IMG/VR virus record: IMGVR_UViG_3300021517_000162
Span: 1-53,267 of that record
Direction: 5' to 3' (one strand)
DNA length: 53,267 nucleotides
DNA from: a virus
Shown: positions 1 through 53,267 of the stretch, piece by piece
Layout of the letters: every line of letters begins with the position of its first letter
Numbering within the stretch: the first letter of the stretch is position 1
The notes under the pieces: generated by a model
The model's database searches: none
Told to the model about the DNA's origin: nothing
What the model saw: the letters and a program-made list of their open reading frames with translations, nothing else
Program-made: the position numbers and the translations under genes

Positions 1-705
1 TTGGGAACTTAAACTCCACTTTGGATGTTTCTTTATAAATTCTAAGCACTTTTGAAGATGATTTTTATACATAGTATCATACACAGGATCTACATGATAA
101 TCTCCTTTTTTCAATGTCGTTATGCCCAGTAAATTATACATAGGTATATCCATGGGTTGGACATACAAGTTAAATGTAACCCCCTCAAACTCTTGTATGA
201 CCTCATCCAACCATGTTTGTTCTGAGTTCAAAACTGGAGGGTATACGAGCTTTATTTCACCTGCAAAAGACATCATTTCTTGATAGGAGGTACCCAATTT
301 GGGAGCCATTGTGACCATGTCAAAAAAAGACTCTCGAATAAAATCAGAGGGCACAGTACCATTCGTTTCAATTGCAAGATAATCAAACCGTGTTCTCAAA
401 ACAGACATAAACGCCCTATCGATTTGTTTTGTGGGCTCACCTCCAGTCAGGAGGATATTTGAACAATTGTTCTTTTTTGCCGTACTTTCAATGAGTTTCA
501 TCAACTCATCAAGAGTATACTTTTCTTTGACCAAAAAATCAGTATCACACCACTTCGCACAAGGGGCATCAAATTTATCTCGATCTTTAGGTGATCCATT
601 CCATAAATTACAACCCGAAAACCTCACAAATACAAAGGGTTTACCTACGTTTTTACCCTCCCCTTGTAAAGTATGAAATACCTCCGTAATGGCATATTTT
701 TTCAT
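1..705 (-). CDS. queE: 7-carboxy-7-deazaguanine synthase QueE (partial, runs off window)
   Basis: Radical-SAM enzyme converting 6-carboxytetrahydropterin to 7-carboxy-7-deazaguanine in preQ0 synthesis. From the start at 705, 235 codons are open to the window edge, so the C-terminus is missing. The N-terminus has the family look: EVFHTLQGEGKNVGKPFVF, then SGCNLW, then WCDTDF, and later TGGEP. The cluster cysteines are C32, C49 and C53, giving CX16CX3C. The usual QueE patterns are CX3CX2C, or CX14CX2C in the E. coli type, so this spacing is unusual. The ATG overlaps the queD stop (ATGA), so translation is probably coupled. The identity is firm; only the cysteine spacing is odd. Confidence 0.93.
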   Translation of the reverse strand, partial: MKKYAITEVFHTLQGEGKNVGKPFVFVRFSGCNLWNGSPKDRDKFDAPCAKWCDTDFLVKEKYTLDELMKLIESTAKKNNCSNILLTGGEPTKQIDRAFMSVLRTRFDYLAIETNGTVPSDFIRESFFDMVTMAPKLGTSYQEMMSFAGEIKLVYPPVLNSEQTWLDEVIQEFEGVTFNLYVQPMDIPMYNLLGITTLKKGDYHVDPVYDTMYKNHLQKCLEFIKKHPKWSLSSQ

Positions 706-1154
706 TTGGACCCCTCATTTATACCCGAAAAAAAAGCATAAGAAGTTGGGGTTTCATAAACTTTAACCCCCATAAAATTCACATCTCCATACTCCTTTTT
801 TTTACCTTGCATATACTCTAAAATATTACAATAAAGATGCCCTGCAATATTTTCAGCCGTCGGAATATAAGGCATAAGATATACTTTCAACCCCAAAGAT
901 TTCAAATACATGGTCACACTATCTTCCTCAAAACCTATGTATGCATGATCTAAAGGCTCTTTTACAAGGGGTTCAAGTATCTCCGTTTTTATATCTCCGT
1001 AATCCAAAATCATATCACGATTTGACGAATTTATAAGCCCAAATTGAACCTCCACAACATACCTATGACCATGCACATTACGACAAAGACCCTTGTGTTC
1101 AGGCAACCTATGAGCAGCATCAAACGAAATACTTTTTCCAATGTAAGCATTCAT
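702..1154 (-). CDS. queD: 6-carboxy-5,6,7,8-tetrahydropterin synthase QueD
   Basis: Second enzyme of the preQ0 pathway: it turns 7,8-dihydroneopterin triphosphate (made by FolE) into 6-carboxytetrahydropterin. The 150-aa protein shows the whole family signature: FDAAHRL with zinc ligand H15, CRNVHGH with catalytic C24 and zinc ligands H28 and H30, a DH pair in PLDHAYI, PTAENIA, and a terminal VYETPTSYA with the substrate-binding Glu. The length is slightly above the bacterial norm of about 120 aa. Its start overlaps the stop of the ParB-like gene by four bases and its stop overlaps the queE start, so it sits in a coupled operon. Confidence 0.95.
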   Translation of the reverse strand: MNAYIGKSISFDAAHRLPEHKGLCRNVHGHRYVVEVQFGLINSSNRDMILDYGDIKTEILEPLVKEPLDHAYIGFEEDSVTMYLKSLGLKVYLMPYIPTAENIAGHLYCNILEYMQGKKKEYGDVNFMGVKVYETPTSYAFFSGINEGSK

Positions 1155-1870
1155 GTTGAAGCCCCATCGTCATAACCATCATCACAATACCTCATTATCT
1201 GATCTCCTTTTATTCTTCTATCATCCCAACCTCTTTTATCCTCCTGTTGTTCTTTGGCAACAAATTCATCGTTTCTTGCTATGACAAGCCTTACCATGTT
1301 CAAAAAAGCCTTATTCATATCAATTTTTTTCACATACCCACACGCTTTGAGGGCATCCCAAACTTCTTGAACATCATTACCCTCCACTTTGAAAAGAAAC
1401 TTTGTGGGTTCACTTTCTTTGTAATTGGAGATATCCACATCTTCTTCCGGAAGAGTTGGAGGCTCCTGGAGAAGAATTTTAACTTCATCAATATCAAACC
1501 CTATCGTCTCGTAATCAAATGTCTCCACAGACAACTCTTTAATTATCGACTTGAGCTTGTCTCCCTCCCATTCACCATCAATCTTGTTAAGGGCCAAATT
1601 CATGCGTTTTGCAACATCATCGGAGGCCCTCACAAAGTATGCTGGCACACGATTGAACTCTGTATGACCCTCATTTATAAGCTCTTTTGCAGCCGCTACG
1701 CGTTGATGACCTCCGATTATCATCTTATCATGATCACGCACAACAACGGGCGATATAAACCCAAACTCTAAGAGTGATTTTTTCAAGCTCGTCATCATCA
1801 CCTTTGAAATCTTACGCGGGTTATATGCGGCTTCTTTCAATTCTCCTATATGTAAATACTCTATTTGCAT
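1151..1870 (-). CDS. ParB-like (ParB/Srx fold) protein in the 7-deazaguanine operon
   Basis: 239 aa. The N-terminal ~110 residues look like a ParB N-terminal/Srx-like domain: AYNPRKIS, a helix rich in Lys/Ser, FGFISPVVVR, then IIGGHQRVAAAKEL. The GGHQR motif is the typical nucleotide-binding arginine motif of this superfamily. The C-terminal half is acidic and Lys-rich and has no motif I recognise. ATG at 1870 has a strong ribosome site (AGGAGG, 4 nt away). The gene lies between dpdA and queD. Bacterial dpd clusters use a protein, DpdB, that I recall as ParB-like and that assists DpdA. By inference this protein could select DNA sites for, or license, base exchange. A stand-alone ParB-type nuclease is the alternative. 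Confidence 0.8.
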   Translation of the reverse strand: MQIEYLHIGELKEAAYNPRKISKVMMTSLKKSLLEFGFISPVVVRDHDKMIIGGHQRVAAAKELINEGHTEFNRVPAYFVRASDDVAKRMNLALNKIDGEWEGDKLKSIIKELSVETFDYETIGFDIDEVKILLQEPPTLPEEDVDISNYKESEPTKFLFKVEGNDVQEVWDALKACGYVKKIDMNKAFLNMVRLVIARNDEFVAKEQQEDKRGWDDRRIKGDQIMRYCDDGYDDGAST

Positions 1871-1890
1871 TTGTACCTCCTAGTCTCCTA

Positions 1891-2754
1891 TCAATCATCA
1901 TGATGTTTTTTCACTGTTGTTTTATTGATCCAATCGATATATCGAAGCCAAGCAAGCATCGATACCCCTTGCATTTTTAACCAATTATCAGATGCATTCA
2001 TACATTCATCAAGTCTAAAACCATATGATTCACATAAATATTTCATAGATATCATCGTCTCTGGATGCCGTAAATCACCACCTACCCACTTTCCCAAATC
2101 TTCATCAAATAAATTCAATCTCCCACTCATGAAAAAAGTATTCCAACTGGATGAATCTACAGATGACCAAGGAAACATTCTAAGCAAACGTTGACCTGTA
2201 ACACCAAAACCATGCACATAGTGATTTTCCAATGATTTCATCACAACTTTTAACCATTTAGAAATATAATCAACACGCATCGCATAAGGTACAACACCTC
2301 CTATTGAAATATACTTGGATAATAACTTGTAGCGCTCTAAATATTCTTCATTATCTCCTATATGAAAACACGGAATAATTTTACTCGGATTCTTGAACGT
2401 ATCATACATTTCACACGTATTATCTAATGTTTTTTCTTCACTACCAATAACATCCAAAACGGAAACATACTTGAAAAAAGATTCGTATCTATTGGCCCAA
2501 TTAATATAAGCTTTATTATTTAAAGTTTTTTCTTTTGAATTCGCAGAGTATGCCCCCGAATCAAGAAAAAACTCATATTTTATACCTGCTTTGTCAAGTC
2601 GATTTACTACATGCTCAATATTCGTATTTCTAAAATAGTAGTAAGAAAAAAGAAAATTAATTTTTTTTTCCTTATACCTAAAAATATGCTCAAATGATTC
2701 GTATATATCTCTACGAAATCGCTCTGTAGATCGAGCCACAAAGAAAAATTTCAT
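1891..2754 (-). CDS. dpdA: DpdA-like DNA-guanine transglycosylase (7-deazaguanine insertion)
   Basis: 287-aa protein of the TGT-related DpdA family, which swaps guanine in DNA for preQ0 or a related base. Visible motifs: FFLDSGAYSA, with D65 the likely general acid or nucleophile as in TGT enzymes; SVLDVIGS; an IGGVVPY substrate-loop equivalent; and HGFGVTGQRLLRMFPWSSVDSSSW, a segment typical of phage DpdA proteins. It is shorter than bacterial tRNA-TGT (about 375 aa) and I see no zinc-binding CXCXXC in its C-terminus, as expected for small phage forms. Its start overlaps the queC stop by ATGA. With FolE, QueD, QueE and QueC beside it, the predicted role is modification of the phage genome, not of tRNA. 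Confidence 0.85.
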   Translation of the reverse strand: MKFFFVARSTERFRRDIYESFEHIFRYKEKKINFLFSYYYFRNTNIEHVVNRLDKAGIKYEFFLDSGAYSANSKEKTLNNKAYINWANRYESFFKYVSVLDVIGSEEKTLDNTCEMYDTFKNPSKIIPCFHIGDNEEYLERYKLLSKYISIGGVVPYAMRVDYISKWLKVVMKSLENHYVHGFGVTGQRLLRMFPWSSVDSSSWNTFFMSGRLNLFDEDLGKWVGGDLRHPETMISMKYLCESYGFRLDECMNASDNWLKMQGVSMLAWLRYIDWINKTTVKKHHDD

Positions 2755-3488
2755 GATATTCTCGCATTACTGGGCACATAAACAGCCTCATCACCGTCCT
2801 TCAAACCTACCTCTAAAAAAGCCTTTGAACGAAGCTTACATGAAGGGCATTCCTCACATTGGACATACATACTGTCTCCTACATGCTTTGGGTTGTAACA
2901 AGACCATGAAGACTTTACCATCTCCAGACAACCAAATTCTAAAGCCATTTTCAACGTTTCACTCTTGTTGATATGCATCAAAGGTGTATGAATCTTGAAT
3001 TTTGCAAGTTCTGTGGGCATAGCTTTATTGAAAGACTCTTCAAGCGACTTGATAAATTCTTCTCTACAATCTGGATATCCACTATAATCGGTTTGACAAA
3101 CCCCCGTTACAATGTCAAATATACCAGAAAACAATGCAGTAAAAAAAGCTTGGGTAAGAAATGCCAAATTTCTACCAGGCACATAAGTATTAGGTAAACC
3201 ACCCTCTACTTTGTCATCTTTGTAACCTCCATTTTCTTTTATATCCAAATTTTTATCAGACAATGAGGAAGTTAATGGTAAGGATATCGACAAATTTTGA
3301 AGTACATAAAAAACATCAGGAACGTATTCCATAAGAAGTTTTGCAACATGTAATTCAATGCTATGTCTTTGACCATAATGTATGTTCAAGGCATATACCT
3401 TAGAAAAACGTTTCATCGCCCATGCCAAACACACGGACGAATCCATACCTCCAGAAAATAATACTATTGCGGCTTTATTTTCAATCAT
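2751..3488 (-). CDS. queC: 7-cyano-7-deazaguanine (preQ0) synthase QueC
   Basis: ATP-dependent ligase-type enzyme that converts 7-carboxy-7-deazaguanine to preQ0. 245 aa, close to the family length of about 230. The N-terminus carries the PP-loop SGGMDSSVCLAWA (residues 12 onward), followed by ALNIHYGQRHSIEL and YVPGRN. The C-terminal zinc site is CYNPKHVG... with CEECPSC, giving four cysteines. It has no glutamine-amidotransferase fusion, so the phage has no visible means to make the archaeosine-type (G+) base in this window. FolE overlaps upstream and DpdA downstream, each by ATGA. preQ0 is therefore the expected final free base unless a modifying enzyme is coded outside the window. Confidence 0.95.
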   Translation of the reverse strand: MIENKAAIVLFSGGMDSSVCLAWAMKRFSKVYALNIHYGQRHSIELHVAKLLMEYVPDVFYVLQNLSISLPLTSSLSDKNLDIKENGGYKDDKVEGGLPNTYVPGRNLAFLTQAFFTALFSGIFDIVTGVCQTDYSGYPDCREEFIKSLEESFNKAMPTELAKFKIHTPLMHINKSETLKMALEFGCLEMVKSSWSCYNPKHVGDSMYVQCEECPSCKLRSKAFLEVGLKDGDEAVYVPSNARIS

Positions 3489-4132
3489 AAAATGGCCTCC
3501 TTTATCAAACTTGTATACTTTACTTCCATCTCAGGACTATCAAAATAAGTAGTATATGTTATTGTATATTGAGTATTATCTTTGACCCCTCTTGCGCATA
3601 TACAACCATGTTTAGCCGACAATTTCACACCTCTTGCAACCCCTACCATCGACTCTAAAATCATCTCACCTAAGAATTCTTGTACAGTATACTGAGTAGC
3701 ATAATATTCTACAAGTCTTGTAAATTTAGATAACCCTACAATTTTATCTTTGGGCACATACGCAAGACTCACAGTACCGAAAAAAGGCAATCCATGATGA
3801 GCACATCTTGATGTGAAAGCTATGTCCTTTATACTTATAATTGAGGAGTTGAATATACTTCTGGAGACACCTCCAGGATATATGGGGGCGGCGTCTCCTA
3901 ATCGCGCGTGAGGACCTAAATCGAATGATGTTTGTTCCGGATATGGAAAAAGAGGACTACAAAACGGATCCTCCGTACCTTCCAAACTATCAAGAGAAAT
4001 ATTCTTTTTTTTGCACCATTTCTTCATCTCCTTGGCCATACGCTTGGGTGAATCTTTGAAATGAGAAGATTTCAAGTCATACCCAAGCTCCCGGAGCATA
4101 ACCTTAAAACTTTCTTCATAAATATCGCTCAT
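3485..4132 (-). CDS. folE: GTP cyclohydrolase I FolE
   Basis: Makes dihydroneopterin triphosphate from GTP, the entry step to preQ0. The core motifs are present: SRCAHHGLPFFG (zinc Cys and His pair), AYVPKDKIVGLSKFTRLVEYYATQYTVQEFL, and CICARGV with the second zinc Cys. I place the start at 4132 (215 aa), not at the ATG at 4153. The 4132 ATG has AAGGAG 7 nt upstream and overlaps the stop of the lipoprotein gene as ATGA, like its neighbours. The region of about 30 residues before SRCAHH is a little different from E. coli FolE, as is common in phages. Identity is firm. Confidence 0.94.
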   Translation of the reverse strand: MSDIYEESFKVMLRELGYDLKSSHFKDSPKRMAKEMKKWCKKKNISLDSLEGTEDPFCSPLFPYPEQTSFDLGPHARLGDAAPIYPGGVSRSIFNSSIISIKDIAFTSRCAHHGLPFFGTVSLAYVPKDKIVGLSKFTRLVEYYATQYTVQEFLGEMILESMVGVARGVKLSAKHGCICARGVKDNTQYTITYTTYFDSPEMEVKYTSLIKEAIL

Positions 4133-4425
4133 TTTAGAGCTCCTTTTTGACATCTGACCTTACATGCATGAAGCTCCACCTCCGATTGAGCACTTATCAC
4201 ACAATCAACACTCAATCGAAGACGATCATCACGCTTGACCTTCTCACAAAATGTCACACATGAATCCCCACCCGGCACATTCTGAGCCTCCTGACAACCA
4301 AACCTCGCCATGTTTTGACAAGCCTTTTCACAATCAGTTGTGGGTACATTTGTGCTAGCTGGAGACACAATTAAAGAAGGTTTATCTACACACGAAACAA
4401 TAAGTATAAAGAGTACGTATCTCAT
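4129..4425 (-). CDS. Small Cys-rich putative lipoprotein
   Basis: 98 aa. The N-terminus MRYVLFILIVSC reads as a short signal peptide ending in a lipobox (IVSC), so the mature protein would start at C12 and be lipid-anchored. The rest has eight further cysteines in pairs (CEKAC, FGC, SCVTFC, DCV, ACKVRC), which suggests disulphides in the periplasm. Function is not recognised. It sits between the papain-like protease and folE with ATGA overlaps on both sides, so it is co-translated with the modification operon. It could be an outer-membrane exclusion lipoprotein or a partner or substrate of the protease; neither is proven. Confidence 0.6.
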   Translation of the reverse strand: MRYVLFILIVSCVDKPSLIVSPASTNVPTTDCEKACQNMARFGCQEAQNVPGGDSCVTFCEKVKRDDRLRLSVDCVISAQSEVELHACKVRCQKGALK

Positions 4426-5186
4426 ATTTCACCTTTTTTTGCAGAAATAGCATAAAAATGAGAAGATAAAGGTTGCGTCAAAAAATCACTCCTTACCCTC
4501 AAAAAACCATCCTCTCCATATGATTTACCCCATGAATTCGCGACATAAAATATGTAATCATTCTCTTTTTGATCATACTCATAAGCAACAATAAGAAGTG
4601 CGTGCCCACCTCCCTTTTCATAAGTAGCTGATAATATACCACTCTTGTAATCTAACAAAGGTTGTGTATTGAAAGTACCGAAAAAAACTGGGTAACCATG
4701 AGCTATAGAATTTTTTATTTGCTCTAACAAATTATCTTTATCCAAACTACCTATGTTATAAAATCCCTTAAACATCACCTTGGAACCATTCGCAATCACA
4801 TCCCATGGCAATTCCTGATCCACTTTTGATACATCAAAAGGCCATATTTTCTCATCAATGAGACCGTAGGAGGATATGCCCTCCACTGCAGAATGAGGCA
4901 TTGAACCAATATCAATCAACACACTTGTATCAAACATCATTCTAGCCATTGTATAAATAGCCAACGGGGATATCTCCTCATTTGAACCCATGCGACAAGA
5001 CACTTGTATACCTTGAGCTAATTGAAAACCCACACACGCTTGAGTATTCAATTGATCACGTATCTTAACATATGGCAACAAACTCATTTCACTGTGATTT
5101 GGTCGAGTTACACCTATCATATCTATAAATCGAGTGAATTTCTTTCTTGAACTTCTCAAATCAGGTATAAATCCAAAGCCATCCAT
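4422..5186 (-). CDS. Papain-like (C1A-type) cysteine peptidase
   Basis: 254 aa with a complete papain-type active site: oxyanion Q45 and nucleophile C51 in IRDQLNTQACVGFQLA (six residues apart, as Q19/C25 in papain), SPLAIYTMAR after it, H195 in GGGHALLIVAY and N217 in ANSWGKSYGEDGF. There is no visible prodomain or signal peptide, so it would be made active in the cytoplasm or need another release route. Phages rarely encode such enzymes. It opens the run protease, lipoprotein, folE and queC, and its stop overlaps the lipoprotein start. Possible jobs are virion protein processing, host protein degradation, or inactivating a host defence protein. The family call is secure, the role is not. 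Confidence 0.82.
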   Translation of the reverse strand: MDGFGFIPDLRSSRKKFTRFIDMIGVTRPNHSEMSLLPYVKIRDQLNTQACVGFQLAQGIQVSCRMGSNEEISPLAIYTMARMMFDTSVLIDIGSMPHSAVEGISSYGLIDEKIWPFDVSKVDQELPWDVIANGSKVMFKGFYNIGSLDKDNLLEQIKNSIAHGYPVFFGTFNTQPLLDYKSGILSATYEKGGGHALLIVAYEYDQKENDYIFYVANSWGKSYGEDGFLRVRSDFLTQPLSSHFYAISAKKGEI

Positions 5187-5198
5187 GTAATCCTCCTA

Positions 5199-5513
5199 TT
5201 ATTCAATTGCTCCCGACAAAACCACTGTGGACGTAGGCACTCCTACTCCGAATGAATTTGCAGGTACACGCACATCTCCGTTTGCATTGATATAATTGAT
5301 AAGCGAAGCTGTAGCCACAGCTTGTTTTGCAAGCTCCCTTTTCGAAGCAACCACAAGTGATAAAATTTGTTCTGAAGTAAACCCAACTGGAGGATTATTT
5401 GGATCAGGTAACACAATAAGCGCCAACATTGCTTCAAATATAACCAATGCAGCCCCTGTACCCATATATGTGTTGTTATCATTAACCGTTACAGAACCTT
5501 GTATCATCGCCAT
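5199..5513 (-). CDS. Hypothetical small protein
   Basis: 104 aa, no family recognised. It begins MAMIQGSVTVNDN with a good ribosome site (AGGAGG, 6 nt). A hydrophobic stretch, ALVIFEAMLALIVL, could be a membrane helix or a buried helix. The end, VPANSFGVGVPTSTVVLSG, is rich in Gly, Val, Ser and Thr, like small phage virion proteins. It lies downstream of the tail-spike-like gene and two small genes, 12 bp before the protease gene. A minor virion protein is one option, without proof. Confidence 0.55.
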   Translation of the reverse strand: MAMIQGSVTVNDNNTYMGTGAALVIFEAMLALIVLPDPNNPPVGFTSEQILSLVVASKRELAKQAVATASLINYINANGDVRVPANSFGVGVPTSTVVLSGAIE

Positions 5514-5532
5514 AATAAACCTCCTCTTACCC

Positions 5533-5760
5533 TTATTTACCCTTATTTAATGGGTCTTTATGATAATGCGCATAGGCAAACCTATGCACATGTGTATGAA
5601 TCATACCCGTCATACATTCACCTTTCCAAGTTGCATTACAACCAGGAAAATTGCATACACATGTGAACTTTTGAGGCTCCGGGAGACCATTATCACCCAA
5701 TGTGCGATCTGTGTACTCACACACAACATGTGGAGCCCACTTTGGGCTTACAACGTTCAT
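5533..5760 (-). CDS. Small putative zinc-binding protein
   Basis: 75 aa. Cysteines and histidines are arranged like a metal site: CVCNFPGCNATWKGEC followed by MIHTHVHRFAYAHYH. The start overlaps the stop of the preceding gene by ATGA, with AAGGAAAAG upstream as a weak ribosome site. No known family is recognised. The position between the spike-like gene and the modification operon gives no strong clue. A zinc-ribbon-like nucleic-acid or protein binder is possible. Confidence 0.55.
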   Translation of the reverse strand: MNVVSPKWAPHVVCEYTDRTLGDNGLPEPQKFTCVCNFPGCNATWKGECMTGMIHTHVHRFAYAHYHKDPLNKGK

Positions 5761-5978
5761 TTTAGCCGCTTTTCCTTATCTAGGGCCTCCACATACTCCT
5801 CCAGTCGCTTTACCTTGGATTTTTCTTCCATAAGCTGCGATTCAAACAACGCACGTTCTCTTATCCTCTCCTCATGTATAACATTAATCAACATTGTATA
5901 ATGCTCAATCAATGCTTGAACCACATTATGAGAGGTCATTACAACTTTGGGCATAAATTGTTGAGTAGAAGTAGTCAT
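5757..5978 (-). CDS. Small coiled-coil protein
   Basis: 73 aa, almost wholly helical. The C-terminal two thirds (from about residue 34) is charged with heptad-like spacing (FESQLMEEKSKVKRLEEYVEAL), which suggests a coiled coil. The start overlaps the stop of the tail-spike-like gene by one base (TAATG) and has GGAG 6 nt upstream. It may be a chaperone for the fibre or spike encoded just before it, as small coiled-coil proteins downstream of fibres often are. That is inference from position only. Confidence 0.5.
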   Translation of the reverse strand: MTTSTQQFMPKVVMTSHNVVQALIEHYTMLINVIHEERIRERALFESQLMEEKSKVKRLEEYVEALDKEKRLK

Positions 5979-7690
5979 TAATCACTCCAAATTTGTGAGC
6001 CATCGGTATCCATGGCTTTACCTGAAAACGGAGACGCCGACCACTGGGCCCATGAAGTACAATTTGCAGCCGCAGGTACATCCGCACTTGGTTGTAACTC
6101 AGGAATTATCGATGTTTTTGCATTTAAAATCAAATCTGAAGTACCTCCAGTTATTGTGGGTGTAATCGCCGTAAGACGCACCTGACCTCCCCTCCGCGCG
6201 CGCATTCCATAAAGGGTATTTCCTGAACCATATGGAATACCCGCTGAAACATAACACATAGAGTATACTGACATATCAACACCTACCGAAGTAGAATCAA
6301 ATACACCATTCTCCGCTTGCATTCTAAGTACTCCTAACTCCGAAAATATACCTCCGTTTTGAACTATTGTATTTCTAAGAATACAATTGGTATTTGTACT
6401 TACTACCAATGCAACATTTCCCGCGGTCACCATGGCTACCAAACAACCTGTAAGAGAAACATCAGTGTTTGAATTTGCAGCAAAAGATGTTGTTGTAGAT
6501 CTTGAAAAACTACACATATTATAAGTTGAAGATTGACCAGATTGAGTCGTATGACCATCAGAAAATCTACAAGTTGTAAAAGTAGTTAGCCCAATATCAC
6601 GCACATCAGAAGTTGTAGAAAACGCATTAGGAAATTCAAAATTTACAAAAATTTGTCTAACCTTGGAACCCAAATATAACCTTTGTACTTGAGTCAAATT
6701 TACAATATTATACGTGTCACCAGAACTCGGAGGTGTTCCTGGTGTGGAGGGTGGAGTTGTCGATGCATTATGAGTTGATTGCCACCAATAAGAAGAACGA
6801 GCAACCCCTGAACCCAAATCTTTGGCAACCCAAGTAGTTGCATTAATAGCTGCACCTGATGTCACTACAAGAAGTTTTCCAATGTGGGAGGTCCAAGTTG
6901 CCCCTGTATCAGTTACTGAGGGGCCCGTATTGGTAGCGGGGGTAGCATTGGCACCGTTTGCCGTAAAAGTACCGCTCGCTGCAACTGTACGTTGTCCTAT
7001 CCAAAAAATAACCAACCTAGGATCCGTATCTCCGTTCTCCTTAGGAACATTCAAAGATGTGGATCCCATAGGATCTGTTGCTGGTAGATCCCCAAGAACA
7101 TTCACAGTATATGTCGGTAAATAAGGCCTTCTAAGACGTCTATTGAACTCACGAACGGTCTTTATGGCTGTACCTGAAGTATCTCCTTTATTTTCATCAT
7201 TACCCGCTACAGGGTCAATAAACCATGTTGCTTGCATTGCCCAAAAATAACTTGGAACATCAATATAAAACCACCTATCAGTACCTGATCCCGCAACAAT
7301 ATTACCAGGATCTACAGTAACCCCCGAAGACTTTTTCAAATAAAAATAACGTTGGTATGTTTTGACAAACGCGAGAGTACCTTCGGATAAAATCCCAGTA
7401 TCCACAAGAGCAAGTTCTGCTTGATTTTCAACTGTAATCTTACCTCCACCCCCGTCTCCACCACGTGTTGTATTGAACCCAACGACTTGTAAATTTGAAT
7501 CCGCTTTCTGACCTTGTATAATATTACGAGCTACAAATTTCTCTACATCTGCATCGGTAACCTCCACTCCGTCAATTTCCCGTAATTGCACACCTCCTTT
7601 TCTCAACAAAGGAATATCATGAAATTGATCAGACACTACAGAACCTGATTTTGCAACAACCGTATCATTTAATACCAAATATCGAGCCAT
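5978..7690 (-). CDS. Tail spike / fibre-like protein, likely beta-helix
   Basis: 570 aa if started at the ATG at 7690, which has AGGAGG 6 nt upstream; an earlier in-frame start at 7726 would overlap terL and lacks this site. The N-terminal ~100 residues look like a virion-attachment head with Gly-rich linker (RGGDGGGG). A middle part has short Ser/Thr/Asn-rich repeats, and residues ~330 to 540 show rungs such as LTGCLVAM, CILRNTIVQNGG and QVRLTAITPTITGG, in the style of a right-handed beta-helix. Such proteins bind or cut surface polysaccharide. No catalytic site can be named. It lies directly after the large terminase, 10 bp away. Confidence 0.7.
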   Translation of the reverse strand: MARYLVLNDTVVAKSGSVVSDQFHDIPLLRKGGVQLREIDGVEVTDADVEKFVARNIIQGQKADSNLQVVGFNTTRGGDGGGGKITVENQAELALVDTGILSEGTLAFVKTYQRYFYLKKSSGVTVDPGNIVAGSGTDRWFYIDVPSYFWAMQATWFIDPVAGNDENKGDTSGTAIKTVREFNRRLRRPYLPTYTVNVLGDLPATDPMGSTSLNVPKENGDTDPRLVIFWIGQRTVAASGTFTANGANATPATNTGPSVTDTGATWTSHIGKLLVVTSGAAINATTWVAKDLGSGVARSSYWWQSTHNASTTPPSTPGTPPSSGDTYNIVNLTQVQRLYLGSKVRQIFVNFEFPNAFSTTSDVRDIGLTTFTTCRFSDGHTTQSGQSSTYNMCSFSRSTTTSFAANSNTDVSLTGCLVAMVTAGNVALVVSTNTNCILRNTIVQNGGIFSELGVLRMQAENGVFDSTSVGVDMSVYSMCYVSAGIPYGSGNTLYGMRARRGGQVRLTAITPTITGGTSDLILNAKTSIIPELQPSADVPAAANCTSWAQWSASPFSGKAMDTDGSQIWSD

Positions 7691-7700
7691 AAAAAACCTC

Positions 7701-9371
7701 CTACCTTGTATACTTAATTGCCCCATATGGGCTCATATTTTCAGACACTTTACGATTCAATACCCCCCATTCTCTTGCTTGTTCCCTTGCAAAATAAGCG
7801 GCCATCAAAACGTCAGCAGTATGTGTTGATGGTTGATATAGGAGACAAGCATCTATAAATTTCTGAACAGGTTCTGACACTTGACCTGTGGAGGTATTTG
7901 GAATCAACCATGCCCCTTGTGACATCTCCACAAAAAGACCCTCCACACCATGTTCTGGATGTGCTTTGGCACGACCTGTCGTATGTGCGCGAACAGGTAT
8001 GCTAACATCAAATTCAAGCGTAAATTGTCGTATAAAATCTTGAGCAGCATTGTTCTCCACTCGAATAATTGAATTGAATTGTCGCGACTTTTCAATGATA
8101 CGCCTCACAATTTGCGGGCCATTGTATTGTTCAATTTCAATATCCAGTATTTGTTTGTAACCATTCGGAAGCACTAAAAACGTGAAAAAAGCCGTATAAT
8201 CATGACTCTCCCCTTTATCCACTGCAAGATCTACCCCTGTAAATACAAGGCCCTCATTACGATAACTATCTAACAAACTGTATATACCTAATTTTCTAGC
8301 ATTTTCTTTACATAAATCAACATACTCTCGCTTGCAACGAGCATTGTCATCATTGGTTACAAGGTTTCTGTACAAATTATTAAATCGATGGGGCAAATGA
8401 TTCTTTTTAATCTCATGAATCACAACTGGAGAATATCGTTCAGGCCAAAGTGGGGTTTGATTTTTTACATCAGGATCATGATCTACCAATCGAACCGTTG
8501 TACAATCTGGAGAAGAATTTGATGGACGTATATCATTTGAAATTTTATCATTCACACCCCACATGTCTTCTTTATATGATCCATCAAGCTGGAGATCTGG
8601 AGGTGTGGAGACTTCAATATCTCCATATATATCCATCCTTATGGTGGGCCAACCCCTTTTTTTCAGCCTATGAAGAAGATCATCATCATGCCAAGCTGTA
8701 TTAACCACACACACCATTGCCCCACGAGGATCAAGTCGACTGATAACTGTTGATTGTATCCACTCCTCCACTTTATTTCTTTGGTCCAAAGTGGATGTGT
8801 TTTCGAGGGTAAGAATATCATCAATAATGATCCAATTTAATCGAGCTCCTGGGAGGGCCCCATGAAGACCCACAGCGCATAAAGATGGGTCACGTATACC
8901 GTAGGGCCTATCAATAACTATAGCGTGTTGAGTCCAAGGTTCATCAGCGCGTTCAGAAGGCTTTAATTGCGGGAAAACAGCACGCAATTCAGCATTGTTC
9001 TCTATATACTGTCTAACAAGCCTCAAAGGTTTCATGGCTTGTTCCTGAGTGGAGCTTATAATGGCCCCACGTGTTGTTGAATTTATACCCAACTTGTAAA
9101 GTGAAATACCTGCGACACAAAATGTCTTTGAATGACCTACAGGCCACATATTGACGGAACGATCATGATTCATGATAAAATCAAGACCTACTTTTTGATG
9201 CGGTGCTAATTTTATGAGCTGTTGAGTGTTCTCCTCTCGCATAACAAATTCAAAAAAATCTACTATGTTATTACGAGCTTTATATGCCCTACCTTGTATA
9301 ATTTCATGAACTTGGGATATACGCTCAATATCCGTGAATTCGTTTATATTTTGTATATGCCAAGGTTTCAT
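7701..9371 (-). CDS. terL: Terminase large subunit (DNA packaging ATPase/nuclease)
   Basis: 556 aa, normal length for the family. The ATPase half has a variant Walker A PVGHSKT (residues 77 to 83) and Walker B WIIIDD (about 180 to 185), followed by a VVNTAWHDDDL coupling motif. The nuclease half shows the RNase-H-like acidic residues: VDLAVDKGESHDYTAFF (around 380), IRVENNAAQDF and HTADVLMAAYF. It cuts concatemeric phage DNA and drives it into the prohead together with the portal. It overlaps the small-subunit gene by four bases. The GHSKT form of Walker A, instead of GxxGKT, is seen in some phage terminases. Confidence 0.95.
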   Translation of the reverse strand: MKPWHIQNINEFTDIERISQVHEIIQGRAYKARNNIVDFFEFVMREENTQQLIKLAPHQKVGLDFIMNHDRSVNMWPVGHSKTFCVAGISLYKLGINSTTRGAIISSTQEQAMKPLRLVRQYIENNAELRAVFPQLKPSERADEPWTQHAIVIDRPYGIRDPSLCAVGLHGALPGARLNWIIIDDILTLENTSTLDQRNKVEEWIQSTVISRLDPRGAMVCVVNTAWHDDDLLHRLKKRGWPTIRMDIYGDIEVSTPPDLQLDGSYKEDMWGVNDKISNDIRPSNSSPDCTTVRLVDHDPDVKNQTPLWPERYSPVVIHEIKKNHLPHRFNNLYRNLVTNDDNARCKREYVDLCKENARKLGIYSLLDSYRNEGLVFTGVDLAVDKGESHDYTAFFTFLVLPNGYKQILDIEIEQYNGPQIVRRIIEKSRQFNSIIRVENNAAQDFIRQFTLEFDVSIPVRAHTTGRAKAHPEHGVEGLFVEMSQGAWLIPNTSTGQVSEPVQKFIDACLLYQPSTHTADVLMAAYFAREQAREWGVLNRKVSENMSPYGAIKYTR

Positions 9372-9904
9372 TGGGTCAAAACCTTTGGTTTTTTGTCTGG
9401 TATAAACCCTTTATTACGAGCCTCCTCTATCAATGCTTCTTTCTGATGAAATTCATCCAAGGTTTGATTAATTTGCTCTACAGTCATATTACCAATAACT
9501 TGAACAAGAGCATGCTTAACTTCAACAGAAGCACTTATTTTCAATGGTGCATACGTACCCTCAATCTTGGCAACATGCTTCTCCGCCTCCAATACCAAGT
9601 CCAAATCTTCTTTTGCATGAGCCTTACGAATAACCCCATAACTACGCTGCAAAGCAGCTGAACGTAAATCTGTTTGTGAATAGGAGATCTGCTCCTCCCA
9701 TCTTTTTCTGACTCGCTCAACAAGTGATTTTATACGCTCATGTGAAACTTTATGAGTCAAACCAAATTGCTGTTCAAAATGTTTCTGGCATACTTTACGA
9801 ATCGACCCTACAGTTGTATAACCTTGTAAAAGAAGTTGTTCTACAACCTCCTCTTGTTTTCTACTCTGTTCTGCTGTGTACTTAATTACCAAATGATTTT
9901 TCAT
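9368..9904 (-). CDS. terS: Terminase small subunit-like DNA-binding protein
   Basis: 178 aa from the ATG at 9904, which has GAGG 6 nt upstream; a TTG at 9949 would lie inside the promoter and is rejected. Residues ~10 to 65 hold a helix-turn-helix-like region (YTTVGSIRKVCQKHFEQQFG), followed by long charged helices and ending near APLKISASVEVKHALVQV. This layout of DNA-binding head, coiled coil and short tail is typical of small terminases that recognise the packaging site. The stop overlaps the large-subunit start. Direct sequence similarity to a named small terminase cannot be shown here; position and layout carry the call. Confidence 0.75.
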   Translation of the reverse strand: MKNHLVIKYTAEQSRKQEEVVEQLLLQGYTTVGSIRKVCQKHFEQQFGLTHKVSHERIKSLVERVRKRWEEQISYSQTDLRSAALQRSYGVIRKAHAKEDLDLVLEAEKHVAKIEGTYAPLKISASVEVKHALVQVIGNMTVEQINQTLDEFHQKEALIEEARNKGFIPDKKPKVLTQ

Positions 9905-9921
9905 GTCGCGCCTCAAACAAA

Positions 9922-9949
9922 AAAATACATCAAGCTTGATATTTGTCAA
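9922..9949 (-). promoter_or_regulatory. Promoter-like site before terS with palindromic word
   Basis: On the minus strand a perfect -35 box TTGACA (9949 to 9944) is followed by 16 bases and TATTTT (9927 to 9922). The spacer holds the perfect palindrome ATCAAGCTTGAT (9929 to 9940). The -35 starts directly after the stop codon of the preceding gene. Transcription would begin about 10 nt before the terS ribosome site and run through the terminase, spike and 7-deazaguanine genes. The palindrome in the spacer is a likely operator. Confidence 0.55.
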
Positions 9950-10354
9950 TCACGCAATTGTGCGAGTCACATCCGGTTCTACAGTTATTGTACCTCTTTC
10001 AACCGTGATCACAATACCCGAAGCATCTAAAATTTGCACATCAAAGACCAAAACCACATTTGTGTCCGGAAAAAATAAGGTTTTATTGGCGGGCATCCGT
10101 ATGGAGACCCTCCCGGTTGTCGCATCCGTAATGACAACATCTCCACTCCCATCACTCGAATCAGCCCTAAAAACAGCCATTGTATCAAAATCAATGACCT
10201 CCCTTTTGACTGTGAACCACACTTTTGCCCCCGTAATGTTCTTGTTGGCCCCAAACTGATTCTTGATGCTAGCCTCCAATCGAAAAGTGTCACCACGTGT
10301 CATTCTGTAATTATTGACCCCAACTGAATAATCGCTAACATATGCCGTTGTCAT
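9950..10354 (-). CDS. Ig-like virion protein (BppU N-terminal-like)
   Basis: 134 aa from the ATG at 10354, which has GGAGG 5 nt upstream; in-frame starts at 10396 and 10444 lack a ribosome site and would run into the divergent gene. The sequence follows the pattern of the BppU N-terminal/Ig-like phage domain: YRMTRGDTFRLEASIKN, NITGAKVWFTVKR, TTGRVSIRMPAN, VLVFDVQILDASG and GTITVEPDVTRT. These domains occur in baseplate or fibre-anchoring proteins. The gene sits just before terS and far from the main tail cluster. I am fairly confident of the fold, less of the role. Confidence 0.6.
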   Translation of the reverse strand: MTTAYVSDYSVGVNNYRMTRGDTFRLEASIKNQFGANKNITGAKVWFTVKREVIDFDTMAVFRADSSDGSGDVVITDATTGRVSIRMPANKTLFFPDTNVVLVFDVQILDASGIVITVERGTITVEPDVTRTIA

Positions 10355-10407
10355 ATCCGCCTCCACTTGATCGTCGACATTCACCTCAAAAATCATAATA
10401 TCAGGCA

Positions 10408-11343
10408 ATGCACCATTATACCAAACCCAAACGATTGCACCCAAACTCTAAAATTTCAATCATTTCTCCATCCTCCCCTCCAGATTGTCCTTCGGTCATG
10501 GCGGGCATACGATTTCTAAAAAAAATAGAATTTCAGATTGAATACGATGAAATCTTCGAATCACGCTCAATTTTACCTAAAACCATACCAGAGAGAACAA
10601 TTCAAATCATAAATGCACTAAAAAACAAGCCTAATATGCTTCTTACCTCCAATGGAGGTATTGGCGCCACGGAAATTCTAGATGTTTTTCCATACGGAGA
10701 CTTCAAAAAAGCCAATATCCCAATCATGGGTCTAAGCGATACTACAGCTCTGCTTCTCGCAATCACAAAACACTGCAACATGATCACTTTCAATGGGCCC
10801 TCCACTGCCCTCAGAATACACTCAAAATACCTGTATGAAATTGATCGATACACTCTCCTATGTGCGTTGTATAATCTTGTTGATGGGTATAAAGGTATTC
10901 AAGATCCTTTTTCAAAGTTTGATATTGAACCCCTTGTAATATACCCTGGTAAAGTACAAGGTACTTGTCTCGGGGGTAATATGACTGTACTTTGTTCAAT
11001 GCTCGGTTCAGATCATCTTCCTACTTTTAAAGATTCAATTCTCTTCTTGGAAGATATTAACATAGGAGCCTATGAATTCCGAAGACTTTGGTCACAATTG
11101 ACTAATGCAGGCATTATCGACCAATGCAAGGGGTTTGTATTCGGTGAATTCACAAATGAGCCTATATTCGACAATGAACCCAATATTCAAGACTATGTTT
11201 ATCGACTCATGAAAAAGATAAAAAAACCATGCCTTGTAAACATGAATTTTTCTCATGGTATAACAACCACAATGCTCCCAATCGGAGGTCATTGTCAATT
11301 AAACACAGACGATGGGGTTATTTTCGCCCCCTTTGTTTCATAA
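10408..11343 (+). CDS. Serine LD-carboxypeptidase, S66 family (LdcA/MccF-like)
   Basis: 311 aa, the usual family length, and the only clear rightward gene. The N-terminus has SKISIISPSSPPD. The Ser-Glu-His triad is complete: S110 in MGLSDTTALL, E215 in LFLEDINIGAYEFRR and H283 in NFSHGITTTMLPIGG. P. aeruginosa LdcA uses S115, E217 and H285, so spacing is conserved. LdcA enzymes remove the terminal D-alanine from murein tetrapeptides; MccF relatives cleave microcin C-type nucleotide peptides. In a phage it could assist lysis, remodel the wall or give toxin immunity. The ATG at 10408 has no clear ribosome site, so the start is uncertain. It converges with the gene at 11355 with 11 bp between. 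Confidence 0.9.
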   Translation: MHHYTKPKRLHPNSKISIISPSSPPDCPSVMAGIRFLKKIEFQIEYDEIFESRSILPKTIPERTIQIINALKNKPNMLLTSNGGIGATEILDVFPYGDFKKANIPIMGLSDTTALLLAITKHCNMITFNGPSTALRIHSKYLYEIDRYTLLCALYNLVDGYKGIQDPFSKFDIEPLVIYPGKVQGTCLGGNMTVLCSMLGSDHLPTFKDSILFLEDINIGAYEFRRLWSQLTNAGIIDQCKGFVFGEFTNEPIFDNEPNIQDYVYRLMKKIKKPCLVNMNFSHGITTTMLPIGGHCQLNTDDGVIFAPFVS

Positions 11344-11354
11344 TATATAAATCC

Positions 11355-11780
11355 TTACCTCCTTTTTTTAATCACTTTATCATACGATTTTCGAGCCTCC
11401 ACAAGCATTTTTTCAAATCTTCCAAGGTCATAAGTTGACCTTTTTTCATCTGTAACAACATCATTATTCTTGGGTCTGGAGACATCCCATTTCCAATCAT
11501 AGGGTCGATCTCTCCAGGTAGGATCAATTGCATCAGCAATCACTTCGGGATCAGTTTTTGGCATCGTAAATTGTCTCTCAGTATACTCATATCCTCTCAC
11601 ATATCCACTTTCATACACAATGCGACCATATTTTATCGCAAAATCGATCCATTCTTGCCTATTCGCATACGGGTATTCATGCACAAATTGATATACCATA
11701 GCTTCAAAACGCTGTGGCATCTTCGGGCCCTCATAAAATCTACCTACTATACGATCCAATAATCGAGACCACCATGACAT
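11355..11780 (-). CDS. Hypothetical protein, charged C-terminus
   Basis: 141 aa, family not recognised. It starts MSWWSRLLDRIVGRFYEG, an amphipathic helix, then a Tyr/Arg-rich helical region (ANRQEWIDFAIKYGRIVYE, then GYVRGYEYTERQF) and a basic Lys/Arg tail. The composition suggests a soluble helical protein that may bind nucleic acid. It is the last gene of the replication block in transcription order and its stop faces the end of the LD-carboxypeptidase gene, 11 bp away. I see no terminator between them. Confidence 0.55.
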   Translation of the reverse strand: MSWWSRLLDRIVGRFYEGPKMPQRFEAMVYQFVHEYPYANRQEWIDFAIKYGRIVYESGYVRGYEYTERQFTMPKTDPEVIADAIDPTWRDRPYDWKWDVSRPKNNDVVTDEKRSTYDLGRFEKMLVEARKSYDKVIKKRR

Positions 11781-11801
11781 AATTATTCACAATCTCCACA
11801 T

Positions 11802-12443
11802 TCATCTGATACAACTTTTCCCAACATTTGATTTTTTATCTAACTTTTCCATCAAACCTTGTAATATTTTAACCAAGTTTAATACATTACCAGGAATTAA
11901 TGTAAAAAAATGATCTTCTCGTATACATATAACATTTTCACAAACATGATTTGCATTAATATATGTATAACCCATAGATTCCAAAAATTTCATAGGATCT
12001 TCATCATACCTATCATTCCCACCAACTAAATATTTACCTACTATCCTATTTGTAACCAAGTACCAAGGTTTACGAGACTTCCTAAAAAACAACATTGGAA
12101 TTTTAACATCATATATAGTAGAATCATCTTTACCAAGTTGTTCTTCTGCCGCTAATTTGGTTTGTTTCCACCATGACCAAATAGGACTTTTTCTACCTTC
12201 GACAAAGTTTTTCAAATCAAAATTTTCTCGTCTTTTAACCTCCACAACAAAAGGAAACAACTTTGAGGTGGTCATTAAGTCTCCAGATACTCGAAAATTA
12301 CCCCTAACATCCGAAGTTGACCAACCTCCACTCAAAGGTGTTCTCACAAACTCACAGTTTTCATCTACTTTACGCCACCACTCTTTCAATATATAAGCAA
12401 CTTCTCTTTCAGCACTCGACCCCTTATTTCTCGATTGTACCAT
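11802..12443 (-). CDS. PD-(D/E)XK nuclease, putative Holliday-junction resolvase
   Basis: 213 aa from the ATG at 12443, which has GGAGGT 4 nt upstream. The N-terminus NKGSSAEREVAYILKEWW, then RTPLSGGW, SGDLM and PFVVEVKRRENFDL give the order E, D and ExK expected of a PD-(D/E)XK nuclease and resemble phage and archaeal Hjc-type resolvases. A WSWWKQT segment follows, as in several phage homologues. The C-terminal ~100 residues are less typical. Near RecA, Mre11/Rad50 and polymerase genes, a role in resolving branched DNA before packaging is likely. Its 5' end overlaps the end of speD. Confidence 0.72.
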   Translation of the reverse strand: MVQSRNKGSSAEREVAYILKEWWRKVDENCEFVRTPLSGGWSTSDVRGNFRVSGDLMTTSKLFPFVVEVKRRENFDLKNFVEGRKSPIWSWWKQTKLAAEEQLGKDDSTIYDVKIPMLFFRKSRKPWYLVTNRIVGKYLVGGNDRYDEDPMKFLESMGYTYINANHVCENVICIREDHFFTLIPGNVLNLVKILQGLMEKLDKKSNVGKSCIR

Positions 12444-12837
12444 GATCACCTCCAGTTATTTTCAAATCTGTTATATACAACTTTTCACATCCTAAAATAA
12501 CCTCCAACAAAGGCTTTACAACCTCCGGTTGAAACTCTCTACAAGAATAAATGTCCATGACAAAAGTCTCACGAAGTGGCCACGTGTGAATTGCACAATG
12601 GGAGGTAGAAAGCACTACAATACCCGTTATTCCACCTTCATCCTCAAAGGGTTCTTTACCCATTTTCGCAATATCCAGCTCCACATTGCTCATATGTGGG
12701 CCACTAAGTACTCTCATACCTACAACATCTACAACCTTTGAAAGAAACTCTTTCAACAATTCTTCACTACCTAATTTTTCAGAGTTTCCTTTACCCCAAT
12801 ACTTGGCATGTGTGCCCTCCCATTGTAAATATTCCAT
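12424..12837 (-). CDS. speD: S-adenosylmethionine decarboxylase proenzyme (SpeD-like)
   Basis: 137 aa from the ATG at 12837 (an upstream TTG is less likely). The pyruvoyl-enzyme signature is clear: S79 (precursor of the pyruvoyl group), H84 in HTWP, and C99 in DIYSC, with the same +5 and +15 spacing as S63, H68 and C83 of Thermotoga AdoMetDC. The residue before the processing serine is Thr78, where the family normally has Glu. SpeD makes the aminopropyl donor for spermidine; some relatives have become arginine or ornithine decarboxylases. A phage could use it to supply polyamine for DNA packing. No spermidine synthase is visible in the window. Confidence 0.88.
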   Translation of the reverse strand: MEYLQWEGTHAKYWGKGNSEKLGSEELLKEFLSKVVDVVGMRVLSGPHMSNVELDIAKMGKEPFEDEGGITGIVVLSTSHCAIHTWPLRETFVMDIYSCREFQPEVVKPLLEVILGCEKLYITDLKITGGDHGTIEK

Positions 12838-12855
12838 CAAATACCTCTTTTCATA

Positions 12856-14757
12856 CTAGGAGACTACTTGTAAAGCAGCTCGCTTACCATCAGATATAAT
12901 TTCAATACGCCCCGGTAGCGCATCTAACAAGGCCGTATGATGGGCAATTATAAAGCCTTGTTCAAAAAATGCACGATGAATTAATGACCCCAAACATTTC
13001 GCAACAAACCCTCGATTTGTCGCATCTAAAGCCCCAAAAGGCTCATCGATCATGACCACAGACCAATCAACATGCTTCTGGATACGGAGCCATTGGGAGG
13101 CGCTCAATTGAAAAACAATACCCGCAATATCATCCGCTGCTCCACTCCGATTTGACAAAGAAAAGTGGAGCTTTGGTATCAATTTATGGGCTCTTTGTTC
13201 ACTGCACCTAGGGCAAACTTTTTCTCTTTGAGTTGAAAATTTATTACCACATGAAAAACACTCTAAAACAAGGTCTTTTGACTCTACGGAGACATGAAAC
13301 TGTATCTCAAAATCAACATTCATCTCTTTGAGTAGGGTATTTGCAATGATACAAATATCATTAGCTACAGAGTGGAGAATGTCCTTTTGAGCCCCCTTTT
13401 TACCCACAATTTCATATGCTTCACGCACAATCTCCAGTTCATTTACAAGACCTTGTAATTTCTCAGAATTACCCTCTTGACTTTCCATTTTTTGAGTAAG
13501 CTCGTTCAAGTCATTGTATACTTGCCCCGCGCGTTCCATAAGAATTTTGAGCTCTTGAAAAATATACTGAATATCCACATTCTCCACATGTTCTTTCTTA
13601 TTCAATTTCAAAAATTCTTGTAGATTACGAGCTTTATTTCTGAGATTCTCCAGTTCATACGTATAACGTTGGGTCTCCTCTTCGCGTTTATTTATTTTAT
13701 CGACATTGGCATAAACTTCTTTATATTTCGCATGTATTTCACTCAACTCTTTTTCAATCGATAAGAAAAAATCCGAATTTTCTCGTACGGAGATCTCCAC
13801 TTGATCTTTAATACCACACATTTGCCCTGTAACTGGACACAAACCATCAAACCCTTTGCGTTGCATAACCTCCAGCTTGTTTCTTCTTTCAGAAAGAACT
13901 TCTTTCTGAGACCAAAGATTTTCATACTCAACAATTAATGCTTTCTTTTCCTCCACACTTGGAAGTTCACACTCTTCCACTTTTTTTCGAAGAGCCTTAC
14001 CTTGTACAACAACCTCCTCATACTCTTTTTCTTTATCCACTATCAACCGATTATTTACAATACTCGACTCTATACTTTTATATACTCGAATTTTCTTTTC
14101 ATACTCATCTATTTTCAATTGTAATTGCTGTCTTTCAAGCGCAAGTCTTTGGATCTCCACTTGTATTTTATTTTTTTCATCTTCAGGTAAACACTTCAAC
14201 ATAAACTCGGTGCGCTTCTGCCTGATCGCCTCATAATCTGCTTTAACCACTTCTTCTAATGCGAAAAGCTTCTCCAGTCCTATCCACGAAACCATAACAT
14301 CCATCAGTTCGGAGGGCTTCATATATACAAATTGAGCCATATTTTTCTGCTCAAAATAACATGTGGTCATAAAATCATTCTTCGCAAGCCCTATAACCAT
14401 TTCCAAGGTTTGTTGAGCTTGTTCCCCAGTAATTATCATATCTCCTTTTTTGTATGAAAACCTTGTACTTTGACCTATGGTTCTTTGCCTTGTAACCTCC
14501 GTACCATCAGAAAATTTCAATGTGACCCCACCTTTATCCTCCCCCCTACTTATCCACTCATCCTCCAATCGCGCTTTATGTTCACCATACAAACAAAAAT
14601 ATATGGCTTCCATAAAAGAACTTTTTCCAAGCCAATTGCTTCGTTGTACATCCTCTTTATGCATTGCAAATATACCATATAACTTGGGTTCTAATACAAC
14701 CTCCTGTTGCCCATAAAAACATTTAAAATTATGCAACTTTACAGATTGTATGATCAT
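12856..14757 (-). CDS. Rad50/SbcC-like recombination ATPase (T4 gp46-like)
   Basis: 633 aa. ATPase ends flank a long coiled coil. The P-loop is RSNWLGKSSF (residues 39 to 48), lacking the usual first Gly. A hook-like CPVTGQMC (about 304 to 311, CX6C) lies mid-protein, where Rad50 has CXXC. The signature region LSASQWLRI and Walker B VVMIDEPFGALD come near the C-terminus. An extra zinc-ribbon (CFSCG... with CPRC, about 497 to 516) is inserted before the signature. With the Mre11-like nuclease it would process DNA ends for recombination-dependent replication. The start overlaps the stop of the 123-aa gene by ATGA. Identity is firm; hook and ribbon are unusual. Confidence 0.9.
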   Translation of the reverse strand: MIIQSVKLHNFKCFYGQQEVVLEPKLYGIFAMHKEDVQRSNWLGKSSFMEAIYFCLYGEHKARLEDEWISRGEDKGGVTLKFSDGTEVTRQRTIGQSTRFSYKKGDMIITGEQAQQTLEMVIGLAKNDFMTTCYFEQKNMAQFVYMKPSELMDVMVSWIGLEKLFALEEVVKADYEAIRQKRTEFMLKCLPEDEKNKIQVEIQRLALERQQLQLKIDEYEKKIRVYKSIESSIVNNRLIVDKEKEYEEVVVQGKALRKKVEECELPSVEEKKALIVEYENLWSQKEVLSERRNKLEVMQRKGFDGLCPVTGQMCGIKDQVEISVRENSDFFLSIEKELSEIHAKYKEVYANVDKINKREEETQRYTYELENLRNKARNLQEFLKLNKKEHVENVDIQYIFQELKILMERAGQVYNDLNELTQKMESQEGNSEKLQGLVNELEIVREAYEIVGKKGAQKDILHSVANDICIIANTLLKEMNVDFEIQFHVSVESKDLVLECFSCGNKFSTQREKVCPRCSEQRAHKLIPKLHFSLSNRSGAADDIAGIVFQLSASQWLRIQKHVDWSVVMIDEPFGALDATNRGFVAKCLGSLIHRAFFEQGFIIAHHTALLDALPGRIEIISDGKRAALQVVS

Positions 14758-15125
14758 AAACCCACCACCTTAAACTTTGACTCAATATACTGAGTCACTG
14801 AATGTTTTCGAGCCGATAAAGATACAAGCCCCATAACAACCTCACGAATACTATGATGATTATATTGCATATATTGAGGGGTTTTCATTGTATTCGTAGG
14901 CAACTTGACAATCTTGTAAAATTGACCTCCACATGCTTTTATCCAAGCATCCACTCGTTCAATATCTTGATCTGTATAATTCGATTGAACATAACATCTA
15001 ACAAAAACATTCTTAAATTTTTCAGGGTCAATCTTGTATTCTTCATCTTCTTTTAAGTGGAGAGTATGAAGTTCAGGGGTATCCACATACATAAACTCAA
15101 TCTTTGCTTCCTTCTGTTTTTTCAT
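14754..15125 (-). CDS. Putative detached Mre11 C-terminal (capping/Rad50-binding) domain
   Basis: 123 aa. No clear match by memory, but the pattern resembles the capping domain that follows the nuclease core in Mre11/SbcD: a short strand segment (KIEFMYVDTPELHTLHL), then FKNVFVRCYVQSNYTDQDIERVDAWIKACGGQFYKIV, with strand-helix-strand order, and a helical C-terminal part (VTQYIESKFKV) that could bind the Rad50 coiled coil. It lies between the Mre11-like core gene and the Rad50-like gene, with its own AGAGGA ribosome site. Core plus this protein give 380 aa, the normal length of one Mre11. The domain call is inference. Confidence 0.5.
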   Translation of the reverse strand: MKKQKEAKIEFMYVDTPELHTLHLKEDEEYKIDPEKFKNVFVRCYVQSNYTDQDIERVDAWIKACGGQFYKIVKLPTNTMKTPQYMQYNHHSIREVVMGLVSLSARKHSVTQYIESKFKVVGL

Positions 15126-15140
15126 TGTTTTTCCTCTCTT

Positions 15141-15914
15141 TTATACATCCACTATCAAATATGACGGCTTGTGAGAAACTTCATTGAAACTCAAACGAGC
15201 CAATGATCCTGGTATGTGGATATCCACATCATCCTTTTTGTAAACTTGCGACTTGTGATAATGTCCATTGAATACTTTACAACCTTTGAGAAGTTCTGTA
15301 GGTAACCTCCTATCCGATCCTCTACGAAAATCAGTTGACTCATCACCTAGTATCACACCCTCAATCATCAAATGACCAAAAACATAATGACCTCCAATCT
15401 CCACTTTTTTCAACCATTCTGAAGGCGAAACCACTGTCGAATGCGTATAGGGCAAACATAAAATTTTGTGCATCGACCATTTATCTCGGCTAAAAACTTC
15501 ATATTGAGTGTAAGAATCACACACAGAAATATCTCCAGGATATAAAGAAACAACCTCCGATTTGGGTAATTGAACCCAATCCTCCACTTTTGAAACTTTC
15601 TGCAAACCTTTGAGAGGGGTTAATGTGGAGGTATACAAACCATCCTCCATAACATCATGATTACCGGTAAGCCATATACTTGTTATTCCAGCATCATCTA
15701 ACCTTCGACATATACCTATGAGAAATTCATAAACCCGATAGGTTATAGGTTGCACTTCGGGGTCCATCAAATCACCCATAAAAACAAATAAATGAATATC
15801 TTTGGCTATGGCCTTATCTACCATACTTGTAATTGTTTGAGAAAGCTCAGCAAACCTCCACTTACCCAATGTTTTAGCATCCAAGTGCCAATCACTTGTA
15901 ACCAAAATTTTCAT
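15141..15914 (-). CDS. Mre11/SbcD-like nuclease core (T4 gp47-like)
   Basis: 257 aa with all calcineurin-like phosphoesterase motifs: SDWHLD, FMGDLMD, TGNHD, VFGHLM and NGHYHK, ending with IPGSLARLSFNE and KPSYLIVDV. It would be the Mn-dependent nuclease of the Mre11/Rad50 complex. It ends exactly where the nuclease core of Mre11 ends; family members are normally 340 to 425 aa because of a C-terminal capping domain. That domain may be the product of the next gene, 15 bp on. The start overlaps the recA-like stop by ATGA. Confidence 0.92.
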   Translation of the reverse strand: MKILVTSDWHLDAKTLGKWRFAELSQTITSMVDKAIAKDIHLFVFMGDLMDPEVQPITYRVYEFLIGICRRLDDAGITSIWLTGNHDVMEDGLYTSTLTPLKGLQKVSKVEDWVQLPKSEVVSLYPGDISVCDSYTQYEVFSRDKWSMHKILCLPYTHSTVVSPSEWLKKVEIGGHYVFGHLMIEGVILGDESTDFRRGSDRRLPTELLKGCKVFNGHYHKSQVYKKDDVDIHIPGSLARLSFNEVSHKPSYLIVDV

Positions 15915-17074
15915 ATATCCACATACCCTTCTTCATTCTGTTCCATAGGCTCCACTTCTGAAAACTTGGAACGAACAACTTCCTCCACTTCTGCAAACAA
16001 CAATGGATCATCATATAAACCTTGCACAGCTTGGGCACGACCTTGCCACTTATGCGAACCATACTGATACCAAGCTCCAGATTTTGAAATAACCCCAAAA
16101 TTCTCGGCTAATTCAAGAACATCACGGGCTCGATCAAACCCAACTGGATATAAAGCTCCGTTTGAAATATGAAAATAAGAGTATTGTACTTTACCCTCTT
16201 TTGGTGCCACTTTCGTCTTGGAAATTGAAACCCGAATACGTTCTCCTATTGATTGAGCCGTCTCCCCCTCCGTACGCGTATCATTCTTGTATACATATCC
16301 AACTTGCTCACAACGCATAACCAAACTTGCATCGTATACAATCGACTTACCACCTCCGATTTTCCAATCTTTACCCCATGCTTTGTCGTACGCACTCGCA
16401 TTCACATCCTCCGATTCACGCGCTATGGCCAATAAAGCAGTACCTGTTGTCGCAAGAAGAGGTATGAGCTCATCAAGCCAAGCCGCATTCATGGCAGCTT
16501 TTACCTGTGCTGCCCGGCCTCCCATTCCATCCACTCCTCCTTTCTCCGTACCCTCAGAAATCTTCTTCATAAGATTCTGGGGCACAAGCTTTCGAAGTGA
16601 ATCTAACACTATAATTCCCGTTGTATCAGGGGGGACAACCCCCGTGCTACGCATTTTTGCAATGGTTTCCGCAAACTCACGCACTTTATCAACGGTTTCT
16701 TCATAAGTTCGTGGGCGCAATGCAAAAAATTTTGAATCCTCCACATACTCTCCCATTAATTGCCTTATCCAAGTAATCGGTGTTGTGAATTCTGCATCGA
16801 TAAACAAAGCAAAATGACCACGTTTGAGAAAAGAGTAGATAAGACCATGGGCAAACACAGTTTTCCCATTGTTTGATTTACCATGTATAAGCATATATCT
16901 ATCAATGGGTAGACCACCAACCCCTGTAGCATGGTCAAATTGCGGAAATATAGTAGGTACAGCACGCACCCTTGTAAGTACTTCTCTTGCAGGTAAAAAG
17001 CTCTTAAAATGAGATGCTATATCATCTAATTCTTGTTGTTTTTTCGACTGTTCTATTGATTTTTTACGACCCAT
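15911..17074 (-). CDS. RecA/UvsX-family recombinase
   Basis: 387 aa. Walker A is GKSNNGKT (about residues 65 to 72), followed by ALFIDAEFTTP, a Walker B IIVLDSLRKLVP, and the DNA-binding-loop region with GGVDGMGGRAAQ and KIGGGKSIVYDASLVMRCE. It drives strand exchange in recombination-dependent replication and repair, like T4 UvsX. The C-terminus (from about residue 330) is a helical, acidic extension. ATG at 17074 has AGGAG 6 nt upstream. It is followed by the Mre11-like gene with a 4-bp overlap. Confidence 0.92.
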   Translation of the reverse strand: MGRKKSIEQSKKQQELDDIASHFKSFLPAREVLTRVRAVPTIFPQFDHATGVGGLPIDRYMLIHGKSNNGKTVFAHGLIYSFLKRGHFALFIDAEFTTPITWIRQLMGEYVEDSKFFALRPRTYEETVDKVREFAETIAKMRSTGVVPPDTTGIIVLDSLRKLVPQNLMKKISEGTEKGGVDGMGGRAAQVKAAMNAAWLDELIPLLATTGTALLAIARESEDVNASAYDKAWGKDWKIGGGKSIVYDASLVMRCEQVGYVYKNDTRTEGETAQSIGERIRVSISKTKVAPKEGKVQYSYFHISNGALYPVGFDRARDVLELAENFGVISKSGAWYQYGSHKWQGRAQAVQGLYDDPLLFAEVEEVVRSKFSEVEPMEQNEEGYVDI

Positions 17075-17091
17075 GTAAAACTCCTATACAC

Positions 17092-18324
17092 TCAAAAAGG
17101 CACATCATCTGTTGTAAGATCAAATGCTGGTTTGAAATCTTTTTTTTCTACCTCCGTAGGAGGTTTCGCAACTACCTCCTTAGGAGCATCTTGCATTAAA
17201 ACAGATTTCCTAGTTCGTCTTTTTGCAACTGGAGGTGGGGTCGGTTCACCATACTGTGCCCCACACTCTTTGCATACCATATCAGTTGAATACATCTCGC
17301 TATTACATTGGTCACACACAACAAATTCTTCACTTTTCAACACCTTAGCATTGGTAGTCACTTCTGTGGAGGTTGATAATGATTTCACAGATGTCTCCTG
17401 TTTTGTCGCCAAAGGGGCAGAAGGCGTTTGCCTAGATATTTGTCTATTGAACCCTTTAGGAGGTGCAAAAAGTTCATCATAGGGTAATTCAATGAGCGAA
17501 TATTGTTCAAGCATCATACGAAATTCCATAGGATCCGCGGGCTTTGCAAACATACCCAAATCAATGGGTTCGGAGGCCAATAATTCTTGTATTTCAGGGG
17601 TATATTCAATTTTAGGCATAATTTTAGCCGAGTATCTTTGAAACACACTGGAGGCATCTTTATCCACTTCCCAACGCATACATTGTGGATATCGAGTAAT
17701 ATCGCCTTTTTCCGAACCAAATTGATCCTCCCAATCATTCATGGCTTTCTGCACACACTCTCCTATTAAACTCGATTCTGTAGCAATCTGAAGACCCGAA
17801 TAAACCGCATCATTGTCCACCAAATAAAACATGTAGTTCATCTTGACTTGAACATTTTGGCGCCAAGCATCTTGCTGTGATATTCGAGCCCTCCGCATCT
17901 CCGTTTTTTGGGCATCCGTAAGATTTCTCGAATTAAACTCTCCGTATACACCTCCAGCTGCAATTTCAAAGACTGTGTTTTCTCCAGGTACGCGAATCAC
18001 AGGTTCAAGCCAATTAAGTTGACCCCTCACAACTTGATCCCTAATATACTCAGCATAACGACAAATTGGGCATACTTTAGGAGACATCCCATGCATTAAA
18101 TCATGGGAATTTTCCGCACAATTCCATCTCATTGAATATATATTCTTTGAATTTATACCCTTAGATTCATCTACTTTTTTTATAACCCTTGGAAACATAT
18201 GTGCCCAAAGTACTTGTGGTTTGGTTTTTGGGTGAAGCCATACATTTGCATAACCTTGTGTTTTCCAACTACGAAAAAAAGAAGCCCGTCTTGAACCACG
18301 TTTAACAACAAAATCAAAACCCAT
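17092..18324 (-). CDS. Single-stranded DNA-binding protein, zinc-containing
   Basis: 410 aa. The position between polymerase and recombinase, a central OB-like region, a Cys/His cluster (NCAENSHDLMHGMSPKVCPIC, about residues 67 to 87) like the gp32-type zinc site, and the C-terminal tip TTDDVPF support an SSB. The acidic DDVPF end matches the protein-docking tail (DDIPF) of cellular SSBs. A second zinc-ribbon (CDQCNSEMYSTDMVCKECG) lies in the C-terminal third within a Lys/Thr/Pro-rich linker. T4 gp32 is 301 aa; this one is longer. The family call rests on layout and motifs, not on a database match. Confidence 0.72.
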   Translation of the reverse strand: MGFDFVVKRGSRRASFFRSWKTQGYANVWLHPKTKPQVLWAHMFPRVIKKVDESKGINSKNIYSMRWNCAENSHDLMHGMSPKVCPICRYAEYIRDQVVRGQLNWLEPVIRVPGENTVFEIAAGGVYGEFNSRNLTDAQKTEMRRARISQQDAWRQNVQVKMNYMFYLVDNDAVYSGLQIATESSLIGECVQKAMNDWEDQFGSEKGDITRYPQCMRWEVDKDASSVFQRYSAKIMPKIEYTPEIQELLASEPIDLGMFAKPADPMEFRMMLEQYSLIELPYDELFAPPKGFNRQISRQTPSAPLATKQETSVKSLSTSTEVTTNAKVLKSEEFVVCDQCNSEMYSTDMVCKECGAQYGEPTPPPVAKRRTRKSVLMQDAPKEVVAKPPTEVEKKDFKPAFDLTTDDVPF

Positions 18325-18331
18325 GACATAC

Positions 18332-18832
18332 CTACTTTCTCAATGTATACAACATCGTTTGCAATGATTTACAACGTATTTTTGACAATTCAGCCAACAT
18401 TTCCAAATGTTCTTCTGTAGCTTTCAACTTGGAAAGTTTTTCCTCTATCTCCTGATACTCTTTTTCGAACAATACCCCTATACTTGCTTTGACATCACCA
18501 TCAGTAATCTGTTTTTTTACTGACCAAGTTTCACGTTCTTGTTGAACATGCAAAAGAGCACGTCTCCACATGTCCGACTTAATAGGAGATACCTCCTTTT
18601 CGTAACGTTCTCTCTCAAGTTTTCCACATAAATAAAGCCTATGAGCATTTCTCGCATTGGTCTCCGCATAGTCCATATGACGCATGAGAGTAGAATAATC
18701 AGATCTTTGATCTCCTACGTACAAATCTTTCTCGATTTTCTCATATGTACCTATCAAATCGATCTCATATATTGATTCAACAATTTTTCCTATCTCACCA
18801 TACGATTGATCTACCTCACTCCGTTTTCTCAT
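18332..18832 (-). CDS. Hypothetical helical protein
   Basis: 166 aa from the ATG at 18832, which has GGAGGT 5 nt upstream; it overlaps the polymerase stop by 17 bp. An earlier in-frame start at 18865 lacks such a site. The sequence is charged and helical (YDVG-free, Lys/Glu rich, e.g. KEYQEIEEKLSKLKATEEHLEMLAELSKI), with no family recognised. Being between polymerase and SSB genes, it may be a polymerase accessory or a mediator that loads the recombinase, but nothing in the sequence proves this. Confidence 0.55.
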   Translation of the reverse strand: MRKRSEVDQSYGEIGKIVESIYEIDLIGTYEKIEKDLYVGDQRSDYSTLMRHMDYAETNARNAHRLYLCGKLERERYEKEVSPIKSDMWRRALLHVQQERETWSVKKQITDGDVKASIGVLFEKEYQEIEEKLSKLKATEEHLEMLAELSKIRCKSLQTMLYTLRK

Positions 18833-21302
18833 CTTGCACCTCCACTTTTCCTCTGATAAATTCATTTACCACTTTTATGGCCTCCTTTTTATCCTTGACA
18901 TATACTTTTTTACTTTTCCAAGGTAACTTGAAAATAAATGGTACAACCCCCTTATTTTCATACAACCATTCTTGCAATTTAACCAAATTTTCAGCTGTAA
19001 TATCAGACGACTTCTTACCTCCTCTTGGCCTAACCACCCCAGGAACAACAGGTTTGATTTTCTCCGGTCTTGTTTTTTGAAACATCGTCCAATCATGCAA
19101 AGGGAAAGCCGAAGATAACAATCGAAAAGTAGGTGGATATACAAGTGAATCCCAAAGATAATATCTATCACAAACACCATCATATTCTTCGGCATACATA
19201 ACAGTCAAAGGGCGCACACTTGCGTCCATAACCACATATCCTATCCGCGTTCCAATTGAAACCTCCACACCCTTGTGTATCAAATCTTTGGCAACAACCA
19301 CATGCCTTGGAAGAGCTGAAAAAGTACCATCTTTCTTAAGCCTTACCGAGTAATGCTCCACTTCTTTTGACAAGGTTTTGGATATGATGACCTCCGATAA
19401 TGACAATGGCTCATTAAGCACATGATTCATCGTCTTTTGAACAATTTCCTCATATATATTTGAGTCTTCACAGCCTGCACAAATCTTTTCAATCACCTGT
19501 ATTTGTAGTTTTCGGGCCAAAAAAACAGAGTCTCCCCTCCGATATTCAAGACCCTTAATCTCCGGTTTCGATTCTACAGAAGCTCTTTTACCTTTGTAAT
19601 GTAAATACGAACCAACATATTTCTTTGCCCCCACAAAAACCACTCGATCAAAGGCTTTTTCATAGGCTAAACATATATCATTCTCCACACACCCCATGCG
19701 CTCAATCATCTGTGGATACAATGTTTCGTTGCACCATGAAACAAATGATTTGAAAACCTCCGCATCCACCCCCTTGACAAAAAGAGAGTCAGTATCAGCA
19801 TATATGGCCTTCATACCCCTATTTTCAGCTTCTTTTATCGTCTCCTTTATCAATTGAGCTCCAGTTTGCGTTACACTCTCAGCAATCTGTGCATCAAAAA
19901 ACCTTGAAAACGAACTACCCACAACCCCATAAAAAGAATTTGCGGCCACCTTGTAAGCTGTAGATAAACGATTTGCATCATACCACCCCGATGTTCCTGG
20001 GGGTAATTCATCTCGATCTTTTGATGATTTTTTTCGAAGATCTATGAGTTTTTTCAAAGCAAAAGGTAATATACCTTGTAATTTTGAAAATCTAACACCT
20101 GTAGCCTCCACAAGACATTCTCCTGTCTCTGATTTTGTTTCTGGTGACATATTCCAAGAAATCATGATTGACGGATACAACCTTTGAAAATCAGCCACAT
20201 GTATATTTTTTTCAATACCATGTGCTTCAGGAGGCATAACATAAGCCCCTTTGAATTTTTCATGTTCTACAACCACATTTTTTGACAGAAATTTAAGACC
20301 CTTAGGCTTTGCCAATCGCAACAAAAAAGAATCTACTTGTTTTACAGGCTGGAGACCATATGTATCTGGCAATACCCCAGTAACCTCACATAATGATTGA
20401 AATAAATCAACCAAACCCGTCTTTTTCTCTATCTGTTGTAAAAGCTTGGTATCTTTCAAGTTGTATTTGACAAGAGCCTCCCTATCGGAGCCTCCTTTTT
20501 CCCAATAATACCAAGTTCGTGAACCATCAAGAGTATCTTTTCCTTCTCCTAGGATGGCTTGGGCAATATCATTGAGTTTATAGCTTGTTTTCTCGTCTCC
20601 GCTTTCAGCAGCAGTGTTCAAACGCTTGAAAAGAAGCATATGATCAAGCCACAACCAATATCGATGATTGACCGACAATCCAAGGTATTTTGTACGTTCT
20701 TTTATAACCTTAAAATCAAAACCATCACCATTCCAAGCAAGAACCTGCTCATACTGTTGAAGTTCTTGCCAAAGACTCATTACAAGGTCTTGTTCATCAT
20801 TGTAGCTATCACGATTCAATACCTCCACTTTTTCATGACCCAAATCATCTACAAGGGCCCATGAAAGTATCGCCGCTCGACCCTCCACAGCCTTTATAAA
20901 AGGTACACGCGAATCAGTTTCAAGGTCAATATAACAACGCTTGGGTTTGGCAATCTCCACATTGTTATCTATCAAATAACGCATTACGGGTGATAAATCA
21001 CCTTCGTAGTGTTCTCCACTTTCAAATATGCAATATGGCTTCTCCCCCCACAAAGCATTTTGTCTCGCCTCATAATCTACCCAATTGATGCGCAACCAAT
21101 TAATATGATCATAAGGTTCTATGATCAACTCACGAACAAGAGGACTCGATTTCAACCAATGAAGACAACTTTCTGAAATTTCACTGTACTTATGATAGGA
21201 GATATATTGTGCTTTCTCCCTTTTTATAACTCGTTCTCCATTTACCCTTGTAATTAAAGTTAAATCACCCTCATATGATGCAAAAGCATTGATCAACTTC
21301 AT
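18816..21302 (-). CDS. Family B DNA polymerase with 3'-5' exonuclease
   Basis: 828 aa, a phage-type PolB. Exonuclease motifs: YIDLETDS (about residue 126), LAWNGDGFDFKVI and YNLKDTKLL. Polymerase motifs: A, DFQRLYPSIMISWNMSPETK (about 370); B, KVAANSFYGVVGSSFSRFFD; C, YADTDSLFVKG (about 501). All catalytic Asp residues are present. No protein-priming insert is evident, so priming by the DnaG-like primase is expected, as in T4. The start at 21302 has GAGGG upstream. It should be the replicative polymerase. Confidence 0.96.
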   Translation of the reverse strand: MKLINAFASYEGDLTLITRVNGERVIKREKAQYISYHKYSEISESCLHWLKSSPLVRELIIEPYDHINWLRINWVDYEARQNALWGEKPYCIFESGEHYEGDLSPVMRYLIDNNVEIAKPKRCYIDLETDSRVPFIKAVEGRAAILSWALVDDLGHEKVEVLNRDSYNDEQDLVMSLWQELQQYEQVLAWNGDGFDFKVIKERTKYLGLSVNHRYWLWLDHMLLFKRLNTAAESGDEKTSYKLNDIAQAILGEGKDTLDGSRTWYYWEKGGSDREALVKYNLKDTKLLQQIEKKTGLVDLFQSLCEVTGVLPDTYGLQPVKQVDSFLLRLAKPKGLKFLSKNVVVEHEKFKGAYVMPPEAHGIEKNIHVADFQRLYPSIMISWNMSPETKSETGECLVEATGVRFSKLQGILPFALKKLIDLRKKSSKDRDELPPGTSGWYDANRLSTAYKVAANSFYGVVGSSFSRFFDAQIAESVTQTGAQLIKETIKEAENRGMKAIYADTDSLFVKGVDAEVFKSFVSWCNETLYPQMIERMGCVENDICLAYEKAFDRVVFVGAKKYVGSYLHYKGKRASVESKPEIKGLEYRRGDSVFLARKLQIQVIEKICAGCEDSNIYEEIVQKTMNHVLNEPLSLSEVIISKTLSKEVEHYSVRLKKDGTFSALPRHVVVAKDLIHKGVEVSIGTRIGYVVMDASVRPLTVMYAEEYDGVCDRYYLWDSLVYPPTFRLLSSAFPLHDWTMFQKTRPEKIKPVVPGVVRPRGGKKSSDITAENLVKLQEWLYENKGVVPFIFKLPWKSKKVYVKDKKEAIKVVNEFIRGKVEVQDEKTE

Positions 21303-21350
21303 TATATACCCTCATGTTCTCTAAATTCCCTAAATTCCCTAAAAAAAATA

Positions 21351-22352
21351 CTACTTTGTAACTTTTTTTGATCCCCCCTTTGGCCTCATTTGCCTTACTT
21401 GTAAATATAATGAACCTGTGGCTTCTGAACGTAATTCAAACTCAATAATATACTCTCCGAACTCCACTTGCCCAACCGGGTTGTCTCCTACTGAATTAGC
21501 ACGTCTCAAATTTCCATCTGATTTTTTCGCAGAATCCAAAGAAAAAAGAAGCACATTAACTTGACTCACAAGTTTGCGATCTAAAACCTCAGAGTACAAA
21601 AAAGGATAAGGCACAGAAGTGGTGCACAAAATTATATTATCTTCTGAATTCGGAGATACCCTCCTATTTTTTTCCCAATCCTCCACAGAGACTTTCGACC
21701 CATCCGGAAGCTTTTTCATACGAGCTTCTTGAAATATTGGGTTATTGTCTATCATGTCTTTCATCTGACGCACAGGCGCCGATGAAACCTCAAGGGGTAA
21801 ATTTTTCTTTACCCCTACCTCCTTTTCTGGAGATAAATTATCCGACTCACTCTCCTCCTCTAAATCATCATCCAAAAGCTCCGTACCCACATTTTTATGC
21901 TTAGAAACAAGGCTTTTAACCTCTTTGTCAACATCCCTTGATGATTTACCCCTACTTTTTTCGAGAAGATCGTTCCTATCTGCATCAGGAACTTTGAGCA
22001 TGAGAATCAAATTTGACACTGAATGACCTTTAATCTGAGTCTCCGTATACGTCTCAGCAACGCGAATCATTCGATATGCATGGGTTTTTGTTATCCCAAG
22101 TTCCTTCTCCACAAAGCTCCCAAACGATTGAATTGTCGTATATATGGGTTGCCCTTTAGCATCTTTTCTCTGTTTCCAAAGCTGATTTTGAAATATACCA
22201 TTCAAATGTTTCGCATATTCCCAAACGCTTTTTGCAGCATTTGTACCCAATTGCTTTGCAATACGAATGGCCTCATCCAAGTCTTTTTCTGTTTGTTTTT
22301 TCGTCTTTTCTGCCAATGCGGGCATGACCTCTCCTGTGCGCCTTAATAACAT
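21351..22352 (-). CDS. Putative DNA-binding regulator (HTH)
   Basis: Up to 333 aa; a second start at 22325 (AGGAGAGG upstream) would give 324 aa and is as good as the one at 22352 (GGGAG upstream). A helix-turn-helix-like region lies near residues 80 to 110 (FGSFVEKELGITKTHAYRMIRVAETY), followed by a charged acidic linker (ELLDDDLEEESESD) and a C-terminal domain that may be a separate globular unit. No family is recognised. The leader of this gene carries the 15-bp word AGGATATCAAGCTTG, so it may be self-regulated. A replication-initiation or segregation role is another option given its place in the replication block. Confidence 0.55.
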   Translation of the reverse strand: MLLRRTGEVMPALAEKTKKQTEKDLDEAIRIAKQLGTNAAKSVWEYAKHLNGIFQNQLWKQRKDAKGQPIYTTIQSFGSFVEKELGITKTHAYRMIRVAETYTETQIKGHSVSNLILMLKVPDADRNDLLEKSRGKSSRDVDKEVKSLVSKHKNVGTELLDDDLEEESESDNLSPEKEVGVKKNLPLEVSSAPVRQMKDMIDNNPIFQEARMKKLPDGSKVSVEDWEKNRRVSPNSEDNIILCTTSVPYPFLYSEVLDRKLVSQVNVLLFSLDSAKKSDGNLRRANSVGDNPVGQVEFGEYIIEFELRSEATGSLYLQVRQMRPKGGSKKVTK

Positions 22353-22373
22353 TTAGTCTCCCATCAACCCTAG

Positions 22374-22388
22374 AGGATATCAAGCTTG
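22374..22388 (+). promoter_or_regulatory. Copy of the AAGCTT-centred operator-like word
   Basis: AGGATATCAAGCTTG lies in the 55-bp gap between two putative DNA-binding protein genes. The same 15-mer occurs in opposite orientation in the promoter-like site at 27769 to 27797, and its 12-bp core also in the one before terS. No clear -35/-10 pair is seen here, so it may be an operator only. Confidence 0.45.
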
Positions 22389-22407
22389 CTAATTGATCTC
22401 CGTTTCG

Positions 22408-22926
22408 TCAAGCAATTTTTTTCATACCCTTCGTTTTTTCATAAACATACTCATTTAATGGCACTCTCCGTTTTCGCTTATTCCTATCCTCCTTATATTC
22501 AGGGGTATCCTTATTTTTCGACAATAAATCACGTATTTCATCGCGTATTCCAAGCTTTTTCACATACCTATGGGCTGTAATCAAACTCAAACCAAGCTCT
22601 TTTGCGACCTGCTTCATGATCGTTGATTTCTCTGCCACAGCCAATATAATTGAAATCGCCTTGCTGGGGTCGATCTCCGTTAAATACCCCAAATCATGTT
22701 TCACATATGACATTGAAACCTCCAGATCACACACATAATATCGAGTGGATAACCGCCTCCGAACATCCTTATACCATCCATATAAACCCACATCTCTTAG
22801 AATTTCCAACAAATTACTGGGCCTTATTCCCAAGCGATTGGCCGTTGCTGTGGCATGCCCTCCCTCCTGGAGAATGGCATCCTTATACTCTAACCATCTT
22901 TTTTTCGATAATACAGTATTAGCCAT
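22408..22926 (-). CDS. Putative DNA-binding protein with two HTH-like regions
   Basis: 172 aa from the ATG at 22926, which overlaps the primase stop by 8 bp (ATGGCTAA). Two helix-turn-helix-like segments can be seen: HATATANRLGIRPSNLLEILRDVGL near the N-terminus, like a Fis-type motif, and MKQVAKELGLSLITAHRYVKKLGI in the middle. The C-terminus is strongly basic (NKRKRRVP). Such a protein could be a transcription factor for early/late switching. Its gene is followed by the operator-like word at 22374. No specific family is named. Confidence 0.6.
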   Translation of the reverse strand: MANTVLSKKRWLEYKDAILQEGGHATATANRLGIRPSNLLEILRDVGLYGWYKDVRRRLSTRYYVCDLEVSMSYVKHDLGYLTEIDPSKAISIILAVAEKSTIMKQVAKELGLSLITAHRYVKKLGIRDEIRDLLSKNKDTPEYKEDRNKRKRRVPLNEYVYEKTKGMKKIA

Positions 22927-23839
22927 ACATAAGCCCCTTGAGATCTCCCGGAGACATCGAAGCCGGATCAAAGCCCATGGGCAAGTTAATCCTTTTTATC
23001 ATGATCGGAAACTTTTTCAATGAATTTTCTATCTGATCGGCACATCTTTGACCTGTTGTATCTGAATCTAATGCTAGAAAAACCCTTCGAAAAGTTGACA
23101 ATCGCAAAACAAGTTGAGGGGTAATACGCGAACCACCCAATGCCAAAAGTGCACAACTTGGGGCAATTCTTTCAAAGGCCATTGCATCAAATATACCCTC
23201 CGTTACAACTATATCCTGTCTCCACTGGAGAATTGGCCATCGATTTTGACCGAAAAATATCGAGTAATCTGGGTTTAAATCGCGATGTGGATACATGTAC
23301 CTACGTTGTTGAGACGAAATTGTACGGGCCATATAAGATACAGGGTTTTCATCTTCATCTCTCACAATCAAAACCACTCTACCCCAAAGAAGGCCTTCAA
23401 GCGCATACCCATGACCCCATTGATCGATCTGTGATGGCCATACCCCGCGCGAAAGCACATATTCTTGCATCGATCCAGGCCATTCAGAAAACGGAGTATC
23501 CACTTGTATTTCTGGGGGCAACTGAAATGAAGGTTTTTTTGTTTTATATGAAAAAACAAGCTTCTCCACATGCTCTTTTTCCACCCAACCTTTGTTTTGA
23601 AGCCATTTTTTCGCCTCCACATAAGTGCATTCGCGCACATGCATAATAAGCGAGTATATCGAACCTCCAAACCCACACGATTGGCAAAAATTCTTTCCCT
23701 CCGAACCTCCTTTTACGCGTATCGACCAACTTGGATGCTTATCTTCATGCCTACCAGATGGGCAACGCGCAAGCCACTCTGTGGGTAACTCCCTCTCCAC
23801 TTTTATACCCAATCCTCCTAGTATGTTTTCAACGTTCAT
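22919..23839 (-). CDS. DnaG-like DNA primase (zinc finger + Toprim)
   Basis: 306 aa, short like many phage primases. The N-terminal CHC2-type zinc site uses C26, H31 or H35, C52 and C55 (CPSGRHEDKHPSW then CQSCG). The Toprim domain has VVTEGIFDAMAFERI (catalytic Glu), LALGGSR and FLALDSDTTGQ (metal-binding Asp pair). It would make RNA primers for lagging-strand synthesis and for initiation. Its start overlaps the helicase stop by ATGA, so the two are made together. The helicase-binding C-terminal domain of bacterial DnaG is absent. Confidence 0.92.
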   Translation of the reverse strand: MNVENILGGLGIKVERELPTEWLARCPSGRHEDKHPSWSIRVKGGSEGKNFCQSCGFGGSIYSLIMHVRECTYVEAKKWLQNKGWVEKEHVEKLVFSYKTKKPSFQLPPEIQVDTPFSEWPGSMQEYVLSRGVWPSQIDQWGHGYALEGLLWGRVVLIVRDEDENPVSYMARTISSQQRRYMYPHRDLNPDYSIFFGQNRWPILQWRQDIVVTEGIFDAMAFERIAPSCALLALGGSRITPQLVLRLSTFRRVFLALDSDTTGQRCADQIENSLKKFPIMIKRINLPMGFDPASMSPGDLKGLMYG

Positions 23840-25290
23840 TTCGATTTTCTCTTAGCTTTCACAGGTATGGGCATATCATTAGAACCTACAGCTTCTGTTG
23901 TATTGGGCTCAAAAGACAATTCTCTACCCCCAGAAACAACACCCGTATGAGGGTCCCAATAAAATTCTATCGCTAAAGGCCATTTTCCATACCTTTGCTT
24001 CAATATATAAACCTCCAGGGAGATATCTGGCACATTTTTCCACAATGCCGGACGATGCACCCCAATAATTGCATCAGCAACCTCCACCCAAGCCGCAGAT
24101 CCTTTAATACCTTCGCGAGTAGGTCTTTTATCAACACGCATTTCAACGTCTTTTAATCGTTGTTGTGCCAACAATATACCATGAATTTTCATTTCTTCTA
24201 CCATTGCTTGTTGACGAAAAAGAGCATGCTTCTCCTCCTCCGTATCTGAATCTACAAGACATCGTTCCCACAAATCAGCCACAAAAACATCAGCACCAAT
24301 GTCTGCAATATACCCATGAACAAGGTCTAAATTTCGCTCATTCGAACTACGCTCGTTGGCATGCCTACGAAACGGGTTCTCTATAAACCTCACAAATTTC
24401 GATATATCATGCATCACTTGTTCAATCTTCACAACATCCTCTTCTACTATTTTTCCTTGAGCTACAAGCTCCCTCCGATACCCTAATTGCATACATGCAA
24501 GAGTCTCCAGTGTTGTTCCACCCCCCATTTCCCAAGCACCCACAGCAATTTTTTTCTCCTGTTTGTATAATCCAAGTATCAAATTGGCCGCAAAAGTACT
24601 TTTACCAGCTCCACTTACCCCTGTAATAACAGTAACCTTACCCGGGGCGGCCCCGGGGATCATGCGACGTTGCCGTTCAAAACCTTCGCCTTTATCTGGG
24701 TAAAAATCAAGACCATCAAGACCATATGAATATTGTTTAAGACCCCTCATTCGTTGCCGAATATCGTTTATTTGGTCTCCTATTAACTCTTCTGGATGTC
24801 TCAAATACTTGCGATTTGTATACCCCTCCAGTGCCGTTACAACCATGCGCGCGCTCGATCGTACAACATCAGGCGTAGCAGTTGAATCACTGAAAAGAGA
24901 GAGCATTTTTTGTACAGGGCCCGTAAGACATGTGTCTCGCGCTTTCTCCCATAGGAAAAGCTCAAGATGATGATCAACGTTCAAAATCTTGCCTTCATGC
25001 ACAGTTACAAGCTCTTGAAAAAGCTCCCAATTAATATCCTCCGATGAAAAAATTTGCTGAGCTGTGGGTATGGAAAATTCAAGATTTCTCCTCTCCAGTT
25101 CAGAGATCACCTTCCAATACTGTTGATGTTCTTTGAGCCCAAACTTATCATAATTGATAATTTTGAGCGCTTTTTTTCGAAAATCACGAGAATGAACAGC
25201 ACCCCCTATAATGATCTGCTCATTCCCGTAATCTACTATTATTTGAAGAGTTTTACCTACTTCTTTACCTACTTCGCTTCGTTTTTTCAT
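23836..25290 (-). CDS. DnaB-like replicative DNA helicase
   Basis: 484 aa, the family's usual size. An N-terminal DnaB-N-like part (SRDFRKKALKIINYDKFGLKEHQQ) precedes the RecA-like core with Walker A TGVSGAGKSTFAAN (about residue 223), a Walker B-like DVFVADLW, HGILLAQQRLKDVEMRVDKRPT (motif H4 glutamine), KGSAAWVEVADAIIGVHR and KQRYGKWPL with the arginine finger. It should form a ring hexamer and unwind the fork with the primase encoded next to it. The stop overlaps the primase start and its start overlaps the stop of the 150-aa gene, each by four bases. Confidence 0.93.
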   Translation of the reverse strand: MKKRSEVGKEVGKTLQIIVDYGNEQIIIGGAVHSRDFRKKALKIINYDKFGLKEHQQYWKVISELERRNLEFSIPTAQQIFSSEDINWELFQELVTVHEGKILNVDHHLELFLWEKARDTCLTGPVQKMLSLFSDSTATPDVVRSSARMVVTALEGYTNRKYLRHPEELIGDQINDIRQRMRGLKQYSYGLDGLDFYPDKGEGFERQRRMIPGAAPGKVTVITGVSGAGKSTFAANLILGLYKQEKKIAVGAWEMGGGTTLETLACMQLGYRRELVAQGKIVEEDVVKIEQVMHDISKFVRFIENPFRRHANERSSNERNLDLVHGYIADIGADVFVADLWERCLVDSDTEEEKHALFRQQAMVEEMKIHGILLAQQRLKDVEMRVDKRPTREGIKGSAAWVEVADAIIGVHRPALWKNVPDISLEVYILKQRYGKWPLAIEFYWDPHTGVVSGGRELSFEPNTTEAVGSNDMPIPVKAKRKSK

Positions 25291-25739
25291 CGCGACTGTT
25301 GCAAGTAAAACATAAAATCATCCATCGAACGCCCAAAAAACAACCTATAAGTCTGTCTGAAAGTTGCTTGCCTATTACCCCTCCTTTTTTGATACTCTAT
25401 CCTCTCCCTCTCCCTTTTCCATATCCACCTAACATACTCAATATACAAGGCCCAATCACCTTTGAAAACCATACCAAAAGCATTCGATGCAAATTTCCGA
25501 ACACGCGCCTTTTCTTGTATTATTTCAAGAGGTTGATCTTCATATACTCTTTCATAAAACACACAATAAGTAGCCAAAACATGTACCGGTTTGGCTTTTG
25601 TCCAATCTCCAGTTTCAAAAAAAACCTTAACCTCTCCTATTGCCTTTTCCAAACCATCTACTTTTTTCTTTACACTACCCGTAACACCAATCAATTGTTC
25701 TACGTTTTCCTTTTGTGGTTTCAAAGTAGATTCCATCAT
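25287..25739 (-). CDS. Hypothetical protein upstream of the DnaB-like helicase
   Basis: 150 aa, not recognised. It is helical and basic, with a Trp/Tyr-rich centre (GDWALYIEYVRWIWKRERERIEYQKRRGNRQATF). Translation is coupled to the helicase gene by ATGA. Phage helicase loaders (T4 gp59, lambda P) are often small basic proteins made next to the helicase, so a loader is a fair guess, but the sequence gives no motif for it. Confidence 0.5.
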   Translation of the reverse strand: MMESTLKPQKENVEQLIGVTGSVKKKVDGLEKAIGEVKVFFETGDWTKAKPVHVLATYCVFYERVYEDQPLEIIQEKARVRKFASNAFGMVFKGDWALYIEYVRWIWKRERERIEYQKRRGNRQATFRQTYRLFFGRSMDDFMFYLQQSR

Positions 25740-25954
25740 GTTCCTTCTTTCTTATTAAATTCATGATACTTTGCAGACTTTATATTTTTCGCCAACAAGC
25801 TCAATCTATCATGCAACTCTTTTATCTTCACCTCCACTTCTGACTCTAAGCATGTGGTTGTCACTGAAAAAGGTCCAACTTTCAAAGATGTATACGGTTG
25901 TGGGTTGAATGTCTCCTCTCCCCATACAACAGTTATCTCCACTTTAGACTGCAT
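25736..25954 (-). CDS. Hypothetical small protein
   Basis: 72 aa, not recognised. It starts with beta-strand-like KVEITVVWGEETFNPQPYTSLKVGPFSVTTTCLES and ends in a helix with charged residues (EVKIKELHDRLSLLAKNIKSA). It overlaps the genes on both sides (11 bp and 4 bp). It is probably a small accessory protein of the replication block; no function can be given. Confidence 0.5.
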   Translation of the reverse strand: MQSKVEITVVWGEETFNPQPYTSLKVGPFSVTTTCLESEVEVKIKELHDRLSLLAKNIKSAKYHEFNKKEGT

Positions 25955-26294
25955 AGGGCACTATCTCCTTTATACCACCTTTGTACTTTGTCAAATTAAC
26001 ACTCCAATATCCACTATAAATATATAAATATATTCCTTTCCCCGATCGAAATGGTGAATGCATATTCATATCTCGCTCGATATTTAACGGTAAAGATTTT
26101 TCATTCTTCATTGGCATAAAACCCAATACTTTGAGTACCAACCTATTATTATAACTCTCCTCTTCTAAACCATCATACTTGTAAGTACGAATAAGCCACT
26201 CAACATAATCTATCACCAATGATTCAAACGCCCTTCTTCGTAAAACTTTAGGGTCAATATACTTCTTTTTTCGCCTCATAATGACGAAAATCAT
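25944..26294 (-). CDS. Hypothetical small protein
   Basis: 116 aa from the ATG at 26294, which has GGAGGT 4 nt upstream and overlaps the helicase stop as ATGA; an earlier start at 26309 is less likely. The N-terminus is basic (MRRKKKYIDPKVLRRRAFESLVIDYVEWLI), the C-terminus strand-rich with many Tyr (GIYLYIYSGYWSVNLTKYKGG). No family is recognised. It lies in a chain of coupled replication genes. Confidence 0.5.
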   Translation of the reverse strand: MIFVIMRRKKKYIDPKVLRRRAFESLVIDYVEWLIRTYKYDGLEEESYNNRLVLKVLGFMPMKNEKSLPLNIERDMNMHSPFRSGKGIYLYIYSGYWSVNLTKYKGGIKEIVPYAV

Positions 26295-27745
26295 GCCGAC
26301 CTCCTCCACTTGTATCGAGATGCAACTATAGGCGACGTTTCCAATGTCTCCTGAACATATACTCGATTATTCCAATGCACAAAATTCCGTAAATGAGCAT
26401 CATACCTATGTATCTCCCTATCCCAAAAATAATACATCTTGGCCTCCACTTTGTCTTGTGATGACCTACACACTCTACCCCTAACTTGACCAAATTGTTG
26501 ACGATTGGTACCCATAGGCGTACCAATAACAACAACACCTACCCTAGGTATATCCAAACCTTGACCAATTGCATTCAAAGTACCACATGAAACCCTCACT
26601 TCTCCACTCTCCATTTGCCTCCGTGTTTCCCTAAATTCTTTCTGAAAATCATACCCCCCAAGCATCAAACCAGAAACTATACCATACTGACCAACCATTG
26701 ATGCGATCTCTTTGCAATGTTCCCTCCTATGGGAGATAAATATCACACTCTCCCCCTTGTGATATTCACGCAAAATAAGGTCTACAATCATCTTGTTTCG
26801 ATCCTCATCCTTAATTATCTCATCTAACAATGTTACAAAATTACTTGTATACTCATATCCCGGAGACTTAAACTGAGTAGGTATAAGATACAAGTCAACA
26901 TCAAGTATATGCCCCGAATTAATCAATACACCCCGCTCTATTTCGGCGGCCACTGAACCAAACAAATCATATATGATCACCTGTTTTCCATCTCTCCTAG
27001 TTTCATCAGCCGATATACCAAGTCGATATTTTGATTTGAAAGGATCTACTGAAGAATATAATGTCGGGGCTGCAAATTTTTGCACTTCATCAGCTATCAC
27101 AAGCCCAAAATACTGAGATACAAGATCATCTACCCCCCTGGAAGCAATCGTTTGCTGCATTGCCAATGTAAATGGTTTGAGATCAAATTGACCACCACGT
27201 ATCCTCCCTATTTGAGAAGAATCGAGTCCAAGCTCCTTTTTTGCCCTTGTCTCCCATTGATCATACAAGTTACCACTCCAAACTATTACAAGGGTAGGTA
27301 ATTTCAACTTTGCAGCCATAGCCAATGCAATTGTACTTTTTCCTGAACCTGTAGGTAAACGCATAAGGCAATTTTGCTTTTCAATGACAGACTGCAATAC
27401 GGGTTCTTGATAGGGGTATAACTGTATTTTGGCATCAGGTATGGCCCCCTTGACCTTTTCAAAGCCCTCCGTACGGAGATCTTGTATCTGAAAGGGTATA
27501 TTATATGCCCTCAAAATTTCACGTATTCTGCGCGCGCTACCCCTTGCAAAACTCATCTCCGTTGGAGATTCAACCCTGTAAGTAACGAGTTTTCTCGGTA
27601 CGGAGCTTTTGAAAGCATACTGAAGTTGCCTCCCATAATCAGGGTTTACATACGTAAAACCCTTACGAAACACTTCTTTTATCTCTGGCCCCAATTCTCC
27701 TATGAGCCGTATCCTGTTGTCGATTTTATACAATAGATGAGTCAT
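26291..27745 (-). CDS. SF2 DNA helicase (UvsW/XPB-like)
   Basis: 484 aa. Motif I LPTGSGKSTIALAMA (about residue 131), motif II VIADEVQ (a DEVQ form of the DEAH/DEAD box), GISADETRRDG, VRVSCGTLNAIGQGLDIPRVGVVVIG and motif VI GQVRGRVCRS with the arginine fingers. This set matches phage UvsW-type helicases that reverse and branch-migrate forks and switch replication mode. The ~100 N-terminal residues (from KIDNRIRLIGELG) form a separate small domain. It is the first gene after the non-coding region and the first of the replication block; a promoter-like site lies just upstream. Confidence 0.9.
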   Translation of the reverse strand: MTHLLYKIDNRIRLIGELGPEIKEVFRKGFTYVNPDYGRQLQYAFKSSVPRKLVTYRVESPTEMSFARGSARRIREILRAYNIPFQIQDLRTEGFEKVKGAIPDAKIQLYPYQEPVLQSVIEKQNCLMRLPTGSGKSTIALAMAAKLKLPTLVIVWSGNLYDQWETRAKKELGLDSSQIGRIRGGQFDLKPFTLAMQQTIASRGVDDLVSQYFGLVIADEVQKFAAPTLYSSVDPFKSKYRLGISADETRRDGKQVIIYDLFGSVAAEIERGVLINSGHILDVDLYLIPTQFKSPGYEYTSNFVTLLDEIIKDEDRNKMIVDLILREYHKGESVIFISHRREHCKEIASMVGQYGIVSGLMLGGYDFQKEFRETRRQMESGEVRVSCGTLNAIGQGLDIPRVGVVVIGTPMGTNRQQFGQVRGRVCRSSQDKVEAKMYYFWDREIHRYDAHLRNFVHWNNRVYVQETLETSPIVASRYKWRRSA

Positions 27746-27768
27746 ACGTTTCTTGCCTTAGACCCAAA

Positions 27769-27797
27769 GATCTATGTCAAGCTTGATATCCTGTCAA
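27769..27797 (-). promoter_or_regulatory. Promoter-like site of the replication block
   Basis: Minus strand TTGACA (27797 to 27792), 17-bp spacer, TAGATC (27774 to 27769, weak -10). The spacer holds the 10-bp palindrome TCAAGCTTGA and a second TTGACA. CAAGCTTGATATCCT is shared with 22374 to 22388, and the core with the terS promoter. Predicted start about 27762, only 17 nt before the helicase ATG. Confidence 0.5.
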
Positions 27798-27961
27798 GCC
27801 TCCCATCCTCCTTTCTCCTGTTCAGCTATAAAAAATCAAATGCACAGTAAGTTATAATATTTTTTTATATCTTATCACTGTTCAATATTATTTCACTATA
27901 CCACACTATGACACTCTATCTCACCATACTATGCTCATCTATCATTGGCATAAAACTTGTT

Positions 27962-27995
27962 ACGCATGCACGCATGATCACGCCTGTGCGTGCGT
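27962..27995. repeat. Inverted repeat, GC-rich, in the non-coding region
   Basis: ACGCATGCAC and GTGCGTGCGT are inverted copies with one mismatch, separated by 14 bp (GCATGATCACGCCT). The stretch stands out as GC-rich and alternating purine/pyrimidine in an AT-rich setting. It could be a protein-binding site or a hairpin. Confidence 0.5.
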
Positions 27996-28258
27996 TAAAT
28001 ATACTTAAAAAAGGTAATTAAGAAAAAGAAGAATAATTTAAAAAGTATATTGTTTAAATAATTATAGTTATTATACTGATAATATTTTTACATTTTTCTA
28101 TCATTATATAGTTAACTTCTCCTTTTCATTAATACATTTACTTTCAAATACAAAATCACTCTGAACAACAACTCTGATCTATTTTTCAAACACTAAAAAC
28201 ATCCTATAAAAATTTTATACTAATTTTTTAGAGTATTTCTTTATATCCCTTCTCCCTT

Positions 28259-28333
28259 TCAAAGTTTTTTCATATCGAATTGAAAACTTTGAAAAATGAA
28301 CGAAGTGAATTTTTCGAGTAGTTTTCAATTTCG
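28259..28333. repeat. Mutually exclusive hairpins
   Basis: TCAAAGTTTT (28259 to 28268) pairs with AAAACTTTGA (28283 to 28292). The second arm can instead pair within a larger hairpin: TTGAAAACT (from 28280) with AGTTTTCAA (to 28328), enclosing GAAAAAT/ATTTTTC. The two folds cannot form together, which is typical of switch-like RNA or origin DNA. Confidence 0.5.
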
Positions 28334-28338
28334 ATTTG

Positions 28339-28406
28339 CACTTTTACTTGATTCGGTTAAAAAAATTGGAGCTTTAGCTCTAATTTTTACGAATCAAGTA
28401 AAAGTG
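28339..28406. repeat. Long near-perfect hairpin
   Basis: A 17-bp perfect stem, CACTTTTACTTGATTCG (28339 to 28355) with its reverse complement (28390 to 28406), encloses a second stem (AAAAATTGGAGC / GCTCTAATTTTT, one mismatch) with a TTTA loop. The whole 68-nt element could fold almost completely. No T-run follows, so it is not an ordinary terminator. Confidence 0.6.
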
Positions 28407-28436
28407 ACATACTAAGCCCAAAGTCAAATTATAGAG

Positions 28437-28480
28437 TATTTTCAAAGTATAAATACAAATAAAGCTATTTTCAAAGTATA
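28437..28480. repeat. 15-bp direct repeat, two copies
   Basis: TATTTTCAAAGTATA occurs at 28437 to 28451 and at 28466 to 28480, 29 bp apart start to start. With the nearby hairpins it could be an iteron-like pair in an origin. Confidence 0.5.
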
Positions 28481-28644
28481 TCCTCTCATATCTCAAAATA
28501 AACCAAGTTATATTTTGCTCTTTCTCCAGTTATTATTTTTACATTATACTATTTTTCTTGATTAATTCACATACTCTCAGTGACAAAGTATTGATTTTTC
28601 TCCAGTTAGTTCTTATTAGATTTGTATCAAACAATTTAAAAAAA

Positions 28645-28686
28645 CGCGCGAGCGTGGGCGCGTGGGCGCGCGCGCCCGATTTTTTT
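28645..28686. terminator. GC-rich palindromic element, possible two-way terminator
   Basis: A run of CG-rich DNA contains the perfect palindrome GGGCGCGCGCGCCC (28664 to 28677). A looped form pairs GGGCGCG (28656) with CGCGCCC (28671), followed by ATTTTTTT on the plus strand. On the minus strand CGCGCG arms are followed by TTTTTTT. It may stop transcription from both sides or serve as an origin element. Confidence 0.45.
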
Positions 28687-28795
28687 AGCGAAAAACGCTT
28701 AGAACCTACCTAGATTGAGTTATAGGAGGTTTTTGATAGGAGAACGACCCGATACCCGTTTTCGTTCTAAAAACGATTCCTAGATGCCAGAGAAC

Positions 28796-28823
28796 AAAAA
28801 GAAACCGCCTTTGGGAGGCGGTT
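28796..28823 (-). terminator. Rho-independent terminator of the structural operon
   Basis: On the minus strand AACCGCC pairs with GGCGGTT around TCCCAAA, followed by TCTTTTTG. It stands 50 bp after the last gene of the structural block (28876), so it closes the late transcript. Confidence 0.75.
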
Positions 28824-28875
28824 GGGAGACTAGGAGATTCAACCCCTAAAAATTTGTTGTTCAGCTCGTTCGGTC

Positions 28876-29202
28876 TTATTTGTTGTTCAGCTCGGTTGGG
28901 TCGGTTGGGGTGGGTACCTCAAGCTTTGAGTTTGGTCCTGAATGGGAGGTTGGAGATTCTCCAGTCGAAGGTTTGGGTAAATCTACTTTTTTACCTTCCT
29001 CCCTTTTTCCATCCTCCCAAGCAGTAGCAGCAAGATATGCAGCTACAAGTGCAGCCAAAAATTCTTTCACCTCAGAAAAATGAATTTTACCCAAATAAAT
29101 AGCTATAAAAGTACACACAATTGCCACCAAAACAACGATGCCCTTTCGAGATCCTAACATCGCAAGAAGTGGAGACAGTAAAGGTATGATTTTTTTATTC
29201 AT
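28876..29202 (-). CDS. Putative holin / small membrane protein
   Basis: 108 aa. After a short basic start there are two strong hydrophobic segments: GIVVLVAIVCTFIAIYLG (residues ~20 to 38) and EFLAALVAAYLAATAW (about 47 to 62). A weaker one, PLLSPLLAMLG, lies at the N-terminus. The C-terminal third is hydrophilic and rich in Pro, Ser and Thr. Size and layout fit a phage holin. The preceding gene codes for a membrane-anchored coiled-coil protein, and together they look like a lysis pair. No endolysin is seen beside them. It is the last gene of the structural operon. Confidence 0.5.
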   Translation of the reverse strand: MNKKIIPLLSPLLAMLGSRKGIVVLVAIVCTFIAIYLGKIHFSEVKEFLAALVAAYLAATAWEDGKREEGKKVDLPKPSTGESPTSHSGPNSKLEVPTPTDPTELNNK

Positions 29203-29711
29203 TATTTTTCTCCTATATTTTTCAAATTATATTGCCCTGAAAATCTACCAAGTTTATCACTAATTTGATTCAGCTGTTTGTGAACAGCTGTCATCTGAAG
29301 TTCCCATTCTTTTCTGGTTACTTGGTCTTTTTTTATATCCTCTACAATTCTACTTGTATTACTAACCTCCGTTTGAAGCTTGATAAGTTCTTGCTTCAAA
29401 CTTGAGTCTTTTTCGTCAAGCGAATCAATATCAGAATCTACTTTTTCAAGTTTCTTTTCAGTGATCATGATCTTTTCCTCCGCTTGTTTGATCATCATGT
29501 CTATACGAATTTTTTCTTGATTAAAAGCATATCTAAGAAGGGCGACATACCCCCCTATAAGAATCGAAAATAGTGTTGTAAGCGCACCGAAAATCATTGT
29601 AAATGTTATCTGTATATTGGGTTCCTCCTTACTTGCATAAGCATTAGAAAATACCCCCCAAGTACACATTAAGAACAATATAATTATCGATATTTTCAGT
29701 GCATTTTTCAC
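29202..29711 (-). CDS. Membrane-anchored coiled-coil protein, possible spanin
   Basis: 169 aa. A signal-like segment (residues ~5 to 25, ISIIILFLMCTWGVFSNAYA) is followed by a second membrane helix (FTMIFGALTTLFSILIGGYVALL) and a long coiled coil from about residue 75 (EEKIMITEKKLEKVDSDIDSL and onward). This resembles inner-membrane spanin components that bridge the periplasm in lysis. The holin-like gene follows directly (1-bp overlap). A spanin is inferred from layout only. AGGAGGT upstream of the ATG gives a good start. Confidence 0.5.
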   Translation of the reverse strand: MKNALKISIIILFLMCTWGVFSNAYASKEEPNIQITFTMIFGALTTLFSILIGGYVALLRYAFNQEKIRIDMMIKQAEEKIMITEKKLEKVDSDIDSLDEKDSSLKQELIKLQTEVSNTSRIVEDIKKDQVTRKEWELQMTAVHKQLNQISDKLGRFSGQYNLKNIGEK

Positions 29712-29723
29712 ATCTACCTCCTT

Positions 29724-31337
29724 TTAATATCTCCAACCTATGATTCTCATAGACATAACTGTATTTACAAGTGTTCCACCCAATCCACCCACAAAAAATA
29801 CACCTATACGCAATCTTCTTGGGTTACTTAAACCTCCAGATAAAGGTGTTCTGAGTAATGGTATGTTAATTTGAGAAATCTCTGTACCTCCAACCTGTGG
29901 AATTAACATACCAAAGCCAGGTGAGAAGGTTATAAGTGTGTCAAAAGTTTGAGAGTAGGTAGGTGTCGGTACATCCATAGCTTGGAATACTCTGAATTCA
30001 GGGGTAGCCGTACCCGCTGTACCAGTGACATCATAGGTAAATATTATCTCTGTAAGTAATTCTCGTGCATTAAGTGGAAAAATGTTGGCGATAGAATCAA
30101 GATTGAAATCAAAGGTACTTACTGATACAAATGTACCTATGATAGGAGATGTCAACGCTTGACGAGAATAAACAACATTGGAATTTGCTGATATTGCAGT
30201 CAAATTTGTAGATCCGGTTTGGATACCTCCAGATAGGAGACACACTGAATTATCAGCAGCATCAGCTACGCCTAAACCTCGATATGCAGGGGTTGTGATC
30301 AATGATAAAGGTTGACCTTGCATCGATGGCATTGTAAGCGAAGCCACTGGTACCCCTCGAAAACCGGAGGGGATACGAGGTGCCATACCTGAAAACGCCG
30401 TATATTGACACCATCTAGGCAATCCCCTTGGAAAAACAGCGTAAAGATTCCAAATTCGCGATGCGGAGATACCTCCAGAAAAACCTGGCTCCGAATCTAC
30501 GTACGGATCATATCCATTTAGGATACCTCCGGCTTTCCAATGTTTACAACTTGAGCGTGCAGTGACTTTCAAATTGTAAACCCCTGAACCCGATGATCCC
30601 ACAAGATTACCCGAACCATCTACGTAATTTTCAGGTTCTTCATGAATTGACTTACTAGGAGACTGGATATAATCGGCAACCAAGGGTCTAACATCCCAAC
30701 AAGTTGTGTCATTCCAAGTTGTCGCATTACCCTCAGCAACGCTCACCATCAATGGTAACCAACCATTCGCCAATGCCGGTATACCCGCCCCGGGTGTTCC
30801 AAGTCTAATTCTATATGTTAACCTTGCACTTTGTATTTTTACAATGTTTGGGTTTGGAACAAATATACCCGTAGTTTGATTGTAAATATCTCTATTTTGT
30901 ACTGATAAATCAACATCAATTCGTTGCACTTCTACAATATCCACTCTCCTATTGACGGATGCATTCGGAGTAAAAGTCAACGCACCCGCAAGCTGTATAC
31001 CTGGATCTGTAATAAGCTTGGAAAATGAATCATTTGAGTCATGTGGAGATTCAGGTTGGGTAAATAAACCTACCCCGGGGGTAACAAACAAGTCTGTTGT
31101 ATTGTCCTGAGGTTGACACATAAAACCATTGAGAATAACTGCATTTAATGGCGTTGTGACTGATGATATAAATGCTGCATTTCCATCACTGTTAATTTCT
31201 CGATTGGTTTCTCCTAGGAGCATAAACCGGAGGGCATCCTCCACTCCTGCCCCTAAAAATTGTTGAAGTTGATTAATATCATTTGATACAACACGCTCTC
31301 GCGTGTTCATTTTCATTCGTTTAATTCCACTTGACAT
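29724..31337 (-). CDS. Phage structural protein, baseplate/fibre-associated
   Basis: 537 aa. The opening SSGIKRMKMNTRERVVSNDINQLQQFLG and the phrase NGWLPLMVSVAEGNATTWNDTTCWDVRPLV are of a kind found in large virion proteins of myoviruses. The rest is strand-rich with many Thr, Asn and Gly, and a hydrophobic C-terminus (GVFFVGGLGGTLVNTVMSMRIIGWRY). It lies directly after the baseplate genes. A role as fibre base or baseplate periphery is probable, not proven. Confidence 0.6.
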   Translation of the reverse strand: MSSGIKRMKMNTRERVVSNDINQLQQFLGAGVEDALRFMLLGETNREINSDGNAAFISSVTTPLNAVILNGFMCQPQDNTTDLFVTPGVGLFTQPESPHDSNDSFSKLITDPGIQLAGALTFTPNASVNRRVDIVEVQRIDVDLSVQNRDIYNQTTGIFVPNPNIVKIQSARLTYRIRLGTPGAGIPALANGWLPLMVSVAEGNATTWNDTTCWDVRPLVADYIQSPSKSIHEEPENYVDGSGNLVGSSGSGVYNLKVTARSSCKHWKAGGILNGYDPYVDSEPGFSGGISASRIWNLYAVFPRGLPRWCQYTAFSGMAPRIPSGFRGVPVASLTMPSMQGQPLSLITTPAYRGLGVADAADNSVCLLSGGIQTGSTNLTAISANSNVVYSRQALTSPIIGTFVSVSTFDFNLDSIANIFPLNARELLTEIIFTYDVTGTAGTATPEFRVFQAMDVPTPTYSQTFDTLITFSPGFGMLIPQVGGTEISQINIPLLRTPLSGGLSNPRRLRIGVFFVGGLGGTLVNTVMSMRIIGWRY

Positions 31338-31349
31338 TGCATAATCTCC

Positions 31350-33020
31350 TTATAGTTCGGGGTCTAAAATGAAATCAAAACCTACACCTCCGGCTTTGAT
31401 TTCGTTGATAGCTGCATAAGCGGTTTGTAGATAACGAGCCCATCCTATAGGAGCTCCGTCATATGCTGTGGGTGAATTGTTTTCACTGCGATCATAGGCA
31501 TTAAATACCTGCACTGGATCGGCCGTTGTGCCGTCATAAGGCATACCAAATTCACCTTCATTGGTCCGCTTAAACCCAATGAAAAAATAACCTCGGAACT
31601 CTTTCAAACTGAAAGGTACTTTCCAATAATCCTCCACTCTCAACGAAGGATCCATGTCATAAGCATAGTTTTTATCGGGGTTTGGAAATGGATCTGGAGG
31701 ATGGGTATCATCTCCAGCTGCGCTACCTCCGGCATCGTAAAACATACCTTGGAAAGACTCTTGCCCCGCTTCTCGAAACGAAAAAGGTATCTCTTTTTCA
31801 GCGAAAATCTTGTTCAAAGTGCGAATGATCGCATTGGGTGAAACAACATCAGCAATTGCCCACACTCTTTGCCTATAGGAGGCATCACTCTCATTTGGGG
31901 CTCTGGAGATGTTTCTTTCGTCTCCCAACATATCAAGCATTCCAATGCGACCGCCCTCTGGTGATAGCTCATTTGTACTGGTTAATTTCACATCAAGTAC
32001 CCATTGAAGTACTCTCCACTCATTGGTACCAACCTCCACTGTGGGTAAATTAGAATAAAAAGTGGAGGTCACTGTTGCTGTGTGACTGGTTGTGTTTCCA
32101 GTTACCAAAGTACCTAAATTTCCCGATATTCTTTGTATAGCAAGTTTTCCATTTCTGTTTGCAAGTACAATTCCATAACCTTGTAAAACACTTGCTGTTG
32201 TAAATGTAAGAAGTTCTCCTACTTGGAAAATACCTGTTGCCCCTGTAATATCAAGAACTTCTTCAATTGCAAAATGAACTTTTCCACCATTAGTAGGTAG
32301 ATTATTTACAATGGTGGGTGTTTCATATAAAACTACTCTCGCTATATTTCCAATGTTTGCCCCTGCTACAAACCTGTAATATTGCCCAATATGAGCGGGT
32401 ACGGGCACATCCGGAAGGTTTCGAGCCGTCAAAACACTCGTCATCGAGTTTGCAACATTGGGTTCGATTGCAGGGGTAAACAATGAAATGGAGGCTCCAG
32501 TATTTTCAAAATTCAATGCTGGTTGAGGCACAAATTTTATCGTACTGGGTAAGGGGTTATTGTATCCAAACCCGGGTTTTTCAGCCTCCGCCTCCACTTC
32601 AAATGGGCCTCTTTCCCCCGGCATAAATACAAGATTTTCTTTGAGAGTATATCTCCGTTCTGTATTGACAACTTCGGGTGAATTTTCACCTGCATCAGTT
32701 GTTTGCTCTTCAAAAAATACTTGCCCTTTAGCAATTACAAGAAGTTTTTCAAAGTATGCACCCCTTGAAATTTTTAACTTCACAGTGGCTTTTCTTTCGC
32801 CTCCGGCGGGTTCATTGGATTGACCACTCCAAGGTATGATATACATTGACTCAAAAGAACGAGAAATCGCCTTAGAAACTCGTTCTAATTGAGCAAAGGC
32901 TTGCTTATAAGCCTCATACCCATGACCTTCGCCTGCAAGCTCTAATCCCGCTGAATAAGCCTTATCTACAAGGCCTTTCCAAGCTTGTTCAAGCTCCTCC
33001 CTTGTAAGATTTGCGCTCAT
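31350..33020 (-). CDS. Baseplate protein, second J-like paralogue
   Basis: 556 aa. The central part (SRGAYFEKLLVIAKGQ, then PFEVEAEAEKPGFGYN, then ISRAPNESDASYRQRVWAIADVVSPNAI) parallels the domain order of J-type baseplate wedge proteins. The C-terminal ~150 residues (FREAGQESFQGMFYD and onward) differ. The start overlaps the stop of the J-like gene by ATGA, so the two are made together. It probably forms part of the wedge. Confidence 0.6.
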   Translation of the reverse strand: MSANLTREELEQAWKGLVDKAYSAGLELAGEGHGYEAYKQAFAQLERVSKAISRSFESMYIIPWSGQSNEPAGGERKATVKLKISRGAYFEKLLVIAKGQVFFEEQTTDAGENSPEVVNTERRYTLKENLVFMPGERGPFEVEAEAEKPGFGYNNPLPSTIKFVPQPALNFENTGASISLFTPAIEPNVANSMTSVLTARNLPDVPVPAHIGQYYRFVAGANIGNIARVVLYETPTIVNNLPTNGGKVHFAIEEVLDITGATGIFQVGELLTFTTASVLQGYGIVLANRNGKLAIQRISGNLGTLVTGNTTSHTATVTSTFYSNLPTVEVGTNEWRVLQWVLDVKLTSTNELSPEGGRIGMLDMLGDERNISRAPNESDASYRQRVWAIADVVSPNAIIRTLNKIFAEKEIPFSFREAGQESFQGMFYDAGGSAAGDDTHPPDPFPNPDKNYAYDMDPSLRVEDYWKVPFSLKEFRGYFFIGFKRTNEGEFGMPYDGTTADPVQVFNAYDRSENNSPTAYDGAPIGWARYLQTAYAAINEIKAGGVGFDFILDPEL

Positions 33021-34126
33021 ATGACCACCACATTGTTCAAGGTTGTTCGCAAAGTTTCGCCTGGACTGGGTAAGAGGTCTCCTACTGGCTCAAGGATCGA
33101 ACCTTCGTCGGCAATCAAACCGTCCGCTTGGAAACGTATAAAAACCGTAGATAAAGCGGCCACATACAAGGGCCCATTAACCGATAAAGAATTCACAAAT
33201 GCCACCACGGAATTACGTATTTCTTCGGTTAATTGCGTTGTATTGACCCCTGCAACAAAATTCAATTTTAACCTTATATTTACGATCTTTGGTATACTAT
33301 TGGATATTAAAACATTAATACCTGCTGCCCTAAATTCGTTCAAAACCGTCTTAACTTGAGCTGCAAGTTGGGTATTGGCTACCCCTGAAGAATCAGCAAT
33401 ATACAATTCTACAATGCGCGCAGCTTCTCCAGTTGGTTCGAGAGACTCGACCGCTTGAGCACTTACAACCCCCGGGGTTGACAATGCCCCAAATTCAATG
33501 GCCCCAAGCGTGCCCCGGCGCACTGTGCGCCAAAATTGTCTTATCAATGCGCGAAATTCTTCATCTTCAAACGCATTCTCCCCTCCAGCTGTGGGTAGAT
33601 CATTATTAATCTGAATATTAGGGTCAAAAATCGTTTCTGGACTGCTAAATCGCCTTATTGTGTTTGCCCCAACTTGTGTTTCTTTACCCGCTTGGGTGGC
33701 CCTCACATCCGCAAATACCTCCAAAGTGGAGCCTCCAAATGTCGCCGTCGTGGTTGTTATATATTGTACCCCAGTGTTTGTTGTAAGAAGCGTGTTTGCG
33801 GGTATTGAACCCGCACCTCCACTTGCAATTGTTCGAAAAAAACGCACTTGACCAAGAGCACTTGTTGCCCCTGGTCTTGTCAATTGGTATCGATCATAAG
33901 CAAAACGATCAAGTTCTTCTCCCTCCGATCCATCAAGGGTCAAATTGGCTATCGAAAAAGCCAATTGATTGATCAAATAATAAGCCAAAACACTCAGTGA
34001 ACCCACGAAAATGTTCACATCTGTGCCCTCCACATCCACATTTGTAGGATCGATTTTTTTCGCTCTTTGAAGCACATAATCTCGACCTATCGCAAACAAA
34101 TCTAATCTTGTAGGTAAATCAGCCAT
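33017..34126 (-). CDS. Baseplate J-like wedge protein
   Basis: 369 aa with a clear P2 J/T4 gp6-type layout: an opening FAIGRDYVLQRAKKIDPTNVDVEGTD, LDRFAYDRYQLTRPGATSALGQVRF, GSIPANTLLTTNTGVQYITT, AFEDEEFRALIRQFWRTVRRGTLGAIEFGALSTPGVVSAQAVE and a C-terminal beta domain. It joins neighbouring wedges around the hub and holds tail fibres. The gp25-like gene precedes it by 2 bp. The match to the family is strong. Confidence 0.88.
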   Translation of the reverse strand: MADLPTRLDLFAIGRDYVLQRAKKIDPTNVDVEGTDVNIFVGSLSVLAYYLINQLAFSIANLTLDGSEGEELDRFAYDRYQLTRPGATSALGQVRFFRTIASGGAGSIPANTLLTTNTGVQYITTTTATFGGSTLEVFADVRATQAGKETQVGANTIRRFSSPETIFDPNIQINNDLPTAGGENAFEDEEFRALIRQFWRTVRRGTLGAIEFGALSTPGVVSAQAVESLEPTGEAARIVELYIADSSGVANTQLAAQVKTVLNEFRAAGINVLISNSIPKIVNIRLKLNFVAGVNTTQLTEEIRNSVVAFVNSLSVNGPLYVAALSTVFIRFQADGLIADEGSILEPVGDLLPSPGETLRTTLNNVVVI

Positions 34127-34128
34127 AT

Positions 34129-35019
34129 TTAAACCTCCACTGGTACATCAAGACGCACAGCCAAGCCTGTACGCAATTGCACCGCTACGCGGGCATAAAA
34201 TAAACTTGGAACTCTTGAATCTTGATCTATGGTTGCTCGTACTCGCACAGCTTCGGGTTCTCTTGCAATTTGCTGCTCAATATCAGCTATCAAATTCGAT
34301 CGTATACCCGCCAACTGGAGACGTTTTCCATAGGTTTGTATACCAATACCATATTCAGGCATATGAGCAAAACTTTGTTTCATCGATATTATTCGACGAA
34401 TTACGCGTTTTTTGAAAGATGTTATACCCTCATCAAAAGCGTAGTCTCCCAAATCATCTACAACAAATGTTCCAAGGTTTAATGGGTCATCGGGGTTAGG
34501 CAATGGATCAAACATTGCGGCCCTATCCTGTGGAGATGCAAAATCTCTTGATTTGTAGCCTGTTTCAAGTACTGGGCGATTGAGAAGTTTGAAATTAGAG
34601 AAAAAAGTAAAACTTGTAAATGCAACATTGATCAACATGAAAGCTGGAGGTGTGCCCGTGGCTACCCCTGTGACTTTCACAGTATATTTTGCCGGATAAG
34701 GGGTAAATGGTCTATCCGTAATAAGATCTAATTTTGTGGGTTGACCTATGACTTTTTTGACCTCCACAGCTGTAACAGGTCGAACATTCAAACCATCATA
34801 ACCTACTGTACCTTGTACTATTGAAATCAAATATCTCTTCGCATCACTCGCATCATATTTGTCAAAAAGACCTGAAAAATAAGGTACACCAGAAAATGTC
34901 AATCTGAGTATGTTTTCACCCACAGCTATGGCATCAAGTAAATAAAAAGTTCCAAACGGAGACGTTTCTCCTCCTCCCCATGGAAATGTTCCATATTCTC
35001 CTATCCCATATCCAGGCAT
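34129..35019 (-). CDS. Baseplate wedge protein with gp25-like C-terminus
   Basis: 296 aa from the ATG at 35019 (AGGAG upstream); a longer start at 35067 lies inside the fibre gene. It begins MPGYGIGEYGTFPWGGG. The C-terminal ~100 residues (FKKRVIRRIISMKQSFAHMPEYGIGIQ..., IEQQIAREPEAVRVRATIDQDSR) follow the gp25/W baseplate pattern, whose role is to nucleate the sheath. The N-terminal ~190 residues are an extra beta-rich domain. Position before the J-like gene supports the call. Confidence 0.7.
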   Translation of the reverse strand: MPGYGIGEYGTFPWGGGETSPFGTFYLLDAIAVGENILRLTFSGVPYFSGLFDKYDASDAKRYLISIVQGTVGYDGLNVRPVTAVEVKKVIGQPTKLDLITDRPFTPYPAKYTVKVTGVATGTPPAFMLINVAFTSFTFFSNFKLLNRPVLETGYKSRDFASPQDRAAMFDPLPNPDDPLNLGTFVVDDLGDYAFDEGITSFKKRVIRRIISMKQSFAHMPEYGIGIQTYGKRLQLAGIRSNLIADIEQQIAREPEAVRVRATIDQDSRVPSLFYARVAVQLRTGLAVRLDVPVEV

Positions 35020-35033
35020 TTTTTCATCTCCTT

Positions 35034-37586
35034 TTATCGCACAACAATGATTGCATTTGAAACGCAAGCAATTACAAGTTTACTACCTGCTGTAATTGTG
35101 GGAGCTCCACTCTGAGGTGATGTTTTGAGTGTGATCAAACTTCCTGAATCATTGATCACAAACCACATTCGCCCTGATAAGTTCGGAAAAATAAGGTTGT
35201 TATCATCATTGGAATTTGTTATCCGTATGATACCATTTCGATATTCGCTTCGAGTTAACGTCACATTCAAAGCTAAAAGTTCAATATCAGTGATACCTCC
35301 GATATCCGATCTATGAATGTTACCATCACTGTATTCAAACCATGTTACCCCGGACGATCCCCATAAATTAAACCCCGTTACAGGGGCACTTGTTGGTTGA
35401 GTTGCGGCATTTCCAACATGCAAAAGTAAGTCTCCAGTTGGAACATCCGTACCTGCAATAAGACTGTTTTTTACAAGAGATAGTATTCTACGCCCCGGGC
35501 CTCCAGTTGTTTCAAAAACTTCAAGCATTGTGGATGATTCACCTCCACTTTGAAGAACAACAGAACCATCGTCGGCCGTGCCATTACCTCCACCTCCTTT
35601 TATAAAGAGATACCCACCTGCATGGTTTCCTGATGTATGAGCTTGTCCACCTCGTATATTCAACCAACCTCCGGCTCCACTTGTACTATTCAAGGGGGCA
35701 ATAAGCATATTGTTGTCATCGTTTCGAGTGCGAATACCCGTATAATTTACGGTTACAACATCAACCCCTGAAATACGACTTATGATGCGCCCGCGTTGTT
35801 CACCTTGTCCAACATCAACTCCGTTCGGAGTTGTAAGGAGGATATCTCCAGATTTTGCAGTTGTGTTCGTCGTAGCCCCTGCAAAAGGCCCTTGGGAACG
35901 TATTGTAAAATTAAGTGGAGCTACGTCACTTGTTTTATTTACTTGATTTATCGATGCAGTTTCATTCTGAGCGAATCTCATACCATCTAAAAGAAAATCA
36001 ATTGCCCTTGTAGATGAACCTCTATCAATTGCTACAAAATTGGAGGCTCCAGCTGTGAAAGTGATATCAGCGGCCTTAAGTTCCATCACTGCAGGGCTTG
36101 TAAAACCAACACCTGCGCGCCATGCACCTCCACCTCCAGGAGAATAAGCAAGTAAACTTGTATCTCCAGTACCTGCAACTTGAAACCCATTACGAACATT
36201 GATTTCAAAGGATTCATGATTTGTTACTCGTATGTTACCCGAAGCAGCATAAGCCGAAGATCCCGCGATAATTCCCATACGAATTTTGGCAACAGAAGCA
36301 TCAACAATATTTCCAAGTGAGTCTCCACTCAACTTCTCCACTCTGTTATTTCCTAACGTTCCAGTCACATCTCCTATCAAAGTTGCATTCGATGGTAACA
36401 ACTCAAACCAACCTGTATTTCCCGTACCTGTTCTCTTTATCCAAACTTTACCTACTGATTGGTTTGACCTTGCAAGTGAACCAAATGGTGCCGTCAAATT
36501 TCCTTCGGGTTCTGTTACAGTGGCAAAATCAGAGAAAATAGTAGCCCATTTAATCTCTCCTATATTGATCTGAGCTCTGTCCATCTCCACTGTGGATTGA
36601 AAATTCAAACCTTGGGTTGTTGTAAGAGAAGTAGGTGTTTCGATTCGACCTCCACTTGTAACAAATGGCAATCTGTTTGCTGTCAATGCTGTACTGTAAA
36701 GATCTGTCGCTTGAAATGCCAAACCTCCAGTTATTGTTGTATCATTCGGGGCTACAAGTGCAGCCCTCCAACGGGAGGTTGTTTCCTCCCATACCATACT
36801 CGCTCGATCACGCAACGTACCTGAAATATCACCTCTAAAAGCCGCTATACCCTCAATAACAGTAGGTACAGGTGCATTGGGTCCCGCGACATATCCTATT
36901 GTGATCAACTTGTCGATAAATTCTACTATTGCAGTTGCTGGCATTTTATACCATCTACCATTTGATGCCAAAAGAACATCATTCGGTTTGATCACAAAAT
37001 TACTATCATCAGCGACACCTGCACCTGTATTTGCATCATATCTATAAGTTGTACCAGCATCTTCTACAAGTCTAACCTGTCTATCTACTCTACTCGCTGA
37101 TACTATAGCTCTCAAACCTGGTAAATCTTGTACCCCCGCTGCAAAATTCACCGCACCTCCAGCTGCTGCTACAAGGTCATTTATAATAGTATTAAGTGCG
37201 GTTTTCCAACCTTTGACTTGCCCAGAATAATTGAAAGAATTGATAGTAGAATTTGCAGCAGGCACATACCAACCAAGTGAATTTGGTACGATAAAATCAC
37301 GTATATCAATGATATTATCATCTCCGTTTAACCTGAGTTGAATTTGATATGTGCCCGAAACATCAGGGGTAAAAGACGCTGAAGGTATAGGTCCGACCGC
37401 ATCTACAAGTATACCCTCCACAAGAGCACTTCCAAGTGGCTTATCAAGTAAACTTATACGATAACTTGTAACCCCTGTATTGTCTCCGTTTGTTATCGTA
37501 ACCAATGATCCTGTTATACCTACCAATGCTCTACCTGGTAAGTCCGTATTAATACCTTGTGTAAATTTTATTGATGCTACAGGCAT
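35034..37586 (-). CDS. Large tail fibre protein
   Basis: 850 aa. An N-terminal Ig-like part (residues ~1 to 100, TPDVSGTYQIQLRLNGDDN) is followed by a long repetitive, Thr/Ser/Asn/Gly-rich stretch that reads as beta-structured fibre (LIGDVTGTLGNNRVEKLSGDS, FTIRSQGPFAGATTNTTAK). The C-terminal part contains TGFNLWGSSGVTWFEYSDGNI and ends in a strand-rich tip. No intramolecular chaperone or peptidase motif is recognised at the end. It should mediate host attachment. The genes before and after belong to the baseplate. Confidence 0.7.
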   Translation of the reverse strand: MPVASIKFTQGINTDLPGRALVGITGSLVTITNGDNTGVTSYRISLLDKPLGSALVEGILVDAVGPIPSASFTPDVSGTYQIQLRLNGDDNIIDIRDFIVPNSLGWYVPAANSTINSFNYSGQVKGWKTALNTIINDLVAAAGGAVNFAAGVQDLPGLRAIVSASRVDRQVRLVEDAGTTYRYDANTGAGVADDSNFVIKPNDVLLASNGRWYKMPATAIVEFIDKLITIGYVAGPNAPVPTVIEGIAAFRGDISGTLRDRASMVWEETTSRWRAALVAPNDTTITGGLAFQATDLYSTALTANRLPFVTSGGRIETPTSLTTTQGLNFQSTVEMDRAQINIGEIKWATIFSDFATVTEPEGNLTAPFGSLARSNQSVGKVWIKRTGTGNTGWFELLPSNATLIGDVTGTLGNNRVEKLSGDSLGNIVDASVAKIRMGIIAGSSAYAASGNIRVTNHESFEINVRNGFQVAGTGDTSLLAYSPGGGGAWRAGVGFTSPAVMELKAADITFTAGASNFVAIDRGSSTRAIDFLLDGMRFAQNETASINQVNKTSDVAPLNFTIRSQGPFAGATTNTTAKSGDILLTTPNGVDVGQGEQRGRIISRISGVDVVTVNYTGIRTRNDDNNMLIAPLNSTSGAGGWLNIRGGQAHTSGNHAGGYLFIKGGGGNGTADDGSVVLQSGGESSTMLEVFETTGGPGRRILSLVKNSLIAGTDVPTGDLLLHVGNAATQPTSAPVTGFNLWGSSGVTWFEYSDGNIHRSDIGGITDIELLALNVTLTRSEYRNGIIRITNSNDDNNLIFPNLSGRMWFVINDSGSLITLKTSPQSGAPTITAGSKLVIACVSNAIIVVR

Positions 37587-37598
37587 AATTTTCCCCTT

Positions 37599-37922
37599 TT
37601 AGAATGGTATGGTGCTCAAAAAATCTTCATCTGGATCTGGAGGTAAATTGGGTTTTCGCCCGCCTCCACTTGGTAACCCCCCCGCTACATCCAAGGGGTT
37701 GCTGATCAAACAATTAATCCCCAAGGGTAAAGAAATCGCCGGCGGAAAAGGCGAAGGTAAATTGAAAAGTGCAGGTAATTTGAACCCAAATTTGAACTTG
37801 GGTATCGATGGGAGACTAAACCCACACAATGATGCAAGTGGAGGCCCTGGTGAAAACCCGGCCTCCTCTTCAGTTATGTTTTGTTGCGAAATTGGTGGGG
37901 CATTCGGTATCGGTGCGCTCAT
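37599..37922 (-). CDS. Proline-rich baseplate-associated protein, possible spike tip
   Basis: 107 aa. Pro/Gly/Phe/Leu-rich repeats (LPSIPKFKFGFKLPALFNLPSPFPP), then NCLISNPLDVAGG and PSGGGRKPNLPPDPDEDF. Similar small Pro-rich proteins beside the spike gene are common in myoviruses, but I know no firm function. It follows the spike gene at 40 bp. There is no purine-rich ribosome site; the ATG is preceded by a region with the palindrome AGTGGATATCCACT (37938 to 37951). It could fold as a PAAR-like cap, though no PAAR motif is seen. Confidence 0.6.
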   Translation of the reverse strand: MSAPIPNAPPISQQNITEEEAGFSPGPPLASLCGFSLPSIPKFKFGFKLPALFNLPSPFPPAISLPLGINCLISNPLDVAGGLPSGGGRKPNLPPDPDEDFLSTIPF

Positions 37923-37961
37923 ATTCGGAGGATATCAAGTGGATATCCACTGTCGATTCTT

Positions 37962-38945
37962 TTACGAAATCAAAAGCCCCGCGACCCCAAAATGAGGTTG
38001 AATGCCCGTATTATCTGGAGGTGCTGACAATGCAGCAGTCATACCGGGTAATAAAGGCGTTATGGGCAATGCAATGGCTTGCGTAAGGGCTGCATTGATA
38101 AGAGGTATAGCCGCCGCTGCAAGGGCACCTCCGAATAACATTGACGGAAAAAGAAGCCCAATTGTCTGTGCAAATGACTGGAGAAACACAGCTACGCTTT
38201 CTGCCGTTACCCCATGAAAAGCAGTTGGAAATGAACCCGAAGTGCCAATGAGTACACGATTAGGGGTCAAAAGTTGTGTATCCTCATCAGCTTTCAAGTG
38301 GAGAAGTGTGCCTCCAGCCTCCAGTGCCACGATCTTTGTGCGCAAATTCAATTGGCACACAAGCTCCGTATCAGCACTTTGCATTGTAATAAAATCGCTC
38401 GCTACGGAGATATAACCCTCCGTATTCGATAAAGTCCACTCTCCAATTTTGTTCAAAGAAAGAAATGCCTCTGTTTTTGCCGATCGAAAAAGCAATGTCT
38501 CCGCTGTCTCAAGCACATACGGAGTACGCAATCGTTTGAATGCAAAGTTATTTTTCGTCGAATCTGACCCTGCAACTTGTGATGGCCATTCATCCAGTTG
38601 ACTGTTGAGTCGACCAAGAATCACACATCCACTTTTTTCATCACCTCCGGGTACAGCCACGATCACCTGATCTCCGTCCACAAAAGGAAACCATTCTCCT
38701 TCTCCGTTTCCAGCGACATGGTTTGCCACTTGGCAAGCCACAAAAACCTCACTTGGCTGCAAAAGCACTGATACAAGGGGCATACCTATGGTTTTATCAA
38801 AGGTTACAATCTGAGCATTTGCTGTTTCTTTTGTGACAACACCAAAAGAAACCCATTGTCGTGGGTCAATACCTGGCCTCGAAAAAGCCTTTGAATACGT
38901 TGATAAATCAAAACCTCCCATGACTCCTATCTCCTTGTCTCCCAT
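37962..38945 (-). CDS. Baseplate spike protein (gpV/gp45-like, OB-fold)
   Basis: 327 aa. The first ~120 residues hold the OB-fold part of central spikes (PFVDGDQVIVAVPGGDEKSGCVILGRLNS). Strand-rich repeats follow (LLFRSAKTEAFLSLNKIGEWTLSNTEGYISVASDF), as expected for the beta-helical needle. The end is hydrophobic and Ala/Leu/Pro-rich (FGGALAAAAIPLINAALTQAIALPITPLLPG), unlike most spikes, and may wrap or anchor the tip. The spike punctures the outer membrane. It overlaps the hub gene by one base. Confidence 0.8.
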   Translation of the reverse strand: MGDKEIGVMGGFDLSTYSKAFSRPGIDPRQWVSFGVVTKETANAQIVTFDKTIGMPLVSVLLQPSEVFVACQVANHVAGNGEGEWFPFVDGDQVIVAVPGGDEKSGCVILGRLNSQLDEWPSQVAGSDSTKNNFAFKRLRTPYVLETAETLLFRSAKTEAFLSLNKIGEWTLSNTEGYISVASDFITMQSADTELVCQLNLRTKIVALEAGGTLLHLKADEDTQLLTPNRVLIGTSGSFPTAFHGVTAESVAVFLQSFAQTIGLLFPSMLFGGALAAAAIPLINAALTQAIALPITPLLPGMTAALSAPPDNTGIQPHFGVAGLLIS

Positions 38946-40702
38946 TATTCCTTGGGTGGATTGGGTAATTTCAAGGGTTCTGCGCGTACTTCAACAAAGT
39001 TTATGCACTCAATATCAAAGGCTACCCCCGTATCAATGTTCCAATTAACTTGCATATTTTTGATACGAAATTCAGTTGGTACACCAATGTCTGTATAAGC
39101 CTTTGCATACGCTTTTGAAAGATTTTCCGCAAAACCTCGACTCATAAGATACTTCACGTTCTTGTCTCGAAACGTTTGAAGTTGAGTCTCCAGACTTGTA
39201 ACTGTCGATGTACTCGGTGCTGTTTCAATGTTGTTTGATCGATTTACAAGTATTTCAACTGTATCTGCCGCTTTCATATCCAGGAGGTCAGGATCTTCGT
39301 TCCCACCACCAAAAGACGCTAGATTTTTCGTCTTAATCTTCACTTGTAATTCTTGTCTACCAAGTTGTTCATATATATTCTGAGCAATAATTCGGAGGGT
39401 ATCCTTATCTGTAATTCCTGGGGCAACCTTCCATACAAGCCATTTTTCCTCCGCACCTCCGTCTCCAGGTATGGAGGTGTGCACCCCAGCACCCACACGA
39501 TTCGTTGGGTATCTCCCAACCACAGGACTTTTTTTCACCGGATCATAACTACGAACCTCAATGTTTGTGGGCACATTCTTCACAAATGTTCGAGTTGTTT
39601 TCATTTCCGAAATATTACGACCATAAATAAATTGTCTGTATACTCTCCCATTGCGACCTTGGAAAGGATCATCAGGTCTTCTTACAATCTTTGAATTTGG
39701 CCCAAATTTTGTTCTCGATCGCTCAATAAGAATATTCGTACCCTCCACATGTATAAAGTGCCCAAGTGAACTCACAACATCCGTGAGAAAATCCCACACT
39801 GGCAAACCCGAAGGTTGGCCATTAATCAAAGAGGGTGGAGGTCCAAGTTGTGGAGGAAAGGAGGCCCTACCATATACATTTTTTAATACGGGAATTTCAC
39901 TCTCTTTTATGTTTCCAGGCCTATACTCAATGGTTATCCCATTGAGTTGAGGAAAGTGACTCAGATATTTTGCAATGGCCTTATCAATAGGAATATTCTT
40001 ATCAATTGTAAGCTTCGAAGGGGCATCAATATCAATGAGAAGTTGCGTATTATCGCGGCATTCAACTCGAACCATAGGTTCATTGTCTCCAAAATCATTT
40101 TCCCACTTGTCTACAAAACCTTGGAATCTCAAATTTGACCTAACACGACCCGTCTTATCGATATATGTATCGGGTACCATGAGCATACTTTCGTATATTT
40201 TTTGTCCATTTTTCAAGCTTATTTCTCGGTTTCTACCCTCAATACCAAGTTGATGTTCTTCAGCTGTAATAGTTCCAAGGTAAAGCTCCACCCATGCCGC
40301 TCTGAGTACAAGTGGAGAAAAAGGTAAGTCAGCATATGAAAATGTAAGATTAAGAGTGTCCGCCATACGTATCCCATTGACATTCCAAGTAGCCTCCCTA
40401 GGTATAATTCCTGAGATTACAAAGCTTAATTCATCTTCACTTCGCACTTGTTTTTGCGGCCCTAAGCCTACAAGTTTCTTACTTGTATCAAATTCTAAAA
40501 GAGTTCTTCGCACATTCGTAGGGGCATTGGGATCATTGACCAATCGGAGGGGAGCCCTAGGATCTTTGATCCCGGTCAATTTGTGCAATGGTTTTGGAGG
40601 TATTTTACCCACAAAAACTCGACGATTTAACTCATCAAATCGTATCCCAAACCTCACTTTGGCTCTTGGATAATAATTCTGAGCAGGATACTGAGGTTGC
40701 AT
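38945..40702 (-). CDS. Baseplate hub protein (gpD/gp27-like)
   Basis: 585 aa. The late-control D/gp27-type layout: N-terminal strands, SGIIPREATWNVNGIRMADTLNLTFSYADLPFS, then RFQGFVDKWENDFGDNEPMVRVECRDNTQLLID, then LPVWDFLTDVVSSLGHFIHVEGTNILIERSR, and EKWLVWKVAPGITDKDTLRIIAQNIYEQLGRQEL. It forms the trimeric hub onto which tube and spike dock. The LysM-type gene is upstream by overlap (1 bp) and the spike follows. Confident. Confidence 0.82.
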   Translation of the reverse strand: MQPQYPAQNYYPRAKVRFGIRFDELNRRVFVGKIPPKPLHKLTGIKDPRAPLRLVNDPNAPTNVRRTLLEFDTSKKLVGLGPQKQVRSEDELSFVISGIIPREATWNVNGIRMADTLNLTFSYADLPFSPLVLRAAWVELYLGTITAEEHQLGIEGRNREISLKNGQKIYESMLMVPDTYIDKTGRVRSNLRFQGFVDKWENDFGDNEPMVRVECRDNTQLLIDIDAPSKLTIDKNIPIDKAIAKYLSHFPQLNGITIEYRPGNIKESEIPVLKNVYGRASFPPQLGPPPSLINGQPSGLPVWDFLTDVVSSLGHFIHVEGTNILIERSRTKFGPNSKIVRRPDDPFQGRNGRVYRQFIYGRNISEMKTTRTFVKNVPTNIEVRSYDPVKKSPVVGRYPTNRVGAGVHTSIPGDGGAEEKWLVWKVAPGITDKDTLRIIAQNIYEQLGRQELQVKIKTKNLASFGGGNEDPDLLDMKAADTVEILVNRSNNIETAPSTSTVTSLETQLQTFRDKNVKYLMSRGFAENLSKAYAKAYTDIGVPTEFRIKNMQVNWNIDTGVAFDIECINFVEVRAEPLKLPNPPKE

Positions 40703-41937
40703 TATTTCACCGCTTGATTGGCGCTGTAGTTCGGTATTACAAGGGCAATTCCAGGTTTCAATCTAACCTGATAAAAAGGTAAATTATTGGCCCTCATAAT
40801 ATCAGCCACATGATCAGGATCTCCAAAATATTTGATGGAAATGGAGACTGGAGTATCTCCAGATTTCACAACGTGAAGCTTTACAATGTCCTTGGCTTTG
40901 CCAGAATTTCTTACGTTTTTTATACCCGCCAAAGCCACTTGAGTATTAACCTTGCGAAGAGCTAAATCAGCTTCCATCACCGATCTCATAAGTACCCTTG
41001 TATTCTCCACACTGCGTCCAAAATTCTTCGTCGCATACAGTAAATCTCGGGCCATTGTCTTCTGATTCATGAGTTCTGGAGGTACCCTAGATATCTGAGA
41101 TATGAATTGTGTACCTTGTTGCACTGTGGTTCGAGTCAATTCCAAAACTGAATTTGAAACCGCAAATGGGAGACCCTTCACTTTATTTGCAATATCAACA
41201 ATCTTCTGAGCTGTAGATGCAAACTGGAGAATCCTTGTTCTTCCAACTTTTTGCAGTTGATTTGGGTAATTTGCCAATGCCTCCAGTTGTCCCAAAGTAA
41301 AATTATTTGGCTGTAATTTTGCTGTATTTTGAGTCCTCCGATCTACAATATCCTGATCAAGTATGGCTTGAGCTTTGGCCCGCATATCAGCAAGCTTTGT
41401 CTCAACACTTTCATCTTTTACTTCAACAGGTCTGTATGCCCCACGACCTCTCGATTGCCATTCCCACTGGATGTTCCACTGGATATCCTCCGCTCGCTCA
41501 ACAGGAAATTCCCACTCTTTTGCTTGACCCTCACGCATGATCAAGGCCTTCGATTGGGGCCCGTCTCCACCTTGGAACCATATGACTCTCAATCTGTGCC
41601 CACCACGAAACATTTCTTCTATCAATTGTACAAGAGTCACGGGTTGAATGATGTCGATCAATTCACTCATATTTCCGGTATTTGTATACTTCGCAGGGGT
41701 TCTGGAGAGCATCCTATATCTCCACTCTCCAGACCAATTTGAAGGCATTTCTATGGGCCCCATATTTTGCTGAGTAGCTTCATCACCATTACCTGGGTAC
41801 CAAGTTGTATTAAGTCTATTTCCACTTTTCCACGCCGCGGGTCTGTGCGGCAAACCCGAACCCCTAAGTTGCAAAATTCTCTGTGGAATACCTCCAGTTA
41901 GGAGTTCCATGATCGTCATTATGCTCTCTCTTGCCAT
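40702..41937 (-). CDS. LysM-containing tail/baseplate protein
   Basis: 411 aa from the ATG at 41937. A C-terminal LysM-like domain (VKSGDTPVSISIKYFGDPDHVADIMRANNL, then LKPGIALVIP) resembles gpX/gp53-type proteins that bind the tube or hub. The N-terminal 150 residues (RGSGLPHRPAAWKSGNRLN, ELIDIIQPVTLVQLIEEMFRGGHRLRVIW) are the type found in myovirus tube-initiator proteins. No ribosome site precedes the ATG; instead TATAATTTGAAC lies directly before it, as though the mRNA were nearly leaderless. It follows the bidirectional terminator near 42020. Confidence 0.65.
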   Translation of the reverse strand: MARESIMTIMELLTGGIPQRILQLRGSGLPHRPAAWKSGNRLNTTWYPGNGDEATQQNMGPIEMPSNWSGEWRYRMLSRTPAKYTNTGNMSELIDIIQPVTLVQLIEEMFRGGHRLRVIWFQGGDGPQSKALIMREGQAKEWEFPVERAEDIQWNIQWEWQSRGRGAYRPVEVKDESVETKLADMRAKAQAILDQDIVDRRTQNTAKLQPNNFTLGQLEALANYPNQLQKVGRTRILQFASTAQKIVDIANKVKGLPFAVSNSVLELTRTTVQQGTQFISQISRVPPELMNQKTMARDLLYATKNFGRSVENTRVLMRSVMEADLALRKVNTQVALAGIKNVRNSGKAKDIVKLHVVKSGDTPVSISIKYFGDPDHVADIMRANNLPFYQVRLKPGIALVIPNYSANQAVK

Positions 41938-42002
41938 GTTCAAATTATACACATGACCGACAAGAGGTTCAGAAAACCATCAAACAATGACCATTTTCCA
42001 CA

Positions 42003-42039
42003 TAAAAAAACACAGTGGGAGGGTCTCCACTGTGTTTTT
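42003..42039. terminator. Bidirectional terminator
   Basis: ACACAGTG (42010 to 42017) pairs with CACTGTGT (42028 to 42035), followed by TTTTT on the plus strand and by a T-run on the minus strand (AAAAAAA before 42010). It would end the tRNA transcript on the minus strand. Confidence 0.75.
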
Positions 42040-42054
42040 ACATTTATTTTATAA

Positions 42055-42128
42055 TGGGTTTAGAGGAAGGGGTCGAACCTTCAATCTGCCGATTACATTC
42101 GGTTGCCCTACCATTGAGCTACTCTAAA
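42055..42128 (-). tRNA. tRNA gene, unusual anticodon loop (anticodon unclear: GTA or TGT)
   Basis: A cloverleaf is clear: acceptor TTTAGAG/CTCTAAA, D-arm GCTC/GGGC with AATGGTA loop, T-arm GAAGG-TTCGACC-CCTTC and an encoded CCA. The anticodon arm pairs CCGA with TCGG around a loop of only six bases, ATGTAA, one short. If U33 is kept, the anticodon is GTA (Tyr); counting from the 3' side gives TGT (Thr). The base before the 5' end is G and the discriminator is C, allowing the G-1:C73 pair that marks tRNA-His. There is no long variable arm as in bacterial tRNA-Tyr. It lies between two terminators. Confidence 0.75.
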
Positions 42129-42131
42129 CAT

Positions 42132-42179
42132 AAAAAAAAAAACCTCCGTAGAGGGAAGGAAAAAAACCTTCTACGGAGG
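42132..42179 (-). terminator. Strong terminator directly before the tRNA
   Basis: On the minus strand CCTCCGTAGAAGG pairs with CCTTCCCTCTACGGAGG (three-base bulge) over a T-rich loop, followed by eleven T. The T-run ends 3 nt before the tRNA. It would end the transcript of the acidic protein gene, so the tRNA would need read-through or processing. Confidence 0.75.
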
Positions 42180-42208
42180 GAGGATGTACTGAGAGGTACA
42201 TGTTTTTC

Positions 42209-42236
42209 AATCTAATTATTTATACCCTGCTGTCAA
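42209..42236 (-). promoter_or_regulatory. Promoter-like site upstream of the tRNA
   Basis: Minus strand TTGACA (42236 to 42231), 16-bp spacer, TAGATT (42214 to 42209), lying over the stop codon of the acidic protein gene. The predicted start is near 42202, before the hairpin at 42132 to 42179 and the tRNA. It has the same TAGAT-type -10 as the replication promoter. Confidence 0.4.
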
Positions 42237-42891
42237 CCCACTTTGATAAAACACTTCCTTTTTTCTTCTTAATTTTACCATCAATACCCTCCGCTTCATC
42301 CTCCTCTTCAAGATATGACGCTTCTTTTTCAGCTGTTTCCTCGATTTGGGCCATTAGGAGATCATACTCATCGAGGGCATTTTCCAATTCCTCCGCATCT
42401 CCACTATGTGCCGCATCAGCAGCTTTTTCCATTAATTCAGCGGCTTCACCCATAAGAGAAGCCGTTTCCGTTGCCGCCATACCCCCTTCGACCGCCGTGA
42501 GAGCATCAGGATCGACAACAGGATGTTCACTATCTGGAGGTTGATCATCTACCTCCATTTCGCTCATATCGGCTTCTGTGGCCAAAAATTCAGCATCCTC
42601 CTGCTCCAAATCTCCAGTTTCTTCAAGAGCTTCATCAGAATAAACATTAAGCAAATCATCATCGTCGTCGTCATCGTCATCTTTCATGTCATCGTCGTCA
42701 TCATCTTTCATATCTTCATCATCATCTTTGTAATTTTTTTCGGAGGTATCCTCATCGTCATCTTTCATGTCCTCCTCATCTTCACCCTTCATTCGTCTCT
42801 TTTTCTTGCGATTTAATTCCTCCTCCTCCCCCTTGTATTTTCGTTTGTTCTTCAATTTTCGACCATTATTTACGTATAATGAAAGTGACAT
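42220..42891 (-). CDS. Extremely acidic Asp/Glu-rich protein
   Basis: 223 aa from the ATG at 42891 (AGGAAG upstream). The first 40 residues are basic (Lys/Arg-rich with KKKRR). Residues ~40 to 80 form an Asp-rich repeat: NYKDDDEDMKDDDDDDMKDD, ending in nine Asp. The remainder is helical and acidic (Ala/Glu-rich) with a basic KIKKKKG near the end. No family is recognised. It lies between the tape measure and the hub/LysM gene, where tail assembly helpers sit. It may be a chaperone, DNA mimic or Ca-binding protein; the tandem repeat could vary in length. Confidence 0.65.
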   Translation of the reverse strand: MSLSLYVNNGRKLKNKRKYKGEEEELNRKKKRRMKGEDEEDMKDDDEDTSEKNYKDDDEDMKDDDDDDMKDDDDDDDDDLLNVYSDEALEETGDLEQEDAEFLATEADMSEMEVDDQPPDSEHPVVDPDALTAVEGGMAATETASLMGEAAELMEKAADAAHSGDAEELENALDEYDLLMAQIEETAEKEASYLEEEDEAEGIDGKIKKKKGSVLSKWVDSRV

Positions 42892-42914
42892 CACATACTT
42901 CCTTTCTGTTCAAA

Positions 42915-44861
42915 CTATAATCCAAACGGAGTTTGCATCATCGATTGTGTACGGTTTACCGCTGCATTTGCAAGACTATCCTTAAATACAATGGCTACAC
43001 GATCTGGATCTTGGTCTCGAAAGTCCTGTTTTATATTGATTGTTGCCCCATTAAAATTCACTTGGGCATTGAGTTTGCCCGTACCAAGTCCGGCCTTTGC
43101 TGATTCAGTCCATTTTTTAATCATGGTTGGATCTCCTACTCTCTTAGCAAATTCCAATGCTCCACCTTCAAACTTATTTGCACTCTCCAGGAGACTTTGT
43201 TGCATTTTTTCACTATTTTTTACGAGACTTTCTGCATATTCAAGGGCCGCAGTGTCATTTTTCTTCTTCGCTTCATTGTATGCAACAACAAAAGCATCAG
43301 CTGCCGCAATCTGTTCAGCTTGCATTGCATTCGCTGCTTGTTCCATGCCCATGCGCTTTGATAAAAACTCCAGTTGGTTTTCACCCCTAGAATTTACGCT
43401 CGAAAGTGATTCACTCAATCTATCAAAACTGGAGACTGACTCAGTGGTTTTATCAGCCATATTCTGAACGGCATCGGCCCATTCCTGAGCGCGTTTTCTG
43501 CTTGCACTACCCCCTTTACCCGCCTCCTCTACAATGGCATCAATTTTCTCTTGTAATTCAGGGCTTCTCGCACCTTTAAGTGTTTTTACCTCCCCCTCCA
43601 CTCCGACCATCTTGCGAGCAACCCCCGCCTTAATGAGTGGGTCTCCACTTCCAAGCTTGTCAGATAAACTGTCTTTCATCGCCAAAGTAGCGTCTTTTAT
43701 GCCCCCTACAACCTTACCCACAACCTTGGCCACGTCCCAAAGTGCCTTCGCCCCCGCGTTTACCCCCTCAGCAATTTCCATGCGGTGATCGTATATCCAC
43801 TTAAACGCATCTTTTATCTTGTCTCCAGCTTCCGAAATCACATCTCCTGCCCCTCCAGATCGCGTAAAAACATCATAAAATGTTTCTAACATGTCCGAAC
43901 CTCTACCAAATATCATACCTAAAAAATCTCCAGTTTTGGCCCCTATCTGTTGTAAACGTGCATCATTTCTTTCAAACCAATCAACGGCCTTGTTAAACAA
44001 GGGTAAAACACTGTTTATAATTGGCATACCAAAGTTCTCTAAAGTGCTATCTTTTACACTTGAAAATGCATTCTTTATACCCTCCACACCCATAGCCTTA
44101 GGCACTTGCTTGGCCATCTTTGCCATGGCCTCCTCAGCGATTTGCATGCGCGTAATCATGTCTTTTCCGGCCAATTGACGGGCAACCTCCACAGCATTGC
44201 CTTTGAGAACACCAGTCATTGTGATCATGCGAACAATTGATCCCATTGATGCAAACGTCCCAGTTTTCAAGTTTTCATACTCTTTTGTAAGTTCTCCTAA
44301 ACCTCCGGGCATAACGCGAGAAACCTTTGCCATGTCTCCTGCTATCTTTTCCGCATCGAGAAAAGTAAGCCTTTTCATATAGGTATTCTGAGTTTGAGAG
44401 GCTATGGTAGAAAATGCTTCACGTATTTCATCACGCGTCACACCCGCCGCTTGGGCCGTTTTACGAAAACTTTCTTCAAAGGCTTGGGCCCCTTGTCTCG
44501 CCCTTTCAAATGAAATGTTCTTATCTGGAGACATGGAGATCATCATGCCCGTCGTGGCTTTCATTTTCTCCAGTTGGGTGTTGGCGCTTGATAAAGCTTC
44601 ATAGGCCCCATAACCAATTGCAGCCATGGCCGCCGCAGTAACAACCGCCGCACTTTTCAAGGCTGTAAGAGCCATAGAACCTTTTTGAGAGCCTTTTTCG
44701 ACCCCCTTCATGTTCTCCTCTTTGCCTATACCTTTGACCTCCTTGGAGGCCTCCGAACTCTGATTTTTCAGCTTTTCAATTTCGGCTTTGAACTTATCTG
44801 CCGAACCACTCGCGACAACATCGTATACAAGTTTGACTTTGACTTCTGCTTGTTCTGCCAT
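42915..44861 (-). CDS. Tail tape measure protein
   Basis: 648 aa. It starts with a coiled coil (VKVKLVYDVVASGSADKFKAEIEKLKNQ), followed by a hydrophobic Ala-rich stretch (ALTALKSAAVVTAAAMAAIGYGAYEAL) and long helices. Position after the chaperone pair and before the baseplate genes is diagnostic. At about 0.15 nm per residue it would set a tail near 95 to 100 nm, which is short. No peptidoglycan-cutting domain is visible. The ATG has no ribosome site; TATAGATTGAAT stands directly before it, as with the gene at 41937. Confidence 0.88.
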   Translation of the reverse strand: MAEQAEVKVKLVYDVVASGSADKFKAEIEKLKNQSSEASKEVKGIGKEENMKGVEKGSQKGSMALTALKSAAVVTAAAMAAIGYGAYEALSSANTQLEKMKATTGMMISMSPDKNISFERARQGAQAFEESFRKTAQAAGVTRDEIREAFSTIASQTQNTYMKRLTFLDAEKIAGDMAKVSRVMPGGLGELTKEYENLKTGTFASMGSIVRMITMTGVLKGNAVEVARQLAGKDMITRMQIAEEAMAKMAKQVPKAMGVEGIKNAFSSVKDSTLENFGMPIINSVLPLFNKAVDWFERNDARLQQIGAKTGDFLGMIFGRGSDMLETFYDVFTRSGGAGDVISEAGDKIKDAFKWIYDHRMEIAEGVNAGAKALWDVAKVVGKVVGGIKDATLAMKDSLSDKLGSGDPLIKAGVARKMVGVEGEVKTLKGARSPELQEKIDAIVEEAGKGGSASRKRAQEWADAVQNMADKTTESVSSFDRLSESLSSVNSRGENQLEFLSKRMGMEQAANAMQAEQIAAADAFVVAYNEAKKKNDTAALEYAESLVKNSEKMQQSLLESANKFEGGALEFAKRVGDPTMIKKWTESAKAGLGTGKLNAQVNFNGATINIKQDFRDQDPDRVAIVFKDSLANAAVNRTQSMMQTPFGL

Positions 44862-44882
44862 GAATTCAATCTATACGAGGGT

Positions 44883-44912
44883 AAAAAAAAAGCGAAGGCT
44901 AAACCTCCGCTT
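44883..44912 (-). terminator. Terminator between tail chaperone and tape measure genes
   Basis: Minus strand AAGCGGAGG pairs with CCTTCGCTT (one G-T wobble) around TTTAG, followed by a T-run of nine. It lies on the stop codon of the chaperone extension, so it limits read-through into the tape measure gene. Confidence 0.7.
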
Positions 44913-45247
44913 TAGTAAGTTTCATTGGCTTTTTCTATCATGTTTTCCGATTCGATCATGTTGTTCAAGGCTGAAAAAACACGTTGCAATTCAAGTGGAT
45001 ACAACTGATTTACATACTCTGAAGAAAGTCTCCCATATCGAGATAACTGAAGAAATTGCTTTGTTTTCGTGGCTAATCTCTCCTCCCTTGTATACGAAGC
45101 ATAAACCTTTGCATGCCAAACATTGTCTAAGTATGAACCGGCATAAGGCACAATTTCATCAAATACCTCCTTTACTTGGTACGGGGCGGGGTTGTAGAAT
45201 TTTCGACATGCTGCCCACTTTTGAAGTCGAAACAATTGACTAAAAAA
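44912..45247 (-). CDS. Tail assembly chaperone, frameshift extension (GT-like)
   Basis: The -1 frame that overlaps the 3' end of the preceding gene. It opens directly after a TGA at the slippery site and continues to 44912. Translation through the -1 shift would join 201 residues of the upstream protein to this part, giving a fusion of 310 aa. The extension (CRKFYNPAPYQVKEVFDEIVPYAG and onward) is charged and helical. This is the G/GT arrangement of tape measure chaperones. The internal TTG at 45235 has no ribosome site, so separate initiation is unlikely. Confidence 0.75.
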   Translation of the reverse strand, partial: FFSQLFRLQKWAACRKFYNPAPYQVKEVFDEIVPYAGSYLDNVWHAKVYASYTREERLATKTKQFLQLSRYGRLSSEYVNQLYPLELQRVFSALNNMIESENMIEKANETY

Positions 45248-45843
45248 TCAGTATATTCCAAGTCTGTCATACTGTGTTCTTTGTGATAGTAGGTACGCAA
45301 AACATTCATACATTTTGCACCTATTTCATCGGCAAACCTCAGTATACCATGTTGCAAATGTGGTTTATCTACCCCGTGCCATACAGCTTTTTTTCCATCA
45401 ATACTTCGTATACACGACAATGCAAGGTAGTTCAAAAGTGTCTGCGCCTTAGCATCCGGAGGTGCACGATTAAGAGCCGCTGATTCCTCAGCAAAACTCA
45501 ATGGCCAAAGAATAATGTTCCTATCTCCTATACCAGGTTTTCGGGTCCACTCTTTACGAAACAACATAAAACATATGCCCGTTGTATTCGGGAAAACAAG
45601 GTCTGGAGGTATGGTTGCCCATGACGGGGGCGCATTCGGGTCTCTCGCCTCTGTGGAGGTTTCTGACAATTTCTCCTCCTCCAATCTTTCAAATGCATCT
45701 TTTTCATCCATGGGTTCTTTGGGTTCACCCGAAAAAAGGATATCATTCTGTATCCTATCTACCGCATCCTCAAAGTCACTTTCTGTTGCTTTTTTCATCT
45801 CCACTGTATCTGCAAAGTTCTTTCTTGGTATCTTAGGGTTCAT
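45172..45843 (-). CDS. Tail assembly chaperone (G-like)
   Basis: 223 aa, frame 0 of a frameshift pair. It begins MNPKIPRKNFADTVEMKKA, with an acidic N-terminal region (residues ~20 to 65) and a conserved-looking centre (FMLFRKEWTRKPGIGDRNIILWPLSFAEESAALNRA). The order tail tube, this gene, extension, tape measure is universal for the chaperone. ATG at 45843 has GGAGG 5 nt upstream within the leader word GGAGGCGCGACATG, which is almost the same as that of terS. It should bind the tape measure and guide tail assembly. Confidence 0.75.
   Translation of the reverse strand: MNPKIPRKNFADTVEMKKATESDFEDAVDRIQNDILFSGEPKEPMDEKDAFERLEEEKLSETSTEARDPNAPPSWATIPPDLVFPNTTGICFMLFRKEWTRKPGIGDRNIILWPLSFAEESAALNRAPPDAKAQTLLNYLALSCIRSIDGKKAVWHGVDKPHLQHGILRFADEIGAKCMNVLRTYYHKEHSMTDLEYTDFLVNCFDFKSGQHVENSTTPPRTK
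45201..45247 (-). promoter_or_regulatory. Programmed -1 ribosomal frameshift signal
   Basis: Minus strand slippery heptamer T TTT TTA (45247 to 45241), in frame 0 as GAT TTT TTA, then an 8-nt spacer and a stem-loop TTTCGAC / GTCGAAA (45232 to 45201, 18-nt loop). All three parts and the spacing match classic -1 signals. The -1 frame has a stop directly before the slip site, so it can only be entered by slipping. Confidence 0.85.
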
Positions 45844-45989
45844 GTCGCGCCTCCAAATAAAACGACCGCTTCTCCAGAGTAGAGGCGCATCTTTCCCATG
45901 TTAAACATGAGTCAACCTCTGAAAAAGCGGCCCAAAAGCACGGAAAGATTTCTCCCTCCGTGTTGCGCCTCCACATCTTTTTATACTAT
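45844..45989 (-). promoter_or_regulatory. Leader/control region before the chaperone gene
   Basis: A 146-bp gap. On the minus strand a hairpin CACGGA/TCCGTG with a short T-run (45934 to 45962) may end the tail tube transcript. Then TTGACT (45915 to 45910) is followed by the inverted repeat CATGTTTAACATG. A longer inverted pair (45864 to 45879 with 45917 to 45932) encloses this, so promoter and repeat sit in the loop of a large hairpin. No clear -10 is seen. Regulated or attenuated transcription is likely. Confidence 0.45.
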
Positions 45990-46433
45990 TTATGCAGCTA
46001 AATTAGTGAGAACTTCTTCGCATGCACCTTGTACTTTGAATTTCACATAATCTGTTCGCGCCGGTACGTTCATTGGAATACTACCAAAAACACAATCCGG
46101 ATATACCATTTGATAGATTTCTCCAGTTTCAACAAATATCAAAGTTGAACTGATTACAAACTGGATAAGTGGGTTTATTCGCTTCTGCCTATCATTAATA
46201 GCCTTTGCAAGTAAGAATATTTGCCCACTATGAACTTGAAGTTCAAAGTCAAACTTCGCATTCTTGAAAACATCATCTACCCTTGTAAATGCTTCACCTA
46301 AGAAATCTTGTTCCTTAATTTCACTTACAAGTTCTGTATTGAAATTCATAATATCAGTAAGCTCAAGTTGGGGAACACCTCCACTGAGTAATGTTACAAC
46401 TACGTCTTGCCCGCGGGCCCTTTTTACAGCCAT
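45990..46433 (-). CDS. Tail tube protein
   Basis: 147 aa, the right size. Sequence pattern VKRARGQDVVVTLLSGGVPQLELTDIMNFNTELVSEIKEQDFLGE, then FELQVHSGQIFLLAKAINDRQKR is typical of myovirus tubes. It directly follows the sheath gene by 13 bp and lies before the chaperones. AGGAGG upstream of the ATG. The polymer forms the inner tube through which DNA passes. Confidence 0.87.
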   Translation of the reverse strand: MAVKRARGQDVVVTLLSGGVPQLELTDIMNFNTELVSEIKEQDFLGEAFTRVDDVFKNAKFDFELQVHSGQIFLLAKAINDRQKRINPLIQFVISSTLIFVETGEIYQMVYPDCVFGSIPMNVPARTDYVKFKVQGACEEVLTNLAA

Positions 46434-46446
46434 TTCATACCTCCTA

Positions 46447-48678
46447 TTACGCCGCCAAATTTCCCAATGTTTCTGTCACTTCTACTGTTTCACCCGCCGT
46501 TACAGCAAGTACAATAGCGTCCATAGATGCCAATGTTCTCACAAATACATCCACTCTGAATATCCCTTTTGCAAGTGATTGCGGCGTATTGTTTGACCTC
46601 GAATCAATTGTAAACCCCGCAATACGTTGAACAGCACTGTTTCCGGTTCCAAGTAAACCTTGTAAAAATGATCTAATCTCACTTACAAAGGCTAAACGAA
46701 TTGCAAGGCGCTGAAGTTTCTTACCATAAAACTTTGCCCTACGCGCCAACGTATCTTGTACAAAATATGCCATTCTACGACGATTAATATTTACAAGGTT
46801 AGGATTTACTGTGGGGTCAACGCTTACAACTCCACTTTGGAAAATCAACACCCCTTCGTCCATTCGAGGTGCACATATACCCGCTTTCTTAAATGTTATA
46901 TAATCAGGCATTGTAAAACCTTGGACATTACTTCCTGACTCAAGCGATACCACTGCCTCAGTAAAGGTTGTAAGTTGGCCAGGGTTCTCCTCTGGAGGTA
47001 ATTGAGACATTATCGAGCACAAAAACCCGTCTGCCCCAATATCCACAAGACCATCTGCCGTAAATCCAGCACCTCCTGCCAAACCTATGGCTGCAATTGC
47101 TGGTACTCGGGTTCTTACCTGTGGATATGTAAATATCACATTTTGACTTCGATAAGCTCCTACTCCGGGTTCTGCTGATATACTTGTAGCCGCCGATCGT
47201 GTCGTATTCATAGGCGTTCGAATTACACAAACCCTACCGAACAAACCTTGGGTAGATGCATCGATCGCATTGGATCGAACTTTTCTCCTGACCGCATTTG
47301 ATTGTCTTGCAGACCATGAAATATTAACCTCACGAGCCACTGTATTCGGATCAAGCGTATTATCATAGGTTGTTTGATAAGCCGTATCAATTTGTGCCTC
47401 AGTCATAGCAGCGTTGATAGGTAAAAGGTTCGTGACCGAAAACGCACCCAAAACTGGAGGATCAGGTACAACTGTGATCGTACCTACCCCCGCACTCAAA
47501 CCCGTACCATCGTCCATTGCATGACGAACTTTAACCTTGTAAGGACCTGCACTCGCCGCCGTAATCTGGAGATCTTGCATCGTTACAAGGGTCACAGTGC
47601 CCCCTGAATTTCTCACTCTTGTACCCGCTGGGAGAACTCCAGATACCCCTGTTACAGCAGTTGCCAATGTACCATTAACAAACCCCAAGCCCACGGCAGT
47701 CGATGATGCACCCACCAAAATTGTGCCCGTACCAGGGGTTGCCGTATTTGTAATACGGAGGTTTCCATTTATATCCTGCTCCACCTCCACATTGGATGCC
47801 CCGTGAGTAAGTTCAACAATCGTTCGTATTTCTGCCAATGTCACTGCATCAATATCCGCTACGTTGCCCGTACCCGCCGTATTGGCCGCTGTAAGACCCA
47901 AGGTTGTAAGAACACCCGATGAACCGGAGACTATGCGAACCTGACCCGTTGAACCCCTACGTCTACCTGTGAATCTCAATTGACCAGCATTGTTGTCTGC
48001 AAATGCAAACCCCGCCGTTGCATTTATACGCGAAATCACTTGAGCCAAACTTTGATCTGCAGCAAAGAAAGTCACTGTAAAATCAGGCTCACTATCATAT
48101 CCTACTGTGAGTGTCTGACCTCCAGTAAAGAGGGTTGGAAACGTACCACCAACACCTGTTACTGTAGCAGCTGTAGCATTGAAAGTGGATGTTCCTGGTG
48201 CCCCACCATCTAAAGTTAATACCAAGGTTTGAGCAGGTTCCAAGTTGTATCGGAACGCCGCCGCGCCTGTAATATAAGCCAATCGTGTAAATTGCACTTC
48301 TCCTACGGAGGTATCCACTCGCACAATGATAAGTCTTGCGAACTTCTTACCATTGAGCTGAACAAAACCATTTCCATTCCAAAATTCAGGAACTATTGCA
48401 CTATCAGCCAACCTCGATCGAGCGCATGGGTCATTACCCAATGTACCTCCACGCGCAAAACCAAACCCCCCAAAAACTTGGGCAAGGTCTACCGGACTTG
48501 CAATTTCCATAGGTTTATTGAACGGGCCCGCTTCAAACTCACCTACAAGCATCACAGTACCCGAACCTATGCCCCGAATCTCCGCAGGAGGTTCAAGGTC
48601 TAAAATATTCACAGCCTCAATCTCAAGAAGAACTTCCTGAGGTTGTTCTGTTGTAAAACGTCTTATAAATACCGACAT
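46447..48678 (-). CDS. Tail sheath protein
   Basis: 743 aa, larger than a minimal sheath (about 400 to 500) but within range. N-terminal part (EVLLEIEAVNILDLEPPAEIRGIGSGTVMLVGEFEAGPFNKP) and the C-terminal part (YITFKKAGICAPRMDEGVLIFQSGVVSVDPTVNPNLVNINRRRMAYFVQDTLARRAKFY) are typical. The middle (residues ~130 to 400) has extra Thr/Gly-rich repeats that read as surface domains. It forms the contractile outer tail. A sequence of the TATGTTTGAAT type lies upstream at 48704. Confidence 0.92.
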   Translation of the reverse strand: MSVFIRRFTTEQPQEVLLEIEAVNILDLEPPAEIRGIGSGTVMLVGEFEAGPFNKPMEIASPVDLAQVFGGFGFARGGTLGNDPCARSRLADSAIVPEFWNGNGFVQLNGKKFARLIIVRVDTSVGEVQFTRLAYITGAAAFRYNLEPAQTLVLTLDGGAPGTSTFNATAATVTGVGGTFPTLFTGGQTLTVGYDSEPDFTVTFFAADQSLAQVISRINATAGFAFADNNAGQLRFTGRRRGSTGQVRIVSGSSGVLTTLGLTAANTAGTGNVADIDAVTLAEIRTIVELTHGASNVEVEQDINGNLRITNTATPGTGTILVGASSTAVGLGFVNGTLATAVTGVSGVLPAGTRVRNSGGTVTLVTMQDLQITAASAGPYKVKVRHAMDDGTGLSAGVGTITVVPDPPVLGAFSVTNLLPINAAMTEAQIDTAYQTTYDNTLDPNTVAREVNISWSARQSNAVRRKVRSNAIDASTQGLFGRVCVIRTPMNTTRSAATSISAEPGVGAYRSQNVIFTYPQVRTRVPAIAAIGLAGGAGFTADGLVDIGADGFLCSIMSQLPPEENPGQLTTFTEAVVSLESGSNVQGFTMPDYITFKKAGICAPRMDEGVLIFQSGVVSVDPTVNPNLVNINRRRMAYFVQDTLARRAKFYGKKLQRLAIRLAFVSEIRSFLQGLLGTGNSAVQRIAGFTIDSRSNNTPQSLAKGIFRVDVFVRTLASMDAIVLAVTAGETVEVTETLGNLAA

Positions 48679-48725
48679 ACAAACCTACCTTTCCAAACCT
48701 TGTATTCAAACATATTGACCATATT

Positions 48726-49427
48726 TCACTGTACAGTTACTTGAACCTCTGTCTCCACTTGTGCCAAAACCTGAACCTCCGTACGAATGTCTATCTCAAC
48801 CGCATTGACCAATCGTACCACTGGCACAACAAGGTTAAAGGCAAAGTGCGATTTGCGCCTATTACGAGCTGAATCAGCATCATCCACAAGCGTTTGACTC
48901 ATAGGGAGGTAATCTGCTTTTACCCCGTAATATTCAGCTAATTTCATCGTCAAACCAAACCTCCCCTCGCTTGGTGAAAACAAATACTCAAGTCCACTTA
49001 TAATGGCTTCACGTTCGCTTCTCGTTGCTGACCATACCTCCAAAATCACGTTTTCGGAGTAATCTGTGCCTTGTGCCTCCACAACTGTGCCCGGTCCAAA
49101 CACACCATACGTGTCCTCACAAAAAAACGGCGTAAGCGCCGCTTGTTTATATTCTCCAGTTCCTGGTATACAAGCTATACAAGGTAGCTCTAATTCAACC
49201 TCATTATCGGGCCATTCAGAATACATCGACCTACGGTTTATTTGAAAAGCTATGGGGGCATTGTTTGAATCTTTTCTATAAAAAGTAGCCTCCGCAATAA
49301 AATCATACAATTGTTTTATCGCTGCTTGTCTGCCCCATGGGTAAACCTTTATAACAGGTGCAGCACTTGCAATACTTGGAAATATCAAACTACGTATTCT
49401 TTCAGAAACCCTTGAAAATATAGACAT
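48726..49427 (-). CDS. Neck/tail-terminator-like protein
   Basis: 233 aa, not a certain family. Its place directly before the sheath gene is that of tail-terminator or neck proteins. The mid part (VELELPCIACIPGTGEYKQAALTPFFCEDTYGVFG, then VILEVWSATRSEREAIISGLEYLF) is compatible with that. The C-terminus has repeated VQVL/VQVT words. GGAGG upstream supports the start. The gp10-like gene before it ends 4 bp upstream. Confidence 0.55.
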   Translation of the reverse strand: MSIFSRVSERIRSLIFPSIASAAPVIKVYPWGRQAAIKQLYDFIAEATFYRKDSNNAPIAFQINRRSMYSEWPDNEVELELPCIACIPGTGEYKQAALTPFFCEDTYGVFGPGTVVEAQGTDYSENVILEVWSATRSEREAIISGLEYLFSPSEGRFGLTMKLAEYYGVKADYLPMSQTLVDDADSARNRRKSHFAFNLVVPVVRLVNAVEIDIRTEVQVLAQVETEVQVTVQ

Positions 49428-49431
49428 TTTA

Positions 49432-50142
49432 TCACCTCCCCATATCCATACTTATTGCCCTCGCTACTTCCCTTTCAACAATCTTTACAAGTATCTTCTC
49501 CGCTTTTTCAGCTATACGAAGACCATTGGGGGCAAATATGCCCCGCTTGGTCATTACAGTTGCTATAGCCCATGCAGCATTCAACGCTTGCCTATCCGAC
49601 ATAGGAGGTATGGTAGGTTTACCCTTGTCATTTTTTACGCTCGCTGATCCAAATCTAAGTTTCTTGATAAATGACGAAAGCCTTTTTACAAGTTTCTCAA
49701 GATCCTTTTGAAATTTTACACCCTTGGATTTCTCCGATTTAGGACCTTTTTTTATCTCCGAACTACCATCTCGCGTATCTGAAACCTTTGATTTTGAAGT
49801 TGATTTCTGATGTCTCTTTGACCACTCAGCAAGCGCTGAAATCATCTTTCTACCAATTTTCACATTACTCGCCCTAACCCCGTACTCAATGAAAAGTGCA
49901 TGTGGAGCATTGTTTACAATTTCCACCGGTTTATCTACCCCATTGTCTTGCACACGCCATGCTGCCCTATACAGCCCCTTATCAACTGGAGGATGTGGTT
50001 TTGCCTGTGGAATAAGCTTTGTTATGATTGTTTGTATACCAAACAATGCAGCAGATTTCATGCCCCTATGAGCACTCAATGCCATTTTCTCCTGGAGATA
50101 TTTTTCCAGTTGAGTCATTTGTGTTTCTTCAAACGTTGGCAT
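49432..50142 (-). CDS. Head-tail connector / tail-completion protein (HK97 gp10-like)
   Basis: 236 aa from the ATG at 50142 with GGAGGT 4 nt upstream; an upstream GTG is within that site. The core VDKGLYRAAWRVQDNGVDKPVEIVNNAPHALFIEYGVR and the C-terminal AIATVMTKRGIFAPNGLRIAEKAEKI match the HK97 gp10/virion morphogenesis pattern. A Ser/Lys-rich segment (about residues 115 to 160) is inserted between. It joins the head and the tail. Confidence 0.7.
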   Translation of the reverse strand: MPTFEETQMTQLEKYLQEKMALSAHRGMKSAALFGIQTIITKLIPQAKPHPPVDKGLYRAAWRVQDNGVDKPVEIVNNAPHALFIEYGVRASNVKIGRKMISALAEWSKRHQKSTSKSKVSDTRDGSSEIKKGPKSEKSKGVKFQKDLEKLVKRLSSFIKKLRFGSASVKNDKGKPTIPPMSDRQALNAAWAIATVMTKRGIFAPNGLRIAEKAEKILVKIVEREVARAISMDMGR

Positions 50143-50174
50143 AGAAACCTCCACTTACCCATCAACCCACTTGA

Positions 50175-50723
50175 TCAATCATCATCCTGACCAAGTTTAC
50201 TCTCTCCACTTCTGTCTCGATCTTCACTTATTCTCTCTAATAGGAGAACCCATTGTGTCTTTCCAGCTTGTAAAAATGGCGTCGCGGAAAGCCTGTATTT
50301 CATGCGAATGGGCATACTGTCATTTCTCCCATCCTCCACTACCTCATAAAAAAACGAATAAGGTTCATCAATTCTGTCCTCATTCGTCGCCCGACCACGC
50401 AACATATCAGCCGTAAATTCTCGCGCAGAAACACGTGTGACACGAATCGACCCCACGGGTACAATCCCAACCGCGTAAGGCGTATACGAAACGGCATCCA
50501 AGTTCTCCACACGTGGAGTAGGAAGTATCTCCTTACGAAGTACTTCACGCTCATCTCCAGCCCCCCTTTCATCAGCCGTGAACTTTGTCCAAACTAGGAA
50601 AACTCGATACGGTCTTAACCCTAGTTTTGTAGCTATTTGACGAAGTGGACCTACTTTACCAGATAATTTGAAAGCCAATGTTCGCTTGGCTTGTTCAATT
50701 GTGAGAGGGGCAATCTTGGGCAT
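50175..50723 (-). CDS. Hypothetical virion-morphogenesis protein
   Basis: 182 aa from the ATG at 50723. Longer in-frame starts upstream would run through the lipoprotein-like gene and lack a ribosome site. The sequence (IEQAKRTLAFKLSGKVGPLRQIATKLGLRPYRVFLVWTKF, then VENLDAVSYTPYAVGIVPVGSIRVTRVSAREFTADML) is beta-rich. It lies in the neck-gene area before the gp10-like gene. I do not recognise the family; a head completion protein is likely by position. Confidence 0.55.
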   Translation of the reverse strand: MPKIAPLTIEQAKRTLAFKLSGKVGPLRQIATKLGLRPYRVFLVWTKFTADERGAGDEREVLRKEILPTPRVENLDAVSYTPYAVGIVPVGSIRVTRVSAREFTADMLRGRATNEDRIDEPYSFFYEVVEDGRNDSMPIRMKYRLSATPFLQAGKTQWVLLLERISEDRDRSGESKLGQDDD

Positions 50724-50724
50724 T

Positions 50725-51207
50725 TTATTTGCCCTCAGAACTCTTTGACTTGGATAAACCTTGTTTGGGCAACTGGAGATTGGATGTTCCACTTGATGGC
50801 ACCCACACTGACGATGGCCACGCAGATTGACATGGGGGCACGGAACCCAATGAGGATGCACCCGGAGCTCCACTCATCGATGCACTTGGTACCGCATTAC
50901 CCATACCTCCTGTTCGCCTTGAAGATAAAATACCCTTTACATATGGCGCCAATTCTTCGGCCGTTGCACAAACCTCCTGAACCCCTTTATCTTTGATTAA
51001 TTGACGAATGATCACACACGATGCTTGAGCAGCATCTACAATGGCTCCCCTTGGAAAAGACGCGCATCCACTTGCTGAAAAAGCGCTCATCAGAATGAAT
51101 GCAATGGGCACATGATAACCACCATCATGTGCTTTCAACATAACATTTGTTTGTATCCGACCCCGGGGCACATGTTCATTTTTATCGGTTTTTTTGATGT
51201 TTTTCAT
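50725..51207 (-). CDS. Putative membrane or lipoprotein-like protein in the head region
   Basis: 160 aa from the ATG at 51207 with GGAGGT 4 nt upstream. A hydrophobic segment VPIAFILMSAFSASGCASF lies at about residues 34 to 52, ending in a lipobox-like SASGC. It is preceded by 30 mostly polar residues, so it is not a normal signal peptide from this start; an internal ATG at 51141 would give one. The C-terminal 70 residues are Ser/Pro/Gly-rich. A T4-late-promoter-like TATAAATA lies just upstream. A host-surface lipoprotein is possible; function unknown. Confidence 0.5.
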   Translation of the reverse strand: MKNIKKTDKNEHVPRGRIQTNVMLKAHDGGYHVPIAFILMSAFSASGCASFPRGAIVDAAQASCVIIRQLIKDKGVQEVCATAEELAPYVKGILSSRRTGGMGNAVPSASMSGAPGASSLGSVPPCQSAWPSSVWVPSSGTSNLQLPKQGLSKSKSSEGK

Positions 51208-51270
51208 CTCCACCTCCATTTACTATTTATATATTGTTTCTATACAAACAACCATCAAATCACATCCGTT

Positions 51271-51672
51271 TCAATTGTGCACACGAACATTTATCAAATT
51301 GCCCGCCAAAGCGTATCTCATGTCATACGGATTCGGTATCACTCCCAGGAGGTTACCCAATGTGTTTTGCCAATATTTATAATCTTGTTTTCTCGCTTCT
51401 AATGCATCTGGGCGCATCTGAATCTCATCCACTTGATTCACATCTCGATAATCAGAGCTTTCAAATATCTGCTTCTCCACTTCATCAAGTCTATCCAATG
51501 TCTCCCTAACCTTGGGTTCGGCCGCAGGAATCACCTTGTTCATTGCACCCTCAATAATAAACGTTGTCGGAAATGCAGCAGGTATACCAAGCGCAAATGA
51601 CTCAACCTTACTCACATTCATATATCCCATGTGATGCCTTATTCGCATCTTCTCTGAATCAGAAAAAGCCAT
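51271..51672 (-). CDS. Putative head-tail connector protein
   Basis: 133 aa, GGAGGT upstream. The sequence (FSDSEKMRIRHHMGYMNVSKVESFALGIPAAFPTTFIIEGAMNKV, LDRLDEVEKQIFESSDYRDV, IPNPYDMRYAL) resembles small helical connector or minor head proteins in other myoviruses. It lies two genes after the capsid gene. The family match is not certain. Confidence 0.5.
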   Translation of the reverse strand: MAFSDSEKMRIRHHMGYMNVSKVESFALGIPAAFPTTFIIEGAMNKVIPAAEPKVRETLDRLDEVEKQIFESSDYRDVNQVDEIQMRPDALEARKQDYKYWQNTLGNLLGVIPNPYDMRYALAGNLINVRVHN

Positions 51673-51723
51673 GGTCTACAACCTCCGTATCCACTTTCCA
51701 ACAAACCTCTCAAACAACCTAAA

Positions 51724-51757
51724 TAAAAGCCCCTCATCGCATCTGCGACAGGGGCTT
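51724..51757 (-). terminator. Terminator before the connector gene
   Basis: Minus strand AAGCCCCT (51757) pairs with AGGGGCTT (to 51727) over a GTCGCAGATGCGATG loop with an inner GTCGCA/TGCGAT stem; TTTATTT follows. It ends the transcript of the 90-aa gene. Confidence 0.7.
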
Positions 51758-51771
51758 ATCTCCTAGGAGAC

Positions 51772-52044
51772 TCAACCCATAAGTCGAACCTCGATCCCTT
51801 GCGATACCAACCCTTCAATGTCGTAGTATCGATCATCAAGCTCTTTACCTTCTGGCATGACCAAAACACCCAAAGGACTCGAATACTTACCCCCCTTAAC
51901 CACAAGATAGGTTTTCGATCTGGATGCCTCCGCTTCCTCCCTCTCCTCTTGCGATACCTCCGGGATTTCAACTGCAAATGGGTCATTCAAAACCGGAGAT
52001 TCAGATTCTATTACTATTGGTGATTTTGTTGGATTTCTAGGCAT
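51772..52044 (-). CDS. Hypothetical small protein
   Basis: 90 aa, not recognised. It starts MPRNPTKSPIVIESES with GGAGG upstream; the middle is acidic (VSQEEREEAEASRSK) and the end beta-rich (TYLVVKGGKYSSPLGVLVMPEGKELDD). It directly follows the capsid gene. It could be a decoration or head-stabilising protein. Confidence 0.5.
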   Translation of the reverse strand: MPRNPTKSPIVIESESPVLNDPFAVEIPEVSQEEREEAEASRSKTYLVVKGGKYSSPLGVLVMPEGKELDDRYYDIEGLVSQGIEVRLMG

Positions 52045-52065
52045 TGCGCGCCTCCTATCTTATTG

Positions 52066-52098
52066 AAAAAAAAAAGCCGACCCGCCATTCGAGCCGGC
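52066..52098 (-). terminator. Terminator after the capsid gene
   Basis: Minus strand GCCGGCTCG pairs with CGGGTCGGC with two mismatches, followed by ten T. It lies 45 bp after the capsid stop at 52143 and would lower expression of the genes downstream relative to capsid. Confidence 0.7.
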
Positions 52099-52142
52099 CA
52101 TACATTCTATCATCTTAATGTACCCACGATTGGATACGAAAT

Positions 52143-53264
52143 TTAGATGTTCTCCGCATACTCAAGAACCGCCGCTCGTTTGTACAATTGAGGACCTGTG
52201 GGTGCGGTCAAATCGGAGGGTGCAGCAAAGGCGGTGGAGAACGAATATGAAAGACTTACAACCTGTTGCAATCGATCGAGTGGAGCTCTGATGATCAATC
52301 GGATGCCCTCCGTACTGACTTGCATGTTGTTCATCATGATATCGAATTCACCAATCTTACCATTCACACCCGCTTCAGATACAAGATTAGATTCATCGAA
52401 CATTCGTTCATACAAGGCGCTCTTACCTGTGATAACCATACGCCCAATTTGAACACCCGTCTCATTGATCACATCAGCCCCAATATATTCTCCGTATTTG
52501 GCCTTGGTACCAGTAGATACAAGGTTACCAACATTGTATTGATTCGGGGACTCTGTGTTCATGAAGAACATCACTTGGTGCATATGACCAATGAAGCCTT
52601 GCTTGTAAATCGCACCTTCGGGTAAAGATTGATTTAGACGTTGGAAAACAGGGTCAGCAAATAACTGTGAATTTGCAAGGGAGGAGATATGGGCATGGTA
52701 AAATCCATCATCATGAGGAGGTACATTGTGAAAGCGTAATCTACTGACTGCATTGATAATTAATTGCAAGGACAAGGTATCGTTACTTGTAATAGAATCT
52801 ACTCCCGAACCACCGGAAGACCTATAAATATCGACTGCATTTGCAGAAGCTACTGGGGTTCTGGTAGGTATAACTACTCCTACTGTTGCATCTAAATACA
52901 AGGTCCCAGGTCCGAAAGGATCGAGTGGGTTGTCCGGTTGGTAACCTATCACATTTCTTGAGACGGGGGTAGTATGTTGAATTGTTATAGGAAGTGGAGT
53001 GGAGGGGGAGACGGGTTGTGGTCTTGCAGAAGAATTAACTTGGTTGGCAAAGGGCAACAGGACTGTGGTGAAACCATTGAGGGAAGCAACTTTGATAGTT
53101 GTATCGGAGGTAGCCGTGGCTGCAGTGAGAGAAGTTCTTCCTGAGAGATAAGGTTTGAAGAGGGCATTTCGAGCTAGGAAGTTGATAGATCTACCGGCTG
53201 ATTTCCCAAGCTCTTTGATTTTACTATAGAAGATACTGACATTTGCCGTAGCGCTTGTTGGCAT
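52143..53264 (-). CDS. Major capsid protein (N4 gp56-like)
   Basis: 373 aa to the ATG at 53264; the frame stays open to the window edge, so the true start may lie further right. The pattern NAVSRLRFHNVPPHDDGFYHAHISSLANSQLFADPVFQRLNQSLPEGAIYKQGFIGHMHQVMFFMNTE resembles the N4-gp56 family major capsid proteins. It is the first gene of the structural run seen here and is followed by a terminator, as for highly made capsids. The family call rests on this central region. Confidence 0.72.
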   Translation of the reverse strand: MPTSATANVSIFYSKIKELGKSAGRSINFLARNALFKPYLSGRTSLTAATATSDTTIKVASLNGFTTVLLPFANQVNSSARPQPVSPSTPLPITIQHTTPVSRNVIGYQPDNPLDPFGPGTLYLDATVGVVIPTRTPVASANAVDIYRSSGGSGVDSITSNDTLSLQLIINAVSRLRFHNVPPHDDGFYHAHISSLANSQLFADPVFQRLNQSLPEGAIYKQGFIGHMHQVMFFMNTESPNQYNVGNLVSTGTKAKYGEYIGADVINETGVQIGRMVITGKSALYERMFDESNLVSEAGVNGKIGEFDIMMNNMQVSTEGIRLIIRAPLDRLQQVVSLSYSFSTAFAAPSDLTAPTGPQLYKRAAVLEYAENI

Positions 53265-53267
53265 ATT

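Follow-up and report, generated by a model that had tools for sequence, protein, structure and literature searches.

The window, which is the full 53,267 nt of the metagenome-derived phage record IMGVR_UViG_3300021517_000162 in IMG/VR, carries on its minus strand the genes folE, queC, dpdA, a ParB-like gene, queD, and queE in that order. We consider it fairly probable that this operon makes preQ0 and inserts it into DNA, and that the ParB-like protein serves as a dedicated accessory of one branch of DpdA enzymes. This reading draws on features that are directly observed, namely gene order, protein families, folds, conserved active-site residues, and a recurrent, branch-specific pairing of dpdA with ParB-like genes. 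The branch-specific pairing is new, although the locus type as such was already known. A search of the literature found no biochemistry on phage ParB-DpdA pairs.

A predicted phage operon for preQ0 synthesis and insertion

An earlier note on this DNA proposed a six-gene operon in which the ParB-like gene lies between dpdA and queD, and the arrangement listed in Table 1 bears this out. Overlaps of 4 nt occur at four of the five junctions (folE/queC, queC/dpdA, ParB/queD, and queD/queE), and the same coupling extends upstream of folE, where a peptidase ORF is followed by a lipoprotein-like ORF that has no match in PHROG profile searches. The operon was also described as complete, which the record does not show. 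There is no in-window stop codon for queE, and the gene is cut at the edge of the linear record; thus, completeness cannot be claimed, and genes for QueF, ArcS, or other tailoring enzymes might lie 3′ of queE. A circular record that joins queE to the other edge was ruled out because an in-frame fusion of queE with a head protein would result.

Table 1. Positions of the operon features and adjoining ORFs in the window, with profile matches
Feature	Positions	Strand	Product and size	Basis or remark
queE	1-705	-	CDG synthase, truncated at the 3′ end (235 aa lie within the window)	TIGR04508 1.8e-38 (under the curated cut-off of that model); PHROG 2076 1.9e-23
queD	702-1154	-	6-carboxytetrahydropterin synthase, 150 aa	PF01242 6.3e-27; PHROG 2389 2.4e-25
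ParB-like gene	1151-1870	-	ParB-like protein, 239 aa; ParB/Srx N-domain and C-terminal region	PF02195; PHROG 620 6e-36
dpdA/ParB gap	1871..1890	-	20 nt with strong AGGAGG ribosome-binding site	Sequence; sole junction without overlap
dpdA	1891-2754	-	Predicted DNA preQ0 transglycosylase, 287 aa	PHROG 887 6.2e-40 over residues 9-280
queC	2751-3488	-	preQ0 synthase, 245 aa	PF06508 8.3e-62; TIGR00364 above cut-off
folE	3485-4132	-	GTP cyclohydrolase I, 215 aa from ATG 4132	PF01227 1.3e-33; PHROG 2197 4.9e-36
Lipoprotein-like ORF	4129-4425	-	98 aa	Overlaps folE by 4 nt
Peptidase ORF	4422-5186	-	Papain-family (C1) peptidase	PF00112 2.8e-12; 4-nt overlap with the lipoprotein-like ORF

FolE, QueD, QueE, and QueC are all present together with DpdA, with queE truncated at its 3′ end by the record edge. 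FolE scores 106.9 bits with TIGR00063 versus 32.4 bits with the QueF-II model, and it retains C110, H112, H113, and C177 (numbered from the ATG at 4132). Similarly, QueD retains C24, H28, D69, H70, and E134. QueC has an SGGMDS loop and a zinc site of the form SCY...CxxCxxC, and its 245 aa include no Gat domain, as expected from the previous claim that it lacks an amidotransferase fusion. QueE carries a CX16CX3C motif that is common to two other contigs, L007 (IMGVR_UViG_3300045974_000429) and L010. A sequencing error was rejected as the source of this variant because the other contigs have the same CX3C spacing.

The dpdA gene gives no Pfam match, and its assignment comes from PHROG 887 and from the match of its structure model to 7ui4. 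For this model (pLDDT 89.5), the best solved match is the DpdA structure 7ui4 (Z 20.4 over 263 residues, 3.0 Å), followed by TGTs near Z 20. This ranking was obtained with VIA-align, whereas Foldseek by itself puts generic TIM barrels on top. The putative active-site residues D65, H181, and D200 are invariant across alignments of 14 and of 20 DpdAs. A single-sequence search of viral contigs revealed no close relatives of either this protein or the ParB-like protein.

FolE, QueD, QueE, and QueC would convert GTP to preQ0 within the phage, and DpdA would then exchange guanine in the phage DNA for preQ0. The resulting dPreQ0 would shield the phage genome from nucleases. The proposal that the phage supplies its own preQ0 and places it in DNA draws support from the set of genes, from the fold of DpdA, from conserved residues of the active sites, and from mycobacteriophage Rosebush, in which dPreQ0 has been measured and accounts for ~28% of G (PMC6884629). 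The gene content matches that of Rosebush, and dPreQ0 is most likely the product of the window operon. As for the related statement that no QueF is seen, the scanned proteins include no QueF, ArcS, or Gat-QueC, but the record ends inside the operon.

Pairing of ParB-like genes with dpdA

We compared more than 100 loci, a non-random set picked by similarity to the window DpdA, and counted a pair when a ParB ORF lies on the same strand and within 400 nt of dpdA. A ParB-like ORF adjoins dpdA in 45 of the 80 viral (IMG/VR) loci and in 14 of the 22 loci from bacterial genomes, while the loci without an adjoining ParB yielded zero ParB matches in the ~640 kb surveyed around dpdA. No ParB-DpdA fusion was found. 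The DpdA tree has two branches, and ParB is present in 73/73 rows of one (visible neighborhoods only) versus 1/40 rows of the other, which includes Escherichia coli phage CAjan. ParB labels change 7 times on this tree, compared with a mean of 35.8 for shuffled labels, and none of 500 shuffles gave a value as low. A Fisher test on the tree rows was computed and set aside because the rows are not independent.

The gene beside dpdA is not a stray insert: since a whole DpdA branch always has such a neighbor, it probably functions within the base-exchange machinery. The idea of a DpdA partner, raised in the earlier note, thereby gains comparative support, including the retention of ParB next to dpdA where preQ0 genes are not nearby (Adawi, L114, and L116). 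The earlier note also suggested that the partner may set target sites. Not every DpdA needs ParB, given that CAjan modifies about 32% of its G, with dPreQ0 measured, and has no ParB beside dpdA.

An alternative is that the ParB-like gene encodes a regulator, or a protein of the partition type, and is simply carried along with the operon. ParB-like genes are frequent in phages, and in some records the gene is labelled ‘transcriptional regulator’ or ‘helix-turn-helix’. We regard this explanation as unlikely in light of how closely the gene keeps to dpdA: it directly adjoins dpdA in operon orders as varied as PAcdef, fcAPde, and APA (P, ParB; A, dpdA; c, d, and e, queC, queD, and queE; f, folE), and it is retained there in loci that lack preQ0 genes. 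Furthermore, the window protein reaches 27.2 bits with the canonical ParB model TIGR00180, below the cut-off of 58.45, and Pfam and PHROG profile searches found no ParA among the operon genes. Similar ParB genes in Gadjet and Salgado stand with PAPS-reductase-like genes and not with dpdA, and thus such genes are not exclusive to DpdA.

Kinship of the ParB-like protein

The ParB-like protein scores 28.6 bits with PF02195 (cut-off 26.3), and its model matches ParB-CTPase structures with Z 14.2 over residues 2-100. Its GGHQR motif occupies residues 53-57, with R57 as the P-motif Arg. Mutation of this Arg in the ParB-CTPase fold abolishes NTP binding (PMC12704722). Because Thr replaces it in 44 of 78 DpdA-linked ParBs, part of this family may have lost NTP binding. 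A shared C-terminal module particular to DpdA-linked ParBs was ruled out by cross-searches with tail models. The first such model matched DpdA-linked ParBs only, but later models contradicted it: one built without GGHQR-type proteins did not match GGHQR-type tails, another built from L007, L010, and L014 did not match the window tail, and by these models the window protein and the actinophage ParBs have no C-terminal module in common.

The closest relatives of the ParB-like protein are the N-terminal ParB domains of putative N6A/N4C DNA methyltransferases of phages, in which the GGHQR and NLALN motifs are nearly invariant. Unlike in the window, these domains are fused to the enzyme, for which A or C is the predicted methylation target. 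From this kinship, the gene might be taken for a leftover or a mobile fragment of a ParB-methyltransferase with no part in preQ0 insertion. This seems very improbable, as the ORF is intact, has its own ribosome-binding site, is coupled to queD by a 4-nt overlap, and encodes a protein that retains its key residues. Moreover, the pairing spans the whole DpdA branch despite differing ParB lineages, which suggests selection for having a ParB. Apparently, ParB domains have been recruited to DpdA more than once.

Bacterial dpdA also adjoins a ParB-superfamily gene, that for DpdB, a ParB-like ATPase needed with DpdA in Salmonella (PMC12839542). From gene position, the CRB2 authors proposed that a phage ParB-like protein is an ortholog of DpdB and acts as DpdB does (PMC6392294), and the window protein had likewise been likened to DpdB. 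The superfamily, the location beside a TGT-fold DpdA, and the alignable glycine-rich motifs (GGHQR/DGQQR) are indeed shared. Orthology with the same mode of action is nevertheless quite unlikely, and beyond the superfamily level we rule it out. The DpdB model NF041060 has no match in the window and is not listed for the ParB-like protein, and hhalign gives a probability of 54.7% over 42 of 228 columns, which lie around these motifs. DpdB belongs to a different family, with ~350-380 aa and a DGQ(H/Q)R motif versus 239 aa and GGHQR, whereas the nearest kin of the window protein are the methyltransferase-linked domains. A bacterial DpdA (L118) has a CxCxxC motif that is absent from all phage DpdAs examined.

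Proposed role and comparison with known phage loci

In the proposed role as an accessory of this DpdA branch, the ParB/sulfiredoxin-fold domain of the ParB-like protein probably binds NTP and engages DNA, and the protein might load, hold, or position DpdA on its substrate. Fused ParB domains presumably serve phage DNA methyltransferases in the same manner. The action would also parallel that of DpdB, of which the window protein is not an ortholog. More tentatively, and at somewhat less than even odds in our judgment, one main phage DpdA branch depends on a separate, NTP-controlled DNA clamp or targeting factor with a ParB fold, repeatedly recruited from ParB-methyltransferases, and the CAjan-type branch has lost this dependence. 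If true, phages would in general employ ParB-fold proteins as accessory subunits when they modify DNA bases, be it by methylation, preQ0 insertion, or perhaps PAPS-reductase-type chemistry.

The pairing bears on how DpdA locates its guanines and on the contrast between bacterial DpdA, which needs DpdB, and CAjan-type DpdA, which apparently requires no neighboring ParB. It also touches the role of the ParB domains fused to phage methyltransferases, which has been noted as unexplained (PMC12783734). Because the pairing is branch-wide, these questions are testable in the cultured phages Rosebush, Sour, Finch, and Sonali.

Among known loci, the Rosebush group of actinophages (Sabella and Lars; Bclasvirinae) shares all six genes with the window and, like it, has them adjoining a terminase gene. 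Lars and Sabella, which are assigned to the virus species of Rosebush, have the order ParB-dpdA-queC-queD-queE-folE (PAcdef) rather than the fcAPde of the window. Their DpdA is 27% identical to that of the window, and their ParB, which carries a GNHT motif, comes from a different ParB lineage. CAjan and other Queuovirinae resemble the window in combining DpdA with the preQ0 pathway, but they differ in gene order and DpdA branch as well as in the absence of ParB beside dpdA. Cellulophaga phage phi3ST:2 has dpdA followed by a ParB-like gene, queC, queD, and queE. Unlike the window, it encodes QueF (dPreQ1 expected) and a short ParB of 154 aa, and its DpdA falls in the other branch. The order folE-queC-dpdA-ParB-queD-queE is identical in L007, which also has a GGHQR-type ParB, the same QueE motif variant, and a terminase-like gene nearby, although its GC content is 68% versus 41% in the window and the two share 36% identity in ParB and 31% in DpdA.

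The operon and its enzymes

The six genes listed below were described in the earlier note as one coupled operon, and this description stands. Neighboring genes overlap by 4 nt at four of the five junctions from folE to queE; at the remaining one, dpdA/ParB, the genes are 20 nt apart and an AGGAGG site lies in the gap. The folE start at 4132 chosen in that note is the better one. Because queE is cut by the edge of the linear record (53,267 bases, IMG/VR virus), the operon may be incomplete and a QueF gene may lie downstream. Coupling continues upstream of folE into a small lipoprotein-like ORF and a papain-family cysteine peptidase, which are odd neighbors for a base-modification operon. Other scanned proteins, including polymerase, primase, helicase, UvsX, SbcCD, tail sheath, and baseplate, indicate a contractile-tailed phage.

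Genes of the operon and its coupled upstream neighbors
Gene	Position	Strand	Matches	Remark
papain-family peptidase	4422-5186			
lipoprotein-like ORF	4129-4425			98 aa
folE	3485-4132	minus	Pfam, PHROG, NCBIfam	
queC	2751-3488	minus	Pfam, NCBIfam	
dpdA	1891-2754	minus	PHROG 887, 6e-40	without Pfam match
ParB-like gene	1151-1870	minus	Pfam, PHROG	
queD	702-1154	minus	Pfam, PHROG	
queE	1-705	minus	PHROG, NCBIfam (below curated cut-off)	cut by record's edge

FolE, QueD, QueE, and QueC of the window all retain their conserved functional residues. The iron-sulfur cluster motif of QueE is CX16CX3C, as in the compared loci L007 (an IMG/VR contig) and L010, whereas 90 of 103 phage QueE hits carry CX3CX2C. 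The L008 enzyme has a longer first spacer and shares the CX3C spacing with these three. The DpdA model (pLDDT 89.5) best matches 7ui4, the solved DNA preQ0 insertase DpdA (Z 20.4, 263 residues, 3.0 Å), and TGTs match it at similar Z. Residues D65, H181, and D200 are invariant across all DpdA alignments made. The CxCxxC motif is absent from every phage DpdA examined and present in the bacterial DpdA of locus L118.

Association of ParB-like genes with dpdA

We scored a ParB-like gene as adjoining dpdA when profile searches placed a same-strand ParB-like ORF no more than 400 nt away. Such an ORF was found at 45 of 80 viral loci (the best 80 of 440 viral stretches retrieved with the DpdA alignment) and at 14 of 22 bacterial-genome loci. 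Among named phages, the pair occurs in Nadezda, Bipper, Sabella, Lars, Sour, Finch, Sonali, and Cellulophaga phi3ST:2, and is missing in ART, RHEph04, 83AMN, Dp-1, R5C, and CAjan. Loci without an adjoining ParB-like gene yielded no ParB hit across about 640 kb. The main layout with ParB is ParB-DpdA-QueC-QueD-QueE-FolE and that without it is QueE-QueC-QueD-FolE-DpdA; the exact gene order of the window recurs in L007.

A tree of 118 DpdA rows, which are not independent, splits in two at a strongly supported branch. On one side, 73 of 78 rows have ParB and five are cut at contig ends (L016, L037, L056); on the other, 39 of 40 lack it and one has it. The ParB label requires 7 changes versus a shuffled mean of 35.8, with 0 of 500 shuffles as low. 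The window DpdA clusters with those of L007, L010, and L013 on a long branch of its own. With three bacterial DpdAs as root, the ParB-less set forms one clade within the ParB-bearing radiation, and thus a single loss of the pairing is suggested, tentatively, given the long outgroup branch.

The ParB tree places most actinophage-type DpdA-linked ParBs in one group, and places the window's ParB and several others among methyltransferase-linked ParB domains, with well-supported branches forcing at least five label changes. The methyltransferase ParBs were retrieved with GGHQR-type patterns, which in part accounts for how close they lie to the window's ParB; the best tblastn hits, too, are methyltransferases and stand-alone ParB-like genes. 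Because the ParB lineage changes while the DpdA pairing persists, these data favor selection for having a ParB-fold partner beside DpdA.

ParB goes with DpdA rather than with the preQ0 pathway. In Adawi, the ParB and dpdA genes lie next to terminase and the sequence examined contains no preQ0 genes; loci L114 and L116 likewise have the pair without preQ0 genes within about 5-8 kb. Among the papers searched, we found no description of a branch-wide DpdA-ParB pairing. A ParB-fold survey does not mention queuosine or transglycosylase (PMC12704722), and ParB domains of unexplained function lie near CmoX, another phage base-modification enzyme (PMC12783734).

In cluster-B-like actinophages, the first gene remains ParB-like and its neighbor varies: PAPS-reductase-like in Gadjet and Salgado, oxidoreductase in CloverMinnie, and nucleotidyltransferase plus methyltransferase in prophi79-1. 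The actinophage cassettes L216, L217, L218, L219, and L220 carry ParB-like genes near terminase, and the adjoining modification gene is swapped among DpdA, a PAPS-reductase-like gene between two ParBs, an oxidoreductase, and a nucleotidyltransferase plus methyltransferase. Tandem dpdA duplicates beside at least one ParB-like gene occur in some actinobacterial genomes and viral contigs (L021, L025, L031, L035, L036, L038, L040, L043, L057, L058, L100, L104, L105); in L036, ParB lies between the two copies.

The ParB-like protein and bacterial DpdB

A ParB/sulfiredoxin domain occupies residues 1-100 of the ParB-like protein (PF02195, scoring above its cut-off). TIGR00180, the model of canonical ParB, scores far under cut-off, and no relative of the C-terminal third was recognized. 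The closest fits to the structural model are ParB structures with bound CTP or CDP, at Z about 14; sulfiredoxin fits at Z 8-10. The protein carries a GGHQR motif, and its R57 falls at the position of the P-motif arginine. In the ParB fold, NTP binding is lost when this arginine is mutated (PMC12704722). From the fold and the neighboring genes, we infer that the protein might perform NTP-gated loading or positioning of DpdA on DNA.

The earlier note had likened this protein to bacterial DpdB, and gene position led others to suggest CRB2 ORF1 as a possible dpdB homolog (PMC6392294). Membership in the DpdB family was rejected: the DpdB model NF041060 has no match in the window, and when the profiles of phage ParBs and DpdB were compared, no more than 42 columns aligned, those surrounding the motif (54.7%). 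The two proteins are thus related at superfamily level and belong to different families. A likeness in role is still plausible. DpdB is described as a ParB-like ATPase for dPreQ0 insertion, dispensable in some clusters (PMC12839542), and it adjoins DpdA in the bacterial loci found with NF041060, sometimes on both sides. Two different DpdB genes flank dpdA, one per side, in the bacterial Dpd clusters L134:6385-9855, L126/L133, and L127/L132.

The inserted base

About 28% of G is dPreQ0 in Rosebush and about 32% in CAjan, with none in CAjan lacking dpdA (PMC6884629). The ParB arrangement of the Rosebush type was read in Lars and Sabella, which are assigned to the same species. Because Rosebush DNA carries dPreQ0, the window product should, by this analogy, also be dPreQ0, barring a tailoring gene past the record edge. 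CAjan has no ParB beside dpdA, and thus ParB is no universal DpdA requirement; it looks like a branch-specific one.

The dpdA operons of Nadezda and Bipper (L002, L094) include ParB, QueD, QueE, and FolE. They have no annotated QueC, and its place is taken by an uncharacterized 141-aa ORF, so these phages may insert CDG, or a base derived from it. The viral contig L169 has DpdA, FolE, and QueF hits and three ParB-like ORFs of different lineages.
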